A stretch of DNA of 64,000 bases, taken from Owenweeksia sp. GTDB lineage: Bacteria; Bacteroidota; Bacteroidia; Flavobacteriales; Schleiferiaceae. The stretch is from contig JANQPD010000039.1 in assembly GCA_028285465.1 (NCBI GenBank), forward strand, positions 1 through 64,000. The letters run 5' to 3'. The notes below the pieces were generated by a model. It saw only the letters and a program-made list of their open reading frames with translations, had not been told where the DNA came from and ran no database searches. How positions within the stretch are numbered: position 1 is the first letter of the stretch; each line of letters opens with the position of its first letter. Shown one piece after another: positions 1 through 64,000 of this stretch. A program made the position numbers and the translations under genes.

Positions 1-534
1 TGTGCGTCTTAAGATCATTTGATGCATTTCATCCGGCAGAGCAGTGCTTAGCTCCCCATTTCCAGCGGAAAACAGTTTTACTTTTCTTTCATCGGTAAGA
101 ACCCGCCAACTGTAGCCGGTTTTGTCTTTATCCAAGGCGCTGGAAAGGCAACAAGGTAGGGTTCTTGCGGCTTCACCTCTTTTTTCCCACTCCCTTCGAC
201 TACAAGTGCAAGCATACAACCGCTCCTTTTGCCACAATGCCTCCAGGGCGGTTTCATACAGGTCTATGCGGGCATGTTGGCTCCAGTACTCTTGAAAAGA
301 ATGCATATCCTCGGGGCCTTCATCCCAAGCAATACCCAAAAAGTCAAGCGTTCTAAAGATGTCTTCGGCATATTCAGGCCTGTAGCGCGCTTTATCTATG
401 TCATCAATACGCAACAACAAGCGGCCCTTTCGTAGTTTTGCTACAAGCGCAGTGAGTATAAAAGAGAAGCAGTTGCCCAGGTGTAGGTATCCACTGGGTG
501 TAGGCGCAATGCGGGTTTTCAAAGTGGTGATCAC
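1..534 (-). CDS. gluQ: glutamyl-Q tRNA(Asp) synthetase-like protein (partial, C-terminus off window)
   Basis: Translation of the minus strand reads as a class I glutamyl-tRNA synthetase catalytic core: TRIAPTPSGYLHLGN near the N-terminus carries the HIGH-type ATP-binding motif, followed by LLLRIDDIDKARYRPEY. A Cys-x-Cys pair and a second Cys cluster (YACTCSRREW, then LPCC) resemble the zinc site of the GluQ subfamily, and the LRR stretch at the visible end also fits. GluQ enzymes lack the anticodon-binding domain and glutamylate queuosine in tRNA(Asp). About 178 residues are visible, so a full GluRS cannot be excluded. The first in-frame start after an upstream TAG is GTG at 534; TTG at 522 is an alternative. 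The reading frame is open to base 1. Confidence 0.75.
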   Translation of the reverse strand, partial: MITTLKTRIAPTPSGYLHLGNCFSFILTALVAKLRKGRLLLRIDDIDKARYRPEYAEDIFRTLDFLGIAWDEGPEDMHSFQEYWSQHARIDLYETALEALWQKERLYACTCSRREWEKRGEAARTLPCCLSSALDKDKTGYSWRVLTDERKVKLFSAGNGELSTALPDEMHQMILRRT

Positions 535-584
535 CAGACAAAACTACATGCAAATAGGTTTAGGGCAAGTTCTTCCTGTCGGCT

Positions 585-616
585 ATAAAAAAGAAATCCC
601 GCTTACGCGGGACTTC
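585..616 (-). terminator. intrinsic terminator, minus strand
   Basis: Hairpin with a CCCGC/GCGGG core and a TTAC-type loop; on the minus strand it is followed by TTTCTTTTTT. It lies upstream of the gluQ-like gene and so insulates that gene from the region at 617-933. Confidence 0.6.
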
Positions 617-705
617 TAAACCAAATAACACTTATGAAAAATCTAAGCCGCTGCTTGCTTAGAAACGATATTTCCGATACCACATCGGAAAATATTTTGT
701 TTAAC
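585..705 (-). ncRNA. candidate small structured RNA ending in an intrinsic terminator
   Basis: Reading the minus strand, a TATTTTTG element (713-720, match to TAnnTTTG) is followed by a perfect 8-bp hairpin (671-691, TTTCCGAT/ATCGGAAA), a perfect 7-bp hairpin (641-662, TCTAAGC/GCTTAGA) and a CCCGC/GCGGG hairpin with a TTTCTTTTTT tail (585-616). No gene is transcribed into this terminator from the right, because the next gene (934) points away, so something short must be made here if the terminator is used. A 22-codon frame without a start codon also crosses the hairpins and I do not call it. No known RNA family was recognised. Confidence 0.3.
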
Positions 706-712
706 TTTTAAT

Positions 713-720
713 CAAAAATA
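713..720 (-). promoter_or_regulatory. -7 element (TATTTTTG) for the candidate small RNA
   Basis: Exact match to TAnnTTTG on the minus strand, 22 bp before the first hairpin. No convincing -33 TTG at the right distance. Confidence 0.3.
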
Positions 721-844
721 TTAAACAAAGGGGATTTAAAAAAGTTCTTGCCTACTTAAGTTATTAAAGCATAGGTAGAATTGATCAGGCAAGAAGCAAC
801 TTTCATGGATAACAGGTAGGGGCTATGTAAACCCTGCTTTAATT

Positions 845-863
845 ATTTAGAGAATATCTAAAT
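845..863. promoter_or_regulatory. palindrome ATTTAGA-N5-TCTAAAT, candidate operator
   Basis: Perfect 7+7 inverted repeat ending 4 bp upstream of the -33 TTG of the imelysin/TonB operon promoter. Its position and AT-rich palindromic form suit a Fur- or DtxR-type metal regulator; that assignment is inference from the downstream genes. Confidence 0.5.
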
Positions 864-867
864 AGCC

Positions 868-898
868 TTGCGCAACTCCTTTCCAAACCGTAGATTTG
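868..898 (+). promoter_or_regulatory. promoter of the imelysin/TonB operon
   Basis: TTG at 868-870, 20 bp spacer, TAGATTTG at 891-898 (exact TAnnTTTG). The predicted start of transcription is near 905, about 29 nt before the ATG at 934. Confidence 0.6.
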
Positions 899-905
899 CC
901 GCGCT

Positions 906-924
906 ATTTTTAAATGGTCTAAAT
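906..924. promoter_or_regulatory. second, imperfect copy of the palindrome at the transcription start
   Basis: Shares 4 bases of the left arm and the complete TCTAAAT right arm with 845-863, with the same 19-bp frame. It covers the predicted transcription start, so a bound repressor would block the promoter. Confidence 0.4.
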
Positions 925-933
925 AATATTTAA

Positions 934-2040
934 ATGAAAAACCTATTTCCCTTTTTCTCTCTTATTGCCATTCTCGGTCTGGCTTCTTGTAGCAAAGAAG
1001 ACACTGCGGAAGATCCGAGCAACATCGTTTTACCCGCCACTTATGATTTTGAAAATGTAGACTACACCGGTCAGCAAAACCGGCTGGATATGCTTAGCGA
1101 AATCGTACGCTATATGAAAACCGCTAATAAAGGGGATGAGGTATCAGCCACCCAGCTTCAAAATATGTTCGCCAACAGTGGCTATACATGGAGCAAACCA
1201 GAGCTGAACAACACCACTAAGCAACTCGCCAACAAAATTGCAGATGGCGAACAAACGCTTATGGGAAGCTATTTCAACGATTTGGAAGCCGCAAGTAAAA
1301 GTACCACCCCGGGGAGCAACGGCACAGCCGGTCTGGTAAGCTCCTCAGATGGTTCTAAAACATACCTCTTTGACGAAAATGGCCACGAACCTCTTCAATA
1401 CATTGAAAAAGTTAGCATGGGGGTCATTTTTATCCATCAGATCACAGAAGTATACCTCGATGCTGAAAAAATGGAGGTGGACAACGAAACCGTAGAAACC
1501 GGCAAGGGAACGGCCATGCAACATCATTGGGATGAAGCTTTCGGCTACTGGGGCGTGCCTACTGATTTTGGCACCGGCGGCTTTACTTATGAAAAAGGAG
1601 CAGCTTATGACCGTTTTTGGGCGAAATACACCAACGGCCGGAATGCGTTCCTGGATTGCAACAAAAACCTGATGGAGCTCTTTATAAAAGGGCGGGACGC
1701 CATTAACCGTAAGGATTACGCTTTACGGGATGCGGTGATACGAGACATCAACTTACTCTTAGCCAAAATACAGGCAGCTACGGCCATCCACTACCTCAAT
1801 ACGGCCAATGCCAATTTAAGTGACGATGCTTTGCGTAACCATGCCCTCTCTGAAGCGCTGGCTTTTGCTTATGGCCTCAGGTTTAATAAGACCCGGCTCA
1901 TCACAGACATTGAATTTGAAGAGATCTTTGACGGAGACGAGTTTGACAACCTCTATGAAATCTCAGCCCAGGCGATAACAAACGCGCGTAACGGACTGGC
2001 TACGGCCTACGACCTGGAAGACATTAAAGAAAACTTATAA
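934..2040 (+). CDS. DUF4856 domain-containing lipoprotein
   Basis: 368 residues. A lipoprotein signal (hydrophobic stretch, then LASC with Cys at about 19) predicts a membrane-anchored envelope protein. The remainder (YDFENVDYTGQQNRLDMLSEI and the following all-helical sequence) is typical of DUF4856, a family that Bacteroidota usually encode next to imelysin and iron-type TonB receptors. Its biochemical role is unknown; a part in metal capture is inferred only from the operon. First gene of a five-gene run, with 1 bp between its stop and the imelysin gene. Flanking palindromes suggest metal-dependent control. Confidence 0.75.
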   Translation: MKNLFPFFSLIAILGLASCSKEDTAEDPSNIVLPATYDFENVDYTGQQNRLDMLSEIVRYMKTANKGDEVSATQLQNMFANSGYTWSKPELNNTTKQLANKIADGEQTLMGSYFNDLEAASKSTTPGSNGTAGLVSSSDGSKTYLFDENGHEPLQYIEKVSMGVIFIHQITEVYLDAEKMEVDNETVETGKGTAMQHHWDEAFGYWGVPTDFGTGGFTYEKGAAYDRFWAKYTNGRNAFLDCNKNLMELFIKGRDAINRKDYALRDAVIRDINLLLAKIQAATAIHYLNTANANLSDDALRNHALSEALAFAYGLRFNKTRLITDIEFEEIFDGDEFDNLYEISAQAITNARNGLATAYDLEDIKENL

Positions 2041-2041
2041 T

Positions 2042-3133
2042 ATGCCCGATTGGTTTTATATACGAAGGCTGAGCTTGCTTCTTTTTGGAGCAAGCTTGCT
2101 TTTGGTATCCTGCGGAGAAGATGGAGAAGGACCTTCTAAAGTTGATTTTGACCGGAAAGCCATGCTTACACACTGGTACGAAGATCAGATCCAACCTTCT
2201 ATGGAGGCCTTTAATGAGAGCGTAAAAACCTTGGACGAGGCTTACGGAGCTTTTCACAGCCAACCTACCCAGGGAAACCTGGATGCCGTTAAAACCACCT
2301 ATGAAGCAGCTTATATCACCTTCCAGCATGTGAAGTTTTACGAGTTTGGCCCTAGCGCCAACGTATCTTTTCGGGTAAACCTAAATACCTACCCGACTGA
2401 TACCGCGAAAATTGAGACCCTTGTCGGGAACGGCTCTTTTAACGGGGGCGCTGCCAATCAACTGGATGCTCAGGGCTTTCCTGCCCTTGACTACTTGTTT
2501 TTCTCTAAACAGGTAGACCTGATCAACAGCCCGGCTCATCGCAACTTTGCAGAGAAAAACCTACTCTACATGAGCAACTTATCTCAAACGGTAACTACTT
2601 CCTGGCAAACACACCGCAGCGCTTTTTTGCAAGCTGACGGAACGGATGTAGGCAGCAGCTTAGGACAAGTGGTAAACAACCTTAACCAGGATTATGAATT
2701 GATCAAAAACGCCAAAATCGGCTTTCCGGCCGGTAAAAAAACCTTTGGCACGCCTTATCCTAAAACCGTAGAGGCTTATTACTCCGGAATTTCACTCGAT
2801 TTAGCTGAAGCCAACTTAGTTGCCATTCACAATTTTTACCGCGGTTTTAATTCTTTCAGCCAAAAACAAGGGTTGAGCTTACAAGATAACCTGGAAGCTC
2901 TCGGTACGCAGGCGGAGGGACAGTTGCTTTCGGATCTGTTGGACGCTCAATTCCAGGATGCCCGTGAAAAGCTGGTAATGATACCAGGCGTACTCAGTAA
3001 TGCAGTACTTGCTCATACCGCAGAAGTTGATGCAGCCTACAGCGCTATTCAACTCAATGTGATCTATCTTAAAACGGATATGCCCTCTGCATTAGGCGTA
3101 ATCATTACCTACCAGGACAATGATGGCGATTAA
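2042..3133 (+). CDS. imelysin family lipoprotein
   Basis: 363 residues with a lipobox (LLLVSC, Cys at about 24). The mature part has the long helical imelysin fold, with the family signature GFPALDYLFF at about residues 155-164 after a segment that includes FRVNLNTYPTD. Imelysins (peptidase M75, EfeO-like) are envelope proteins of iron uptake loci; proteolytic activity is doubtful for the family as a whole. It starts 1 bp after the DUF4856 stop and is followed after 6 bp by the HTTM gene, so translational coupling is likely. Confidence 0.85.
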   Translation: MPDWFYIRRLSLLLFGASLLLVSCGEDGEGPSKVDFDRKAMLTHWYEDQIQPSMEAFNESVKTLDEAYGAFHSQPTQGNLDAVKTTYEAAYITFQHVKFYEFGPSANVSFRVNLNTYPTDTAKIETLVGNGSFNGGAANQLDAQGFPALDYLFFSKQVDLINSPAHRNFAEKNLLYMSNLSQTVTTSWQTHRSAFLQADGTDVGSSLGQVVNNLNQDYELIKNAKIGFPAGKKTFGTPYPKTVEAYYSGISLDLAEANLVAIHNFYRGFNSFSQKQGLSLQDNLEALGTQAEGQLLSDLLDAQFQDAREKLVMIPGVLSNAVLAHTAEVDAAYSAIQLNVIYLKTDMPSALGVIITYQDNDGD

Positions 3134-3139
3134 CCCCCT

Positions 3140-4480
3140 ATGATTTACTCCAACCGCTTACATAAGACCCTTTTTTCCCAAACGAGCATCGCCCCCCTGG
3201 CGATGTTTCGTGTTTTATTCGGAACCCTCATGCTCTTCTCGACCCTGCGTTTCTGGAGCAACGGCTGGATTGAAACACAATACATCGCCCCAGGTTTCTT
3301 TTTTAAGTATTATGGGTTTCATTGGGTAGTTTGCCCACCGGATTGGGCCGTCTACGTCTTATTCGGGTTGATGGCCATAAGCAGCGCAGGCATTGCCTTG
3401 GGGCTGTTTTACCGTTTTTTTGCCGCGCTGTTCTTTCTCTCTTTTACCTATGTGGAACTGATTGACGTAAGCAATTACCTAAACCACTACTATTTCGTAA
3501 GCCTCATAGCCCTGCTCCTGGTTTTTTTACCTGCTCATAGAAACTACTCCTTAGATGCCCGTTTCGCCTTTACCAAACCACAAGCCACCGTAGCTGCTTT
3601 TACCATCCAAATCATTAAGCTTCAACTGTCCATCGTATATTTCTACGCGGGTGTGGCCAAGCTAAACTACGACTGGCTTGTACACGCACTTCCCTTAAAA
3701 ATGTGGCTTCCGGCCCAAGCGCACCTTCCCGTTATGGGGGATTGGCTAACTTACGAATGGGTCGCATATGCATTTAGCTGGGCGGGAGCCGCTTACGACT
3801 TATCCATACCCTTTCTTCTGTGGAACAAAAGGACACGGCCGTACGCCTTTTTTGCCGTCATTGCCTTTCACCTGACCACCTGGTGGCTTTTCCCCATCGG
3901 AGTGTTCCCATGGGTTATGATCTTTAGCACCCTGATCTTTTTCTCTCCACATTGGCATCAAAGCGCCTTTACTTTTTTGGGAATACCACTTTCCCGTGAT
4001 TTTGCCGGCAACAAACAGCATACGCCTTCCTTAAGCCGCCTGTTGCCCCTGGCGCTCTCCGCTTTTATAGCTTTTCAGTTGCTTTTCCCCTGGCGCTACC
4101 TGCTGTATCCCGGCAAGCTTTTTTGGACAGAACAAGGCTACCGCTTTAGTTGGCGGGTTATGCTCATGGAAAAAGCGGGTTATGCCGTTTTTAAGGTTAC
4201 AGACCCCAGAACAGGTACGTATACCGAGGTAGACCCCGAAGAATACCTGAGTGTAAACCAGGTAAAACAAATGGCGACCCAACCCGACCTGATCCTCCAG
4301 TTCGCTCATTTTTTGAAGAAAGAGTACGAAAGAAAAGGCATCGCTGATGCAGAAGTACGGGCAAACGTTTACGTTACGTTAAATGGCCGTCCGAACAAGC
4401 TTTTTATCGATCCAACACTCGACCTTTGTACCGTAAAAGACGGCTTAGCGCCAAAAAATTGGATTTTGCCAGATGCATAA
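3140..4480 (+). CDS. HTTM domain membrane protein
   Basis: 446 residues with several transmembrane helices in the first 310 positions, then a soluble C-terminal part of about 130 residues. The N-terminal FRVLFGTLMLFSTLRF and the NYLNHYYFVSL stretch are typical of the HTTM family, named for its similarity to vitamin K-dependent gamma-glutamyl carboxylase. In Bacteroidota such proteins sit between imelysin and TonB receptor genes, as here. Carboxylase activity is not shown for these homologues and I do not claim it. The stop overlaps the receptor start by 8 bp. Confidence 0.75.
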   Translation: MIYSNRLHKTLFSQTSIAPLAMFRVLFGTLMLFSTLRFWSNGWIETQYIAPGFFFKYYGFHWVVCPPDWAVYVLFGLMAISSAGIALGLFYRFFAALFFLSFTYVELIDVSNYLNHYYFVSLIALLLVFLPAHRNYSLDARFAFTKPQATVAAFTIQIIKLQLSIVYFYAGVAKLNYDWLVHALPLKMWLPAQAHLPVMGDWLTYEWVAYAFSWAGAAYDLSIPFLLWNKRTRPYAFFAVIAFHLTTWWLFPIGVFPWVMIFSTLIFFSPHWHQSAFTFLGIPLSRDFAGNKQHTPSLSRLLPLALSAFIAFQLLFPWRYLLYPGKLFWTEQGYRFSWRVMLMEKAGYAVFKVTDPRTGTYTEVDPEEYLSVNQVKQMATQPDLILQFAHFLKKEYERKGIADAEVRANVYVTLNGRPNKLFIDPTLDLCTVKDGLAPKNWILPDA

Positions 4481-6902
4481 ACGGCTGCTCACCTTATCTT
4501 TTTTGCTCTACTGTATCGCCACAACAGCCCAACATACTATGGAGGGACGAGTGGTATCAGGTGATGATGGGCAGCCCGTTTCTTATGCACAACTATACTT
4601 TCCTCAACTCAGCCAGGTAACTCAGGCGGATGAAGCGGGATATTACCGCTTTAACAACTTGCCGGAAGGAGATTGGGTGCTTGAGGTCAGCAGCATCAGC
4701 TTTATAAAAAGCACAGCTACCGTACTGGTTTATCAGAACATCCAGCGGCATTTCAACCTACAACCTCAAACCACAGAATTACAGGAAGCCGAAGTAAACG
4801 GCCGAAAAGTAGAAGGCCGCACAGACATCAGCCTCCGTAAAATTGAAGGAACCGCGATTTACGCCAGCAAAAAAAGTGAGTTGATCGAGGTCAGGAATAT
4901 GGTAGCCAACCTGAGCAACAATACGGCAAGGCAGGTTTTAGCCAGGGTACCCGGCATAAACGTTTGGGAAAGCGATGCTGCTGGACTACAGTTGGGAGTA
5001 GGCGCACGAGGGTTGAGCCCAGACCGCACCTCAAACTTTAATATGCGGCAAAACGGGTACGACATTGCCGCAGATGCATTGGGCTACCCGGAAAGCTATT
5101 ACGCCCCTCCCATGCAGGCGCTCGAACGCATCGAGATCGTTCGTGGTGCAGCTTCCCTGCAATACGGCACGCAGTTTGGCGGAATGATCAACCTGAAGAT
5201 GAAGCAGGGAAGCAGCAAGCATAAAATAAGCGGAAGCAGCATACATACCTATAACTCCATCGGGCATTTTAACACCTTTAATGAAGTGGGTGGCCAACTC
5301 GGTAAAACCAATTACTACGCTTTTATCAATCACCGGTTTGGAAATAGCTTTCGGGCAAATACCAATTTCCGGACCACTACATTCTACACGGGTTTAGGGC
5401 ATCAGCTCACGGAGAAGCTGCACCTTAAGGCAGAGTATACCCATATGCACTACCTCGCACAACAGGCAGGAGGACTTACCGATGTACAATTTGCACAAGA
5501 TCCCTATCAAAGTTTACGCAGCAGGAACTGGTTTTTGGTAAACTGGAACCTTTTTGCCCTTACCGCTAATTATACGCTAAACAAGCGCACGCAGATAGAC
5601 AGCCGTTTTTTTGGGTTACTGGGAAGCAGGCAGGCATTGGGAAATTTAAATACCCCTGTACGGCAGGATGCCCGACCCTACACCAACCGTGACCTGCTTG
5701 TAGACCATTACAAAAACATCGGAAATGAAACCCGTTTTTTACACCGTTACCGGATTAAACGTTTGCCCAGTGCCTTCCTGGCTGGCATCCGCTACTATCA
5801 GGGGTTCACTCAAAAACAACAGGGCTTTGGCAGTGCAGGTTCCAGTGCCGATTTTAACTTTGTCACGGAAAACAGGAACTTGCTTTCCGATTACCGCTTC
5901 CCCAGTCAGAATACAGCGGTTTTTACAGAAAACGTATTTACCCTCAGCGACCGCCTTAGTATAACACCCGGCTTGCGTTATGAATACATACGTACCCGGG
6001 CAGAAGGCTTTTACGATAGCTCCGTACGCATTCCCCTTACGGGCGAAATAGTGATCGACTCGATAACGGAAGAAAGCCGTTTGCGCGAACGCCACCTCTT
6101 GCTGGCAGGCCTCGGTGCTTCCTATCAGCTAAGCAATAGCCTGGAATTATACGGGAACTTCTCTCAAAATTACCGGGCCATAACCTTCAATAACCTGCGC
6201 GTGGTTTCCCCTGCTTTCGCAGTGGATGAGAATCTGCAGGATGAGAAAGGGTTTAACACTGACCTGGGCGTGAGAGGGAACCTCAACCGCTGGTTAAGCC
6301 TCGATGCAGGAGTTTTTCTCTTAAGCTACCGCGATCGCATTGGTAGTGTGCTAACCAAAGTACAAGACAATTTGGGGAATACACGTATCGTGCGGTACAC
6401 CACCAACATCTCAGATGCACGTATCCTGGGGCTTGAGACCTACTTGGAAGTAGCCCTAAACCCGCTTATGAAGTGGAAAAGCGCCTGGCGATGGGTGCTT
6501 TTCAGCAACCTGGCGCTTATCGATGCCCGGTACGTAAACAGTGCTGAGAACGGGATACAAGGCAACCAGGTAGAAGCGGTACCTGAGGTAAACCTGAAAA
6601 GTGGTGTACGTCTCACCATGGACAATTTTGGTGTAACGTATCAGTTCAGCTATGTAAGCGCACAGTTTTCAGATGCCAGCAATGCCGCCAGTTCAGGGGA
6701 TGGCCTTGTGGGCATAGTACCGGCCTATTGGGTAATGGACTTTTCGCTCAGGTACAGCTATCGCTTTCTTCAAATAGAAGGAGGCGTAAACAACTTCACC
6801 AACAACACCTATTTTACACGAAGAGCTATTGGGTATCCTGGCCCGGGTATTATTCCATCCGCTCCCTTAAACGCCTATCTGGGTTTAGGTGTGCGCTTTT
6901 AA
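4473..6902 (+). CDS. TonB-dependent outer-membrane receptor (iron/siderophore type)
   Basis: 809 residues. After a signal peptide (cleavage near TTAQ) comes a carboxypeptidase-D-like beta-sandwich of about 80 residues, then the plug (ARQVLARVPGINVWE, LERIEIVRGAASLQYGTQ at about 209-226) and a 22-strand-type barrel ending in YLGLGVRF with the terminal Phe usual for BamA substrates. The plug sequence resembles FecA-like receptors. The substrate is unknown; its place behind imelysin points to iron or another metal complex. ATG at 4473 lies inside the end of the HTTM gene. Confidence 0.88.
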   Translation: MHKRLLTLSFLLYCIATTAQHTMEGRVVSGDDGQPVSYAQLYFPQLSQVTQADEAGYYRFNNLPEGDWVLEVSSISFIKSTATVLVYQNIQRHFNLQPQTTELQEAEVNGRKVEGRTDISLRKIEGTAIYASKKSELIEVRNMVANLSNNTARQVLARVPGINVWESDAAGLQLGVGARGLSPDRTSNFNMRQNGYDIAADALGYPESYYAPPMQALERIEIVRGAASLQYGTQFGGMINLKMKQGSSKHKISGSSIHTYNSIGHFNTFNEVGGQLGKTNYYAFINHRFGNSFRANTNFRTTTFYTGLGHQLTEKLHLKAEYTHMHYLAQQAGGLTDVQFAQDPYQSLRSRNWFLVNWNLFALTANYTLNKRTQIDSRFFGLLGSRQALGNLNTPVRQDARPYTNRDLLVDHYKNIGNETRFLHRYRIKRLPSAFLAGIRYYQGFTQKQQGFGSAGSSADFNFVTENRNLLSDYRFPSQNTAVFTENVFTLSDRLSITPGLRYEYIRTRAEGFYDSSVRIPLTGEIVIDSITEESRLRERHLLLAGLGASYQLSNSLELYGNFSQNYRAITFNNLRVVSPAFAVDENLQDEKGFNTDLGVRGNLNRWLSLDAGVFLLSYRDRIGSVLTKVQDNLGNTRIVRYTTNISDARILGLETYLEVALNPLMKWKSAWRWVLFSNLALIDARYVNSAENGIQGNQVEAVPEVNLKSGVRLTMDNFGVTYQFSYVSAQFSDASNAASSGDGLVGIVPAYWVMDFSLRYSYRFLQIEGGVNNFTNNTYFTRRAIGYPGPGIIPSAPLNAYLGLGVRF

Positions 6903-6929
6903 AAAGCGAGAACCCGCGTTCAATTAACT

Positions 6930-6947
6930 TTGCCTTAACAAAGGCAA
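6930..6947 (+). terminator. weak hairpin after the TonB receptor gene
   Basis: TTGCCTT/AAGGCAA, 7 bp stem, 28 bp after the stop. It has no real T-run (GCGGTTTTGT follows), so attenuation is more likely than full termination before the gene at 6997. Confidence 0.3.
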
Positions 6948-6996
6948 GCGGTTTTGTAGTTTGCTTTGCACGTATTAAATCATTCAATGCTTCCCT

Positions 6997-8781
6997 ATGA
7001 AAACAGTATTACTTTCCTTTTTGTCCTTCTTATTTTTTGCAGCACAGGCACAATTGCCCATGCAAAAAACCTTTACCTACAAAACCAATATTTTTGATGA
7101 TGGAGGCTCAGAAATAGTAGCCTATGACCGGCTTAGCGAGCGCTTTTTCTCCACTAACGGCAGTCTTACAAGCATCGATATTATAGAGGCCAGCGAACTC
7201 ACGCGCGGAAAGATCACCTACCGGGGAAGGGTCGACCTGAGCACCTACATCAGCGACATCAACAGCGTAACCGCTTTTAACGGCCTGGTAGCTGTAGCCG
7301 GGGGGCCTTCCAGTGCCCAGGCAAGAGGCAAAGTAGTATTTTTAGATACCAATGGCGCTTTTTTATCTCAGGTGCAGGTAGGCTTTTTGCCCGACATGCT
7401 CACCTTTTACGGAAATGGTGGAAAAATTATCGTGGCCAATGAAGGAGAGCCCAGCGATGATTATACCAACGACCCTGTAGGTTCGGTAAGCATCATCACC
7501 CTACCGGGAAACATACAGACCATTAGCACCAACGATGTAACAGAAATAGATTTCACCGCACTGGATGCCAACCCTTATGACCCGGCTATACATATTTTCG
7601 GGAACGATGGGCTTTCCCTCCCCTCTCAGGATCTGGAACCCGAGTACATCGCTCTGAACAGCACCGAAACAAAAGCTTATGTAGTATGCCAGGAGAACAA
7701 TGCAATGGCCATTATTGATCTGGTTACGAACACACTGGATACCGTTGTAGGCCTGGGTTTTAAAAACCACTCCATTGCAGGCAATGGCATTGATGCTTCC
7801 AACCAGGGCAACAACATCAACATCCGCACTTATGAAAACCTTTTTGGCATGTACCAGCCGGACGCCATTGCTGCTCTCGATATTAATGGGGCCGAGTATA
7901 TTTTTTCGGCAAACGAAGGAGATGCCCGCGACTATGCCGGGTATAGTGAAGAATCACGGATCAGGGACCTCACCCTAAACCCTTTCAGATTTAATACCAT
8001 TACGGATTATTATACCGATTCGCTTGCAGGCAGGTTAAACATAACTACCAGCATGGGTGATAATGATAATAATGGCCAGTATGATTCCTTGTTTTGTTAC
8101 GGGGCGCGCTCGTTCAGTGTATGGGATGAAAATGCGCAGCTTGTTTGGGACAGTGGAGATGAATTTGAACAGTATCTGGCTGCAACTTACCAGGCCAACT
8201 TTAATTCAAACAATGACGATAATGATTCGCGCAAAAGCCGTAGCGATGATAAAGGCCCCGAACCAGAAGCCATTGCGGTGGGCATAGTAGACGGAGTACC
8301 TTATGCCTTTATCGGATTGGAGCGCATGGGTGGTATTATGGTGTATGATATAAGCGATCCCACCAACCCCTCTTTTGTACAATATGAGCTGAACCGCGAT
8401 TTTACAAAACCTGCTACCGATCCAGATGCAGGAGACCTTGGCCCTGAGGGCATGTATTTTGTACCCGCAACCCATAGCCCGAACGGTATAGCGTTACTTG
8501 CGGTAGCAAACGAGGTAAGCGGCACTGTTAGCTTTTATCAATTAGGGAGTGGCATAGGCTTAAGCGAAAGGCCGTTGGAGCCTTTTGTAAACGTATACCC
8601 GAATCCCTCTACAGGTATATTTAACCTCAGCCAGGCACTTGATTATTATGTATACGATTTGAATGGCAAACAGGTAGCAAACGGAAAAAACGTGAACACC
8701 ATTGACTTGAGTAACCAACCCTCTGGCCTGTACCTTATAAAAGACAACAAGGGCAATGCAGTACGTCTTGTAAAAAGATAG
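6997..8781 (+). CDS. choice-of-anchor I family protein with T9SS C-terminal sorting domain
   Basis: 594 residues with a signal peptide (FFAAQA, about 19 residues). The body (IVANEGEPSDDY, SANEGDARDY, DKGPEPEAIAVG) matches the choice-of-anchor I domain, a beta-propeller-like secreted module. The last 75 residues form a type A T9SS sorting signal (VYPNPSTGIFNLS, SGLYLIK, ending VRLVKR), so the protein should cross the outer membrane through the system to which PorQ (21187) belongs. It follows the uptake operon by 94 bp and may be a separate unit. The biochemical role of the domain is not known to me. Confidence 0.85.
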   Translation: MKTVLLSFLSFLFFAAQAQLPMQKTFTYKTNIFDDGGSEIVAYDRLSERFFSTNGSLTSIDIIEASELTRGKITYRGRVDLSTYISDINSVTAFNGLVAVAGGPSSAQARGKVVFLDTNGAFLSQVQVGFLPDMLTFYGNGGKIIVANEGEPSDDYTNDPVGSVSIITLPGNIQTISTNDVTEIDFTALDANPYDPAIHIFGNDGLSLPSQDLEPEYIALNSTETKAYVVCQENNAMAIIDLVTNTLDTVVGLGFKNHSIAGNGIDASNQGNNINIRTYENLFGMYQPDAIAALDINGAEYIFSANEGDARDYAGYSEESRIRDLTLNPFRFNTITDYYTDSLAGRLNITTSMGDNDNNGQYDSLFCYGARSFSVWDENAQLVWDSGDEFEQYLAATYQANFNSNNDDNDSRKSRSDDKGPEPEAIAVGIVDGVPYAFIGLERMGGIMVYDISDPTNPSFVQYELNRDFTKPATDPDAGDLGPEGMYFVPATHSPNGIALLAVANEVSGTVSFYQLGSGIGLSERPLEPFVNVYPNPSTGIFNLSQALDYYVYDLNGKQVANGKNVNTIDLSNQPSGLYLIKDNKGNAVRLVKR

Positions 8782-8791
8782 ACTAACCCCA

Positions 8792-8853
8792 AAAGAACAA
8801 AAAAGGCGCCCTTAAACAAAGATGTAGTTTAAGAGGCGTCTTTTTTGTTCTTT
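8792..8853. terminator. long bidirectional terminator
   Basis: About 25-bp nearly perfect stem (AAAGAACAAAAAAG... paired with ...CTTTTTTGTTCTTT) between the convergent genes ending at 8781 and 8829. Runs of A and T on both sides allow termination in both directions; the right arm overlaps the last codons of the Rrf2 gene. Confidence 0.75.
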
Positions 8854-9287
8854 AACTTTTGCTCCTCCGTTTGTAGAATATGCTCCAACGTATTCTCTTT
8901 AAGTATCTCTACCGTTTTATTCCGCACCTCCAAAATAGCCTCGCGTATGCCACAGGTTTCTTCATCAAGGCATTCCTCGCACTTCTCATAGTACTGGTAC
9001 GTAACACACGGCAACAGGCCTATGGCTCCATCAAAAATGCGGTATACCTCTGCCAGGTTTACCTCGGCAGGTGACTTGCGCATGTAATAACCACCTCCCC
9101 TGCCCAGTTTGCTCCCGAGGATGCCGTTGTTTTTGAGGTCCAGTAAAATGGCTTCTAAAAACTTTTTCGGGATGTTTTGTGCGCTCGAGATTTCAGCGCT
9201 TTGCACCTTCCTGTTCGGGTCCTCAATGGCCTGTTTTGCCAGGTATACCAGTGCATTAATGGCATATTTTGATCTTTTGGACAACAT
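8829..9287 (-). CDS. Rrf2 family transcriptional regulator
   Basis: 152 residues with the Rrf2 winged helix-turn-helix (MLSKRSKYAINALVYLA; then IPKKFLEAILLDLKNNGILGSKLGRGGGY). Cysteines near the middle (PCVTYQYYEKCEECLDEETCG) could ligate an Fe-S cluster as in IscR, NsrR or RsrR-type members. In Bacteroidota such genes often control sulfur or iron-sulfur metabolism; the target here is unknown. It is divergent from dinB, with a 131-bp gap. ATG at 9287 fits the family N-terminus. Confidence 0.88.
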   Translation of the reverse strand: MLSKRSKYAINALVYLAKQAIEDPNRKVQSAEISSAQNIPKKFLEAILLDLKNNGILGSKLGRGGGYYMRKSPAEVNLAEVYRIFDGAIGLLPCVTYQYYEKCEECLDEETCGIREAILEVRNKTVEILKENTLEHILQTEEQKLKNKKDAS

Positions 9288-9406
9288 ACGCCACGAAGGT
9301 AAGTCAGCGGAAGCGTTTGTCGAAAGGACACTTCAACTTTCGTGTAAAACACCTGTAGTTAGTTTATCGTTAAAATGCAGTTTCCCCCTTATCCTTAGCG
9401 CTGCCG

Positions 9407-9414
9407 TACTTTTG
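9407..9414 (+). promoter_or_regulatory. -7 element (TACTTTTG) of dinB
   Basis: Exact TAnnTTTG match only 4 nt before the ATG, so the transcript should start at or next to the start codon. No good -33 element. Confidence 0.5.
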
Positions 9415-9418
9415 TCTA

Positions 9419-10501
9419 ATGTCCATCCCTTCCGAATACATTCGAAAAATCATACATGTGGACATGGATGCTTTTTACGCCTCTGTGGAACAACGCGACA
9501 ATCCTGAGTTAAGAGGTAAACCTTTGGCGGTAGGAGGTTCTAAAGAAAGAGGCGTAGTAGCTGCCGCCAGTTATGAAGCCCGCAAATTCGGCGTACGTTC
9601 CGCTATGGCCTCCGCTTTAGCCTATCGGAAATGCCCGCACATCATTTTTATAAAGCCCCATTTTGACAAATACAAAACCGTATCCGACCAGGTGCGCGAC
9701 ATCTTTTTCCAGTATACCGACCTCGTAGAACCCCTATCGTTGGATGAAGCCTATCTCGATGTTACGGAGAACAAAAAAGGGGTGGGAACCGCTACCCGTA
9801 TTGCCCGGCAAATCCGACAACAAATATGGGAAGAAACCCAACTTACGGCCTCCGCCGGGATCAGCATCAATAAGTTTTTAGCCAAAGTAGCGTCTGACCT
9901 GAACAAACCTAACGGGCAAAAGACCATTATGCCCGAAGAGGCACTCGGGTTTTTAGAAGAATTACCCATTGCCCGTTTTCATGGAGTAGGCGCGAAAACA
10001 GCAGAAAAAATGAACCGGCTGGGTATTCGCAATGGCAAGGACCTGAAACAGTGGGACCTGGCATTGCTTACCCGCGAGTTTGGAAAAAGCGGCTTGCACT
10101 ACTACAACATCGTCCGGGGCATACACAAAAGCCAGGTAAAACCCAACCGCATACGCAAATCCATTGGGGCTGAACGCACCTTTGGAGAAGACCTGAAAAG
10201 CATCCCGGAAATGGAAGCTGCCCTGAGCCGGATCATGGAAAAGCTACAGGAACGGATCGAAAGGGCTCAAAGTAAAGGGCGCACCATCACGCTAAAGCTG
10301 AAATATCATGATTTTGAGTTACATACACGCAGCATTACCTTAGAACACCCCACGGCAGAAGCCGCTCTTATCTTAGCGAATGCCCGTGTGTTGCTGCATC
10401 AGCCGGAACCAGAAAAACCCATTCGCCTGTTGGGTATTTCCCTAAGCAATTTGGGAGACAACCCGGTAAAAAGCTATACCCAGCTTACCCTGGATTTTTA
10501 G
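9419..10501 (+). CDS. dinB: DNA polymerase IV (Y-family)
   Basis: 360 residues. Catalytic Asp in HVDMDAFYASVE (D15) and the SLDEAYLD motif (D109, E110) identify a Y-family translesion polymerase; a little-finger domain follows, and the C-terminus YTQLTLDF is a sliding-clamp-binding peptide. It bypasses template lesions with low fidelity. Its -7 element lies 4 nt from the ATG, suggesting a leaderless message. A second Y-family enzyme, of the DnaE-associated type, is encoded at 60266. Confidence 0.95.
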   Translation: MSIPSEYIRKIIHVDMDAFYASVEQRDNPELRGKPLAVGGSKERGVVAAASYEARKFGVRSAMASALAYRKCPHIIFIKPHFDKYKTVSDQVRDIFFQYTDLVEPLSLDEAYLDVTENKKGVGTATRIARQIRQQIWEETQLTASAGISINKFLAKVASDLNKPNGQKTIMPEEALGFLEELPIARFHGVGAKTAEKMNRLGIRNGKDLKQWDLALLTREFGKSGLHYYNIVRGIHKSQVKPNRIRKSIGAERTFGEDLKSIPEMEAALSRIMEKLQERIERAQSKGRTITLKLKYHDFELHTRSITLEHPTAEAALILANARVLLHQPEPEKPIRLLGISLSNLGDNPVKSYTQLTLDF

Positions 10502-10574
10502 TATCCTCACCTCAGGTAAATGGAATGACTGAATCAAAAGTTCTTACACCTCTCTCTTCATCTGTTTTTATTGT

Positions 10575-10594
10575 TTGCTGGCTATAGCCAGCAA
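10575..10594. terminator. perfect inverted repeat downstream of dinB
   Basis: TTGCTGGC-TATA-GCCAGCAA, 74 bp after the dinB stop. No T-run follows on either strand, so an operator for the gene at 10684 is an equal alternative. Confidence 0.3.
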
Positions 10595-10651
10595 CAAAGC
10601 CGTGTGTAGCAAAACACCCCATGCCTGAAGAAAAGAGTCATTAACTTGGCA

Positions 10652-10659
10652 TAAATTTG
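10652..10659 (+). promoter_or_regulatory. -7 element (TAAATTTG) of the DUF4197 gene
   Basis: Exact TAnnTTTG match 24 nt before the ATG at 10684. Confidence 0.4.
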
Positions 10660-10683
10660 GCGTATAAAAGCAAAAACAGCTTC

Positions 10684-11517
10684 ATGAAAAGATATATTTT
10701 ATTCCTTTCTACCTTTATGGCTTTAATGGCCTGTGATAAAATTGATTCCCTCAATACGGGCAACCTCAGTGATAGCGAAATAGCCGAAGGGCTCAAAGAA
10801 GCGCTTATCGTGGGTACCGACACCTCCACTAAAATACTGGGAGCCCGGAATGGTTACCTTCAAGATGCAGCCGTAAAAATTCTCTTGCCGGACGCCATAC
10901 ACGCCAGTATCGAAAGCTTTAAATCTAAGTCCATCAACCTGGGCATTACTACTGTAACGGGCACACAGCTTTACGAAGGCTATCAAAACAGCCTCCTTGG
11001 AATAAATATCCCCGGTTTACGCGCTAAAGAAGACGCACTGCTCGAAGGCATTAACCATGCTGCGGAAGACGCAGCCTCTACTGCCGCACCCGTTTTTGTG
11101 GATGCCATCACATCTATCACCATACAGGATGCCAACAACATTCTTTTCGGCGGTAACGATAGGGCTGCAACCCAATATTTGGAAGGGCAAACTTCCGCTA
11201 CTCTTTTTGGGAATTACGAACCTAAAATTGATGCGGCCCTTACAAGCGTAACGATTGGCGGCAATAGTGTGGTCGATGAGTATGAAGATTTTGTGCTCCA
11301 ATACAATGCCGTACTGAACACCAATGTGGGCGTAGGTACAATCGGCAGCCTGATGAACCTGCAAACCGTAACGGTTACTGATTTATCCGCGCACGCCACC
11401 CAAAAAGGACTGGATGGCCTTTTTCTGAAAATAGCTGATGAGGAAGCGGATATTCGCAAAGATCCCCTGGCCCGGGTGAGTGCCATCCTGGAAAAAGTAT
11501 TTGGTGCACTGGATTAA
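10684..11517 (+). CDS. DUF4197 lipoprotein
   Basis: 277 residues from ATG 10684; an upstream in-frame ATG at 10657 would put nine polar residues before the signal and overlaps the -7 element. Lipobox LMAC (Cys17). The segment from LSDSEIAEGLKEALIVG to the end matches DUF4197, an all-helical envelope family of unknown function (repeated ALxxGI/ILFGGNDRAATQYLE features). It stands alone, with the ddl promoter beginning 4 bp after its stop. Confidence 0.75.
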   Translation: MKRYILFLSTFMALMACDKIDSLNTGNLSDSEIAEGLKEALIVGTDTSTKILGARNGYLQDAAVKILLPDAIHASIESFKSKSINLGITTVTGTQLYEGYQNSLLGINIPGLRAKEDALLEGINHAAEDAASTAAPVFVDAITSITIQDANNILFGGNDRAATQYLEGQTSATLFGNYEPKIDAALTSVTIGGNSVVDEYEDFVLQYNAVLNTNVGVGTIGSLMNLQTVTVTDLSAHATQKGLDGLFLKIADEEADIRKDPLARVSAILEKVFGALD

Positions 11518-11520
11518 GCC

Positions 11521-11552
11521 TTGCACGCACGTTAGAACAAAACTTACCTTTG
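11521..11552 (+). promoter_or_regulatory. ddl promoter
   Basis: TTG at 11521-11523, 21-bp spacer, TACCTTTG at 11545-11552 (exact TAnnTTTG); ATG 20 nt further on. Confidence 0.5.
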
Positions 11553-11572
11553 AAGCGCTTTCAACTGAACAC

Positions 11573-12553
11573 ATGAAAAAAAACATTGCGGTAGTAATGG
11601 GAGGATATTCCTCCGAATATGACATATCCCTGGCTTCCGGACAAGTTGTACTGGAACACCTGGACAAGGAACTGTATAACCCTTACAAAGTACTGATTGC
11701 CAAAGAAAAGTGGGTGGTACAGCTCGATGACGAAGAAATCCCGATAGACAAGAACGATTTTTCATTTTCAAAGGCCGGTGAAAAGATTCGCTTTGATGCT
11801 GTTTTTAATGCCATACATGGAAACCCCGGAGAGGATGGCCCTCTGGCGGGTTACCTCAGTATGCTGAATATCCCGCAAACTGCTTCAGATCATTTTGAGA
11901 GCGCCCTTACGTTTAACAAAGCCGAATGCAGCATGCTGCTAAAAGGCTTCGGCATCAATATAGCGGAGGCCTATTACCTTGCCCGCCATGAAACATACGA
12001 CATACAGGAAATTGCAGACCATGTAGGCCTGCCCTGTTTTGTAAAGCCCAACCGCAGCGGCAGTAGCATAGGCATAACTAAGGTCAAAGCCTTGAGTGAC
12101 TTACAAGAAGCTATTGAAAAGGCGTTTGAGGTAGACTCACAGATCCTTATTGAAACCGCTGTAAAAGGAACTGAGGTAGGCTGTGGCGTGAGCGACCATA
12201 CGGGGGTCATAAAAGCCCTTGCCATTACCGAGATCCGCCCGCCCAACGAATTTTTCGATTATGAAAGCAAGTACAACGGGCAAACGGCTGAAATTACCCC
12301 CGCTGAAATCGAGGAGGGCGTATACGCCCAGATTATGGAAGAGACAGAGTTTATATATGAAAGTCTCAACCTGAAGGGCCTGTGCCGCGTAGATTACATC
12401 ATTACCGAAAATGGCGTACCTTTCTTGATTGAGGTGAACACCATTCCCGGGCTTAGTGCCGAGAGTATTTTACCCAAACAGGCAGCTTATTTAGGCATTT
12501 CGCTAAGCGAATTGTTCAATGCCAGCCTGGAACGTTGTTTAGCACGCGCATGA
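11573..12553 (+). CDS. ddl: D-alanine--D-alanine ligase
   Basis: 326 residues from ATG 11573; an upstream frame extension to 11480 lies in the previous gene and is not conserved in type. ATP-grasp fold: VVMGGYSSEYDIS at the N-terminus, HGNPGEDGPLAGYL, VKPNRSGSSIGITKV, and the metal and substrate site LIEVNTIPGLS near residue 296. It makes the D-Ala-D-Ala dipeptide of peptidoglycan in the cytoplasm. The stop overlaps the coaD start (ATGA), so the two are translationally coupled. Confidence 0.95.
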   Translation: MKKNIAVVMGGYSSEYDISLASGQVVLEHLDKELYNPYKVLIAKEKWVVQLDDEEIPIDKNDFSFSKAGEKIRFDAVFNAIHGNPGEDGPLAGYLSMLNIPQTASDHFESALTFNKAECSMLLKGFGINIAEAYYLARHETYDIQEIADHVGLPCFVKPNRSGSSIGITKVKALSDLQEAIEKAFEVDSQILIETAVKGTEVGCGVSDHTGVIKALAITEIRPPNEFFDYESKYNGQTAEITPAEIEEGVYAQIMEETEFIYESLNLKGLCRVDYIITENGVPFLIEVNTIPGLSAESILPKQAAYLGISLSELFNASLERCLARA

Positions 12554-13014
12554 GAATAGCTGTTTTTCCCGGAAGTTTTGACCCTATCACGCTGGGGCAC
12601 TTAGATATCGCCAAGAGGGCTTTACCTCTTTTTGATAAGATCATTATCGCAGTGGGCGAAAACGCCAACAAAAAGTACATGTTCCCACTTGAGCAGCGCT
12701 TAAGCTGGATCGAGAGAACTTTTAAAACACACAATAAAATTACGTGCGACTCCTATACCGGACTCACCACCGAATACTGCCGCCAGCAAAACGCCCGGTT
12801 TATCCTGAGAGGTTTGCGCAACCCGGCCGATTTTGAATTTGAAAAAGCGGTGGCCCAGGCCAACCGTAAGTTATATCCCGAAATAGAAACCGTATTTCTC
12901 CTTACCGCATCAGGCCTGTCGTTCATCAGCAGCAGTATTGCACGCGATGTGATCCGCCATGGCGGGGATTACAAGCAGTTTGTACCAGAAGCGGTAACTA
13001 TACACCCCGGTTGA
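12550..13014 (+). CDS. coaD: phosphopantetheine adenylyltransferase
   Basis: 154 residues. The nucleotidyltransferase motif GSFDPITLGH is at the N-terminus and ISSSIARDVI near the end, as in CoaD. It transfers AMP from ATP to 4'-phosphopantetheine in coenzyme A synthesis. ATG at 12550 overlaps the ddl stop; an in-frame ATG at 12535 would lie within ddl. Its 3' end overlaps the convergent Nudix gene by 17 bp. Confidence 0.95.
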   Translation: MRIAVFPGSFDPITLGHLDIAKRALPLFDKIIIAVGENANKKYMFPLEQRLSWIERTFKTHNKITCDSYTGLTTEYCRQQNARFILRGLRNPADFEFEKAVAQANRKLYPEIETVFLLTASGLSFISSSIARDVIRHGGDYKQFVPEAVTIHPG

Positions 13015-13600
13015 GCGACTTCAGCAGGCCGCGAATAGACGCATATGTATTCTGCTTCGCGTTTTCCAGTTGCTTTTCATTCGCCCACAGCACTTCGGTT
13101 ATGTCTTCTTCAGCCTGAGGGGTAAGCTGCGGTACTCCCTCTACTTCCATCAAATACCAGTACGTGGGTTTTACAATATGCTGGTTATGCAAAGCATAGT
13201 AGTGGTATGTTGTCGGTAGTGGTTTTACGATGCTTGGGCTTGCTATACCGCACTCTTCAACTACCTCACGTAAAGCACCTTCCACATGGCTTTCTCCCGT
13301 TTCAATTTTGCCTTTCGGCAAATCCCATTTTCCCAGTCGGTAGATCAGGAGAATATGTCCGTTTTCGTTCAGTACAACACCACCGGCTGCTTCCACCAGG
13401 GTAAAGTACTCTAAAAAATACGTCCAACTTTTTTGGGGTTCAGCGCTAACATATACGTAGGAAATTGCGTTATCCTCAGCCGCTATTGTTTCTACTCCTT
13501 TTACCGGTTCTCTCAAGAAAGAATCCGGCAATATTTTTTCGGATGATCCGGCTACCGTACCAAAGCGTATCGAAGAGTCGTTGATGAAAACTTTATACAT
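12998..13600 (-). CDS. Nudix hydrolase
   Basis: 200 residues from ATG 13600; GTG at 13606 is the longer alternative. The Nudix box GKIETGESHVEGALREVVEE runs from about residue 97, with the G-x5-E-x7-REVVEE pattern intact (E103, R111, E112, E115, E116). An N-terminal segment of about 65 residues precedes the domain. The substrate (a nucleoside diphosphate derivative) cannot be told from sequence. Head-to-head with pyrE: only 8 bp separate the two ATG codons, and the pyrE -7 element overlaps the first Nudix codons. Confidence 0.85.
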   Translation of the reverse strand: MYKVFINDSSIRFGTVAGSSEKILPDSFLREPVKGVETIAAEDNAISYVYVSAEPQKSWTYFLEYFTLVEAAGGVVLNENGHILLIYRLGKWDLPKGKIETGESHVEGALREVVEECGIASPSIVKPLPTTYHYYALHNQHIVKPTYWYLMEVEGVPQLTPQAEEDITEVLWANEKQLENAKQNTYASIRGLLKSLNRGV

Positions 13601-13603
13601 TTG
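13596..13603 (+). promoter_or_regulatory. -7 element (TACATTTG) of pyrE
   Basis: Exact TAnnTTTG match 5 nt before the pyrE ATG and across the start of the divergent Nudix gene; it predicts a leaderless or nearly leaderless pyrE message. Confidence 0.45.
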
Positions 13604-13608
13604 CACTC

Positions 13609-14259
13609 ATGATTTTTGACAAAGAAACAGCGCAGAAAACAGCCGAACAACTGTTGCAAATTAAGGCCATAAAACTCCAGCCTAACGACCCGTTTACCTG
13701 GGCCAGTGGTTGGAAATCCCCCATTTATTGCGACAACCGTATAAGCCTTAGTTACCCCATTGTACGCACCTATTTACGTGAACAGCTTTCAAAACTGGTG
13801 CTGGACAAATACGGTAAACCCAATGTGATTGCCGGAGTGGCTACGGGCGCTATTGCCATGGGTATGTTGGTAGCCCAGGAGTTAGGACTTCCTTTCATTT
13901 ACATACGTCCCGAAGCCAAAAGCCATGGACGCAAAAATCAGATTGAAGGGCACCTGGAAAAAGGGCAGAACGTAGTAGTAATAGAAGACCTCGTAAGCAC
14001 AGGAGGCAGTAGCCTTAAGGCAGTACAAGCGCTACGCGAAGCCAACGCACATGTATTGGGCATGGCCGCCTTGTTTACCTACGATTTTGATATAGCCAAA
14101 GAAAATTTCGAGAAGGCCAATTGTGCGTTGTACACGTTAAGCGACTACCATCACCTATTGGAAACTGTAAACCAGGATGGTTACCTGGACGCTTCAACGA
14201 TGGATACTTTAAAAAGCTGGCGTGAGGCCCCTGAAGCATGGCAGGCAACCACCGCCTAA
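13609..14259 (+). CDS. pyrE: orotate phosphoribosyltransferase
   Basis: 216 residues. The PRPP-binding loop VVVIEDLVSTGGSS lies at about 124-137, preceded by IYIRPEAKSHGRKNQIEG, the flexible loop with the catalytic Lys. It converts orotate and PRPP to orotidine 5'-phosphate in pyrimidine synthesis. The C-terminal 60 residues, with a Cys and His pair (CALYTLSDYHHLLE), agree with Bacteroidota PyrE. Followed after 42 bp by the SRPBCC gene. Confidence 0.95.
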   Translation: MIFDKETAQKTAEQLLQIKAIKLQPNDPFTWASGWKSPIYCDNRISLSYPIVRTYLREQLSKLVLDKYGKPNVIAGVATGAIAMGMLVAQELGLPFIYIRPEAKSHGRKNQIEGHLEKGQNVVVIEDLVSTGGSSLKAVQALREANAHVLGMAALFTYDFDIAKENFEKANCALYTLSDYHHLLETVNQDGYLDASTMDTLKSWREAPEAWQATTA

Positions 14260-14301
14260 GCAAACCCGCTTTTCCTGTACAGAATTAATTTTAGCAACAC
14301 T

Positions 14302-14700
14302 ATGGGAGCATTACATATTGAATCAAAAACTGTAACCGTAAACAAAAATGCGGAGACACTTTATAAGGAGTTAAACGCGTTTCAAAACTTTAATAAAGTG
14401 ATGCCCGATTCCGTTGAGAAGTTCGAATCGGACGACAACTCCTTTCTTTTTCAAATGAAGGGGCTTCCGGAAGTGCGCTTAGTGGCGGATGAACGCGTAG
14501 AACCTAGCTTAATAAGACTTCGTTCGGCCAGCAGTAAACTCGACTTCACCTTGAGTTGCCACATCAGGAGCATGCAGGATGAAACCTCCGAAGTGCAGTT
14601 CGTGTTTGACGGGGATTTCAATATGATGATGCGCATGATGATTGAAAAACCGCTCACTGCCTTCATTGAAAATCTGGCCGAAAAAGTAGCCTCGCTCTAG
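14302..14700 (+). CDS. SRPBCC (START-like) family protein
   Basis: 132 residues, no signal peptide. The pattern (IESKTVTVNKNAETLYKELN, MPDSVEKFES, then a C-terminal helix MMIEKPLTAFIENLAEKVA) fits the helix-grip SRPBCC/polyketide-cyclase-like fold, which binds a hydrophobic ligand in the cytoplasm. Small proteins of this type are common between pyrE and birA in this phylum; the ligand is not known. Start chosen at the only plausible ATG, 18 bp after a near -7 sequence TAATTTTA. Confidence 0.6.
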   Translation: MGALHIESKTVTVNKNAETLYKELNAFQNFNKVMPDSVEKFESDDNSFLFQMKGLPEVRLVADERVEPSLIRLRSASSKLDFTLSCHIRSMQDETSEVQFVFDGDFNMMMRMMIEKPLTAFIENLAEKVASL

Positions 14701-14760
14701 CGGCATTACGATTTCCACGAGTACATTTTTTGTAAAACCCGGGATTCTACCGCGGCTGCC

Positions 14761-15504
14761 TCAATCCAGTAAAAAACGTAGCTGCTTGAATGCAAAATGC
14801 TGTTCTTCGCCAAGGAGCAGGCCTCGCAGTTTACCTTCCGGGCTAACCCCCAGTACCGTGAGTACCTCTTTTTGCCCGTTTACCAGAACATTTACCTCGC
14901 GCCCGTAGCCGAATAAGTGCGCCATATACCTTGTTTTAGCGCTGTCTACATCTTTCATCAGCCTAAGGTATTCTACCTCCAGCTGTTTAAGCACATTTGC
15001 AAAAAGAATTTCCAGGTCTATGCGCTCCCCAACGATCCCAGACAGGGAAGCAGCTTGAGGCAAAGCGGCAAACTTCTCCTGGTTTACATTTAGTCCAACA
15101 CCGATAATGCTGCTTTCCAGGTAGCTCCCGATCAGCCCGTTCTCGATCAGAAGGCCGCATATTTTTTTGTTTTTGTACAGTATGTCGTTGGGCCATTTGA
15201 TCAAAAAACCAGGGCAATACCGGTTTAACACCTCTACTATAGCAAGACATACTGACATGTTTAAGTAAAACTGTTTGCTTGCCATTAGGAAACGAGGCCT
15301 GAGCAGGACACTAAAAAGCAGGTTTTGTCCTTGTGCGTCATGCCAAACATTGCCAAACTGTCCCCGGCCTGATGTTTGATGATTAGCCCTTACGGTAAAT
15401 CCCTCTGCTGGCCCTTGTGTACGTAACAATTCCTTGAGGTATGCGTTTGTTGAAGGCAATTCATTAAAATGCTGCAACTTTTGTCCTACAAACAGGGTTA
15501 TCAT
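14761..15504 (-). CDS. birA: biotin--[acetyl-CoA-carboxylase] ligase
   Basis: 247 residues from ATG 15504; the open frame continues upstream to 15663, over rsfS, without family similarity. The biotin-binding motif GRGQFGNVW and KWPNDILYKNKKICGLLIE are present, followed by the small C-terminal SH3-like domain. The N-terminal DNA-binding domain of E. coli BirA is absent, so this is a plain ligase that biotinylates the carboxyl carrier protein of acetyl-CoA carboxylase. Divergent from rsfS with a 70-bp gap. Confidence 0.93.
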   Translation of the reverse strand: MITLFVGQKLQHFNELPSTNAYLKELLRTQGPAEGFTVRANHQTSGRGQFGNVWHDAQGQNLLFSVLLRPRFLMASKQFYLNMSVCLAIVEVLNRYCPGFLIKWPNDILYKNKKICGLLIENGLIGSYLESSIIGVGLNVNQEKFAALPQAASLSGIVGERIDLEILFANVLKQLEVEYLRLMKDVDSAKTRYMAHLFGYGREVNVLVNGQKEVLTVLGVSPEGKLRGLLLGEEQHFAFKQLRFLLD

Positions 15505-15545
15505 TGAAACGTATTTACCAAAGCGGCTACCGCGTTGAAATTGAT

Positions 15546-15553
15546 TAATTTTG
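15546..15553 (+). promoter_or_regulatory. -7 element (TAATTTTG) of rsfS-ftsH
   Basis: Exact TAnnTTTG match 21 nt before the rsfS ATG. No clear -33. Confidence 0.45.
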
Positions 15554-15574
15554 CCGCCAAATTTAATCCTATAA

Positions 15575-15946
15575 ATGAAGCAAGCTGAACAGGCTACCCA
15601 GTTTACCGCCTTAGTAAATGAGATTACCGAAGGCATGGAGGATGTTAAAGCGAAAAACATCACCGTCCTCGACCTCCGTGAAATTGAAAACGCTGTTTGC
15701 GATTATTTCCTCATTGCCGAAGGCACTTCAAATACCCAGGTAAATGCTATTGTAAACAGCGTGGAGAAACGCGTAAGAGAAAATCTGGGCGATAAACCCT
15801 GGCATGTTGAAGGCACGGCTAATGCAGAATGGATCTTAATGGATTACGTAAATGTTGTGGTGCACATATTTCAAAGTGAAGTAAGGGCTTTTTACGACCT
15901 TGAAAGCCTTTGGGGAGATGCCGAGATAACGAAAATTGAACACTAA
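15575..15946 (+). CDS. rsfS: ribosome silencing factor RsfS
   Basis: 123 residues. ITVLDLREIENAVCDYFLIAEG and the C-terminal DYVNVVVHIFQSEVRAFYDLESLWGDA are the conserved blocks of the RsfS/YbeB/Iojap family, which binds uL14 on the 50S subunit and blocks joining with the 30S in starvation. 20 bp upstream of ftsH, a common pairing in Bacteroidota. Confidence 0.95.
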   Translation: MKQAEQATQFTALVNEITEGMEDVKAKNITVLDLREIENAVCDYFLIAEGTSNTQVNAIVNSVEKRVRENLGDKPWHVEGTANAEWILMDYVNVVVHIFQSEVRAFYDLESLWGDAEITKIEH

Positions 15947-15966
15947 GCACACCTTGTAAAGAAACG

Positions 15967-18042
15967 ATGGAAAAAAAGGATAAAAACCAATTAGACAAAC
16001 TTAAGGAGCAGTTTTCTAAAGGAAACAACCCCGGAGGAAACAAGAGCAACTCCGGCGGAAATAGCGGAGGAGGCCGCAGGTTCAACTTTTATTGGATCTA
16101 CGCGGTAATCATCTTGTTGTTCGTGGGCATGTCGGTGTTTAACAACATCAACTCCAACAGCAAAGAGACCAACTTCAATAAATTCACCGAAATGCTGCGC
16201 GATGGCGATGTAAAACAGGTGGAGGTAGTAAACGACAAGCAAATACAGGTTTACATAAACAAGGAAGCGTTAAAGGAAAAAGAACGCTACAAAGAACTAC
16301 GTGACAATACGGTATCCGGGGTAAATCCCGGCCCACACTACACCTTTGAAATGCCTTCCGAAGTGTTTAATGACCGTATGGAAAAGGTATACGAAGAGCT
16401 GCCTTCTTTGCGCAGTAGTGTGCCCATTACCTATGCTACGCGAGAAAACTACTGGGACCTTATTTTAGGATGGACCTTCCCACTGCTTATCATGATCGTG
16501 ATCTGGATCTTCATCATGCGCAGAATGAGTGCCGGAGGCGGTGGTGCAGGTGCCCAGATCTTTAACATCGGCAAGTCAAAAGCCCAGCTCTTCGATAAAA
16601 ACACCAATGTAAAGGTCACATTCAAAGACGTTGCCGGCTTAGAAGGAGCTAAAGAAGAAGTACAGGAAATTGTTTCTTTCCTCAAAGAACCCGAAAAATA
16701 CACCTCCTTGGGGGGAAAGATCCCGAAAGGAGCTCTGCTGGTAGGCCCTCCCGGAACGGGTAAAACCCTACTGGCCAAAGCAGTAGCCGGCGAAGCCAAA
16801 GTACCTTTTTTCTCCCTTTCCGGTTCTGATTTTGTGGAAATGTTCGTAGGGGTAGGCGCTTCCAGGGTACGCGATCTATTCAAGCAGGCAAAGGAAAAAT
16901 CTCCTGCTATTATCTTTATTGATGAAATAGACGCCATTGGTCGTGCCCGGGGTAAGAATGCGCTTAGCGGTGGGAATGACGAGCGGGAAAACACCCTCAA
17001 CCAATTGCTTACGGAAATGGATGGCTTTGGTACCAATGAGCATGTAATCGTAATGGCCGCAACCAACCGAGCGGACGTATTAGACCGTGCGTTAATGCGG
17101 GCAGGGCGTTTCGATCGCCAGATCTACGTGGATCTTCCTGACCTCAACGAGCGCAGAGAGATCTTTAAAGTACATCTTAAGCCGCTGAAAATTGACAAGC
17201 AACTGGATACGGATTTCCTTGCAAAGCAAACCCCTGGGTTTTCCGGGGCAGACATCGCCAATGTATGCAACGAAGCAGCCCTGGTAGCTGCACGGCAGGA
17301 TAAAAAACAGATTGAGCAACAGGATTTCCTCGATGCAGTAGACCGCATTATAGGTGGGTTAGAGAAGAAAAACAAGATCATCACTGCCGAAGAGAAAAAA
17401 GTAATTGCCTATCACGAAGCAGGGCACGCCACCGTAAGCTGGATGTTGGAGCACGCTGCACCCCTGGTAAAAGTGACCATTGTGCCACGTGGCCGCAGTT
17501 TGGGTGCAGCCTGGTACCTTCCCGAAGAGAGGCAGATTACCACTCCCGAGCAAATTAAGGATGAGATGTGTGCCGCCCTGGGGGGCAGGGCCGCTGAAAA
17601 GATCGTTTTTGACCGCATCTCCACCGGGGCACTCAGCGACCTGGAAAAGGTAACCAAACAAGCCCGGGCTATGGTAACGGTTTATGGGCTCAACGACAAG
17701 CTCGGCAACATTACGTATTACGACAGTCAAAACGGGAACGACTACACGTTTAGCAAGCCTTATAGCGAAAAGACTGCCCAGCTTATAGATGAAGAGATAA
17801 GCGCCATAATAGAAGAACAGTATAGGAGGGCTTTGGAGTTGTTAACACAGCATAAGGAAAAACTTGCCAAGCTTGCGGAACTCCTCTTGGATAAAGAGGT
17901 TATTTTTAAAGAAAATTTAGAAGAAATCTTTGGAAAACGGCCCTGGACGAAAACTTCAGAAGGCAAGAGTGAAAAAGAAAGTGTAGAAGGCGTAGTTCAG
18001 GATGCCGAACTGAATAGCCCGGCTGATTCGGATTCAGAGTAA
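15967..18042 (+). CDS. ftsH: ATP-dependent zinc metalloprotease FtsH
   Basis: 691 residues. Two transmembrane segments (about 41-60 and 164-184) flank a periplasmic domain; Walker A GPPGTGKT (260-267), Walker B FIDEID (D319, E320), and the zinc site HEAGH (483-487). It degrades misfolded membrane proteins and short-lived cytoplasmic ones. The N-terminal 40 residues are Gly/Asn-rich ([16 protein letters not shown]), as often in this phylum. Second gene of a run through rsfS, LUD, cdsA, psd and the acyl-CoA-binding protein, which suggests a link between membrane quality control and lipid synthesis. Confidence 0.97.
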
Positions 18043-18086
18043 AAGTTTTCCCTTATATTTCTTCTACAATTGCGCAACAACAAACC

Positions 18087-18722
18087 ATGGGAGAATCAAA
18101 TAAGGGTAATGGCTTATTTTCCAAATTCTTAAGCGTTCTCAGCGGTAAACCGGCATCCACGCAGGATCCGCAAAGCAAGGAAGCAGGTGCTTTTGCTCCC
18201 AGCCAAAAGGAGCCGGTAGACCTGGCTTTTGTGAAACGCTTTACGGATAGTGGGGGTAAATTTCTGTATTGCGAGAATACAGAGGAGATTTACGAAAACC
18301 TGGAGGCTATAACAAAAGAAGCGGGTATACGTGAAGTTTTCTGCAGGGACCATAACCTGCAATCCATTCTTTCGCGCGGGGGAATGAATTTTTCGGATAA
18401 GGAATACAAAAGTGCGGATGCTTTCTGCAGCGAGTGTGAATACCTGATCTCCTTTAACGGAGGCATTATGATCTCCGAGAATCAAACCCTGGGCGTTAAA
18501 TTAGAACAGCTGCCTGAAGTCTTTATTACCATTGCGTACACCTCTCAAATTGTAGAGAACCTGCGCAATGGCCTCACCGGTATTCGTCAGAAGTATGAAA
18601 AACTTCCGGCAAACATCACTACGATTAAAGGCCCTAAGGGGACTGAGGGCATCGATCAGATGAACTCCCCCAGCATCTGCCAGAAAGATATATATCTCAT
18701 TCTCCTGGAAGACCAGATCTAG
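18087..18722 (+). CDS. LUD domain (LutC-like) protein
   Basis: 211 residues. The N-terminal 45 residues are low-complexity; from about residue 48 (FVKRFTDSGGKFLYCENTEE) to the end (IKGPKGTEGIDQMNSPSICQKDIYLILLEDQ) it matches the LUD domain of lactate utilisation proteins. No LutA or LutB gene is nearby, so lactate oxidation is unlikely to be its role here. In Bacteroidota this single-domain gene is regularly found between ftsH and cdsA; its function is unknown. Stop 6 bp before cdsA. Confidence 0.75.
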   Translation: MGESNKGNGLFSKFLSVLSGKPASTQDPQSKEAGAFAPSQKEPVDLAFVKRFTDSGGKFLYCENTEEIYENLEAITKEAGIREVFCRDHNLQSILSRGGMNFSDKEYKSADAFCSECEYLISFNGGIMISENQTLGVKLEQLPEVFITIAYTSQIVENLRNGLTGIRQKYEKLPANITTIKGPKGTEGIDQMNSPSICQKDIYLILLEDQI

Positions 18723-18728
18723 CTACAC

Positions 18729-19550
18729 ATGAATAACCTCTTTATCCGTGCTGTAAGTGGGGCCGTTTACGTAGCCATTGTGCTCATTTGCTGTTTCAGC
18801 GGAGCCACCGGTCAGTTGTTTCTCGCCTGCATTCTCGGGGCAGCAGGTATCCTGGAGTGGCTGCAGTTTACTCCCGAAACGCGCAGCGCACGTGCAGCTA
18901 CCTTCTCTATAAGTATATTGTTCTTACTCAATTATACCTATTCCGGGGTGTTTGAAGTGAGTGAGGTATCCAGACGCAATTTTACTTTTTTAATCATCTT
19001 TTTGTTTACCATACTTCTCTTCAGCCAGGTATTTACAAAAAAAGCCCGTGTTCCCGCTAATCTCTTCCACAGCGTTTTTGGTTTAATTTATATCGGTTTC
19101 CCGATGTTTTTAATGCCCCTCATTGCAAATTTTGAAGACGGCAACAACCCCTGGATACTGGCTTCCGTTTTTATGCTCATCTGGACCAGCGACACTTTTG
19201 CTTACCTCGTAGGTAAACGGTTTGGAAAACACAAACTCTACGAGCGGATATCTCCCAATAAAACCATAGAAGGATTTATCGGTGCGGCACTTTTTACTTT
19301 ACTCGCAGCGGTAATGCTGCACTATTTTATTGGAGGGCTATCTTTACCAGGCTGGCTCGGACTAAGTGCAATCGTTATTATTTTTGGCACTGCGGGAGAT
19401 TTGTTTGAATCGGCCTTGAAAAGGAGTTTTAACTTAAAAGACAGCGGCAATTTCATGCCGGGACACGGAGGTATTTTAGACCGTATCGATAGCCTTCTGA
19501 TGACCTTACCCGTAGTGTATTTTTATCTTCGCTTATTAGAAAACTTTTAA
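18729..19550 (+). CDS. cdsA: phosphatidate cytidylyltransferase
   Basis: 273 residues, about seven to eight transmembrane helices. The family signature near the C-terminus (SALKRSFNLKDSGNFMPGHG, then GILDRID) carries the conserved Lys, Arg and Asp residues. It makes CDP-diacylglycerol from phosphatidic acid and CTP in the inner membrane, the precursor that is needed upstream of the decarboxylase encoded 5 bp further on. Confidence 0.95.
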   Translation: MNNLFIRAVSGAVYVAIVLICCFSGATGQLFLACILGAAGILEWLQFTPETRSARAATFSISILFLLNYTYSGVFEVSEVSRRNFTFLIIFLFTILLFSQVFTKKARVPANLFHSVFGLIYIGFPMFLMPLIANFEDGNNPWILASVFMLIWTSDTFAYLVGKRFGKHKLYERISPNKTIEGFIGAALFTLLAAVMLHYFIGGLSLPGWLGLSAIVIIFGTAGDLFESALKRSFNLKDSGNFMPGHGGILDRIDSLLMTLPVVYFYLRLLENF

Positions 19551-19555
19551 TCCCT

Positions 19556-20215
19556 ATGATCAGGATCCACCAGGAAGGAAAAAAAATATTGTTTGGACTG
19601 TTGCTTATGCTGGCTGCCGTCAATTTAGTAGTTTTCTGGTGGGTCGACATAGAGTGGGTTGAAAACGTGCTCCTTCTTCTTTCCATAGTGCTGTACATAT
19701 TGGTACTACAGTTTTTCAGGAACCCGAAGCGTTTCACGCAGGTAAACAACAGCCAGGTAATAGCACCCGCAGACGGCAAGATTGTAGCTATAGAAGAAAT
19801 TGAGGAGACAGAATACTTTAAGGATAAACGCTTGCAAATAAGTATTTTCATGTCTCCCTTGAATGTCCATGTTAATCGATATCCGATCAGCGGGCAAGTA
19901 ACCTATGCCAAATACCACCCCGGGGCATATCTTGTAGCATGGCACCCGAAAAGCAGCACACTTAACGAACGTACTACGGTAGTGGTAAAATCGCCGGAAG
20001 GCAAAGAAGTGTTGTACAAACAAATAGCCGGGGCTCTGGCACGCAGAATAGTGATGTACGCCAAACCTGGCCAAAAAGTATTACAGGGAACAGACAGTGG
20101 TTTTATTAAATTTGGCTCCAGGGTTGACGTTTTACTTCCACTTGACGCAAATATCCAGGTAAAAGTAGGGGATGTTTCCCGTGGAGGAGAAATGGTATTG
20201 GCTGAGTTAAAGTAA
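19556..20215 (+). CDS. psd: phosphatidylserine decarboxylase (short, prokaryotic type)
   Basis: 219 residues. Two hydrophobic N-terminal segments, the block VIAPADGKIVAIEEIE, SIFMSPLNVHVNRYP, and the self-processing site KFGS (S188), where cleavage creates the pyruvoyl group. Product: phosphatidylethanolamine. Starts 5 bp after cdsA and shares one base with the acyl-CoA-binding protein gene (TAATG), so all three are likely co-translated. Confidence 0.94.
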   Translation: MIRIHQEGKKILFGLLLMLAAVNLVVFWWVDIEWVENVLLLLSIVLYILVLQFFRNPKRFTQVNNSQVIAPADGKIVAIEEIEETEYFKDKRLQISIFMSPLNVHVNRYPISGQVTYAKYHPGAYLVAWHPKSSTLNERTTVVVKSPEGKEVLYKQIAGALARRIVMYAKPGQKVLQGTDSGFIKFGSRVDVLLPLDANIQVKVGDVSRGGEMVLAELK

Positions 20216-20514
20216 TGTTGAACCCCGAGCTGAACAAAGAGAATATGACGCAGAGCGATCTTAAAAAAGAGTTCTGGAAGTACGTAGAAATCGGAAATAA
20301 CATGCGCCCTCAGACGGCTGATAATATGCTTATTGCCTATGGATACTTCAAGCAAGCCACTGAAGGGGATAATGAAAATGAGCGTCCTCAGGAAAGCTCT
20401 AACGTGATCCAAACCTTTAAACATGACGCCTGGAAGCGGCTGGAGGGCATGCCCAAAGAGGAAGCCATGCAAAAATACATCAACACAATAAAGGAATTTC
20501 AAAAGGCTCCCTAG
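20215..20514 (+). CDS. acyl-CoA-binding protein
   Basis: 99 residues from ATG 20215; ATG 20245 (MTQSDLKKEF) is the alternative. AYGYFKQATEGD and KHDAWKRLEGMPKEEAMQKYI are the acyl-CoA-binding signature of the ACBP family, a four-helix cytoplasmic carrier of long-chain acyl-CoA that is far commoner in eukaryotes. Coupling to psd and cdsA suggests a role in phospholipid synthesis. Its TAG stop overlaps the stop of the convergent cmk gene in a shared CTAG. Confidence 0.85.
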   Translation: MLNPELNKENMTQSDLKKEFWKYVEIGNNMRPQTADNMLIAYGYFKQATEGDNENERPQESSNVIQTFKHDAWKRLEGMPKEEAMQKYINTIKEFQKAP

Positions 20515-21206
20515 ACCTTCGCCCCTCTCTGCTTAGCCCAATCAAGGGCTATTTCCAATTGTTCAGCCTCTGTCAAATCGGAGTTATCCAGCACCTGGAC
20601 ATCTTCTGCCTGCTTTAAAGGACTTTCCGCCCTTGTGGTATCCAGGTGGTCCCTTTGCTCCAGGTTTTCAAGTACTTCTTCAAAATTTACCTCTTCTCCC
20701 CTGGACTGCAGCTCAGCCAATCGCCTTTTTGCACGAATTGTGGGATGCGCGGTCATAAATATTTTTAGCTCCGCTCGTGGGAATACCACGGTGCCGATAT
20801 CTCTTCCGTCCATTACAATACCCCCTTCTTTGCCCATAGCTTGTTGTTCTGCCACCAGCTTGGTACGCACCTCTGCCAAAGCAGCAACTTTGCTCACCCG
20901 CTGGCTTACCTCCATACCTCTGATACGGCCTTCTACATTCCGGGCGTTCAATATCAGCTCATTCTGATCACTAAAGCGCAATTCTACCTTGGGCAAACTT
21001 GCCTTTAAGGCTTCTTCATTAAGCGTATTTACTTCATTAAAAAACTCGTTTTCCAGGGCAAAGAGGGTAACTCCCCTGTACATCGCTCCGGTATCTATAT
21101 ACTTATAGTTTAGTTTCTTAGCCAGTGCCCTGGCCATTGTACTTTTTCCCGTAGAAGAGTAGCCATCTATGGCTATGGTTATAGGCTTAACTCTGGCCGG
21201 TTTCAA
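20511..21206 (-). CDS. cmk: cytidylate kinase
   Basis: 231 residues from TTG 21206, the only start that gives the usual N-terminus; the frame extends to 21293 but into porQ. P-loop AIDGYSSTGKST, YIDTGAMYRG, and MDGRDIGTVVFPRAELKIF are typical CMP/dCMP kinase motifs. The start lies inside the end of porQ (20-bp overlap), so translation is probably coupled. The product feeds CDP/dCDP pools. Confidence 0.92.
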   Translation of the reverse strand: MKPARVKPITIAIDGYSSTGKSTMARALAKKLNYKYIDTGAMYRGVTLFALENEFFNEVNTLNEEALKASLPKVELRFSDQNELILNARNVEGRIRGMEVSQRVSKVAALAEVRTKLVAEQQAMGKEGGIVMDGRDIGTVVFPRAELKIFMTAHPTIRAKRRLAELQSRGEEVNFEEVLENLEQRDHLDTTRAESPLKQAEDVQVLDNSDLTEAEQLEIALDWAKQRGAKV

Positions 21207-22239
21207 TAGGCTTCTTTTTTTTGAAATCTTGTAAGTCGGTAGAAATACTGAAATGATTGGCACTACCTGCGATATGATACCAGTTCCGCCCATAGTTAAT
21301 GCGGAACTTGGAAATACGGAAGCCTACCCCTACCGAAAAACCGGCACTTGTTCTGCGGGTATCCAGGTTCAGCTCTTGCCGCTTACGGAAATTATAGCCA
21401 AACTGCACATTAAAGCTTTCGGTAAAAGCAAACTCCGCGCCCACCACTACATGCCTCAAAGCCTTGTTCCATATGCTTGGTTCAGAGTCTACCGTCTCCC
21501 CGGTAAACCGGTTTACCTGCGCTACATTCGGGTCGTCATAAGTAAGGTCGAGGGTTTCCAGTTGCTCCAGCGTTATCTGCCAACGCAAGGGCAGGTATTT
21601 AAAGCGGTTGGAGAAAGCGAATTGTATTTCAAAGGGGAGGTTCTCCCGGTTTCCATTATACGAGGAGAACTGAAACCCGAGGTTCTTTAGCACCAGGGCC
21701 ATTGCGATGCGCTTTTGTGGAATAAGGTAAGTAGCAGCCAGATCTGTGGCTATACCGGAAGAAGAATACGCCTCATAGGTGGAATAGATAAACTTTATGT
21801 TCGCGCCTACCCGCCAGTTGCTATCCAGCATCCGGCCGTACCCTCCTGTAAAGGCATAATCCCCCGCAGTAAAAGTACCGCTGCGCACCCCCAGGGCATC
21901 GGCCCGCTCAAAATCACCGTAATCAAAAAACCGTAATCCGCCATAAAAGGTGCCTACGCCCTCTACATGATGTGCATAATTCGCATCGGCAAAAACAATG
22001 TCTGACACATAATCTACAAGGCTGAAACTCAGCTGCCCATGCATCTGCTCCCGCAGCAGGGAGGGGTTCCAAAGGCCAAAGTTGAGGTCTGCCTCGGTAT
22101 TGGCTATGGCATTACTACCCTGGGCCGCTACACGAGCTGAAGGTACCTGATTGAGGAACTGGTAGGTAGACCGGCCACCGACCTGGGCACAGACCAATGT
22201 GGACAGAAGCAGAAAAGCGTAGAAAAACAACTTTCTCAT
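21187..22239 (-). CDS. porQ: type IX secretion system protein PorQ
   Basis: 350 residues: signal peptide (STLVCAQ), then STYQFLNQVPSARVAAQGSN and a beta-barrel (NFGLWNPSLL, ISKFRINYGRNWYHIAGSANHFSIS). This matches PorQ, an outer-membrane barrel that anchors PorZ of the attachment complex in T9SS. Its presence agrees with the sorting domain on the protein at 6997. Same order (porQ then cmk, overlapping) as I would expect from a two-gene operon. Confidence 0.88.
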   Translation of the reverse strand: MRKLFFYAFLLLSTLVCAQVGGRSTYQFLNQVPSARVAAQGSNAIANTEADLNFGLWNPSLLREQMHGQLSFSLVDYVSDIVFADANYAHHVEGVGTFYGGLRFFDYGDFERADALGVRSGTFTAGDYAFTGGYGRMLDSNWRVGANIKFIYSTYEAYSSSGIATDLAATYLIPQKRIAMALVLKNLGFQFSSYNGNRENLPFEIQFAFSNRFKYLPLRWQITLEQLETLDLTYDDPNVAQVNRFTGETVDSEPSIWNKALRHVVVGAEFAFTESFNVQFGYNFRKRQELNLDTRRTSAGFSVGVGFRISKFRINYGRNWYHIAGSANHFSISTDLQDFKKKKPIETGQS

Positions 22240-22257
22240 GAGAAGGCAAAAGAAATA

Positions 22258-22285
22258 AAAATTCCCCGTTGTAACGGGGAATTTT
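22258..22285 (-). terminator. intrinsic terminator of lon
   Basis: 13-bp perfect stem AAAATTCCCCGTT/AACGGGGAATTTT, 25 bp after the lon stop on the minus strand, with T-rich tail (TTTTTATTT). Confidence 0.85.
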
Positions 22286-22309
22286 AAAATGTATTGGACA
22301 ATTCTATAG

Positions 22310-24751
22310 CTAGCTGATGGTCAACGCACTCTTTACTTTGGTTTTGGTGAGGGCTATTTCAATTACTTCCATCATGCTTTCTACGTAATGGAAGGTCAGG
22401 CCCTTTAAGTAATCCTCCCTGATTTCCTCTATGTCCTTGCGGTTTTCCACGCTGAGGATAATTTCTTTTATATCGGCCCGCTTAGCGGCCAGTATTTTCT
22501 CCTTTATCCCCCCTACCGGCAACACCTTCCCACGCAGGGTAATTTCACCGGTCATGGCCAGTTTGCCCTTCACCTTTCTCTGTGTAAATAAGCTTGCCAG
22601 GGAAGTAAGGATGGTAATGCCTGCCGAAGGGCCATCTTTGGGAGTTGCTCCTTCGGGAAAATGGATGTGCACGTCCCATTTGTCAAAAACTGCCGTCTCA
22701 ATATTAAAATCATCCGCATGAGCACGCAGGTAAGCCATGGCAATAATGGCCGATTCTTTCATTACATCTCCCAGGTTACCCGTTACCGTAAGTTTACCCT
22801 TTCCCTTGCTGATCGCAGATTCAATGAAGAGAATATCGCCTCCTACCGGAGTCCAGGCCAAGCCTGTAACCACACCTGCTATTTCGTTTCCCTGGTATTT
22901 GTCCTTGCTGAATCTTGCCGGCCCCAATATCTCGTTCAGGTCGGCAATTTTTACTTTGGGGTTCATGCTTTCCTCCATAGCGGTGGTTTTAGCGGCATGG
23001 CGTGCAATTTTCGCCAGTACTTTGCTCAACCCCCTTACACCGCTTTCGCGGGTATAGTTTTCCACTACATACTCAAACGCTTTCTTGTCAAGGCCAATGT
23101 CCCGTTTTCCCAAACCGTGCTCTATAAGCTGCTTGGGAAGCAGGTGCCTTTTCGCTATCTCAATCTTCTCTTCTACTGTATACCCGTTGATTTCGATGAT
23201 TTCCATACGGTCGCGCAAAGCCGGGTGAATGCTCCCCAGGTTATTGGCCGTAGCGATAAACATTACCTTGCTCAGGTCATACCCCATTTCAAGGTAGTTG
23301 TCGTAGAATTCATTGTTTTGTTCGGGGTCAAGTACTTCCAGCATAGCAGAGGCAGGGTCTCCCTGGCCTGTATTGGCCAATTTGTCTATTTCATCCAATA
23401 CGAATACCGGGTTTCCCGTGCCTGCTTTCTTCAGGCTTTGGATCAGTCGGCCCGGCATGGCACCTATGTATGTTTTCCGGTGCCCGCGGATCTCCGCTTC
23501 ATCGCGTAAACCACCTAAGGACATACGCATATACTTACGCCCTAAGGCTTCGGCCACGGACTTCCCTAAACTGGTTTTCCCTACCCCGGGCGGGCCATAC
23601 AAACACAGGATCGGGGCTTTCATATCGCCTTTCAATTTCAACACAGCCAGGTGCTCAATGATCCGTTTTTTCACCTTCTCCAGGCCATAATGATCCCGGT
23701 CTAAGATCTTCTCTGCCCGCTTTAGGTCAAATTTATCTTTACTCATTTTGTTCCAGGGCAGGTCGAGCAAGAATTCAAGGTAGTTGCGTTGAATGCTGTA
23801 TTCGGGAACTTGTGGGTTTACACGCTGTAGTTTTTTCAACTCTTTTTCAAAAACCTCAGCCGTTTCCTTAGGCCATTGTTTCTTTTTGGCCTTCATACGC
23901 ATTTCTTCAATCTCCCCTTCTGCAGAGGTGCCTCCCAGCTCTTCCTGTATCTGCTTCATTTGCTGATGCAGGAAGTATTCGCGTTGTTGCTGATCAAATT
24001 CAGTACGCACTTTACTTTGGATCTCGTTTTTCATCTGTAGCATCTGCATCTCGTTGTTGAGGTGCTGCAGAACCATATTTGCGCGCTTTTGGAGGTCATT
24101 TATTTCCAGTAGTTCCTGCTTTTTATCAACCGGCAGGTTCATGTTAGACGAAATAAAATTGAGCAGGAACGTATTGCTCTCAATGTTTTTCAAGGCGAAA
24201 GCAGCCTCACTGGGAATATTGGGAGATTCCTTGATGATCTGCAGGGCCATTTCCTTGATGCTTTCCATAAGCACCGGGAATTTTTTGTTTGATTTGGCCA
24301 GTTTTACATCTTCCGCTCCTGATACGCGGGCAGTCATAAAAGGCTCTTCCTCTATCACCTCTTCGATCTCAAATCGCCTTTTCCCTTGTATGATCACCGT
24401 AGTGTTCCCATCGGGCATTTTGAACATGCGCACAATACGCGCTACCGTGCCTATAGTATAAATGTCATCTTTGGTGGGCTCTTCATTTTCAGGATCCAAC
24501 TGGCTAACCACGCCAATTACCTTATCGCCCCTATTTGCTTTTTGAAGCAGACGTATGCTTTTATCCCGCCCGGCTGTGATCGGGATTACAACACCCGGGA
24601 ACAGCACTGTATTGCGCAATGGCAATAGAGGAAGCTGCCCTGGAAGCTGTTCCTGCTCCATGCTGTTTTCATCTTCATTGGTCATTAAGGGAATAAACTC
24701 CGCATCTTCGCTAATGACGGTATCTAATGACAAGCTGTCAAAATCCAGCAT
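22310..24751 (-). CDS. lon: ATP-dependent protease Lon
   Basis: 813 residues: N-terminal substrate domain (about 36-240), AAA+ module with Walker A GPPGVGKT (386-393) and VLDEIDK, and serine protease domain with the Ser-Lys dyad (S709 in [10 protein letters not shown]750 in GGIKEK). It removes misfolded and regulatory proteins in the cytoplasm. 135 bp separate it from the GlmU-like gene upstream, and I found no convincing TAnnTTTG promoter in that gap; a heat-shock-type promoter is possible. Confidence 0.97.
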
Positions 24752-24886
24752 TGTTCTTCTAATTTTGATTAAAAATAATAGTCAGTGTGTCACAGCAACG
24801 TATGGGTTGCCTTGAGGTTTGATAAAAGTCAATACCCATGCCAAAGGCGAATGAGCTGCATCTTTTGTCAGGCCGGCTTTTATGTA
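24752..24886. other. lon upstream region, no feature identified
   Basis: 135 bp between the GlmU-like stop and lon. Contains ATGGGT/ACCCAT arms about 30 bp apart (around 24811-24840) but no T-run and no clear promoter. Confidence 0.3.
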
Positions 24887-26047
24887 TTAATTATTGGGTA
24901 ACTGGTAAATGTGTTCCAGGATTCCGCGCTCGGTTTCGTCTAAAGATATCCCCCTGCGTTCCATTACTAGTTTTGCTGTAGCCAAAGCCTTATCCAGGCG
25001 ATAATCCATAAAACCCGTAGCGCCTCCCCAGCTGAAGGAGGGGATTATATTGCGTGGAAAACCGCTGCCAAATATATTGGCACTTACGCCTACTACGGTT
25101 CCGGTATTGAACATCGTATTGATGCCGCACTTGGAATGATCTCCCATGATAAGGCCACAAAATTGGAGCCCCGTGGGCATAAAACGACCATAGGCATAAC
25201 TCCAAAGCTTTACTTCTTCGTAATTGTTCTTGAGGTTAGAATTGTTCGTATCGGCACCCAGGTTACACCATTCCCCTAAAACAGAGTTCCCTAAAAAGCC
25301 ATCATGCCCCTTATTGCTGTAACCCAAAATAACGGAGTTATTGACCTCGCCTCCTACCTTAGAGTATGGGCCAATGGTGGTCGGGCCGTAGATCTTTGCC
25401 CCGAGCTTTAGCTGGGCATGCGCGCACAAGGCAAGTCCTCCTCTTACTATTGCTCCCTCCATCACCGTAGAATCTTTCCCCAGATAAATCGGGCCGGTTG
25501 TGCTATTGAAGATGGCTGCCTCTGCAACAACCCCTTCTTCCACAAAGATCTGATCTCCTATTACCGTGTTCGAGCTGCTAAGCGAAGCACTGCTTCTTCC
25601 CCTGGTCAGTAGGGCAAAGTCATTGGCCATTTCAGCCCCATTTTCACTAAACACCTTCCACGGTCGATCCACTAAACGTACTTCCCTTGTAAAAGAAATG
25701 CGCTCAAGGCTTTCTGCACTTTCGGGAGTAGCTTCTGCGGGTCCATAAAAGGCAAGCAACTGATCTTCGGCATATAGGGCCTGGTTCTCCTTTAGTTTAT
25801 CTAAAGATTCCAGCAGCGCTTCACTTGGGCAAAGCGCTCCGTTTAAGAAAAGGTTTTCAGCCGTATAATGAGGAGGGAATTTTTTTTTCAAGTATTCTTC
25901 CGTTAAAAAAGAATAGTGTCCGGGCAAGTATTTTTCCCATTTTTCAGCAATGGTTAATATGCCCACGCGAATCTGCGCAACGGGACGGGTAAAGGTAAGG
26001 GGTAATAAATGCGCACGGGCCGTCCCATCAAAAAGAATACGGTTCAT
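24887..26047 (-). CDS. GlmU-like sugar nucleotidyltransferase / left-handed beta-helix protein
   Basis: 386 residues. The N-terminal part (MNRILFDGTARAHLLPLTFT) is the NTP_transf_4-type domain; the second half is a hexapeptide-repeat beta-helix (IGPYSKVGGEVNNSVILGYS, HDGFLGNSVLGEWCNLGA). This is the Bacteroidota GlmU-family protein, a presumed nucleotidyl- or acyltransferase on sugar phosphates. It lacks the usual GxGTRM pyrophosphorylase loop, so uridylyl transfer is uncertain. It follows the rpmE terminator. Confidence 0.8.
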   Translation of the reverse strand: MNRILFDGTARAHLLPLTFTRPVAQIRVGILTIAEKWEKYLPGHYSFLTEEYLKKKFPPHYTAENLFLNGALCPSEALLESLDKLKENQALYAEDQLLAFYGPAEATPESAESLERISFTREVRLVDRPWKVFSENGAEMANDFALLTRGRSSASLSSSNTVIGDQIFVEEGVVAEAAIFNSTTGPIYLGKDSTVMEGAIVRGGLALCAHAQLKLGAKIYGPTTIGPYSKVGGEVNNSVILGYSNKGHDGFLGNSVLGEWCNLGADTNNSNLKNNYEEVKLWSYAYGRFMPTGLQFCGLIMGDHSKCGINTMFNTGTVVGVSANIFGSGFPRNIIPSFSWGGATGFMDYRLDKALATAKLVMERRGISLDETERGILEHIYQLPNN

Positions 26048-26069
26048 GAAAGTTTTTTACAAGTGTACT

Positions 26070-26097
26070 AAAACAAAAAACCCCTCACAAGGAGGGG
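26070..26097 (-). terminator. intrinsic terminator of rpmE
   Basis: CCCCTC/GAGGGG hairpin followed on the minus strand by TTTTTTGTTTT, 23 bp after the rpmE stop. Confidence 0.85.
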
Positions 26098-26120
26098 AAA
26101 ATAATCAAACTCAAAAAATA

Positions 26121-26372
26121 CTATTTCTTAAACTTGGCGTACCTGTTGCGGAATTTATCTACACGGCCAGCGGTATCTACCAGCTTCATCTTACCGGTAT
26201 AAAAAGGATGAGAAGATGCTGAGATTTCCGTTTTGATCAGAGGATATTCTACTCCATCCATTTCGGCTGTATCCTTTGTTTCTGCGCAAGAGCGGATCAA
26301 AATCTCTTCACCGTTGCTCATGTCTCTAAAAATACACAAACGGTAGTTTTCTGGATGTATGCCTGCTTTCAT
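26121..26372 (-). CDS. rpmE2: 50S ribosomal protein L31 type B
   Basis: 83 residues from ATG 26372 (ATG 26381 is three codons longer). MKAGIHPENYRLCIF and SSHPFYTGKMKLVDTAGRVDKFRNRYAKF are typical of type B L31, the form without the CxxC zinc ribbon; a single Cys remains in each half. Such copies often support growth under zinc limitation, but in Bacteroidota the type B form is usually the only one. Strong promoter and short leader hairpin upstream. Confidence 0.95.
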   Translation of the reverse strand: MKAGIHPENYRLCIFRDMSNGEEILIRSCAETKDTAEMDGVEYPLIKTEISASSHPFYTGKMKLVDTAGRVDKFRNRYAKFKK

Positions 26373-26389
26373 AATAATCAATCTTGTAT

Positions 26390-26409
26390 AGCTAGGTTTT
26401 TGCCCAGCT
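26390..26409 (-). promoter_or_regulatory. hairpin in the rpmE leader
   Basis: AGCTGGG/CCTAGCT (one G-U pair) with a CAAAAA loop, between the predicted transcription start (about 26418) and the ATG at 26372. Possible ribosomal-protein autoregulatory element or just a stabilising hairpin. Confidence 0.35.
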
Positions 26410-26424
26410 GAATTTTAAGGGGTG

Positions 26425-26453
26425 CAAAGATAGGGATATTCTCAAATCTCAAA
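26425..26453 (-). promoter_or_regulatory. rpmE promoter
   Basis: TTTG (26450-26453), 17-bp spacer, TATCTTTG (26425-26432): the best complete promoter of the Bacteroidota type in the window. Confidence 0.7.
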
Positions 26454-26517
26454 AACATTTTTGAGGCTATCCCACTATTTTTTTGAAATTTTGCTTCCAA
26501 ATTGACGTTACCCCCGT

Positions 26518-28017
26518 ATGAATAAACTTCCACCCCTGGTTTTAGTCCTCCTCCTGGTAGCTGCGTTTGCCTGCAGGCGGGAAGAAAGCATCCTGAACAG
26601 AGGCGTAAATTTACGTTTTTCTACCGATACCGTATACCTGGATACCGTTTTTACCACTGTAGGAAGCAGCACGTATACACTCAAAGTTTTTAATCCGGAA
26701 AGGGAGACGGTCCGTATCGATAATATACGTTTGGGACGCGGCAACGGTAGTGCTTTCAGATTGAATGTAGATGGTCGTGCTACAAAAAACATCAACAATG
26801 TAGAAATACTGGCCGAAGACAGTATTTACATCTTCGTGGAAGTTACCGCTCCCGAGATCAATGGCAACGACCTGATCTATGCCGACAGCATTATCTTTAC
26901 CAATAAAGGCACCGTACAACATGTAGATCTATTGACGCTTTCGAGGGATGTCTATTTCCACAAGCCCAATCGCTTTTTGGTATTGGGCAACCCGCCAAAC
27001 CTAACTACACTTCCCTACTCGCTGATCGACTGCAACGACATCTGGATGAACGATAAGCCCCATGTGATATATGGCTATGCCATTATAGACAGCAATTGTA
27101 CACTTACCATAAACCCGGGTACAGAAGTATATTTTCACAACAACAGCGGCCTTTTAGTTGGCAATTTTTCTGAGTTACGGGTAGCAGAAAACGGGATTGC
27201 CGGATTGGATGACTCCGTAATTTTTGCAGGCGACCGGCTTGAACCTTTTTATGAAGATATACCGGGGCAATGGGGGGGGGTGCTAGGGGGTATTTACATC
27301 GCGCAGCGGGGTAAGGCCGTCATAAACATTGCCAACATTAAAAATGCCTCCACCGCAGTGCGGCTGGATTCTGCGTTTAATGCGGATCAATTGACCATCA
27401 CCAATTCTTACATTCTCAACTCTTCACGTGTAGGGCTCTTCGGAGGATACGGAAGCCTGGATGCCAAAAACCTGGTGATTGCCAACAGTGGCCTGCATTG
27501 TTTTTATGCCTTTGGAGGAAATTATGCATTCAGGCACACCACTTTTGCCAATTACTGGAATCAATCTACCCGTAATACATCTGCTGTATTGCTGACTAAC
27601 TTTATTGAATTCCAGGATGGCAATGGCGTAACACAACGCATTGTACGCGATATCGAGAACTGCTACTTTGGCAATTGCATCATTGATGGCAACAACAACC
27701 AGGAGTTTGGCCTGGCGCAAGATATGGGGGGCAGCATCAACTACTTTTTTAACCACGGCTTGCTGAAAGTAGACAACGACCCCGAAGAACGTGGTTTTGA
27801 TGTTAGCGATCAAAGCCTGTTCTCAAATGTGCTCATAAACCGCAACTCCGGCTTTATTGACCCGGGACTCAATCGATACGACCTGGACGCGGATGTTTCG
27901 CAGGCTATTGATCAGGGGAACACCCTGGATGGGCAATCTATAGGCAACGATATTTTAGGGCGTCTCCGCAACGTAGGGCAACCGGACCTGGGTGCCTACG
28001 AAAACCAGGGGAACTAA
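26518..28017 (+). CDS. lipoprotein with right-handed beta-helix (pectate-lyase-like) fold
   Basis: 499 residues, lipobox AAFAC (Cys19). An N-terminal all-beta part of about 130 residues is followed by parallel beta-helix repeats (rows such as GKAVINIANIKNASTAVRLDSA, shortened here by eye, and NQLTITNSYILN-like rungs), ending in the GRLRNVGQPDLGAYE motif typical of such secreted proteins. No catalytic residues recognised. The coding sequence contains a run of nine G at 27272-27280 (codons for W-G-G-V), a possible slippage site. Divergent from rpmE. Confidence 0.65.
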   Translation: MNKLPPLVLVLLLVAAFACRREESILNRGVNLRFSTDTVYLDTVFTTVGSSTYTLKVFNPERETVRIDNIRLGRGNGSAFRLNVDGRATKNINNVEILAEDSIYIFVEVTAPEINGNDLIYADSIIFTNKGTVQHVDLLTLSRDVYFHKPNRFLVLGNPPNLTTLPYSLIDCNDIWMNDKPHVIYGYAIIDSNCTLTINPGTEVYFHNNSGLLVGNFSELRVAENGIAGLDDSVIFAGDRLEPFYEDIPGQWGGVLGGIYIAQRGKAVINIANIKNASTAVRLDSAFNADQLTITNSYILNSSRVGLFGGYGSLDAKNLVIANSGLHCFYAFGGNYAFRHTTFANYWNQSTRNTSAVLLTNFIEFQDGNGVTQRIVRDIENCYFGNCIIDGNNNQEFGLAQDMGGSINYFFNHGLLKVDNDPEERGFDVSDQSLFSNVLINRNSGFIDPGLNRYDLDADVSQAIDQGNTLDGQSIGNDILGRLRNVGQPDLGAYENQGN

Positions 28018-28023
28018 TACTAG

Positions 28024-28704
28024 TCAGAAGATCATATACCCGAAAGAGAGCATCAAACCACCATACTGATCGTTGGCCTCACCTGTTTGGCCATTTACAG
28101 TAATGCCATCAAAATTGTCCGCTAGTGTATTGTGGAAGGTAGCCTCCAAAGCAAGGGTTGTGCGGTAGCTGGTCCTTAATTTCACGCCCAATCCGTAAAA
28201 GACATTCATCCCGCTATAGGCATTTACAAAGAATTCTGTCTCCTCGTTATAGATCCTCCGGGCGGCCGGATCTGTATCGTATGCAATAAAGCCCCCTCCA
28301 AACTTCAGGTAGGTCGTAAACTTGCGGGCATAACGGTACTTCCCGAAACGGATCAGGTGCATAAGTATATATGGGTTTACCTGTACCAGGTCAGTGCGGT
28401 TATAGATACCCCTTGACTGGTTGCTGTGGTTCGCATCGTCCATCACGGTCCAACCGTAACTGGCTTGTATGCCCATGGTAAACCAATCGTTGAAGTGATA
28501 CTGAGCAAAAGCGGTAAAATTGGGGCGCATTTCCTTCAACAATGCAGAGGTATTGGTAGTAGTCGCTATATCCGTGGCACTGTTTAAAGTACCTACCCCC
28601 AGGCCAAACTCCGTGTAACGGGTACGAGCCTGTCCCAATAGCAGTTGAGGAAAAAAAAGGATGCCCATGAGGCAGAAAAGAAAAAAGCGTTTCATCCTAT
28701 TCAT
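28024..28704 (-). CDS. outer-membrane beta-barrel protein (THC0290_0291/DUF6089-like)
   Basis: 226 residues; signal peptide ending near LLLGQ, then alternating beta-strands beginning YTEFGLGVGTLNSATD, a start seen in the THC0290_0291 and DUF6089 groups, and a C-terminal aromatic residue (GYMIF). Eight-strand barrel is likely; function unknown. ATG 28704 overlaps the yaaA stop (ATGA), so it is co-translated with yaaA; ATG 28695 is the alternative. Confidence 0.6.
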   Translation of the reverse strand: MNRMKRFFLFCLMGILFFPQLLLGQARTRYTEFGLGVGTLNSATDIATTTNTSALLKEMRPNFTAFAQYHFNDWFTMGIQASYGWTVMDDANHSNQSRGIYNRTDLVQVNPYILMHLIRFGKYRYARKFTTYLKFGGGFIAYDTDPAARRIYNEETEFFVNAYSGMNVFYGLGVKLRTSYRTTLALEATFHNTLADNFDGITVNGQTGEANDQYGGLMLSFGYMIF

Positions 28705-29468
28705 TTTTTTAGATGCCGGTGGAATATCAATTTGTCTACAGTGGAGCCTGGCTCGTAGAAGGCGTACCCTTCCAGGTTAAAACCGGGCAACAACTGTGGA
28801 TCATTTACTTTGTTTTGCACAATATACCGTGCCATAAGGCCCCGGGCCTTTTTAGCAAAGAAACTAATCACTTTGAATGTTCCTTTGCTATAGTCCAGGA
28901 ATTCAACGTCAATAACGCGATTTTTTGGTTTTGCAACATGTATGGCCTTAAAATATTCCTGGCTGGCCAGGTTCAGCAAGACCTCCTCTTCAGGTATTTC
29001 TTTCAAATAGGTGGCCAGAGAGGTTTTCCAAAAAGCATACAAATTTGTTTTGCGGTTTACCCGTAAAGGTGTGCCCATTTCAAGCCGGTAAGGTTGAACC
29101 AGGTCGGTAGGTTTTAAAACGCCATATAAACCACTCAAAATACGCAAATGCTCGCTGGCAAATGTCATTTCTTCCTCGCTCCATTCTGCTGCCTGTAGCC
29201 CCTGGTATACATCCCCGGTAAAAGCCAGTGCCGCCTGCCTGGCGTTTTCCGAACTGTGTCCTTCCGTCCACTGCTGGTTGCGGCTAAAATTCAGGCCTGC
29301 CAGGTTTTCGCTGATGTTTTGCAACGCCATTAATTTTTTAGCCGTCTTTTTTCTAAGGGCCTCGTTGATCATAGCCGCCTTTTCCAGGTAAACAGGCTGT
29401 GTGGCGGGACCTATACGAAGCGCACTTTCAAAATCTAAAGACTTGGCAGGAGATAAAAATGCAATCAT
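28701..29468 (-). CDS. yaaA: peroxide stress protein YaaA
   Basis: 255 residues, the usual family length. MIAFLSPAKSLDF, LYGVLKPTDLVQPYRLEMGT and VISFFAKKARGLMARYI are hallmark blocks of YaaA (DUF328/UPF0246), a cytoplasmic DNA-binding protein that lowers free iron and oxidative damage in E. coli. Its -7 element is 4 nt from the ATG. Confidence 0.93.
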   Translation of the reverse strand: MIAFLSPAKSLDFESALRIGPATQPVYLEKAAMINEALRKKTAKKLMALQNISENLAGLNFSRNQQWTEGHSSENARQAALAFTGDVYQGLQAAEWSEEEMTFASEHLRILSGLYGVLKPTDLVQPYRLEMGTPLRVNRKTNLYAFWKTSLATYLKEIPEEEVLLNLASQEYFKAIHVAKPKNRVIDVEFLDYSKGTFKVISFFAKKARGLMARYIVQNKVNDPQLLPGFNLEGYAFYEPGSTVDKLIFHRHLKK

Positions 29469-29472
29469 GCTT

Positions 29473-29480
29473 CAAATGTA
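29473..29480 (-). promoter_or_regulatory. -7 element (TACATTTG) of yaaA
   Basis: Exact TAnnTTTG match 4 nt upstream of the ATG; predicts a leaderless message as for dinB, pyrE and yicC. Confidence 0.45.
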
Positions 29481-29506
29481 TGAAAGGCCGGCATATAGGT
29501 AACATC

Positions 29507-29548
29507 TAAAAAAAGATACCCCCCATCAGTATAGCCGACAGGGGGTAT
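29507..29548 (-). terminator. intrinsic terminator of the MORN-like gene
   Basis: ATACCCCC/GGGGGTAT stem with T7 tail on the minus strand, 21 bp after the stop at 29569. Confidence 0.75.
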
Positions 29549-29568
29549 TTTACTATGGTCAATGATGT

Positions 29569-29934
29569 TTACTTCTCAGCCAGCAGGCTTCTCTCCTCTA
29601 TCTTCCATTTATGAGAATCCATAAGGCGATTATCGGTGTAAACCAACTCGTAGAGCGTACCTCCATCTTCTGAATACACAATCCAGGTACCCTCTTTTTT
29701 GCCTTCTTTAAAAAAGGCTTTGATCTTAATACTTCCATCCGTACGATATTCGGTCCAGTTTCCGTCAAGCTTACCTTTAAGGTAATAGCCCGTCTCTTTT
29801 ACATTACCGTCATCGTAGTAATTTGTAATTTTAACACGCTGCCCTTCTCTTTCGTAGGTAGCGGGTTTTTGTGCTTGCAAAGCCATAATGCTCATCGCCA
29901 TCATGGCAACCAAAAAAATTCTTACTCTCTTCAT
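29569..29934 (-). CDS. secreted MORN-repeat (YwqK-like) protein
   Basis: 121 residues with a signal peptide (MALQAQ). Two to three MORN/YwqK-type repeats follow: NYYDDGNVKETGYYLKGKLD, GNWTEYRTDGSIKIKAFFKE, GKKEGTWIVYSEDGG. These form beta-hairpins and usually mediate binding; function unknown. Monocistronic, between its own promoter and terminator. Confidence 0.75.
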   Translation of the reverse strand: MKRVRIFLVAMMAMSIMALQAQKPATYEREGQRVKITNYYDDGNVKETGYYLKGKLDGNWTEYRTDGSIKIKAFFKEGKKEGTWIVYSEDGGTLYELVYTDNRLMDSHKWKIEERSLLAEK

Positions 29935-29958
29935 GGCTTCTAATTAATTTTAACTTTA

Positions 29959-29966
29959 CAAATATA
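29959..29966 (-). promoter_or_regulatory. -7 element (TATATTTG) of the MORN-like gene
   Basis: Exact TAnnTTTG match 24 nt before the ATG. Confidence 0.5.
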
Positions 29967-30052
29967 ACACTTATTTAAATAATGGGTAACATTTGCTTAA
30001 CATTGAGTTAACATAAGAGGGCAAAAAACTAATCCTTAATGCTTTACGGCAT

Positions 30053-30081
30053 AAAAAAAGCCGCGTAAGCGGCTTTCTTTT
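30053..30081. terminator. intrinsic terminator of the lipocalin-like gene
   Basis: AAAGCCGC-GTAA-GCGGCTTT with a T7 tail on the minus strand, 27 bp after the stop at 30103. Confidence 0.8.
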
Positions 30082-30102
30082 ATCTTACTCGACGAACCGG
30101 GA

Positions 30103-30621
30103 TCAGCGGACAAAGGTGAGTTCCGTATCCACTACAATACTCAGCACACCCACCGCCTGAGTGATCTGCGCTTTGTACACTTGTTTGTTCTCTTCATTCA
30201 AAACTACCTCCCAGGTGGTCGTTTCCCCGTCCTCCGTGATGAAGATCCTGTCTTCGCTGGAATTTAACACCCACTCTCCCATGCCAGATTGCTGCACGGG
30301 TATGGGTGTAGGCGTTCCCGTACCCAAGTCTGCCTCTGCCGTAAAACTATACGTATATTCTATGGCGTTAGGATTCAGGGTAATCTCATGCGAACCCAAT
30401 ACATTTGTTCCTTCTCCGGACACATCAATCGGGTTAAACGGATCTAAGGGGTTAGGAATAGAAGCCTCATACAGCACCCTATCCAGTTGCCATTCTCCCT
30501 CCAGGCGTTGTTCATAGGTAGGGGGAGTAGGTTGCGGATTGTTATTATTGTTGTTGTCATCGTCTTTGTTGCAGGCCATAAAGGCCAAACCTGCCAACGC
30601 AAAAAGCATGTATTTTCTCAT
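30103..30621 (-). CDS. lipocalin-like lipoprotein
   Basis: 172 residues, lipobox AFMAC (Cys17), followed by an acidic and Asn-rich linker (KDDDNNNNNN) that tethers the domain. LEGEWQLDRVLYEA begins a small beta-barrel like those annotated as lipocalin-like in Bacteroidota. Ligand unknown. A -7-like TATCTTTA lies at about 30658-30665. Confidence 0.6.
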   Translation of the reverse strand: MRKYMLFALAGLAFMACNKDDDNNNNNNPQPTPPTYEQRLEGEWQLDRVLYEASIPNPLDPFNPIDVSGEGTNVLGSHEITLNPNAIEYTYSFTAEADLGTGTPTPIPVQQSGMGEWVLNSSEDRIFITEDGETTTWEVVLNEENKQVYKAQITQAVGVLSIVVDTELTFVR

Positions 30622-30665
30622 AAGGGTATGGGTTTACTTAATTGTTTTTGAACGGTATAAAGATA

Positions 30666-31367
30666 TTAAACATCTCTGAGTGAAAAACACACGCCTGGTT
30701 TCTGATCCGGTTGAAAAACAAAGTACAACAGCTTCTCAGCGACCAGGCCCGGGCTTGCCAGCTCATTGTTTTGCTTATATTCTATAAAGCGTTCTTTCTC
30801 CGGGAACAAGCTTGCATCTACTGCACGGATCTCACCTTGCATGGGTGTATCTACCACTCCTGGCGCAACCGCCATGCAATGTACCAGGGGGTGATCCCGT
30901 TGCATTACTTCCGTAAACATATTCAAAGCCGCCTTGCTGGCACAGTAAGTACTCCAACCGGATACAGGATATTGTGCCGCCCCTGAACTGATGTTCAAAA
31001 CTATCCGCTTGTCTGCAAATTGTCCTGTTTGCTGAATAAAAAAAGTGCACAAAACAGAGGGAGCCGTCACATTTATATGGTAAACCCCTTCGATATTAGC
31101 TGCGCTTAACTGTCCTACGGGCTTTATCTCTCCCAAGGTCGCGGCATTATTTATAAGCACCAAATTTTCGGCTTCGGGGGCTACTTCAAACCGGAATGCT
31201 TTTACCTGATCCAGATCAGCCAGGTCGACTTTATAATGTGTGTAGGATTTGTGTCTTATCGTTTGCGTACGCGCTATCCCGCTTACCAGGTGCCCCTGGC
31301 CAAGCAACCGCATGGCGAGGGCGTAGCCAATACCTGAACTGGTGCCGCTTATAAAGAACTGGTACAC
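30666..31367 (-). CDS. SDR family oxidoreductase (sepiapterin-reductase-like)
   Basis: 233 residues. The NAD(P)-binding motif SGTSSGIG is at the N-terminus, NNAATLGE at about 74, the catalytic Ser (LNISSGAA) and YCASK, and APGVVDTPMQ, all as in classical short-chain dehydrogenases of the YueD/sepiapterin group. The substrate is unknown. It lies 1 bp after the cystathionine gamma-synthase stop, so they form an operon. Confidence 0.85.
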   Translation of the reverse strand: MYQFFISGTSSGIGYALAMRLLGQGHLVSGIARTQTIRHKSYTHYKVDLADLDQVKAFRFEVAPEAENLVLINNAATLGEIKPVGQLSAANIEGVYHINVTAPSVLCTFFIQQTGQFADKRIVLNISSGAAQYPVSGWSTYCASKAALNMFTEVMQRDHPLVHCMAVAPGVVDTPMQGEIRAVDASLFPEKERFIEYKQNNELASPGLVAEKLLYFVFQPDQKPGVCFSLRDV

Positions 31368-31368
31368 T

Positions 31369-32535
31369 TTATATGGAGGCTAGGGCCTGATCCAAATCGC
31401 GTATCAGGTCTGCTTCATCTTCAATACCTACACTTAAGCGGATAAGGGCGTCTACCACACCCGTCTTTTCGCGCTCCTCTTTGGGAATACTGGCATGGGT
31501 CATGCTCGCAGGATGTCCGGCAAGGCTTTCCACCCCTCCCAAACTCTCGGCCAGCGTAAATACCTTCAGTTCCGAAACCACTTTAATGGTATCCGGTAAG
31601 GTGCCGCTCTTTACAGTAAAACTGATCATGCCTCCGAAATCCTTCATTTGTCTTTTTGCCACCTCGTGATTTGGATGCGTCTCAAAGCCCGGCCAATACA
31701 CCTTGTCTACCTTATCGTGCCCGACCAGAAAATGCGCTATAGCCCGGCCATTCTCACAATGGCGTTGCATGCGTACATGTAGGGTTTTAATGCCGCGTAG
31801 CACCAAAAAGGCATCCATAGGCCCGCAAACGGCCCCGCTACTGTTTTGTATAAAGTAAAGCTTTTCGGCCAAAGCCTCATCTTTAACGGCCAGAAGCCCC
31901 AGTACTACATCCGAATGGCCTCCTAAATATTTGGTTGCGGAATGCATTACGATATCAGCTCCCTGCTCCAAGGGGCGCTGCAAATACGGGGTAGCAAAAG
32001 TGTTATCCACCACTAAAAGCGCAGTATTCTCCTTCGCTATTTTGGCCATTGCCTCAATATCTACAACGTTCATCATGGGGTTGGTAGGGGTTTCTACCCA
32101 GATGAGCCTGGTATTGGCATTAACCCGGGCTGCCACCTCAGCAGCGTCTCCCATAGGTACAAAGTGAAACACAATGCCATATTGCTCAAAAATTTTGGTA
32201 AACAAGCGGTATGTGCCTCCGTACAGATCATTAGTGGAGATTACTTCATCACCCGGCTTCAGCGTTTTGATCACACAATCTATAGCGGCCAGCCCACTCC
32301 CGAAGGCGAGCCCGAAATTCCCTCCTTCGATAGCCGCGATGCTATTTTCCAGGGCATGGCGCGTGGGGTTGCCACTACGCGAATACTCATAGCCTTTATG
32401 CTCGCCCGGTGCGGTTTGCGCATACGTGCTGGTTTGGTATATCGGAGGCATTACCGAACCGTAAGCCGCGTCAGGCTGCTGCCCGCCATGTATGGTTAGT
32501 GTGTTGAAATTTAGGTTTTTAGTATTCTCCGCCAT
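31369..32535 (-). CDS. metB: cystathionine gamma-synthase / gamma-lyase
   Basis: 388 residues of the Cys/Met metabolism PLP family. PPIYQTSTYAQ, YEYSRSGNPTRHALE, the PLP lysine in HSATKYLGGHSD, and the C-terminal SLGGVESLAGHPASMTHA are present. The Glu in place of a bulky residue around the substrate site cannot be judged by eye, so synthase versus lyase is open. Promoter TACCTTTG at 32557-32564. Confidence 0.88.
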   Translation of the reverse strand: MAENTKNLNFNTLTIHGGQQPDAAYGSVMPPIYQTSTYAQTAPGEHKGYEYSRSGNPTRHALENSIAAIEGGNFGLAFGSGLAAIDCVIKTLKPGDEVISTNDLYGGTYRLFTKIFEQYGIVFHFVPMGDAAEVAARVNANTRLIWVETPTNPMMNVVDIEAMAKIAKENTALLVVDNTFATPYLQRPLEQGADIVMHSATKYLGGHSDVVLGLLAVKDEALAEKLYFIQNSSGAVCGPMDAFLVLRGIKTLHVRMQRHCENGRAIAHFLVGHDKVDKVYWPGFETHPNHEVAKRQMKDFGGMISFTVKSGTLPDTIKVVSELKVFTLAESLGGVESLAGHPASMTHASIPKEEREKTGVVDALIRLSVGIEDEADLIRDLDQALASI

Positions 32536-32556
32536 GATGTATTTTTAATTAAAGCC

Positions 32557-32564
32557 CAAAGGTA
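32557..32564 (-). promoter_or_regulatory. -7 element (TACCTTTG) of the metB operon
   Basis: Exact TAnnTTTG match on the minus strand, 21 nt before the ATG at 32535. Confidence 0.45.
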
Positions 32565-32584
32565 TAAAACGAAGACCCGTTGAG

Positions 32585-33610
32585 ATGGATGAAACGCATG
32601 GTTTTCCAATACGGGCACGGCCCTGTATCCCCTTACTTAACAGCAAGACCCTTTCCTTTTACACTTTACACGCCAAACCCACTCCATCCATTAGCTTTGC
32701 CGAAATTTTAGCTTTGCCCCTATCTTCAAAAAAACTATACGCACACGCGGCTCTTTTTGCCGTTGCCCTTATTTACGGCCTGAACTATAGTATTGCCAAA
32801 GATGTGATGGAAGGGTACGTAGCGCCCAGCGGGTTCATTCTCATCCGTGCCCTTGGAGCCACTTCACTTTTTTGGCTCTTGTCAGCTTTTCTACACAGGG
32901 AAAAACTGGCGCAAAAAGATCTGCTGCGGGTAGCCCTGGGAGGTGCACTGGGTGTCGCCATCAACCAATTGTTTTTCTTCAACGGTTTACACCTTACCAC
33001 CCCCATTTCTGCTTCAGTTATTATGACCACGAACCCCATAATGGTGCTTATTCTTTCTACCATTGCTTTGAGGGTGCCACTAAGTCCGGCACGGATCATA
33101 GGCATTGCATTGGGGATGTCCGGGGCTTTGTTTTTAATTACCCGTGGAGGCGATCTCAGTAGCCTTTTCACAAGCGATGCCGCTCTGGGCAACCTCTTCA
33201 TACTGATCAACGCCCTTTCGTACGCAGCATACCTGGTTACAGTAAAGCCGCTCATGGGCAGGTATAAAGCCCTGACCGTGATCAAATGGGTGTTTTTGTT
33301 TGGTACACTCTACGTGCTGCCCTTTGGCTACACACAATTAGCGGCTGTAGATTGGGGAAACATGCCTCCGTTTATCGCCTGGGAGATAGTGTTTGTAGTG
33401 GTCTGCACCACCTTTTTGGCTTACCTACTCAATATTTATGCGTTGAAAACAGTAAGCAGCACCACCGTTAGTTTTTACATTTACCTGCAACCCCTGGTGG
33501 CTACATTGGCTGCACTCGCCCTGGGCAAAGACCAGCTCAGCTTTGTATTGCTCATCAGCGCAGCGCTTATTTTTAGCGGGGTTTATATGGTATCTTTCTA
33601 CAAACGTTGA
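32585..33610 (+). CDS. EamA/DMT family transporter
   Basis: Up to 341 residues with ten transmembrane helices in two EamA halves (ALIYGLNYSIAKDVMEGYVA... and the second half from about residue 195). Exporter of small metabolites; the substrate is unknown. The start is uncertain: ATG 32585 adds some 50 polar residues without family likeness and would place two TAGCTTTG elements (32692-32699, 32709-32716) inside the gene; TTG 32714 gives the usual short N-terminus before LYAHAALFAVALIYG. Confidence 0.85.
   Translation: MDETHGFPIRARPCIPLLNSKTLSFYTLHAKPTPSISFAEILALPLSSKKLYAHAALFAVALIYGLNYSIAKDVMEGYVAPSGFILIRALGATSLFWLLSAFLHREKLAQKDLLRVALGGALGVAINQLFFFNGLHLTTPISASVIMTTNPIMVLILSTIALRVPLSPARIIGIALGMSGALFLITRGGDLSSLFTSDAALGNLFILINALSYAAYLVTVKPLMGRYKALTVIKWVFLFGTLYVLPFGYTQLAAVDWGNMPPFIAWEIVFVVVCTTFLAYLLNIYALKTVSSTTVSFYIYLQPLVATLAALALGKDQLSFVLLISAALIFSGVYMVSFYKR
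32692..32716 (+). promoter_or_regulatory. tandem TAGCTTTG elements at the EamA gene
   Basis: Two exact TAnnTTTG matches within the 11-bp direct repeat TTAGCTTTGCC (32691 and 32708). If used, the transcript would start inside the longest frame and support the TTG start at 32714. Confidence 0.3.
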
Positions 33611-33615
33611 TTGTT

Positions 33616-33623
33616 TACTTTTG
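33616..33623 (+). promoter_or_regulatory. -7 element (TACTTTTG) of yicC
   Basis: Exact TAnnTTTG match 5 nt before ATG 33629. Confidence 0.5.
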
Positions 33624-33628
33624 CCCGC

Positions 33629-34498
33629 ATGGCGCACATTTATTCCATGACCGGTTTTGGCAAAGCCAGCGTGCAGCTCTCCGGCAAAAAAATCACCTGT
33701 GAGGTAAAAAGCCTCAACTCCAAGCAAACCGACCTGAACTTAAGGTTGCCTTCCGCATACCGGGAAAAGGAGGGGGAGCTCAGAAAGATCGCTGCCGAAC
33801 AGTTGCAACGCGGCAAGATCGACCTCAGTGTATACAGTGAGATCACCGGGGCCGAGAAAGCACCCGAGATCAATATGGTACTGGCAGAGCATTACCTTAC
33901 CCAACTGAAGCAATTGGCCACCAAAGGCCATATTGAAGGCGACTACATCGGCACCCTCTTGCGTATGCCTGACATTATGCAAACGCCCAGCGAAGAGATA
34001 GATGAAGAAGAATGGAAAAGTGTTTTTACCTGCGTGCATGAAGCGATCGAAAAACTAAAAGAGCACCGGGCAGCCGAAGGTAAGGCACTGGCTGATGACC
34101 TCAATGTACGTTTACGCGAAATAGACCTCCGCCAAAAAGCTACACCCAAGTACGAGGAAGCACGTATCAGCCGGATAAAAGAAAAGCTAAGCCGTGCCCT
34201 GGCCGAGCTCAGGGAAGAACCCGATCAGAACCGCTACGAACAGGAACTGATCTACTACCTGGAAAAGCTGGACATCACCGAAGAGAAAGTACGCCTAAGT
34301 GCGCACTTGAATTATTTTGAAGAATTGCTCAGAGAAGGTGGTGTAGTAGGAAAGAAACTTGGGTTTGTGGCCCAGGAAATTGGCCGGGAGATAAATACCA
34401 TGGGCAGCAAAGCCAACCATGCCGGCATGCAAAAACTGGTAGTGGAAATGAAAGATGAACTTGAAAAAATTAAAGAGCAGGTCCTGAATATTCTCTAA
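33629..34498 (+). CDS. yicC: YicC family endoribonuclease
   Basis: 289 residues from ATG 33629. MTGFGKASVQLSGKKITCEVKSLNSK, trimmed here to its key part MTGFG...NSK, is the family N-terminus; the C-terminal DUF1732 segment reads GKKLGFVAQEIGREINTMGSKAN. YicC proteins are RNases implicated in small-RNA turnover. Directly upstream of gmk (19 bp), the arrangement seen across bacteria. The start is supported by the promoter 5 nt before it. Confidence 0.92.
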   Translation: MAHIYSMTGFGKASVQLSGKKITCEVKSLNSKQTDLNLRLPSAYREKEGELRKIAAEQLQRGKIDLSVYSEITGAEKAPEINMVLAEHYLTQLKQLATKGHIEGDYIGTLLRMPDIMQTPSEEIDEEEWKSVFTCVHEAIEKLKEHRAAEGKALADDLNVRLREIDLRQKATPKYEEARISRIKEKLSRALAELREEPDQNRYEQELIYYLEKLDITEEKVRLSAHLNYFEELLREGGVVGKKLGFVAQEIGREINTMGSKANHAGMQKLVVEMKDELEKIKEQVLNIL

Positions 34499-34517
34499 AG
34501 CTGCTTTCTCCGTATTT

Positions 34518-35108
34518 ATGGATACTACTGCGCATACGCCTCAGGGCAAACTCATTATTTTTTCCGCACCGAGCGGTTCGGGCAAAACCACGCTTGTACA
34601 CCACCTCCTGACCCAGAAAGAGCTCGGCCTTGCCTTTAGCATTTCTGCTACCAGCAGGCCTGCCCGTGGAGAAGAGGTAAATGGGAAAGACTATTATTTT
34701 CTCTCAGAAGAAGCATTTAAACAACGCGTCTTTAACGGGGATTTCCTGGAATGGGAAGAAGTGTATTCCGGCACGCTTTATGGCACCTTGCGTTCCGAGG
34801 TAGAACGCATCTGGGCGGAGGGCAAAACGGTGATCTTCGACATGGACGTGGTAGGCGGGCTCAACCTGAAATCGCTTTACGGGGATAAAGCCCTGGCGGT
34901 ATTTGTAAAACCACCCAGCATGGAGGTGCTGGAAGAACGGCTGCGCGGCAGGGCTACCGACAGTGACGATAAAATCCGGCAGCGCCTGGCCAAAGCCCGT
35001 AAAGAATTGGGGCGTGCCGACCGCTTTGACCATATTTTGCTGAACAAGGACCTGGACACCGCCAAACAGGAAGCCACTCAATTAGTAAAGCTGTTTTTGG
35101 GAAAATGA
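34518..35108 (+). CDS. gmk: guanylate kinase
   Basis: 196 residues. P-loop SAPSGSGKTTLV, then SISATSRPARGEEVNGKDYYF with the GMP-binding residues, typical of Gmk. It phosphorylates GMP to GDP. Its stop overlaps the nadD start by 4 bp (ATGA). Confidence 0.97.
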   Translation: MDTTAHTPQGKLIIFSAPSGSGKTTLVHHLLTQKELGLAFSISATSRPARGEEVNGKDYYFLSEEAFKQRVFNGDFLEWEEVYSGTLYGTLRSEVERIWAEGKTVIFDMDVVGGLNLKSLYGDKALAVFVKPPSMEVLEERLRGRATDSDDKIRQRLAKARKELGRADRFDHILLNKDLDTAKQEATQLVKLFLGK

Positions 35109-35683
35109 AGAAACGCGTAGGTCTATATTTTGGCACTTTTAACCCCATTCACATCGGGCACTGTGTAATTGCCCAGTATATGCTTGAATTCACTGACTTG
35201 GACGAAGTGTGGTTTGTGGTAACCCCGCACAATCCTTACAAGAGTAAAAGTACCTTACTGGATGATTATGAGCGGCTCAGCATGGTCAACATCGCCATAA
35301 AAGACCAGTATAAGCTACGCGCCAGCGACCTCGAATTTGACCTTCCTCAACCTTCCTATACCGCGGTAACCCTGGCGCATGCCCGCGAAAAATACCCCGA
35401 TATGGCGTTTGCGCTCATCATGGGGCGCGACAACCTGGAGACCCTGCACAAATGGCTCAATTACGAGCAGATCATAGCACATCACAAAGTATATGTATAC
35501 CCGAGAGTTTCCGGGCAAGAAGGCCCCCTGGATACACACCCTAATGTGGTAATCACCAAAGCCCCTATTATGCAGATCGCCTCAACCGACATCCGCAGGG
35601 CAATAAAAAAAGGCAAGAACGTAAGCTATATGCTGCCCCTGGAGGTGTGGAAATACATTGACGAAAACCTGTTCTACAGGTGA
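35105..35683 (+). CDS. nadD: nicotinate-nucleotide adenylyltransferase
   Basis: 192 residues. The motif GTFNPIHIGH at the N-terminus and the C-terminal ISSTxIR-type motif (IASTDIRRAIKKGKNVSYML) identify NadD, which forms deamido-NAD from nicotinate mononucleotide and ATP. Translationally coupled to gmk. Confidence 0.95.
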   Translation: MKKRVGLYFGTFNPIHIGHCVIAQYMLEFTDLDEVWFVVTPHNPYKSKSTLLDDYERLSMVNIAIKDQYKLRASDLEFDLPQPSYTAVTLAHAREKYPDMAFALIMGRDNLETLHKWLNYEQIIAHHKVYVYPRVSGQEGPLDTHPNVVITKAPIMQIASTDIRRAIKKGKNVSYMLPLEVWKYIDENLFYR

Positions 35684-35757
35684 TCTACCTTAACACCTTC
35701 TGTCCCACCTAATGTCCATTTTTAAGTCTTTTAGCAGGTAGGTATTGTCCGCTGGCC

Positions 35758-35765
35758 TATTTTTG
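35758..35765 (+). promoter_or_regulatory. -7 element (TATTTTTG) of mfd
   Basis: Exact TAnnTTTG match 54 nt before ATG 35820; makes the longer TTG start at 35745 unlikely. Confidence 0.5.
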
Positions 35766-35776
35766 CCGGAAAATAC

Positions 35777-35803
35777 CACGTCCGGAAAACTTCGGGACGT
35801 GGC
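35777..35803 (+). promoter_or_regulatory. hairpin in the mfd leader
   Basis: CCACGTCC/GGACGTGG, 8 bp perfect stem with an 11-nt loop, between the predicted transcript start and the ATG. No T-run follows, so it is not a terminator. Confidence 0.35.
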
Positions 35804-35819
35804 TTTGTATGTTATATGT

Positions 35820-38800
35820 ATGGCTCCTTCCGCTACCGATTTTATAAACGAATACCTGCTCGACACCCGTTTCCGCGCCATAGGCAATGCGCTGAAAGAA
35901 AACGCTTTTCTCAAGGCACATATCAAAGGCATTACTGCCTCTTTTACCTCCCTGGCAGGCTGTGCCAGTTACCTGCATAGCGAGCGCCCCCACCTTTTCA
36001 TCCTAAGCGATAAAGAAGAAGCAGCCTATTTTCTAAACGACCTGGAACGCATTACGAACGAAAAAGACGTACTCTTTTATCCCGGTTCCTACCGCAGGCC
36101 CTACCAGGTGGAAGAAACCGATAACGCCAACGTGCTTTTGCGTGCAGAAGTGCTGAACCGCATCAACAGCCGCAAGAAACCCGCGATCATTGTCAGTTAC
36201 CCCGATGCACTTTTTGAACAGGTGATCACCCGCAGGCAGCTCACCCGGAACACCTTTACCATCCGGGAAAACGACCACCTGAGCATTGACTTCCTCAATG
36301 AAACGCTCTTTGAATACCACTTTGAACGGGTAGATTTTGTCGTGGAACCCGGCCAGTTTTCGGTGCGGGGCGGTATTGTTGATGTGTTTTCCTTTAGCCA
36401 CGACCAACCTTACCGCGTAGAGTTTTTTGGAGATGAAGTGGAAAGCATCCGCACCTTCGATATTGAAAGCCAGTTGAGCATAGACAAAGTAAAAAAGCTC
36501 AACCTCATTCCCAACGTGGAAAACAAAGCCATGCTGGAAACCCGCGAAAGCTTTTTGGATTACGTCAACGACAATATGGTGGTTTGGTGTAAAAGCATAA
36601 GTCTGGCTGCAAAGCGCCTGGACGAACTCTACGCCAAAGGGGAAGAAGTTTATGCCGCACTGGAAGGAGAAGTAAAGCGCAATCCCCCCAAAGAGCTTTT
36701 TATTAACGGGAACGGGTTTACCAATACCCTGGCGCGTTTTGCTACGGTAGAATGGGGCCCGCAAACGTTTTTCCCTGCCCAGCAGCATTTTGACTTCAAC
36801 GTAAAGCCCCAGCCGGCTTTTAACAAAAAGTTTGAACTGCTGGCAGAAGAGTTCAGGAAGAACACCGAAGCAGGCCTGAGCAATTACCTGCTTTGCGCCA
36901 ATGCCAAACAGGTAGAGCGCTTTTATGCCATTTTTGAAGACATCGGTAAGGAAGTAGTCTTTCAACCCCTTGTACACACGTTACACGAAGGTTTTTTAGA
37001 CCCCGAAGGGAAAAAAGCGGTGTATACCGACCACCAGATCTTTGAACGCTACCAGCGCTTTAAACTAAAAACCGGAAAAGAAAAAAAACAGGCAATCACG
37101 CTGAAAGAGCTTACCAGCCTGCAAGTAGGCGATTTTGTAACGCATATTGACCACGGCATCGGGGAATTTGGCGGCCTGCAAAAAATTGATGTAAACGGCA
37201 AGCAGCAGGAAGCGATCAAGCTGATCTACAACGGAGGCGACATTCTCTACCTCAGCATTCATGCCCTGCATAAAGTGGCTCGCTACAACGGTAAAGAAGG
37301 TACTGTGCCTACCACGCACAAACTGGGGTCCGGCGCCTGGCAGAAAACCAAGAGCAAAGCCAAAAAGCGCGTAAAGGAAGTAGCCTTCGACCTCATTAAA
37401 CTATACGCAGAGCGCAAAGCCAAAAAAGGTTTTGAATACGCCCCCGACACTTACCTGCAGCACGAACTGGAAGCTTCCTTTTTGTATGAAGACACCCCGG
37501 ACCAGGAAAAAGCCACTGCCGATATAAAGGCAGATATGGAATCTGCTACGCCCATGGACCGCCTTATTTGCGGGGATGTGGGATTTGGAAAAACAGAACT
37601 GGCCATACGTGCCGCTTTTAAAGCAGTAGCCGACAGCAAACAAGTTGCCGTACTGGTTCCCACTACCATTCTCGCCTTTCAACATTACAAAACTTTTTCA
37701 GAAAGGCTTAAAGACCTGCCTTGCCGCGTAGACTATATAAACCGTTTTCGTACCAGGAAAGAGCAGGCGGAGACGCTGCAAAAGCTAAAGGAAGGGAAAG
37801 TAGACATCCTGATCGGCACACACCGTATTGTAGGAAAGGATGTACGCTTTAAAGACCTGGGGCTGCTCATCATTGATGAAGAGCAGAAGTTTGGTGTGGG
37901 GGTAAAAGACAAACTGAAAAACCTGAAAGTAAACGTGGATACACTTACCCTAACCGCAACGCCTATTCCACGCACCCTTCAATTTAGCCTGATGCAGGCG
38001 CGCGACCTTAGCGTGATGACCACGCCTCCACCTAACCGGCATCCTATTGAAACAGAAGTTGTTCCCTTTGGCGAAGAAATGATCCGCGATAGCGTAATGT
38101 ACGAAATGAGCCGGGGCGGACAAGTGTTTTTTATCCACAACCGGGTAGAGAACATCAAAGAGGTAGCAGGCATGATCAACCGGATGGTGCCGGATGCCAA
38201 AGTGGGCATCGGCCATGGACAAATGGAGGGAAAAAAGCTGGAAGAGCTTATGCTCAACTTCATCAACGGGCACTTTGACGTGCTGGTGGCCACCTCTATT
38301 ATAGAAAATGGGTTGGATGTACCCAATGCCAATACGATCATCATCAACAATGCGCACCATATCGGGTTGAGCGACTTGCATCAAATGCGCGGGCGTGTGG
38401 GCCGAAGCAACAAGAAGGCTTTTTGCAAGCTCATTGCCCCACCAATGGCAGCGCTTACGGAAGAAGCCCGCAAGCGCCTCAACGCCATAGAACAATTCAG
38501 CGACCTGGGCAGTGGTTTCCAGATTGCCATGCGCGACCTGGAAATACGTGGAGCCGGAGACCTACTAGGTGCAGACCAAAGCGGTTTTATGGCCGATATC
38601 GGTTTTGACACCTATCAAAAGATCCTTGCCGAGGCTATAGAAGAGCTCAAGGAAACCGAGTTTAAAGAGCTGTATGCAGAAACACAGCACAAAAAAGACT
38701 TTGTGGAAGAAACCCTTTTGGATACTGACCTGGAAATTCTTTTGCCCGATGATTACGTGAACAAGGTGGAAGAGCGTTTGCGCCTCTACCAAACCCTCGA

Positions 38801-39167
38801 TGCCTTAGAAGGCCCGGAACAGCTCTACCGGTTTGAGCAGGAGTTGATCGATCGTTTTGGACCGGCACCAAGAGAAGCGTATGAATTACTCAATTCCGTA
38901 CGGCTTCGCTGGTTGGGGAAAGACATTGGCTTTGAAAAAATCGTGCTCAAACAGGAACGGCTTATCGGCTACTTCATTTCAAACCAGGACAGCCCCTATT
39001 TCCAAAGCGATAAATTCCAGCAGGTGCTTCACTTTTTGAAAGATCAGCCAAAAGCTCAGATGAAGGAGCGGAACGGCAAACTGTATTTGAGCTTTAGCGA
39101 AGTAAAAGACGTAAACGAAGCCCTCAAGTTGCTGCAACCCCTGGCAAAAGGCGTACCGGCCACCTAA
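35820..39167 (+). CDS. mfd: transcription-repair coupling factor Mfd
   Basis: 1115 residues from ATG 35820. UvrB-like N-terminal domains, the RNA polymerase-interacting domain (LQVGDFVTHIDHGIGEFGGL at about 435-455), the superfamily II helicase core with Walker A GDVGFGKTE and IIDEEQKFGVG, and the C-terminal TRCF domain. It removes RNA polymerase stalled at lesions and recruits UvrA. The 25-codon extension to 35745 would span the promoter. Confidence 0.97.
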   Translation: MAPSATDFINEYLLDTRFRAIGNALKENAFLKAHIKGITASFTSLAGCASYLHSERPHLFILSDKEEAAYFLNDLERITNEKDVLFYPGSYRRPYQVEETDNANVLLRAEVLNRINSRKKPAIIVSYPDALFEQVITRRQLTRNTFTIRENDHLSIDFLNETLFEYHFERVDFVVEPGQFSVRGGIVDVFSFSHDQPYRVEFFGDEVESIRTFDIESQLSIDKVKKLNLIPNVENKAMLETRESFLDYVNDNMVVWCKSISLAAKRLDELYAKGEEVYAALEGEVKRNPPKELFINGNGFTNTLARFATVEWGPQTFFPAQQHFDFNVKPQPAFNKKFELLAEEFRKNTEAGLSNYLLCANAKQVERFYAIFEDIGKEVVFQPLVHTLHEGFLDPEGKKAVYTDHQIFERYQRFKLKTGKEKKQAITLKELTSLQVGDFVTHIDHGIGEFGGLQKIDVNGKQQEAIKLIYNGGDILYLSIHALHKVARYNGKEGTVPTTHKLGSGAWQKTKSKAKKRVKEVAFDLIKLYAERKAKKGFEYAPDTYLQHELEASFLYEDTPDQEKATADIKADMESATPMDRLICGDVGFGKTELAIRAAFKAVADSKQVAVLVPTTILAFQHYKTFSERLKDLPCRVDYINRFRTRKEQAETLQKLKEGKVDILIGTHRIVGKDVRFKDLGLLIIDEEQKFGVGVKDKLKNLKVNVDTLTLTATPIPRTLQFSLMQARDLSVMTTPPPNRHPIETEVVPFGEEMIRDSVMYEMSRGGQVFFIHNRVENIKEVAGMINRMVPDAKVGIGHGQMEGKKLEELMLNFINGHFDVLVATSIIENGLDVPNANTIIINNAHHIGLSDLHQMRGRVGRSNKKAFCKLIAPPMAALTEEARKRLNAIEQFSDLGSGFQIAMRDLEIRGAGDLLGADQSGFMADIGFDTYQKILAEAIEELKETEFKELYAETQHKKDFVEETLLDTDLEILLPDDYVNKVEERLRLYQTLDALEGPEQLYRFEQELIDRFGPAPREAYELLNSVRLRWLGKDIGFEKIVLKQERLIGYFISNQDSPYFQSDKFQQVLHFLKDQPKAQMKERNGKLYLSFSEVKDVNEALKLLQPLAKGVPAT

Positions 39168-39221
39168 AAGAGAAACCAGTAAAAGCGCATATATTGTCTT
39201 GGTTTTAAAGCTTATCGGCAT

Positions 39222-39788
39222 ATGTCAACTTTTAAAGAGCACTACTTTAAAACCCCGGGAGATTGGCAGCACTGGCTAAGCATACATTTCGGCCAGGAAG
39301 AAAGCATTTGGCTGATCCTTCCCAAAAAGAATAACCCCGCTCCGGGCCTGCTCCTTGAAGAAGCGATCGAGGAGGCGCTTTGCTGGGGCTGGATAGACAG
39401 CACTCCCGGAAAGGTAGATACGCACTTTTATAAGGTGCGTTTCAGCAAGCGAAGTGAAAAAAGCAACTGGTCTGGCCTGAATAAGAGGCGCATCGCCAAA
39501 CTGGAAAAAGAAGAACGCCTGCAAGCGCCCGGCTTACAAATGATCAGGAAAGCAAAAGCCAGCGGCACGTGGGCGGCTTTAGACGAAGTTGAAAAAGGCA
39601 TTGTGCTCCAAGACCTGGCACAGGCCTTTGCAGCCTACAAGGGAGCAAGGGAAAACTTTGAAGCTTTCCCCACTTTTACAAAGCGTGCCATCCAGGAGTG
39701 GATACTGAATGCTAAACGGCCTGATACCCGGGCAAAACGCATTGCAGAAACCGCAAACGAGCGCCCCAGGCAGTTTTCAAAAAAATAG
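39222..39788 (+). CDS. YdeI/OmpD-associated family protein
   Basis: 188 residues. ESIWLILPKKNNPAPGLLLEEAIEEALCWGWIDS and SKRSEKSNWSGLNKRRIAKLE (key words EEALCWGWIDS, NKRR) are the conserved blocks of this family, with the C-terminal OmdA-like helical segment (FTKRAIQEWILNAKRPDTRAKRI). The bacteriocin-protection label of the family rests on one case; the role here is unknown. Confidence 0.8.
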   Translation: MSTFKEHYFKTPGDWQHWLSIHFGQEESIWLILPKKNNPAPGLLLEEAIEEALCWGWIDSTPGKVDTHFYKVRFSKRSEKSNWSGLNKRRIAKLEKEERLQAPGLQMIRKAKASGTWAALDEVEKGIVLQDLAQAFAAYKGARENFEAFPTFTKRAIQEWILNAKRPDTRAKRIAETANERPRQFSKK

Positions 39789-39811
39789 ACCCGGGTGAAA
39801 TTTCACCCGGG
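39777..39811 (-). terminator. intrinsic terminator, minus strand
   Basis: Perfect 22-bp palindrome CCCGGGTGAAA/TTTCACCCGGG at 39790-39811. On the minus strand it is followed by a T7 run that lies over the last codons of the YdeI-like gene; it serves the gene ending at 39840. Confidence 0.8.
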
Positions 39812-39839
39812 CCCTTCCACGCTCAACACAGAAATTAAA

Positions 39840-40370
39840 TTATCGCTTGCGCGAAGTGAAGCCGAACAGCAGGCTAAAACGCGCCCCGTCCCTGCTTGGC
39901 GCCAAAGCAAAGTTGATCGGGAAGTTTAAATAGCCCGATTGTATAGTGGAGCCTACCGCAAAAACAAAGGATGGACCGGATATAGCGATATTTGGGCCAA
40001 AGCCAAATTCGAAACCCTTTGCATTGCGCACACCAATAAGCAAACTGGCACTTGGTAAAAACAGCTCCTGCTCCAACCCCCCTACTAATACAATCGCCTC
40101 TATCAGGCCGGCTGTGCCATTGTCTAAAGCGAAATACTTGGTTTCAAACTGCCAGCCAAACTGCGTTATGAAAGGGTGGGCATCCCAATCATCGGCCAGC
40201 CGATCGGCCAGTGTACCCGGCGCGATATACGTAAAGCCTACGCGAGGCCCGGATAGCTTAATAGGTTCTACTATAGGTTGTTCAGATTCAGGAGGCAGGG
40301 TTTGCGCGTTTATAGTACCGGCACATATCCATAATAGCAAAAACAGGGTAAACACATTCTTGTAATACAT
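39840..40370 (-). CDS. hypothetical secreted beta-barrel protein
   Basis: 176 residues from ATG 40370 (ATG 40403 would add 11 polar residues before the signal peptide). Signal peptide ending AGTINAQ; then PRVGFTYIAPGTLADRLADD and alternating strands up to FSLLFGFTSRKR. Likely a small outer-membrane or periplasmic barrel; a family of this type is found in Bacteroidota but I know no function. Confidence 0.6.
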   Translation of the reverse strand: MYYKNVFTLFLLLWICAGTINAQTLPPESEQPIVEPIKLSGPRVGFTYIAPGTLADRLADDWDAHPFITQFGWQFETKYFALDNGTAGLIEAIVLVGGLEQELFLPSASLLIGVRNAKGFEFGFGPNIAISGPSFVFAVGSTIQSGYLNFPINFALAPSRDGARFSLLFGFTSRKR

Positions 40371-40618
40371 ATCTATTTGTTTTTGACAAAGGAATAGGGT
40401 CAACAGCAGGGTAACATACGGATATCCATCAGATCGGATGAGTGCTGCACTGCTTTATGTTAAAACGCCATTCCAGAAGGCTAAAGCGCCAAAACGGGAA
40501 TTAAAATGCACCCCCAAGTCCTTAAAATTTCTTTAAAATCGTGCTTTTTGCCAGAAAAAATCCTCCACATTAGTAAAATGTGCATATAAAACCGCCCTTT
40601 CAAATTGAGTTGTGAAAT
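40371..40618. other. 248-bp gap, little identified
   Basis: Contains a weak CACATT/AATGTG hairpin (40566-40582) followed on the minus strand by GAGGATTTTTT, a possible ypdA terminator. No open frame with a credible start. Confidence 0.3.
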
Positions 40619-41590
40619 TTAAGACTTGACACCCTTGGAGCGTTTGATGTATCCCAATATCTTACTAGCATGATCCTTTGAGTTCTCAATGAAGTATTTG
40701 TTGGTTTTTAAGCCCCCGCATACCACACCGGCCAGGAAGAGGCCCGGAACATTCGTTTCGTGTGTCTCAGGGTTGTAGTGCGGAGAACGGAACGCATCAT
40801 TGGCAATGCGTATACCCGCTTTTTCCAAAAAAGCATAATCCGGGGTAAAGCCTGTCATGGCCAGCACAAAGTCATTTTCCAGGTTTTCCTCCCCAGCTGC
40901 GTGTACAACCGTTATGCTTTCTTCCCGGATGCGCTTCACCTGTGTATTAAAATAAGCTTTTATAGAACCTTCCTTAATGCGGTTCTCAATGTTCGGTTTG
41001 ATCCAGTATTTCACCCGCTCGTTTATTCCTTCTCCCCGGATGATCATGGTCACTTTTGCTTGTTTATGAAAAAGCTCCAACGCCACGTCACAAGCCGAGT
41101 TGGCCGCACCTATCACCGCTACTTCTTTACCTATATAAGGATGTGGTTCATCGTAATAGTGTTTCACTTTCGAAAGCGCTTCACCCGGCACGCCCATCAG
41201 ATTCGGTAAACCATAAAATCCTGTAGCCACAATTACATACCGGGCCCGGTAACGTGCTTTAGAGCTGCTCACTTCAAAACCGTTTTCCCTTCTTTCCACA
41301 GCATGTACTTCCTCATAATTGTTGATCTGCAGATCCCAGCGCTGTATCACTCTTCTGAAATACTCCAATGCTTCTGTACGGGTTGGTTTATCTCCATGGG
41401 AAATAAAGGGTACTCCCCCAATTTCAAGACGCTCAGAAGTTGAGAAAAAGGTCATGTTGACAGGGAAATCATAGATGCTGTTAACCAGGGCTCCTTTTTC
41501 TATAATGATGCAGCTTAAGTTGTGCTTTTGCGCTTCAATGCCTACGGTAATGCCCATCGGGCCTCCTCCTATTACTAAAACATTATACAT
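40619..41590 (-). CDS. ypdA: YpdA-type bacillithiol disulfide reductase
   Basis: 323 residues. FAD motif VLVIGGGPMGIT, NADPH motif VAVIGAANSACD, PVNMTFFSTSERLEIG, and GLFLAGVVCGG match YpdA/Bdr, a single-domain flavoprotein that reduces bacillithiol disulfide with NADPH. It lacks the CxxC pair of thioredoxin reductase. Its presence implies that the cell makes bacillithiol. Promoter at 41633-41660. Confidence 0.9.
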   Translation of the reverse strand: MYNVLVIGGGPMGITVGIEAQKHNLSCIIIEKGALVNSIYDFPVNMTFFSTSERLEIGGVPFISHGDKPTRTEALEYFRRVIQRWDLQINNYEEVHAVERRENGFEVSSSKARYRARYVIVATGFYGLPNLMGVPGEALSKVKHYYDEPHPYIGKEVAVIGAANSACDVALELFHKQAKVTMIIRGEGINERVKYWIKPNIENRIKEGSIKAYFNTQVKRIREESITVVHAAGEENLENDFVLAMTGFTPDYAFLEKAGIRIANDAFRSPHYNPETHETNVPGLFLAGVVCGGLKTNKYFIENSKDHASKILGYIKRSKGVKS

Positions 41591-41632
41591 GGGTATAAAA
41601 ATAATACCAGGAATACGTTTAGGAGCTTTTTA

Positions 41633-41660
41633 TAAAGATATTGCTTAAACGTCTCTTCAA
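41633..41660 (-). promoter_or_regulatory. ypdA promoter
   Basis: TTG (41658-41660), 17-bp spacer, TATCTTTA (41633-41640; one mismatch to TAnnTTTG), about 43 nt before the ATG. Confidence 0.45.
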
Positions 41661-41740
41661 CGAAGCATAGGGTTTCGCGAAAATATATTGTATTGCTTAA
41701 CAAAAACCTTAACCTTTGAGTATCATGAAAAACATTTAAG

Positions 41741-42418
41741 ATGACGTCATCAGAAAACGACAGGCTCGTATTGAGCTACAACAGCATCCGCAATTGGATC
41801 GGCTTCCTGGGCATATTTCTACCCGTACAACTTTCGGTAGCCTATTTCATACATATTGAAGAATGGCTGGTCCTGGACTCCATTAGTCATTACTACCACG
41901 CTTCGGTAAGCGACCTCTTCATAGGCACTTTGGGGGCCATTACCGTATTTTTTATTGCCTACAAGGGGCACGACCGGTCCGACAGGATCACTTCTATCTG
42001 CGCTGCAGTGGGGGCCACGGGCCTGGCCATTTTCCCTGAACTACCCATGCCGGGTGTTGAGAACTACAGCCACTATATCCCGGTGATGTTCCCTACAGAA
42101 ACCAGTAGTTGGTTGCACTACGGCTTTGCAGCCCTTTTCTTTGTTTCCCTGATCGTATTTACACTGATACAGTTTCCAAAATCCGACCCCACAGAGAAAA
42201 AAACAGCACGTAAAGAAATCCGCAACAAGATCTACCATGTTTCGGGGATAGCCATGATCCTGCTTTTGCTGTGCATTCCGTTGTCGGCTTTTGTTTTAGG
42301 AAAGGAAACGCGTAGCTATTATAATGTGGTATTCTTTACCGAGGCTTTCTTTCTTTGGGTCTTCGGGATTACCTGGTTTTTAAAAGGAGGCCTGTTTTTA
42401 AAAGACAAACCCGGGTAA
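41741..42418 (+). CDS. multi-pass membrane protein (SISHYYH motif)
   Basis: 225 residues with six predicted helices. LVLSYNSIRNWIGFLGIFLP and DSISHYYHASVSDLFIGTLG resemble a widespread but uncharacterised membrane family in which a His/Tyr-rich SxSHYYH segment lies after the first helix; the motif's Asp, His and Tyr could be functional. Divergent from ypdA, with a 150-bp gap that includes a tiny ATG-AAA-AAC-ATT-TAA frame just upstream. Function unknown. Confidence 0.6.
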   Translation: MTSSENDRLVLSYNSIRNWIGFLGIFLPVQLSVAYFIHIEEWLVLDSISHYYHASVSDLFIGTLGAITVFFIAYKGHDRSDRITSICAAVGATGLAIFPELPMPGVENYSHYIPVMFPTETSSWLHYGFAALFFVSLIVFTLIQFPKSDPTEKKTARKEIRNKIYHVSGIAMILLLLCIPLSAFVLGKETRSYYNVVFFTEAFFLWVFGITWFLKGGLFLKDKPG

Positions 42419-42426
42419 ACATGAAA

Positions 42427-42468
42427 AATCCCCTCCGAGGCCCATTTGCCTCAGAGGGATTCTTTTTC
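42427..42468. terminator. bidirectional terminator
   Basis: Near-perfect hairpin (AATCCCCTCCGAGGC / GCCTCAGAGGGATT) with TTCTTTTT on the plus side and A-run on the other; between convergent genes. Confidence 0.8.
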
Positions 42469-42484
42469 CATAATAATACAATGG

Positions 42485-42991
42485 CTAAGCCTTAATGGCA
42501 ATGGGGATACGCGTTTCGGCCCAATCCAGGTAAAGCATTCCGTTTTTGCCTGCTTTGAACGTCATTTTCTCCGTCATTTCCGTTTTAACGGGTTTTGCCG
42601 TAATACGCAATACATCCTCCTTTTCATCGTACTTATAGGCCCCCCATTGCTTTGCCACCTTGTTAAAAATAACGGTCCACTCCTTTTCACCCGGTATGGT
42701 AAAAAGCGCATAGGTGCCTGCCGGTAGTTTTTTACCGTTCACCATAAGGTCTTTATCCGTACTGAAGGTAGTTGCCTCATTGGCCCCGGTACGCCATACT
42801 TTTCCATAAGGCACCAGGTCGCCATAAATTTTGCGCCCTTTTACGGAAGGCTGGCTATAGTTAATGGTAACCGTAGCTTCTCCCACTTTTACCTCCATAG
42901 TGGCGGGTGGGCTCGCTCGCTTCTCTTGCGCACTGAGGTTCCCCAGGCTGAACATGGCCACCAAGGCCAGTACCATGTGTTTTGCTTTCAT
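42485..42991 (-). CDS. DUF2911 secreted protein
   Basis: 168 residues, signal peptide ending NLSAQ. VTINYSQPSVKGRKIYG, LVPYGKVWRTGANEATTF and LPAGTYALFTIPGEKEWTVIFN are the hallmark of DUF2911, a Bacteroidota periplasmic beta-sandwich family of unknown function. A -7-like TACTTTTA lies about 40 bp upstream. Confidence 0.9.
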   Translation of the reverse strand: MKAKHMVLALVAMFSLGNLSAQEKRASPPATMEVKVGEATVTINYSQPSVKGRKIYGDLVPYGKVWRTGANEATTFSTDKDLMVNGKKLPAGTYALFTIPGEKEWTVIFNKVAKQWGAYKYDEKEDVLRITAKPVKTEMTEKMTFKAGKNGMLYLDWAETRIPIAIKA

Positions 42992-43154
42992 CTTTTTACG
43001 TTTTAGAGATTTTGAAACAATAAAGCTTAAAAGTAAAACGATTTAAAGAAAAGTATTCATGTTTGATAGAAAAACTCAGAACCATTCAATAGCAAGACCA
43101 ACCGAACCCTCTATTATGCTTAGTTTAGCCTTACTACAACTCAATACGAAGCCC

Positions 43155-43535
43155 ATGCTCAACAACGCCACTGCTTTTGCCGGTTTTTCGGTAGATGCGC
43201 TCGAAACTGCAAAAGATTTTTACCAGAATACACTCGGCCTGAAGGCTGAGGAAACGTACATGGGAGTATTGTACCTCCACACCAAAGGCAATCACCCCAT
43301 GGTGGTATACCCCAAAGCCGGGCATACCCCGGCTTCCTATACCGTGCTCAACTTTTACGTAGATGACCTGGAGGGAACGGTAAGTGGGTTGAAAGAAAAA
43401 GGGGTGCGTTTTGAACAGTACCAGGATGGACCTATCCGAACTGATGAAAAGGACATCAGCCGGGACGAAAAAGGCCCGGATATGGCCTGGTTTAAAGACC
43501 CTGCGGGAAATATAATTGCGCTTATAGAAAAATAA
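43155..43535 (+). CDS. VOC (glyoxalase-like) family protein
   Basis: 126 residues from ATG 43155; frames from 43059 or 43116 add residues without likeness to the family. AFAGFSVDALETAKDFYQNTLGLKAE and PDMAWFKDPAGNIIALIEK (key parts) form one complete VOC module. The substrate is unknown and the canonical metal His/Glu set is incomplete by eye. It lies 24 bp before the sensor kinase and may be cotranscribed with system A. Confidence 0.75.
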   Translation: MLNNATAFAGFSVDALETAKDFYQNTLGLKAEETYMGVLYLHTKGNHPMVVYPKAGHTPASYTVLNFYVDDLEGTVSGLKEKGVRFEQYQDGPIRTDEKDISRDEKGPDMAWFKDPAGNIIALIEK

Positions 43536-43559
43536 ACCTTAAACGTTACCGGACGCGTT

Positions 43560-44606
43560 TTGCACAAATCCAGCACATCCTTCAGACCCTTATGGCGTAT
43601 GGCGCTTATCTCATCGCCATTAATTGGTGCCTACAGCGTTACTTCACCCTATATCTTTTTGAGTTCGCTCTCCGAAACCGGCATACAGGATCTACCTGAA
43701 CTGAGAACAGCCCCCCTGCTTCTCGTTATGGGTATGATCAGCATACATGTATTCATCTTGTGGAGCATAAACATTGGCTTACTAAAATTGACAGATTCTG
43801 TTAACGAACGGATTCAACCGGTTGTGCGCATTTTTGCTTCTTATGCCATAGTCCTCATTTTGGTTTCCATGGCCATATCCGCAGGCGGGCCTCTTCAGCG
43901 ACATGACTTTGGTTTAATGCGCTATTACCCTATTATAGGCAGCATTACCAATAACACTTTTGTGCTTTTACTACTCTATTTGGTAGTTCGAAACCAGGAA
44001 AAAGCACAGCTGCAAATAAAAAACGCTGCACTTAAAATGAGTGAGTTGAACAAAAAACTGGAATTATTGCTGCAACAAGTGCAGCCGCATTTTTTGTTCA
44101 ATGCCCTGGCCACTTTAAAAATGCTCATTGTAAAGGACCGTGAAAAAGCCAGTCAATATACCAGTCGCCTTTCCGGTTTTCTGCGCGATTCACTCACCAG
44201 CGATACCAGCATGCTGGCCACGGTAAAAGAAGAGATAGACCGGCTGGAAAATTATATTGCCTTGCAGAAAATGCGCTTCGGTGATGCCTTTGAATACAAA
44301 AGTTCCATTTCAGCAGATTTTTATGAGAAAAAGCTACCCGGCTTTAGCTTACAGGCATTAGCCGAAAATGCCTTAAAGCACAATAACTTCTCAGAAGATG
44401 AACCGCTTTTGCTGGACTATGAAGAAAAGGATGGACTCCTTATTTGCAGCAATAGCTTTACACCTACCCACGAAAAAACACATAATACAGGCCTGGGCTT
44501 ATCCAATCTGAAAGAGCGTTTCACTTTGTTGGGCGGCAAGCCTCCAACTATCCATAAAAATTTGAAAGACAAGCGTTTCAGCGTAATTCTTACTCCTTTA
44601 AGCTAA
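43560..44606 (+). CDS. LytS-like sensor histidine kinase (system A)
   Basis: 348 residues from TTG 43560; ATG 43599 is the alternative, but FRPLWRMALIS resembles the N-terminus of related kinases. Four transmembrane helices (to about 145), a short coiled coil, the His_kinase box VQPHFLFNALATLK (His phosphorylation site), and a GHKL-type ATPase part (ALAENALKHN, GLGLSNLKERF). It should phosphorylate the LytTR regulator encoded 1 bp later. Confidence 0.88.
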   Translation: MHKSSTSFRPLWRMALISSPLIGAYSVTSPYIFLSSLSETGIQDLPELRTAPLLLVMGMISIHVFILWSINIGLLKLTDSVNERIQPVVRIFASYAIVLILVSMAISAGGPLQRHDFGLMRYYPIIGSITNNTFVLLLLYLVVRNQEKAQLQIKNAALKMSELNKKLELLLQQVQPHFLFNALATLKMLIVKDREKASQYTSRLSGFLRDSLTSDTSMLATVKEEIDRLENYIALQKMRFGDAFEYKSSISADFYEKKLPGFSLQALAENALKHNNFSEDEPLLLDYEEKDGLLICSNSFTPTHEKTHNTGLGLSNLKERFTLLGGKPPTIHKNLKDKRFSVILTPLS

Positions 44607-44607
44607 T

Positions 44608-45375
44608 ATGGATATTGCGATTATAGAAGATGAGCCTTTAATGCTGGAAGCACTGGAAGATGCTTTGCAGGCACTGGACAACAGTATGCGGGTTGTAGCT
44701 CGTTTAAACAGCGTAAAGCAGGCGCTGAACTTCTTTGAAAAAAAGCCTGCAGTAGATCTTATTTTCTCTGACATCAAACTAGGTGATGGCAATAGCTTCA
44801 ACATATTTGAAGTATACAAGCCAAGCGCTCCGGTGGTTTTTTGCACCGCTTTTGATTCTTATGCCCTGGAGGCGTTCAAAGCCAACGGCCTGCATTACAT
44901 CCTCAAACCTTATGAAACAGAAGATATCCGGGTCGCCCTGAACAAGTATAAAAGCTTTACCGGAAAACGGGAAATACCGGGGGTAGACTGGAAAGAAATG
45001 TTTGAAACACTTTACCGGCGTGTTAATAAAAACCCTGACCAACAAAGGCTTTTGGTGCATCAGGGCGAACAGATTATCCCTTTGACCGTCTCAGATATTG
45101 CGTTGGTATCTTCCGGTCAGGGTATCGGCTATGTACATACCTTTTCCGAAAAGCGCTATCAAAGTGACCATACATTGGATAAACTGGGCAAAATCCTGGG
45201 AGCTTCTTTTTATCGCTTAAACCGACAGCACCTGATTAACCGTACAGCTATTGAAAAAGTGAGCCAATACTTTGCCCGCAAGTTAAAAGTCCAAGCCAAT
45301 ATCAATTATCCCGAAGCACTGATCGTAAGCAAAGCCAATGCTTCTTCCTTTTTGAAGTGGCTTGAAGAAGGCTAG
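44608..45375 (+). CDS. LytTR response regulator (system A)
   Basis: 255 residues: receiver domain (IIEDEP at 5-10, phospho-acceptor Asp in FSDIKLGD, Lys in YILKPYE) and C-terminal LytTR DNA-binding domain (LALVSSGQGIGYVHTF-like start, FYRLNRQHLINR). LytTR domains bind direct repeats with a spacing of about two helical turns, and such a repeat (45384-45415) begins 9 bp after this gene, in front of the TonB receptor. Confidence 0.93.
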   Translation: MDIAIIEDEPLMLEALEDALQALDNSMRVVARLNSVKQALNFFEKKPAVDLIFSDIKLGDGNSFNIFEVYKPSAPVVFCTAFDSYALEAFKANGLHYILKPYETEDIRVALNKYKSFTGKREIPGVDWKEMFETLYRRVNKNPDQQRLLVHQGEQIIPLTVSDIALVSSGQGIGYVHTFSEKRYQSDHTLDKLGKILGASFYRLNRQHLINRTAIEKVSQYFARKLKVQANINYPEALIVSKANASSFLKWLEEG

Positions 45376-45383
45376 GCAAATCC

Positions 45384-45415
45384 TGCCCGCTTCAACCGCT
45401 TAGTTGCCCGCTTCA
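45384..45415 (+). promoter_or_regulatory. LytTR-type direct repeat, system A
   Basis: TGCCCGCTTCA at 45384-45394 and again, identical in 11 of 11 bases, at 45405-45415; period exactly 21 bp. The second copy starts 45 bp upstream of the -7-like CACATTTG at 45450. Confidence 0.6.
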
Positions 45416-45449
45416 CACAAATAAAAACCGGAACCAAGACCTCGAAAAG

Positions 45450-45457
45450 CACATTTG
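45450..45457 (+). promoter_or_regulatory. weak -7 element of the system A receptor
   Basis: CACATTTG: keeps the TTTG of TAnnTTTG but has CA for TA, and there is no -33 TTG. This fits an activator-dependent promoter. Confidence 0.4.
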
Positions 45458-45480
45458 TCGCTGAAATTTAACTCAGTTAC

Positions 45481-47799
45481 GTGCAAAAGATCATCCTTTT
45501 CATACTTCTCTGCTATAGCTTTAAGGCAGCAGCACAGGAGCGATTTACCATAAGCGGGTACACCAAAGATGCAACAAACGGGGAGGATATTCCCTTTGTG
45601 AACATCACTATAGAAGAATTACCGGGTATTGGAACTATGTCTAATGCATATGGCTTCTATTCGCTTTCCGTACCTGAAGGCAGCTACACCATTGTATATC
45701 AATTTATTGGCTACGAAACGATTAGAAAAGAGCTGGCCCTGGCAACGGATCAAAAGTTAAACATAGAGCTAAACGAAGCTTCGCAAACGCTGGAAGAAGT
45801 GGTGGTTACTGCGGAGCGCGAAGATCAGAATGTAACGCGTATCGAAAGCGGCATCACTCAAATCGATATGAAAGACATGAAAGCCATTCCGGCTTTTGGC
45901 GGTGAACCGGATGTGATGCGCGTAGTGCAAATGACCCCGGGGGTTAAAACAGCCGGTGAAGGAAGCGGAGGTTTTTACGTAAGAGGTGGTGGCCTGGATC
46001 AAAATCTGATCTTGCTGGACGAAGCCCCCGTTTACAACCCTTCCCACTTGTTCGGCTTTTTTTCCGTTTTTAATGGGGACGCCCTGAAGAGCACCACCGT
46101 TTACAAAGGGGGGATGTTACCCGAGTACGGAGGCCGTACGGCTTCTGTACTGGATATTCGCATGAAGGACGGGAACAGCAAAGACTTTGGTGTAAGCGGG
46201 GGATTAGGCCTTATTGCTTCCCGGCTAACGGTTGAGGGACCTATTGTAAAGGAAAAAGGATCCTTTATGTTAAGCGGCAGGCGCACCTATGCCGATCTCT
46301 TTCTTCCCCTCGCCGGAGATGAAGCCCTGGACGGTTCTAACCTCTATTTCTACGACCTCAACCTAAAGGCAAATTACCAGATCAGTGAAAAAGACCGCAT
46401 TTACATCTCGGGGTATTTTGGGCGGGACGAACTGGGTTTCGATGATGTTTTCGGCCTGGATTGGGGCAATACTACCGGAACGTTGCGTTGGAACCATCTT
46501 TTCTCGAACCGCTTGTTTTCCAACACTTCGCTTATTTACAGCGACTATGATTATCAAACCTCCTTTGGCCAGGGGGATGAGTTCATCGGACTTCAATCTG
46601 TGGTAAAAGACATTAATCTCAAACAGGATTTCTCCTTCTACCTCAATGAAAAGAACACCATGAAATTTGGGTTCAATATAATCAACCACACCATTGAACC
46701 GGGCAATATCGAAGCAGGTGAAGACGCGGGCCTCAACACACAAGATGCACAGGCGAAATATGGCATTGAGGGTGCCCTTTACTGGCAAAATGAGCAAAAG
46801 ATAAACAACAGGCTAAGCCTGGGCTACGGCCTTCGCTATTCCCTCTTCCAGCAATTAGGTGAAGGGCAAGCTTATACCTTTAATGACAAGGGAGACTTGC
46901 TGAATACTACTACTTATGATAGCTGGGAACCGATTCAGTATTATGGTGGCCTGGAGCCACGCCTCGCTGTTAATTATCTCCTGGATGAGCGCAGTTCACT
47001 CAAATTCGGGTATAACCGCAACTATCAATACATACACCTTCTTTCCAACTCCACAGCCTCTACCCCGGTTGACACCTGGATCATGAGCAGCAACAATGTA
47101 AAACCGCAGATAGCCGATCAGGTCTCCCTGGGCTACTTCAAAAACTTCAGCGACAATATGTATGAAACTTCGGCCGAGGTCTACTACAAAGACATGCAGA
47201 ACACCATCGACTATCGTACCGGGGCCAATACCTTTTTAAACGAGCTGCTGGAAGGCGACCTGGTGTACGGAGATGGCGAAGCTTATGGCCTGGAGTTGTT
47301 TGTAAAAAAGAAAAAAGGCCGCCTTACCGGATGGATTGGATATACCTTATCCCGCACTACGCGACAGTTTGATGAGATCAACAACGGGGAACCTTTTTCG
47401 GCCCGCCAGGACCGCACACACGACCTATCTATCGTGGCCATGTACAAGCTCACCGATAAAACAACGATTTCCGGGAACTTCGTTTACTATACAGGCGATG
47501 CCGTTACCTTCCCTTCCGGTCAGTACAATGTGAACGGAACTATTGTGCCTTACTATACCGAGCGCAACGGTTATCGCATGCCTGACTACCACCGTTTAGA
47601 CCTTGCCCTGACCATTCAGGGTAAAAAAACCAAGCGCTTTGAAAGCAGTTGGAACTTCAGCCTATACAATGTGTATGGGCGTGAAAATGCCTTCTCCATC
47701 AATTTCCAACCCAGTGAAGATGACCCCACCCAAACGGAAGCCGTGCAACTTTCGCTCTTCAAATGGGTACCCTCCGTTACGTATAATTTTAGTTTCTAA
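45481..47799 (+). CDS. TonB-dependent receptor with CarboxypepD plug (system A)
   Basis: 772 residues from GTG 45481. Signal peptide (KAAAQ), CarboxypepD regulatory-like domain (YTKDATNGEDIPFVNITIEE, YETIRKELAL), plug (VMRVVQMTPGVKTAGEGSGG, YVRGGGLDQNLILLDEAPVYNPSHLFGFFS, cited in parts), barrel ending FKWVPSVTYNFSF. This subtype is regularly followed by a DUF4249 lipoprotein, as here (1-bp overlap). The substrate is unknown. Confidence 0.88.
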   Translation: MQKIILFILLCYSFKAAAQERFTISGYTKDATNGEDIPFVNITIEELPGIGTMSNAYGFYSLSVPEGSYTIVYQFIGYETIRKELALATDQKLNIELNEASQTLEEVVVTAEREDQNVTRIESGITQIDMKDMKAIPAFGGEPDVMRVVQMTPGVKTAGEGSGGFYVRGGGLDQNLILLDEAPVYNPSHLFGFFSVFNGDALKSTTVYKGGMLPEYGGRTASVLDIRMKDGNSKDFGVSGGLGLIASRLTVEGPIVKEKGSFMLSGRRTYADLFLPLAGDEALDGSNLYFYDLNLKANYQISEKDRIYISGYFGRDELGFDDVFGLDWGNTTGTLRWNHLFSNRLFSNTSLIYSDYDYQTSFGQGDEFIGLQSVVKDINLKQDFSFYLNEKNTMKFGFNIINHTIEPGNIEAGEDAGLNTQDAQAKYGIEGALYWQNEQKINNRLSLGYGLRYSLFQQLGEGQAYTFNDKGDLLNTTTYDSWEPIQYYGGLEPRLAVNYLLDERSSLKFGYNRNYQYIHLLSNSTASTPVDTWIMSSNNVKPQIADQVSLGYFKNFSDNMYETSAEVYYKDMQNTIDYRTGANTFLNELLEGDLVYGDGEAYGLELFVKKKKGRLTGWIGYTLSRTTRQFDEINNGEPFSARQDRTHDLSIVAMYKLTDKTTISGNFVYYTGDAVTFPSGQYNVNGTIVPYYTERNGYRMPDYHRLDLALTIQGKKTKRFESSWNFSLYNVYGRENAFSINFQPSEDDPTQTEAVQLSLFKWVPSVTYNFSF

Positions 47800-48611
47800 T
47801 GTGTAAAACATCACTATTTTACCTCATCCTTTTTGGTCTTTTTTTGAGCTTAACTGCCTGTGAAAAGGTCATAGAAATTGACCTGGAAGATGCCTCGCCC
47901 GAATGGGTGGTGGAAGCGAACCTTGCCGAAGGCAAAAACTGGTTTGAAGTGCGCATTTCGCAAACCACCTCTTATTTTTCCAATGAAACGCCTCCGGCAA
48001 AAGAAGGTGCCCGTGTTTTACTAAGCGATGATAAAGGCAATACCTACCCGCTTACGGAATTGGGCAATGGCCTGTACGGGGATACCATCACGGCAGAGGT
48101 CAATACGCTCTATACGCTTACCGCTGAAATTGATGAAAATACCTATACTGCCCAGTCTTTTTTAAAACCTTCCGTACCGGTGCTTTCCCTGGAAGCTGAA
48201 TTTCAAAATGCTTTTGGGCCTCGTGCGGATGGCTACATCGCCACTTTTACCTACCAGGATCCGCCAAATGAAGCAAACTATTACCGTGCCGTTTACTTTA
48301 TTGACGGTGAAAAGCAAACCGGTGGTGAGGCTTTAATTATACTCAATGATTTACTCAACGATGGCAATGTGCCCAGGGTAAGTCTTGTGCAAGAGGTATT
48401 AGAAGAAGGACAGGAATTAAGGGTAGCGTTATGGCATATTGATGAGGCATCTTACAACTATTTTACTTCGTTAGGCGACATCATCGGGGCCGGAAGAGGC
48501 CCCAACCAAGGTTCTGCAGCACCCGGTAATCCAAACTCCAATTGGTCAGGCGGTATTTTGGGATATTTCACCGCCTATTCGGCTAGCCAGGAACAAATTA
48601 CGGTTGAGTAA
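47799..48611 (+). CDS. DUF4249 lipoprotein (receptor partner)
   Basis: 270 residues, lipobox LSLTAC (Cys21), CEKVIEIDLEDASPEWVVEA typical of DUF4249. A surface-exposed or periplasmic beta-sandwich lipoprotein linked to TonB receptors in the way SusD-like proteins are; substrate capture is an inference. It overlaps the receptor stop by one base and the next gene by 8 bp. Confidence 0.85.
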   Translation: MCKTSLFYLILFGLFLSLTACEKVIEIDLEDASPEWVVEANLAEGKNWFEVRISQTTSYFSNETPPAKEGARVLLSDDKGNTYPLTELGNGLYGDTITAEVNTLYTLTAEIDENTYTAQSFLKPSVPVLSLEAEFQNAFGPRADGYIATFTYQDPPNEANYYRAVYFIDGEKQTGGEALIILNDLLNDGNVPRVSLVQEVLEEGQELRVALWHIDEASYNYFTSLGDIIGAGRGPNQGSAAPGNPNSNWSGGILGYFTAYSASQEQITVE

Positions 48612-49848
48612 GGTGTTCCGGAACTTTTGTTTAGGTATACTACTCAGCTATAGTGGGTTGTTGACATGTTATGGGCAAAATTTTCACAAGTATGAAGCTA
48701 TAGCACATCCCGATCATGTGCTTTTTGTGGTAAGCGAACTGCCCGACACCCTGCTCTGCAGCTGGATCAAAGATGCTGAAGATAAGCTTCAACAGGAGCA
48801 TTGGCAGCTTAACGTATTTCACGCAGCAGGTAAAAATCCGGTTGAGGTCAAAGAGTACCTCAACGCTAAATTCAACAACCCGGTTCAGTCGAATCTAACA
48901 CATTCCTACCTGGTGTTTATCGGGAGTAGAAACCTTATTGAAGCACAGAAGGACCTCTATAAAACACCCTTGTTTGTGCGCACAGCTGAGCTTTACACCG
49001 ATCAAAAGCCTGGAGGTTGCACAAATTGTTACTCCTGGGGCGAACAGCCGCTTAAGCCTTTACTTGAGGCTTTTGCCGGGAATTTCCTGTGGGAAATTGA
49101 CCTGGCTGAAGCAAGAAAAGCTGCATTGGAGTCGAACAAAACAAAAGGGGAAGAACGGGCTATAGGCTTTTTTATAAACCAATCCTTTAATCATGGCCAG
49201 CATACCGGTTATATACCACCCAATATGACCAGCTACGGCCTGCGCTTTGGAAAGCACTTCAGGCCGGAATGGCGGTGGAATGTTGAAGCCGAATTCGGTT
49301 ATTCTATGCCCGATATAGAGTCGGTTTTCCAACAACAAATCCAGAGCCAGGTCGATGTCAGTGCCCTTCAATCCGGAATTAATCAAGACATTGAGATCAA
49401 CGCTAGCTTACAGGGATATTTCTACGGGGCAATTGGCGGTAATGTTCAATATGTCTTTTACAAACCAGGGCGCTCCTGGTCGCCTTATGTGGCCATGGGT
49501 TTTTCATTAATGGGGCAACTGGGTTTTGAAAACCAGATCGATACTACGATCACCGTTGACGCTTCTACTTTTCCCGGTAGTGGTGGTGGATTAGGTGGTC
49601 AGGCTCCTGATAGAAGTGCCTTATCAGGCAGCAGCCCCTCCCCCGTATTTGCCAGCCGGATGCCTCTTAGTGCGGGTTGGCAAGTTTATTTCAACGAAAG
49701 ACTTTCACTGGACATATCGCTGAACTACACTTTTGATATGGCGCGCTTACAAGGCGCTGTCTCTAACGTAAATGCCATCCAGCTAAGATTTGGCTTAGCC
49801 TACCATTTCTGGCCTAAGCGCAAAAAATTTTACCGCTACCTACGCTAG
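48604..49848 (+). CDS. hypothetical two-part protein: alpha/beta N-terminus plus outer-membrane barrel
   Basis: 414 residues from TTG 48604 (GTG 48613 possible). Signal peptide ending LTCYG. Residues to about 180 are mixed alpha/beta (HPDHVLFVVSELPDTLLCSW, YLVFIGSRNLIEAQ) with a GGCTNC cysteine pair; from about 190 (IGFFINQSFNHGQHTGYIPP) to the end it reads as a beta-barrel (RFGLAYHFWPKRKK). I do not recognise the first domain. Third gene of the receptor operon, so likely part of the same system. Confidence 0.6.
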   Translation: MSKVFRNFCLGILLSYSGLLTCYGQNFHKYEAIAHPDHVLFVVSELPDTLLCSWIKDAEDKLQQEHWQLNVFHAAGKNPVEVKEYLNAKFNNPVQSNLTHSYLVFIGSRNLIEAQKDLYKTPLFVRTAELYTDQKPGGCTNCYSWGEQPLKPLLEAFAGNFLWEIDLAEARKAALESNKTKGEERAIGFFINQSFNHGQHTGYIPPNMTSYGLRFGKHFRPEWRWNVEAEFGYSMPDIESVFQQQIQSQVDVSALQSGINQDIEINASLQGYFYGAIGGNVQYVFYKPGRSWSPYVAMGFSLMGQLGFENQIDTTITVDASTFPGSGGGLGGQAPDRSALSGSSPSPVFASRMPLSAGWQVYFNERLSLDISLNYTFDMARLQGAVSNVNAIQLRFGLAYHFWPKRKKFYRYLR

Positions 49849-49855
49849 TTTCCTG

Positions 49856-49863
49856 TAAGTTTG
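49856..49863 (+). promoter_or_regulatory. -7 element (TAAGTTTG) of the YdeI-like gene
   Basis: Exact TAnnTTTG match followed at 49866-49881 by a 6-bp hairpin GATCGG-AAAA-CCGATC in the leader; ATG 49891. Confidence 0.45.
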
Positions 49864-49890
49864 AAGATCGGAAAACCGATCGGAGAACGC

Positions 49891-50382
49891 ATGAACCCCA
49901 TAGAAACCAGCATTACAATACTACCAGCTGAAAAAAAAGGCTGGTACCCCACGGCTGAAGTCGACCCCACTATTGCTGACCGATTAATACCAGAACGCAG
50001 GAACAAGCAAAGGGTTATTGTCACCTTTCCCAACGGCCAACATTTTCACAGGGCTTTACAACGCAGTAAGGATGGTTTCTGTCACATCATTTTTGGCAAA
50101 AGCACCATGAAGGAAGCGAGTGTGGAATTTGGGCAGGAAGTAATGGTAAAACTGGAAGAAGATACGTCTGAATTCGGGATGCCCTTTCCGGAGGAGCTTC
50201 AGGAAGTTTTAAAGCAGGAACCGGAAGGGAATGCCAAATTCCTGGCGCTCAATCCGGGCACCAGAAGAAGTATTCTCTATTACATCAATTCGGCCAAAAC
50301 GGTAGACACCCGCATAAAACGGGCTTTAGACATTGTACATAAGATAAAAACAAACACGCTTTATTCGCAGCGCACCAAATGA
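49891..50382 (+). CDS. DUF1905/OmdA (YdeI) family protein
   Basis: 163 residues from ATG 49891; TTG 49861 overlaps the -7 element. An N-terminal DUF1905-type beta-barrel (PNGQHFHRALQRSKDGFCHI, YIFGKSTMKEA-like) and the C-terminal YdeI/OmdA helical part (LNPGTRRSILYYINSAKTVDTRIKRALDIV). Same broad family as the gene at 39222 but different architecture. Function unknown; own promoter, separate from system A and B. Confidence 0.75.
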   Translation: MNPIETSITILPAEKKGWYPTAEVDPTIADRLIPERRNKQRVIVTFPNGQHFHRALQRSKDGFCHIIFGKSTMKEASVEFGQEVMVKLEEDTSEFGMPFPEELQEVLKQEPEGNAKFLALNPGTRRSILYYINSAKTVDTRIKRALDIVHKIKTNTLYSQRTK

Positions 50383-50499
50383 TTTCCCGCTCTTGTTTCC
50401 ATCGGTGTTTCTTCTCTCCTTCGGTAAACGTTTCCGGGAAAGCTGGGTATATTCCTTTCCGAAAATGACTTGTTGCCCACCCCCTTCTTCAGTCTTTAC

Positions 50500-50535
50500 T
50501 TCCCGGTTCACTCCCTTATTTTCCCGGTTCGCTCC
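50500..50535 (+). promoter_or_regulatory. LytTR-type direct repeat, system B
   Basis: TTCCCGGTTCACTCC (50500-50514) and TTCCCGGTTCGCTCC (50521-50535): 14 of 15 bases identical, period exactly 21 bp. The second copy starts 45 bp upstream of the -7-like GTGCTTTG, the same distance as in system A, and both share the CCCGnTTCA core. An inverted half-site CCGGGAA lies at 50434-50440 and TTTCCCG at 50383-50389. Confidence 0.6.
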
Positions 50536-50544
50536 TTTTTGTTT

Positions 50545-50573
50545 TTTGCGGCCCTTTGGTTTTCAGTGCTTTG
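50545..50573 (+). promoter_or_regulatory. weak promoter of system B
   Basis: TTTG (50545-50548), 17-bp spacer, GTGCTTTG (50566-50573), which keeps only the TTTG of the -7 consensus. Predicted start near 50580. Confidence 0.4.
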
Positions 50574-50595
50574 CTTCATGAAAAGATCAACCATC

Positions 50596-52959
50596 ATGAA
50601 AAAAGTCTTTCCCCTTCTCTTTACATTATCAAGCCTGCTAAGCTTTTCCCAAAGCACGCAAAACATTCGCGGCCGCGTTATTGACCAGCAAAGTGAAGCG
50701 CCTTTACCAGGCGTAAATGTCTTGAGCTTAAGCGGACAGGGCGCAGTAACAGACCCGAATGGTTACTACGTGCTTAAAGAAGTTCCCGTAGGCCGGGTGA
50801 GCCTTACTTTCTCCTTTATCGGCTACAAGCCCCTACGCATGGAAAACCTGGAGCTTACTGCTTCCAAAGAATTGATCATACACGCGGCTTTACGCGAAAA
50901 TGCAGAGCAACTGGCTGAGGTAACCGTAACGGCCAGCCAGCAAAAAGAGCGGGTACAAAATGAATTGGTAAATGTTTCCGGCCGCACCTTTTCCATAGAA
51001 GAGACGCAACGCTTTGCCGGTTCCGTGCAGGATGTGAGCCGCATGGCCAGTAATTTTGCGGGGGTACAACGGGCGAATGATGCACAAAACGACATCGTCA
51101 TACGCGGCAATTCGCCTATTGGCCTCATTTGGCGGATGGAGGGCATCGATATTCCGAATCCCAACCATTTCGGAGGGTATGGAGCAACAGGCGGCCCGGT
51201 TAGTATGCTCAACAACAACGTACTGGCCAATTCCGATTTTCTTACGGCAGCCTTTCCTGCCAACTATGGGGATGGACTGAGCGGTGTATTCGACCTGCGC
51301 CTGCGCAACGGCAACTATGAAAAACACGAATTCCTGGGGCAAATTGGGTTCAATGGATTGGAATTTGGCGCGGAAGGGCCTATTTCCCGGGAAAAGAAGT
51401 CTTCCTACCTGATCAACTACCGCTATTCTACCCTGGGCATTATGTCGGCCATAGGCATTGATTTTGGTACGGGAGCCGCCATACCCTATTACCAGGATCT
51501 TAACCTGAAGCTCAATTTTCCAAATCGGAAGACGGGCAATATCCAGGTTTTTGCCCTGGGTGGGATCAGCAGCATTGACTTCCTGGAAAGCGAAACAGCT
51601 GAAGGAGAAGACGGAGGTTTTTATAGCGATGGGGAGGACCTGCGCAATCGTGTACGCACGGGCGTTGCGGGTATTTCGCATCAATACTTTTACGGAAAAA
51701 ACACCTATTCTAAAGTCATCCTAGCCGCTACGAATACCACCAACCTGGTGACCATCGACACACTCAATTTTGATGGCAGCCTGGTATCTCCTAAATACAA
51801 GCAAAACTTTACGGAGCAAAACATACAGGCACACGCTTTTGTAAACCATAAATTCAGCCCCAGGCACGTTTTACGAGGTGGAGGCTTTGTAACGCGGAAG
51901 ATCTATAACCTGCAGGACAGTGCTTACATAAGAGCAGAAGACCGGTACAATAAGATCCACGATCAGCAAAGTACGGATATGTTGTACCAGCCTTATGTAA
52001 ATTACCAGTACCGCCCTACCGACCGTTGGGAGATGAATTTTGGCCTGCACAGTATGTTTTTGGCCAGCAACGAAAACTATAGCATTGAACCCCGTTTCGG
52101 GGCCAGCTATCAGCTCACCGATCAAAGCAGCCTCAACTTCGGTTATGGTGTACACAGTCAAATTCCCATTCCCACCATTTTATATGATCAGATTGACCTG
52201 CCGGACGGCACTTATATTCGCCTGAACGAAGGCCTCCCCTTTACCCGCAGCAACCACTTCGTAATCGGCTATGACCAGATGATGAAATACCGCCTGCATT
52301 TTAAAGCCGAGGCCTACTACCAATACATTACCAACGCCATCGTAGAGCGCACTCCTTCTTCCTTCAGCAGCCTGAATGCCGGTGGGTTTAATACGGGCAC
52401 CCCCGACTCAGTAACAGCTGGCGGTTTGGGATACAACTACGGGCTAGACCTTACCCTGGAGAAATTTATGGACAAGGGTTTTTACTTTTTAAGCACACTT
52501 TCCATTTACCAGTCGCAATACCAGGGCAGTGACCAGGTGTGGCGCAACACCGCTTTTAACGGCAATGTGGTGTTCAACCTTTTGGGTGGAAAGGAGTTTT
52601 TGCTGAGTAAAAGGGAAAGCGAAAAACGCAATACCCTTACGGTAGACGGCAAACTCACCACCGCAGGTGGACAGCGTTATACGCCCATAGACCTGGCTGC
52701 CTCCATAACAGAAGGTGAAGCCGTATACGAAACGGCAAATGCCTTCGGAGCACAATACACTCCCTATTTCCGGGCCGACATACGGATCGGGTTTAAGCAA
52801 GGAGGAAAAAAAGTAACACAGGAATGGGCTGTTGACATCCAAAATGTAACCAACCAGCAAAACCCATTTGGCCAAAGCTATAACGCCGATGCACAGGAAG
52901 TAGAAACCACTTATCAGCTAGGCATATTCCCCATGGTTTTATACCGTATAACTTTTTGA
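50596..52959 (+). CDS. TonB-dependent receptor with CarboxypepD plug (system B)
   Basis: 787 residues from ATG 50596, directly at a signal peptide (LSSLLSFSQ); ATG 50578 is close by and the frame continues to 50470, but that part covers the repeats and the promoter. CarboxypepD domain (GRVIDQQSEAPLPGVNVLSL), plug (VQDVSRMASNFAGVQRANDA, IVIRGNSPIGLIWRMEGIDI), barrel with terminal Phe (MVLYRITF). First gene of a receptor-enzyme-HK-RR operon. Confidence 0.87.
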   Translation: MKKVFPLLFTLSSLLSFSQSTQNIRGRVIDQQSEAPLPGVNVLSLSGQGAVTDPNGYYVLKEVPVGRVSLTFSFIGYKPLRMENLELTASKELIIHAALRENAEQLAEVTVTASQQKERVQNELVNVSGRTFSIEETQRFAGSVQDVSRMASNFAGVQRANDAQNDIVIRGNSPIGLIWRMEGIDIPNPNHFGGYGATGGPVSMLNNNVLANSDFLTAAFPANYGDGLSGVFDLRLRNGNYEKHEFLGQIGFNGLEFGAEGPISREKKSSYLINYRYSTLGIMSAIGIDFGTGAAIPYYQDLNLKLNFPNRKTGNIQVFALGGISSIDFLESETAEGEDGGFYSDGEDLRNRVRTGVAGISHQYFYGKNTYSKVILAATNTTNLVTIDTLNFDGSLVSPKYKQNFTEQNIQAHAFVNHKFSPRHVLRGGGFVTRKIYNLQDSAYIRAEDRYNKIHDQQSTDMLYQPYVNYQYRPTDRWEMNFGLHSMFLASNENYSIEPRFGASYQLTDQSSLNFGYGVHSQIPIPTILYDQIDLPDGTYIRLNEGLPFTRSNHFVIGYDQMMKYRLHFKAEAYYQYITNAIVERTPSSFSSLNAGGFNTGTPDSVTAGGLGYNYGLDLTLEKFMDKGFYFLSTLSIYQSQYQGSDQVWRNTAFNGNVVFNLLGGKEFLLSKRESEKRNTLTVDGKLTTAGGQRYTPIDLAASITEGEAVYETANAFGAQYTPYFRADIRIGFKQGGKKVTQEWAVDIQNVTNQQNPFGQSYNADAQEVETTYQLGIFPMVLYRITF

Positions 52960-52962
52960 ACC

Positions 52963-53310
52963 ATGTATGCCAGCTACACACACTTCAGATGTAAATGGTG
53001 GGCCATACCCCTCTTTCAATACCACGCCATACGTGCTTATGGACAGGCCAATAGAAGCATTGGGCTACAGAGTATACAAGCCTGGACAAAAGGTATACGC
53101 AATTACTGTACTTTAACGGTTTGGGACAGCAAGCAGGACATGCTCCACTACATTGGAAAAGGGGCGCACCTGCGTGCTATGCAACGCAGTGACCTCCTGG
53201 GGCAAGGATATACCACCGGTTGGCAAACCGGACTGCGTCCTACAAGAACACAGGCAGAAGCGCAATTGAAAAACAAATTGGTAAAACTCGGGCAGCTAAA
53301 ATGGCTTTAA
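52963..53310 (+). CDS. DUF3291/ABM-like (dimeric alpha-beta barrel) protein
   Basis: 115 residues, no signal peptide. WAIPLFQYHAIRAYGQANRS followed by TLTVWDSKQDMLHYIGKGAHLRAM looks like a ferredoxin-like alpha-beta barrel of the antibiotic-monooxygenase/DUF3291 kind, where the WDS...M.HY.....H pattern is common. Activity unknown. It lies 3 bp after the receptor and overlaps the kinase start by 10 bp, an unusual position for such a protein. Confidence 0.55.
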   Translation: MYASYTHFRCKWWAIPLFQYHAIRAYGQANRSIGLQSIQAWTKGIRNYCTLTVWDSKQDMLHYIGKGAHLRAMQRSDLLGQGYTTGWQTGLRPTRTQAEAQLKNKLVKLGQLKWL

Positions 53311-54374
53311 AGCAGGGGTTTACATTTAGTGTAAGTAGAACCGAATGGCTTATAGTGCTCTGCATTGCGCTCTTTCCACCACTCCTGTTTTACTTTGAAG
53401 ATTTTATTGAACAATCTTACCTTGAAGAATCTCCTTTCTCGTTCAGAGCGTGCAGTATTGCCATTGGCTATTCTTTCGCCGTAACCTTCCTGCTTTATAT
53501 AGGTACCAGCTATATTTTTCAGTGGCTCAGCCATCATTTCCCATGGGGCGTGCACAATAAAAAGCGCCTGTGGCGGGAAATTGTCTTTGTGAGCGTATAT
53601 GCCTCTCTTGTTCAGTTTATCCTGATCACGGTTTTCCATTATTTGAAGGCCGATTTCCTGCTTACCCTCACCCCTATTGTGTACCTATCAAACATCCTTT
53701 TTGGCCTCGCCATTACTTATATTACGCTTGCCATCTTTGAAGGGGTATACCTGTTTAGGCGTTGGCGCGAAAGCCTGCTGCGGGAAGCGCACCTGCGCGA
53801 AAAACATACGAAGACCCAGCTGGCAAACCTGCGGGCACAACTCGATCCTCACTTTATGTTCAATAGCCTTAACGTGCTCTCCGCTCTGATCCGGAAAGAT
53901 CCGGGACAGGCAGAACATTTCGTAGATGATTTTGCCCGGGTATACCGCTATGTGCTGGAGGTAAAAGACGAGATCGTGGTAACCTTAAAGCAGGAACTGG
54001 ATTTTGCCGAGGCCTACCTCAACCTGCAAAAGATCCGTTTTGGGGAAGGCCTGCAGGTTAGTAAAAACATCTGTGCCGAAGACCTGAACAAATACATCTT
54101 ACCCCTGGCTTTACAAGAAGTGCTCAACAACGCGATAAAACACAATGAGCTCTCCATAGAGAAGCCACTATACCTGCATATGGAAAGCAACGGGAGTGCC
54201 TTGCGCGTAACCAATACAGCCCAGTTGAGGAAAGAAAAAAACAACGGAACCGGAACCGGGCTCAGCAACCTGAAAAAGCGTTATGCACTATTGGGCGATG
54301 CAAAACCCGCTTTTAATGTGAACGAAAAACACTACCTGGCGCATCTGCCCCTTATAGAAAACGATGAAGCTTAA
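53301..54374 (+). CDS. LytS-like sensor histidine kinase (system B)
   Basis: 357 residues from ATG 53301. Four transmembrane helices to about 155, then RRWRESLLREAHLREKHTKT coiled coil, the His box LDPHFMFNSLNVLSALI, and GTGTGLSNLKKRYALLG of the ATPase. Start overlaps the preceding stop, end overlaps the regulator by 11 bp. Confidence 0.88.
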   Translation: MALKQGFTFSVSRTEWLIVLCIALFPPLLFYFEDFIEQSYLEESPFSFRACSIAIGYSFAVTFLLYIGTSYIFQWLSHHFPWGVHNKKRLWREIVFVSVYASLVQFILITVFHYLKADFLLTLTPIVYLSNILFGLAITYITLAIFEGVYLFRRWRESLLREAHLREKHTKTQLANLRAQLDPHFMFNSLNVLSALIRKDPGQAEHFVDDFARVYRYVLEVKDEIVVTLKQELDFAEAYLNLQKIRFGEGLQVSKNICAEDLNKYILPLALQEVLNNAIKHNELSIEKPLYLHMESNGSALRVTNTAQLRKEKNNGTGTGLSNLKKRYALLGDAKPAFNVNEKHYLAHLPLIENDEA

Positions 54375-55107
54375 GTACGTTATTTTAGAAGATGAACCCC
54401 TGGCGGCTGATAAGCTGGAGAGCGGCATTCAGGCTTTTCGCCCGCATTGGCAATGTATGGGCGTTATCCAGTCTGTGCGTGAAGCCAAAAAGCGCTTGCC
54501 TGCCCTTGATGCACAACTCCTTTTCCTCGATGTGCACCTGGCCGATGACCTCTCCTTCTCCATCTTTGAAGAATTGCCGCTTTCTACCCCCATCATTTTT
54601 ACTACAGCTTATGACCAGTATGCCCTGCGCGCCTTTAAGCTAAACAGTGTCGACTACTTATTGAAACCTGTAAGTGACAAAGAGTTGCTGAAAGCAGTTG
54701 AAAAATTTGAAGCCAATGCAGTGGTAAACCCGAACCTGCAAAAACTGGCGCAAAGCTACCAACCCGACTACCGCAACCGCTTCTTGGTAAGCACGGGAAA
54801 CCGGATCAAAACCATTTTAGAAAAAGACGTTGCCTATTTCCACGCCAATGGAAAGCACAGCTACCTGGTGAACACGGCAGGGAAAGAATTTCTCTTTAAC
54901 CAGCCATTGTCCAAGCTTATCCGGGAGCTGAACCCGGCCGTTTTTTTCCAGATCAACCGCCAGTACATTCTGGCGCTCAACAGCATTCGGGAAATGATCC
55001 CCTACTCCAAGGGCCGCCTAAAGGTACTTACCCAGCCTCCCACACCCGAAGAAGCCATTGTAAGCGTTGAAAAAAGCCCCAGGTTTAGGCAGTGGGTAGG
55101 GGGATAA
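54364..55107 (+). CDS. LytTR response regulator (system B)
   Basis: 247 residues: receiver domain (ILEDEPLAA, acceptor Asp in LFLDVHLADD, Lys in YLLKPVSD) and LytTR domain (AYFHANGKHSYLV, FFQINRQYILALNSI). The likely binding site is the 21-bp repeat in front of its own operon (50500-50535), which would make a positive loop from receptor to regulator. Confidence 0.93.
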   Translation: MKLKYVILEDEPLAADKLESGIQAFRPHWQCMGVIQSVREAKKRLPALDAQLLFLDVHLADDLSFSIFEELPLSTPIIFTTAYDQYALRAFKLNSVDYLLKPVSDKELLKAVEKFEANAVVNPNLQKLAQSYQPDYRNRFLVSTGNRIKTILEKDVAYFHANGKHSYLVNTAGKEFLFNQPLSKLIRELNPAVFFQINRQYILALNSIREMIPYSKGRLKVLTQPPTPEEAIVSVEKSPRFRQWVGG

Positions 55108-55196
55108 TATTTTAGCTTTTATCAGGTTAAAAAAGCACGTGCAATAGTTTTTTAAGCACCTCCGCCGTGCAATTAATAACCTTCATTATACTCTAA

Positions 55197-56072
55197 ATGA
55201 GGCTACTTATTCTTATCACCTTAATAGAACTTTTCGCGGGCAATGCAATGGCCCAAAGCGTTCATAAAGAGCAAAGCATAAGGCCGGGAGGCTTATCAAA
55301 AGTAAGTAATGGTATATCAGCAGATGGTATCTCCACCCAGGGTACCCGGGAAACGCTCTTTACAATCGAAAAAAACTACATTTCCAATACTTCTTCAAAA
55401 ATACCGGACGAAATTGTAAAAACCGATCCTTTAGAAAGAAGGGCTTTGGATGGGGAAATCTTTGCCACGCTTTATTTCTACACAAGGAATGGTTTACCCT
55501 TACCAAAAGGACAACACTACGTTCAACTCAACTTGTATGGGCCCAATTTCCAGTTTAGCCTGTCCAATAATCTTAGTGCTGGGATCATGACCTCATGGAT
55601 AGGAGTACCTATTGTAGCCAATGTAAAGCAGGGCTTTAAACTAAGCGAGCAAAACCATTTTTCAGTGGGTATCCTTTTTGGCACAGGGTCCTGGGCAGTT
55701 CCGGATTTCAATTTTGCACTTCCCTTTGCCAGCATTTCTTTGGGCAATAACTTCAGGAATATTTCTTTTTCAGGAGGCTACGGAACCATTTCTTTAAATG
55801 GTGAGGCTTCAAGCAGAATGCTATTAAGCATAGGAGGCATGATGAAGATCAGGCCTGAAATCTACTTTGTTTTTGATTCCTTTTTACTTCCTGAAAAAGT
55901 TGATTCAAGGAACAGTGAGGTAAAAAGAGAGTCAGGAATTGCTGTATTTATTCCCGGGTTCAGGTGGCATACCAGTAAAACAAACGCTTTCCAAGTAGGG
56001 CTCATCGGTATTGTATACGACTATAAACCTGTTATGCCTATACCCACTCTGCAATGGCTGCGTACTATGTAA
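55197..56072 (+). CDS. hypothetical outer-membrane protein
   Basis: 291 residues, signal peptide ending NAMAQ. A poorly conserved 75-residue N-terminal segment leads into beta-strands (LNLYGPNFQFSLSNNLSAGI, SISLGNNFRNISFSGGYGTIS) of a small barrel. The gene looks more AT-rich than its neighbours by eye. No family recognised; no link to system B beyond position. Confidence 0.55.
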   Translation: MRLLILITLIELFAGNAMAQSVHKEQSIRPGGLSKVSNGISADGISTQGTRETLFTIEKNYISNTSSKIPDEIVKTDPLERRALDGEIFATLYFYTRNGLPLPKGQHYVQLNLYGPNFQFSLSNNLSAGIMTSWIGVPIVANVKQGFKLSEQNHFSVGILFGTGSWAVPDFNFALPFASISLGNNFRNISFSGGYGTISLNGEASSRMLLSIGGMMKIRPEIYFVFDSFLLPEKVDSRNSEVKRESGIAVFIPGFRWHTSKTNAFQVGLIGIVYDYKPVMPIPTLQWLRTM

Positions 56073-56104
56073 GTCTACCTCCTTTTTCGGGTGTTCGCCT
56101 CCTT

Positions 56105-56269
56105 TTAAGGCAACTTCTCAATTTTATTGGCAACCTCATCCGCCTTAGCCGCCAGTTTATCGCTTTCTGCCCGGTTAATGGTACTAAGGCGGTGCGATTC
56201 TTTCAGCAGCTTAGCATACTCCTCCTGCAATTTTTCTTTTTCTGTCTTTTTCTTAAATAATCCAAACAT
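56105..56269 (-). CDS. Lacal_2735 family small protein
   Basis: 54 residues: MFGLFKKKTEKEKLQEEYAK is followed by LLKESHRLSTINRAESDKLA and AKADEVANKIEKLP. This is the small charged helical protein called Lacal_2735 in flavobacteria; function unknown. It is too short for the usual length cut-off. It begins 10 bp after the stop of the PLP enzyme gene on the same strand, so it is probably the last gene of the system C transcript. Confidence 0.8.
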   Translation of the reverse strand: MFGLFKKKTEKEKLQEEYAKLLKESHRLSTINRAESDKLAAKADEVANKIEKLP

Positions 56270-56279
56270 CTCTATCTGC

Positions 56280-57527
56280 TTACGTTAGTGCCTGGGCAAG
56301 ATCAGAGATCAGGTCTTTTGCATTTTCCACCCCTATGGATAGGCGCACCAGCTTATTGCTGATCCCCAATTCTTCCCTAAGGGCAGGGTCAACACCGGCA
56401 TGTGTCATACTTGCCGGATGCTGCGCCAGCGACTCTGTGCTTCCCAGGCTAACTGCTAAGCGAAAAAGGCGCAATTTGTTCAAAAAGGCAAAGGCTTCTT
56501 TTTCCCCGCCTTTAATGTCAAAAGAGAGCATGGCGCCTGCACAGCTGTATTGCCGCTCGTATATCTCCCGGTTCCGGGTATCTTCTTCCGGGATGCTCCC
56601 CAGGTAATATACCCGTTCCACTTGATCGTGGTCCAACAAAAAAGCAGCCACTTCTTCTGCATTAGCTGCCTGCTGCTCCATACGAACTTTAAGTGTTTCC
56701 AGGCTGCGCATCAGGAGCCAGCCCGTCCAGGGGCCAGCCATATTGCCCAAAAAAGTGCGCAGGCCCTTAACGCGTTTCATCAGGGTTGCGCTCCCCAAAA
56801 CAGCCCCGGCAATTACATCGCTGTGCCCGCCAATGTATTTGGTAGCGGAGTACACCACCAGGTCGGCCCCATGCTTCAGCGGGTGTTGCCATAGTGGCCC
56901 CATATAGGTATTGTCTACAGCAAGCAACACCTGTTGTTCGTCCGTGCTGTATTTTTTGGCGATGCGGCTGCAAACGTCCAGGTCGATCAGATCGTTGGTA
57001 GGATTGGCGGGCGTTTCTACGTGGATCATGGCCAGGCGGTCTGCATGCCCCGAATTTTGTATGATCTGCTCGATCTCTTCCTGGTTTTGCCCGGTTTTAA
57101 AGCCTACCACATGTACGCCAAATTTGGTAAGTACCTGCTTAATAAAATGATCGGTCCCTCCATATACGGGATTGCTGTACAACAACAGGTCTCCGGGGGC
57201 CAAAAATTCCATCAATACGGTGGAAATAGCCGACATACCGCTTTCAAATACAGCACAATCTTCTGCCTTGTCCCACAGGCAAAGCCGGTTCTCCAATATT
57301 TCAAGGTCTGGATTGTTGAGGCGGCTGTAGATCAGGCCCAGTTCTTCGTGCTCTGCCTTTTCGCGCAAGCCATAGGCTACTTCAAAAAACGCCTTGCCTT
57401 CTTCGGCTGTTTTAAATACGAAAGTGCTGGTCTGGAAAATAGGGCATTTGATGGAACCCTCTGATAATTCAGGCTTGTAACCATATGACATCATAAGGCT
57501 TTCGGGGGAAAGATTGTGGTCGTGCAT
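56280..57527 (-). CDS. Cys/Met metabolism PLP-dependent enzyme (cystathionine gamma-synthase family)
   Basis: 415 residues. FQTSTFVFKTAEEGKAFFE, LIYSRLNNPDLEILENRL, the PLP lysine in YSATKYIGGHSDVIAG and SLGSTESLAQHPASMTHAGV. Sequence differs clearly from the other family member at 31369 (longer, with an insertion LREKAEHEELG), so a different reaction, such as a methionine gamma-lyase, is possible. It starts 8 bp after the system C regulator and should be cotranscribed with it. Confidence 0.85.
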   Translation of the reverse strand: MHDHNLSPESLMMSYGYKPELSEGSIKCPIFQTSTFVFKTAEEGKAFFEVAYGLREKAEHEELGLIYSRLNNPDLEILENRLCLWDKAEDCAVFESGMSAISTVLMEFLAPGDLLLYSNPVYGGTDHFIKQVLTKFGVHVVGFKTGQNQEEIEQIIQNSGHADRLAMIHVETPANPTNDLIDLDVCSRIAKKYSTDEQQVLLAVDNTYMGPLWQHPLKHGADLVVYSATKYIGGHSDVIAGAVLGSATLMKRVKGLRTFLGNMAGPWTGWLLMRSLETLKVRMEQQAANAEEVAAFLLDHDQVERVYYLGSIPEEDTRNREIYERQYSCAGAMLSFDIKGGEKEAFAFLNKLRLFRLAVSLGSTESLAQHPASMTHAGVDPALREELGISNKLVRLSIGVENAKDLISDLAQALT

Positions 57528-57535
57528 ATATAATT

Positions 57536-58270
57536 TTATAAGTTAAGCACCTGTTTCAGAAGCTGGTAGCCATTCCTGCTTATGGGAACCGCACTACCGT
57601 CTCTCAGCTGCGCAAGATGGTTGTTTTTTCCATAAGGATCAATGCGTATGATTTGCGAAACATTGACCAGGTGCGTACGGTGGATGCGGGCAAAAACGGA
57701 GTCTGGTAAACTACTTTCGAAATGATGCAGTGTGCGCTTTTGCATAAAGTTGCCCTGCGTACTTATGATCTTCACATAGTCCCCGTCGGCCTCCAGCCGG
57801 ATGATCTCCGCAGTGGGGATGAGGCGGATCTTTCCCCCGTCCTTTACCACTATCCTGTTCTGATTTCTCAACTCCGGTATAGCCGTAGGGGCATCTAATT
57901 CCTGCTTCTCGCCCTTTTCCCTGCGTGAAAGAAATTTTTCCAGGGCACGGGCAAAACGGTCTTCGGAAAAGGGCTTTAGCAAATAATCGAGGGCATTGGC
58001 TTCAAAAGCCTTTAAGGCAAAAGCATCAAAGGCGGTAGTAAAAATAACGGCAGGGGGGCTTTCCAGCATTTCCAGTAGCTCAAACCCGTTGATCTTGGGC
58101 ATTTGCACATCCAGGAAAATAAGATCGGGCTGTTGCTCGTTGATGGCTTTGAACCCTTCAAACCCGTTCAGGCAACGTCCTATTACGGTGAACTGGGGGT
58201 ACTTTTGCAGATACTCTTCTACCAGGTCGCTCGCCAGCGGTTCATCATCGATCAGTAACGTTCTAATCAT
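57536..58270 (-). CDS. LytTR response regulator (system C)
   Basis: 244 residues: receiver domain (TLLIDDEPLASDLV, acceptor Asp in FLDVQMPKING, Lys in YLLKPFSED) and LytTR domain (IIRLEADGDYVKII, VFARIHRTHLVNVSQI). Start overlaps the kinase end by 8 bp. The repeat at 60119-60149 is the probable site of autoregulation. Confidence 0.93.
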   Translation of the reverse strand: MIRTLLIDDEPLASDLVEEYLQKYPQFTVIGRCLNGFEGFKAINEQQPDLIFLDVQMPKINGFELLEMLESPPAVIFTTAFDAFALKAFEANALDYLLKPFSEDRFARALEKFLSRREKGEKQELDAPTAIPELRNQNRIVVKDGGKIRLIPTAEIIRLEADGDYVKIISTQGNFMQKRTLHHFESSLPDSVFARIHRTHLVNVSQIIRIDPYGKNNHLAQLRDGSAVPISRNGYQLLKQVLNL

Positions 58271-59339
58271 GGGCCATAGGAATTGAAATGCGTACTTCGA
58301 ATAGGTCTTTTGTTTGACTGGTCTGCAGCAAGCCGGTTTGCCCGTAGAGCAGCTGCAGGCGCCTTCGTACGGATTTTAAACCAAATCCGGTGCCTTCGCT
58401 TTCAGCCACATCTTCATCCACGGGGTTTTGAAGCGCAAGCAAAAGCTTTCCGCCTTCTATTTTACTTTCCAGGGAAATGACGGCTTTATCCAGGGTGCCA
58501 TAAAGCCCAAATTTAATCGCATTTTCCAACAAAGGCTGTAGTATTAAGGGAGGTAATTTATAGGATAAGTGTGCTTCCGGTATCTCTATTTTTACCGAAA
58601 GGCGGTTGCCAAAACGCACTTGCTCAATTTCCAGGTACAGGCCCAGGTATTCCAGCTCTTCTCCCAGGCTTATCAGTTTTTGGTCTTCCCGTTTCAACGT
58701 GCCCCTCAGGAAAGAGGATAGTTGCTGTACCATATTGCGCGCCTGCATGGGCTTACTCCCGATCAGGGCGTTGATCGAATTCAGGCTGTTGAATAGAAAG
58801 TGAGGTTGCAATTGTTGGCGGAGCTTGAAAAGTTCTGCTTCTTTAGCCAGTTTATCCGTTTCATCGCGCCTGCGCTGGATGTCTTCCCTTTCGCCCAGGC
58901 GATACCAGATGAGGCTAAATAAAAAAGTCCCCGTCAAAACAAGATAACTTACCGAAAGGCGGTAAAAAGCCGATCTTTCAAGAAAAGCGCCATACGCTTC
59001 ACTTTCAATGCTGCTGAGCAATACCCACTGCGTGCTTTGCTGCCATACATAGGCCAGCACCAGGGGCACCAGCAATACCATAAAGAATTGCCCTTTTCCG
59101 GGGTGGTAAAAAGAAAGGGTGTTTGTAATCATGAAAACCGTGAAGCCCAAACTTATCCAGGTAAGCAGGGCATCGCCCGCGGCCGGCACAGCCGGTAACT
59201 GATACTGTACATACACCCCTAAAAAATGAACCCCTGCCAGTATCAGGATACTGAGCAGGAGATACCATTTATTGTTGTTGTAAAGTAAGGGGTTAATGAC
59301 CACCTGTGGTGCGTTTGCTTCCAAAGGTAGCGTGAGCAT
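58263..59339 (-). CDS. LytS-like sensor histidine kinase (system C)
   Basis: 358 residues: four transmembrane helices (about 26-165), coiled coil with RRDETDKLAKEAELFKLRQQ, the His box LQPHFLFNSLNSINALIG, and ATPase part (LLENAIKFGLYG, GTGFGLKSVRRRLQLLYG). ATG 59339 overlaps the stop of the LiaF-like gene (TAATG), so sensor and LiaF-like protein are made together; LiaF proteins inhibit a cognate kinase in Firmicutes. Confidence 0.88.
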   Translation of the reverse strand: MLTLPLEANAPQVVINPLLYNNNKWYLLLSILILAGVHFLGVYVQYQLPAVPAAGDALLTWISLGFTVFMITNTLSFYHPGKGQFFMVLLVPLVLAYVWQQSTQWVLLSSIESEAYGAFLERSAFYRLSVSYLVLTGTFLFSLIWYRLGEREDIQRRRDETDKLAKEAELFKLRQQLQPHFLFNSLNSINALIGSKPMQARNMVQQLSSFLRGTLKREDQKLISLGEELEYLGLYLEIEQVRFGNRLSVKIEIPEAHLSYKLPPLILQPLLENAIKFGLYGTLDKAVISLESKIEGGKLLLALQNPVDEDVAESEGTGFGLKSVRRRLQLLYGQTGLLQTSQTKDLFEVRISIPMAHD

Positions 59340-60049
59340 TAGTAACTCACAACATCAATACCCCCAAAGAGCACGGTTCCGGTCAGGTTGATGCGCTTGT
59401 TATCGGGTACTACTTCTACGGCAGACATACGCTTGTCTTCTACCCCTCCGAAAATACTGGTTACGTTGGTGTTCACTTCCCAGTTTTGAGGTACGATAAG
59501 CTTTAACCCGCCAAATATTACCACGCTTTCCAGCTGTATCTCTCCCTCGAAATCTGCATTGAGCAGGTTTATTTCCGTTCCTCCGAAAATGCTCACCGTT
59601 TCACCACCCGCAAATTTTTTGGAATTTACAAAGCGTTTTACCCCGTTAAAAACGGATACGGAATCCAATTTGCTGGAGGGGTCATTTTCCCCTTCCGTGT
59701 CGAAGTGCATTCCCTTTTTCTTCCTGGGACGGATCAGAACGATCAAGCCGATGGCAATTACCACAAGCGGCCAGAAATATCTTCTGAATTCAAAGGGAAT
59801 GTCCAGAAAGTCGTTGAGCAAGCCAAGGCCTCCCAACCCTATTAATATCCAGGCCACCGGTTTTTTAAAGCTGTTGCTTATGCCTATAAAAAACCCGATG
59901 ATAACCAGGATCATAGGCCACTCAAACAACCAGCCGGGAATGTATACGCCCATGCGGTGTAAAAGCCATAGTACACCCAGGGTAATGATGATGAGACCGG
60001 TTACCAGGCCTTTTCTGCTTCTCTTGTGTGTATCGTTTGTTGGTTCCAT
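59339..60049 (-). CDS. LiaF-like transmembrane protein (system C)
   Basis: 236 residues from ATG 60049; the frame to 60136 would run over the promoter and the repeat. Four transmembrane helices (GLVTGLIIITLGVLWLLHRM and three more, DUF5668-like) followed by a C-terminal LiaF-type right-handed beta part with repeated IFGG motifs (SIFGGTEINLL, VIFGGLKLIV, SIFGGVED, VLFGGIDVV). By analogy it senses or modulates envelope stress for the kinase. Confidence 0.8.
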   Translation of the reverse strand: MEPTNDTHKRSRKGLVTGLIIITLGVLWLLHRMGVYIPGWLFEWPMILVIIGFFIGISNSFKKPVAWILIGLGGLGLLNDFLDIPFEFRRYFWPLVVIAIGLIVLIRPRKKKGMHFDTEGENDPSSKLDSVSVFNGVKRFVNSKKFAGGETVSIFGGTEINLLNADFEGEIQLESVVIFGGLKLIVPQNWEVNTNVTSIFGGVEDKRMSAVEVVPDNKRINLTGTVLFGGIDVVSY

Positions 60050-60077
60050 CTTAATGTAATTATTGTGATTCGATGGA

Positions 60078-60085
60078 GCGAAAAT
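60078..60085 (-). promoter_or_regulatory. -7 element (TATTTTCG) of system C
   Basis: One mismatch to TAnnTTTG, 28 nt before the LiaF-like ATG. Confidence 0.35.
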
Positions 60086-60118
60086 AGAGCCGTATATGCA
60101 TCCGCCCAATACGTTAAA

Positions 60119-60149
60119 GGTGAATGGCGAGAGCAAAGTAGGTGAATGG
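60119..60149 (-). promoter_or_regulatory. LytTR-type direct repeat, system C
   Basis: CCATTCACC on the minus strand at 60141-60149 and 60119-60127, 9 of 9 bases identical, period 22 bp. Aligned on the TTCA core shared with systems A and B, the proximal copy lies 46 bp upstream of its -7 element, against 45 bp in A and B. Confidence 0.55.
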
Positions 60150-60167
60150 TGGATTTTAGTCGTTGAA

Positions 60168-60184
60168 GGGAAGTTCTACTTCCC
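60168..60184. promoter_or_regulatory. inverted repeat GGGAAGT-TCT-ACTTCCC
   Basis: Perfect 7-bp arms in the divergent gap between system C and the mutagenesis cassette. No T-run, so an operator is more likely than a terminator. Confidence 0.3.
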
Positions 60185-60213
60185 CGGGCGTGAAAAATGA
60201 ACCTCTGCTTTTT

Positions 60214-60255
60214 TTAGAACGTAAATAATTCTAATTTAGCCATCATTCTAATTTA
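60214..60255 (+). promoter_or_regulatory. repeats upstream of the mutagenesis cassette
   Basis: Two identical copies of ATTCTAATTTA (60228-60238, 60245-60255; 17-bp period) and an inverted TTAGAA at 60214-60219 that pairs with the first TTCTAA. Ends 10 bp before the ATG. Candidate damage-responsive operator; not a LexA box I recognise. TAATTTAG within it is one mismatch from the -7 consensus. Confidence 0.4.
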
Positions 60256-60265
60256 AAAATCATAA

Positions 60266-61492
60266 ATGCACGTATCGGGAACGCCTAAAGCTGTTGTTCA
60301 CCTGGATCTGGACACTTTCTTTGTGTCTGTTGAGCGACTGGAAAACAGCCGCTTACACAACAAACCTGTATTGGTAGGCGGTACGGGTAGCCGGGGTGTA
60401 GTGGCTTCGTGTAGCTATGAAGCACGTAAATACGGCATTCATTCGGCTATGCCCATGCGTACTGCCCTGCAGCTTTGCCCTGAGGCCATTACCATAAAAG
60501 GCGACAGCAGCCGGTATTCCAAATACTCGAATATGATCACGGATATCATTAAGGCAGAAGTTCCGCTTTTTGAAAAAAGCAGCATCGATGAATTTTACAT
60601 CGACCTTACGGGAATGGATAAATTCTTCGGTTGTTATAAACTCACTTCAGCACTCCGCGACCGCATTATCAGGGAAACCGGGTTGCCCATTTCCTTCGGG
60701 CTGTCTACCAACAAGACCGTGGCAAAGGTGGCTACGGAAGAAGCTAAGCCCAACAATAAAATAGAGGTAGCCAGTGGCCGGGAAAAGCCCTTCCTGGCCC
60801 CTCTTCCGGTAAAGAGAATTCCCATGGTGGGTGAAAAAACTACTTTGCTGCTTAGCCAGATGGGCGTAAAGCGTATCCATACCTTACAACAAATGCCCAT
60901 AGAACTGATGGAACGGGCCATGGGAAAAACGGGCAGTATGATCTGGAAGAAGGCCAACGGGATCGACCATTCGCCTGTAGTGGCCTACCACGAAAAAAAA
61001 TCCGTTTCGCTGGAGCGGACCTTCGAGAAGGATACCATTGACGTAGAAAAGCTCCAAACCCTTATCGTGGCCATGGCCGAAAACCTGGCTTTTCAATTGC
61101 GTCAGGGGAATAAACTCACCGCCTGTATCACCGTAAAGATCCGCTATTCTGATTTCAACACCTATACGCTGCAAAAACGCATTCCGTATACCAGCAACGA
61201 CCATACCCTGATCGCCATTGCCAAAGAGCTTTTTGCGAAGCTGTACCACAAGCGTTTGCTCGTACGCCTGGTAGGCATGCGCTGCAGCCATCTTGTAGGA
61301 GGCGGTCATCAGATCAATTTATTTGAAGACAGCGAAGAAACCATTCGTCTGTACCAGGCTATGGACACCATCCGCAACCGCTTTGGCATGCATGCGGTAA
61401 AACGTGCCAAAACCATGGAAAGCAAGGGCCTGGGCCGTATGAACCCCTTTAACGGCATGCCCCCCGTAATTCTCGCACATCGTAAAGCATAA
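60266..61492 (+). CDS. Y-family DNA polymerase (mutagenesis-cassette type)
   Basis: 408 residues. Catalytic acidic residues in HLDLDTFFVSVE (D14) and SSIDEFYIDL (D108, E109), helix-hairpin-helix region (VPMVGEKTTLLLSQMG-like), and a clamp-binding peptide QINLF at 349-353. It is longer than DinB and directly upstream of a DnaE-type polymerase (24 bp), the arrangement of the induced mutagenesis module of Bacteroidota. Active-site sequences are intact, so this is not an inactive ImuB. Confidence 0.88.
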   Translation: MHVSGTPKAVVHLDLDTFFVSVERLENSRLHNKPVLVGGTGSRGVVASCSYEARKYGIHSAMPMRTALQLCPEAITIKGDSSRYSKYSNMITDIIKAEVPLFEKSSIDEFYIDLTGMDKFFGCYKLTSALRDRIIRETGLPISFGLSTNKTVAKVATEEAKPNNKIEVASGREKPFLAPLPVKRIPMVGEKTTLLLSQMGVKRIHTLQQMPIELMERAMGKTGSMIWKKANGIDHSPVVAYHEKKSVSLERTFEKDTIDVEKLQTLIVAMAENLAFQLRQGNKLTACITVKIRYSDFNTYTLQKRIPYTSNDHTLIAIAKELFAKLYHKRLLVRLVGMRCSHLVGGGHQINLFEDSEETIRLYQAMDTIRNRFGMHAVKRAKTMESKGLGRMNPFNGMPPVILAHRKA

Positions 61493-61516
61493 TATCAGAA
61501 GTCATTCCCTACTCCC

Positions 61517-64000
61517 ATGCTGAATAACCATTCAACCTTCTCCTTTACCTACGGTACACTTTCGCCCCGGGAGATGCTTGAATGGGCACAGGAAAACGGG
61601 CTAAAGGAACTCGTACTTACGGACATAAACAATACAGCGGCCGGCATTGAGTTTGTACGTCTTTCCGGCACGGGGCCCGAGCGGGGCGGCTTTGGCATAC
61701 GGCCTATAGTGGGCGTAGATTTTCGCAACGGCATGGATCAGCAATACGTAGCGTTGGCTATGAACAACACAGGCTATACGGAAATAAATCGTTTTTTGTC
61801 GCAACACCTAAAAGCTGCGGCCGACTTCCCCCCCGAGGCATCCTTCAACAACGCTTTTACCGTGTACCCCCTGGAGAAAGCTCCGCAAAGGCCGTTGCGG
61901 GAAAACGAATTTGTAGGCATACGGCCAGGGGAGCTTGTAAAACTGAGGTTTTCGCCCTGGAAAAAACACAGCAGAAAACTGGTGATCCTGAAAACCAACA
62001 GCTTTCGCCACAAGCAGGATTACAACACCCATCGCCTGCTGCGGGCCATCCACCAAAACACCCTGCTCAGCAAACTCTCCCCCGGAGAGCAGGCCCCTAC
62101 CCATGACCTGTATACCCCTCCCCGGGTATTGCAAGAAGCGTTTGCGGCTTTACCCGGAATAGCAGAAAACACAAAGCGCCTGCTCGCCCACTGCCGGATC
62201 GACTTCACTTTTAAAAACTACCAAAAAACAGAGAACCAGGCGGTGTGGACGCCGAACGGCTCTTTAAGTGATGACCGGGAAAAGATCAGGCGCCTTTGCG
62301 AGGAAGGACTTTTTTACCGCTACGGCAGCAAGCCCGCACCACACATCCTCGACCGGATGGAAAACGAGCTGGAAATACTGGATAAACGCGGGTATTACAG
62401 CTATTTTCTCATTAACTGGGACATGGTGCACTATGCCCGCCGGAAAAATTATTTTTATGTAGGGCGCGGCTCCGGGGCCAATAGCCTGGTCGCTTACCTC
62501 CTCCGCATTACCGATGTAGACCCCCTGGAACTGGACCTGTATTTTGAGCGCTTCATGAATATGAGCCGCAAGCAGCCTCCTGATTTCGACATCGACTTTT
62601 CCTGGCGCGACCGGCAAGACGTTACCCGCTACATTTTTGAACGCTACCCCAGGGCCGCCCTGCTCGGGGCGCATACTACTTTCCAATATGCTGCCGTATG
62701 CCGTGAATTGGGCAAAGTGCTAGGGCTACCTGCACGCGACATAGACGGGTTAAGCAACCCCAGGACCCGCCCTTCGCAATTAGATGATATACAGAAACTG
62801 GTATTGAAATACGGGAAACGCATTCACAATTTTCCGCATAACCTTACGGTGCACAGCAGCGGCATTCTCATCCCTGAAAAAGAACTGTATCACTTTGGCG
62901 CCACTTTCCTGCCTCCCAAAGGCTTTGCCTCCTCGCACTTCAATATGTACTCGGCAGAAGACATAGGCCTGTACAAGTTCGACATCCTGGGCCAGCGGGG
63001 TTTGGGAAAGATCAAAGATGCCCTGGCGCTTATACAAAAGAATCAACCCAACGCCCCGGAGATAGATGTACACAACCCGCGCCCTTTTTACGAAGATGAA
63101 AAGATCAAAGCCCTGTTGCGCGAGGGAAGAACCACAGCTTGTTTTTACGTAGAGTCGCCCGCTATGCGCGGGCTTCTAAAAAAACTACGGGGCGATACCT
63201 ACCGTTCGCTGGTGGCCGCCAGTTCTATTATACGGCCCGGTGTTTCCAAAAGCGGCATGATGGCAGAATACATTAAACGCTTTCGCCAACCTGAAACCCG
63301 CCAATACATCCACCCCAAGTTGAGTGAGATCCTCGAGGAGACCTATGGGGTAATGGTATACCAGGAGGATGTGCTTAAAGTGGCTCACTTTTTTGCCGGG
63401 CTTACTTTGGAAGAGTCTGATGTGCTCAGGCGTGGAATGAGCTGGAAGTTTAAGGAACGGAACCTTTTTCACACCGTAAAGGAGAAATTCTTTACCAATT
63501 GCAGGGCCTTTGGATATCCCGAAGAAGTGAGCCGCGAGGTATGGCGTCAAATTGAAAGTTTCGGGAACTTTGCCTTTGCCAAAGGGCACTCGGCAAGCTA
63601 TGCCGTAGAAAGCTACCAGAGCCTTTACCTCAAAGCTTATTACCCCCTGGAATACCTGGTAGCAACCATCAATAACGGTGGGGGTTTTTACGGCATAGAA
63701 ACCTATATCAACGAGGCCCGCCTGCACGGGGCGTGTATTGAGCCTCCGTGCATAAACCGATCGGAAAGGGAGACCTGTTTATACGGGAAGCATGTATTCC
63801 TGGGGTTTAACCTCATGAAGGGCCTGGGAGAAAAACTGGTGCTGGGTTTTTTAGAAGAACGGGAGCGCCAGGGAACATTCAGCAGTTTGCAAAACTTCCT
63901 GGACCGGGTAGAAATTTCGCTGGAACAACTGATCTTACTTATTCGCATCAATGCCTTCCGGCAAATAAACCCCGATAAGAAAAAGCTGTTGTGGGAAGCC
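61517..64000 (+). CDS. dnaE2: DnaE-type DNA polymerase III alpha subunit (partial, continues off window)
   Basis: 828 codons visible without a stop. N-terminal PHP domain starts NHSTFSFTYG, where the usual HxHSxxS has lost one His, so phosphoesterase activity is doubtful. Palm motifs FYVGRGSGANSLVAYLL and PDFDIDFSW with the catalytic Asp pair (about residues 356-358), then IHNFPHNLTVHSSGILIP and VMVYQEDVLKVAHFFAGLT. Its pairing with a Y-family enzyme and its compact N-terminus mark it as the error-prone DnaE2-like copy rather than the replicative one. Confidence 0.88.
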   Translation, partial: MLNNHSTFSFTYGTLSPREMLEWAQENGLKELVLTDINNTAAGIEFVRLSGTGPERGGFGIRPIVGVDFRNGMDQQYVALAMNNTGYTEINRFLSQHLKAAADFPPEASFNNAFTVYPLEKAPQRPLRENEFVGIRPGELVKLRFSPWKKHSRKLVILKTNSFRHKQDYNTHRLLRAIHQNTLLSKLSPGEQAPTHDLYTPPRVLQEAFAALPGIAENTKRLLAHCRIDFTFKNYQKTENQAVWTPNGSLSDDREKIRRLCEEGLFYRYGSKPAPHILDRMENELEILDKRGYYSYFLINWDMVHYARRKNYFYVGRGSGANSLVAYLLRITDVDPLELDLYFERFMNMSRKQPPDFDIDFSWRDRQDVTRYIFERYPRAALLGAHTTFQYAAVCRELGKVLGLPARDIDGLSNPRTRPSQLDDIQKLVLKYGKRIHNFPHNLTVHSSGILIPEKELYHFGATFLPPKGFASSHFNMYSAEDIGLYKFDILGQRGLGKIKDALALIQKNQPNAPEIDVHNPRPFYEDEKIKALLREGRTTACFYVESPAMRGLLKKLRGDTYRSLVAASSIIRPGVSKSGMMAEYIKRFRQPETRQYIHPKLSEILEETYGVMVYQEDVLKVAHFFAGLTLEESDVLRRGMSWKFKERNLFHTVKEKFFTNCRAFGYPEEVSREVWRQIESFGNFAFAKGHSASYAVESYQSLYLKAYYPLEYLVATINNGGGFYGIETYINEARLHGACIEPPCINRSERETCLYGKHVFLGFNLMKGLGEKLVLGFLEERERQGTFSSLQNFLDRVEISLEQLILLIRINAFRQINPDKKKLLWEA

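Follow-up and report, generated by a model that had tools for sequence, protein, structure and literature searches.

Does the LytTR response regulator encoded directly ahead of a TonB-dependent receptor operon in Owenweeksia sp. control that operon, and if so, through which site and in which direction? The question was raised by an initial annotation of the 64-kb stretch of DNA analysed here (the window), in which a perfect 11-bp repeat between the two genes was pointed out as the predicted site of the adjacent regulator.

The receptor locus and its repeat pair

The gene order at the locus is PF06580 kinase, LytTR regulator, repeat box, TonB receptor, DUF4249 protein and beta-barrel-like protein, all on the forward strand. 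HK_A (43560..44606) is a sensor histidine kinase of the LytS/YehU type (PF06580; Pfam His_kinase 6.3e-23) with a hydrophobic N-terminal half, and its sequence was read as containing the motif QPHFLFN and the candidate phospho-acceptor His177. The adjoining gene, 1 base away, encodes RR_A (44608..45375), which combines a receiver with a LytTR DNA-binding domain (Pfam Response_reg 2.8e-14, LytTR 1.2e-11) and whose candidate phospho-acceptor, by inspection, is Asp55 in IFSDIK. After 105 bp, the same strand carries TBDR_A (45481..47799), a TonB-dependent receptor with a GTG start and CarboxypepD_reg-like and Plug domains (PF13715 2e-18, PF07715 3.5e-9). The receptor stop codon is overlapped by the gene of the DUF4249 partner (47799..48611; Pfam DUF4249 1.3e-25), which is overlapped in turn by a gene for an outer-membrane beta-barrel-like protein (48604..49848; Pfam OMP_b-brl 1.3e-5, below the cut-off), possibly the last of the operon. 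Pfam gave no SusD-like lipoprotein beside TBDR_A, and the pair, whose second member is the DUF4249 protein, is thus not of the SusCD type. The locus resembles BT2172/BT2173 of Bacteroides thetaiotaomicron, a conserved operon of TonB transporter and DUF4249 protein that was proposed as a functional unit (PMC11003636), and differs from it in that the passage of PMC11003636 on this pair describes no LytTR control, so that the regulator and box of the window would form an added control layer. The receptor operon is separated from the next receptor gene by the gene of an OmdA/YdeI-like protein (PF13376; 49861-50382), and two further kinase/LytTR-type pairs are present in the window at 53220-55107 and 57536-59339. 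The former pair belongs with a receptor at 50470 (System B), and a scan of that system for a 21-bp-spaced pair with a -7 element gave none.

The box itself consists of two copies of TGCCCGCTTCA on the forward strand, found where the initial annotation had placed them. The distal half-site, conserved in relatives, occupies 45384..45394 (about -78 to -68), and the proximal one, closer to the promoter, 45405..45415 (about -57 to -47); the 11-bp half-sites are separated by 10 bp, or 21 bp from start to start, and their identity extends over exactly 11 bp and no further. The regulator gene does end just before the first copy, its stop codon ending at 45375 with 8 bases intervening. A third CCGCTT core in the spacer (45396-45401) is not kept in the boxes of relatives.

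Operators of this general kind are known, those of AgrA, VirR, ComE and AlgR being individual LytTR direct-repeat pairs; they come from Firmicutes or Gammaproteobacteria and differ from the window box in half-site sequence and in target. LytTR operators are generally pairs of about 9-bp direct repeats with 10-13 bp between them (PMC11347149), and the window box fits this pattern of about 9-11-bp repeats with a 10-13-bp gap, two helical turns apart. YpdB, a LytTR response regulator, binds cooperatively to the operator of yhjX in Escherichia coli, GGCATTTCAT-N11-GGCATTTCAT (PMC4847170). As in the window, the repeats precede the promoter at a spacing of 21 bp and the TTTCA/CTTCA core is similar, whereas the half-site sequence differs and the window has a Bacteroidota -7 promoter (TAnnTTTG) and a TonB receptor operon as its target. 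Direct repeats at two-turn intervals are also found in the LytTR operators of CoxC and RcoM (PMC11347149), but these contain three repeats and serve proteins that are not two-component regulators, CoxC being a repressor.

Under a Markov model of the intergenic region of the window, an 11-bp direct repeat has a probability of about 0.0002 at spacings of 20-23 and of about 0.0055 at any spacing of 11-100. As nine exact repeats of at least 11 bp at spacings of 12-100 occur across the window, the repeat by itself is only moderately surprising. This abundance, together with the location of regulator and receptor on one strand only 105 bp apart, would suit a chance match or neutral tandem duplication devoid of any regulatory role, with the receptor read through from the regulator operon; such an account is hardly credible, since other families have the same box in the same geometry. 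The case for the box is one of relatives, not of repeat statistics.

Recurrence of the box beside related regulators

Homologues of RR_A, mostly of 30-45% identity, were gathered at the levels of family, order, class and phylum. When the first 150 nt downstream of 72 RR_A-related genes were searched for direct repeats matching at 9/10 or better, a spacing of 21 was found in 8 loci (the window included), and each of the remaining spacings between 12 and 40 in 0-3 loci. When 86 further regulator loci, without the window, were scanned with the box motif, 7 reached a score of 19/22 or more at spacing 21; other spacings each produced 0 or 1 such locus, and the reversed motif produced 0. In a gene-blind search of 395 phylum genomes, 12 places matched the degenerate box with 0-1 mismatch, and 8 of the 12 have an RR_A homologue at a distance of 9 bp to 16 kb; many 2-mismatch matches were at the chance level of the controls and were not used alone, only 0-1-mismatch or regulator-linked sites being retained. 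Many of the boxes, which come from other families and orders, have nearly the letters of the window box: TGTCCACTTCA-N10-TGTCCACTTCA in G632, TGTCCACTTTA-N10-TGTCCACTTCA in G306, TTTCCGCTTCA-N10-TGTCCGCTTCA in G1014, TGGCCGCTTCG-N10-TGCCCGTTTCG in G930 and TGTCCGTTTGA-N10-TGTCCGTTACA in G888. These sites stem from related regulators and are not fully independent events. In the flanks examined, L104 and L105, two relatives of RR_A whose recognition loop is similar, had no such box.

The gene neighbourhood is conserved as well. G306 (locus L183), from another family, is fully syntenic, with kinase, regulator, box, receptor (51%) and DUF4249 protein (31%) in succession, and the same order is repeated, box included, in G930, G1014 and G959, again from other families. 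G776 and G919 keep the regulator-receptor order, but the regulator gene is followed by a single good half-site; in both, a weaker box precedes the kinase gene. In G577, where some 13 kb separate the regulator from a receptor-DUF4249 pair, one box precedes that pair and another precedes a series of TolC/HlyD/MacB-type genes whose last members are those of the kinase and regulator. The joining of the box/regulator module to a TolC/HlyD/MacB-type efflux run beside a receptor-DUF4249 pair was observed repeatedly (L181, L182, L235). A clear small regulon is seen in the genus g21 (L176-L179), where each genome has three boxes around the kinase-regulator pair, placed ahead of genes for a DoxX-like protein, an alpha/beta-hydrolase (followed by an OsmC-like protein) and a cupin.

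The Owenweeksia sp. genome contains 27 LytTR matches, and LytTR specificities can be close, from which it might be argued that the box is bound by another of these proteins and not by RR_A. A search of the genome contigs with RR_A returned weak matches only. Binding by another regulator is nevertheless very unlikely, given that boxes of the window sequence track RR_A homologues in many genomes, and given the situation in G977. This genome (L232, 2402-3271) has a receptor of the same clade as that of the window beside a different LytTR regulator (21-27% to the regulators of the window, LytTR confirmed), and a different perfect repeat, GTTTACTGAA, is located between regulator and receptor, again at a spacing of 21 bp. 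From its sequence, G977 looks like a swap of the regulator together with its box, the letters having changed and the spacing having been kept.

Promoter geometry and the predicted mode of action

The -7 element following the repeats, CACATTTG (45450..45457, forward strand), had been described as poor, and it is indeed one mismatch away from TAnnTTTG; it begins 35 nt past the box, and the identical octamer is found in the g21 DoxX promoters. Sixteen boxes, picked by box score or linkage regardless of downstream sequence, were aligned. A TAnnTTTG-like -7 begins exactly 35 or 36 nt past the box in 13 of the 16, while the same pattern at other positions amounts to 7/800; at the boxes of G632, G638 and G930, the -7 is not recognisable at this offset. 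The binomial estimate of about 7e-21 is optimistic, some loci being related (three promoters come from one genus), and the conclusion of a fixed offset is independent of it. With the -7 box positioned at -12 to -5 (PMC9723704), the predicted start of the receptor transcript is near 45462, 19 nt ahead of the GTG codon, and the repeat box would extend from about -78 to -47.

Two further considerations were put aside. The lack of a -33 element had been taken as a sign of an activator-dependent promoter, and a -33 TTG is in fact absent at the window promoter and in 13/16 box promoters, but this is uninformative, since ordinary -7 elements here are without TTG as often: the trinucleotide occurs in the -33 zone of 15/82 (18%) intergenic TAnnTTTG sites and in a control zone of 17/82 (21%). 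An effect of the gene end or of a terminator was likewise rejected, because the distance between box and regulator varies and because boxes also precede non-adjacent or unrelated genes (an efflux operon, cupin, hydrolase, DoxX and the kinase itself), which identifies them as promoter elements and not as by-products of the end of the regulator gene.

It is highly probable, judging from the sequence comparisons, that 45384-45415 is the operator of RR_A, through which phosphorylated RR_A would activate the receptor-DUF4249(-OMP) operon. The earlier prediction of a site for the adjacent regulator ahead of the receptor is strongly supported by the same box beside RR_A homologues in several families, by the fixed -7 in 13/16 boxes and by the synteny of G306. 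In the proposed mechanism, HK_A would respond to a presumed signal by phosphorylating RR_A, and two LytTR domains would then bind next to each other, one per TGCCCGCTTCA half-site, on one DNA face (21 bp, two turns). From this position, at about -78 to -47, RR_A would bring RNA polymerase to the CACATTTG promoter, which follows 35 nt further on, or would stabilise it there, and the receptor-DUF4249(-OMP) operon would be switched on. The promoter is probably activator-dependent, and the system may constitute a one-target local circuit in the Owenweeksia sp. genome. With 3 mismatches allowed, no second copy of the TGCCCGCTTCA pair was found in the 3.84-Mb genome; four other 3-mismatch boxes were dismissed as chance, all of them lying within open reading frames and without a -7.

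RR_A could also act on the same operator with the opposite sign, either repressing the receptor promoter or repressing it when unphosphorylated and activating it when phosphorylated, and a precedent is offered by the LytTR protein CoxC, which represses from three repeats overlapping the -35 box (PMC11347149). The window box, in contrast, leaves the promoter free, its downstream edge being about 47 nt short of the predicted start, and its 35/36-nt offset to the -7 is fixed, as expected for polymerase contact. Activation is, moreover, the usual outcome when a LytTR regulator binds upstream of the -35 region (PMC11347149). For these reasons activation is preferred, and repression is considered unlikely.

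Cassette history and a wider LytTR promoter layout

The initial annotation had further supposed that site and regulator have moved together. Between families this is supported by the receptor tree, in which the window receptor clades with those of G930, G977 and G1014 with 100% support, all of them regulator-linked and from other families. It fails within the family, whose four nearest receptors fall outside that clade; a box had been expected at the same-family receptor orthologues (57-60%, L091-L094), and neither regulator nor box was found there. The clade and the regulator-less orthologues indicate that receptor, regulator and box have a common history that cuts across the species tree, a pattern that would follow either from transfer of the cassette or from repeated loss.

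Other LytTR loci of the set have 21-bp pairs with different letters ahead of a -7. With a -7 required, spacing 21 accounts for 17 pairs matching at 8/11 or better, compared with 0-5 at other spacings, and half-sites such as GCAGTTCAC and GGTTCACC have a TTCA core that is common to the window box and to GGCATTTCAT of YpdB. The regulators were sampled around RR_A, and this wider pattern is not a census. In seven loci (L116, L118, L123, L142, L110, L120 and L127), half-sites that differ in sequence (TTCACC, GCAGTTCAC) are again 21 bp apart and have a -7 at a similar distance, and the regulators of these loci have different recognition loops (NGR, QRK versus ARK/SRK). The pattern suggests a single LytTR promoter layout in the phylum. 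Slightly favoured, on balance, is a broader proposal: a Bacteroidota-wide layout, with half-sites 21 bp apart, TAnnTTTG 35/36 nt further on and letters varying with the regulator, combined with an exchangeable kinase-regulator-box-receptor cassette in which, as in G977, regulators are replaced along with their boxes. If this is true, the wiring of regulators to targets would be predictable from sequence, genome by genome.

A full-text literature search, of incomplete coverage and mostly of titles and abstracts, returned no operator of any Bacteroidota LytTR regulator. LytTR direct-repeat operators are a known kind, and the window box, its promoter geometry and the receptor circuit were not found in the literature searched, which is weak evidence that they are new.

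Bacteroidota carry many LytTR kinase/regulator pairs, and a box at a fixed offset turns such orphan pairs into predictable circuits. Here it would link one sensor kinase to a receptor-DUF4249 system and in some cases also to a MacB/TolC-type efflux operon, and the recurrence of regulator, site and receptor in distant Bacteroidota points to a regulatory circuit that may be read from sequence.
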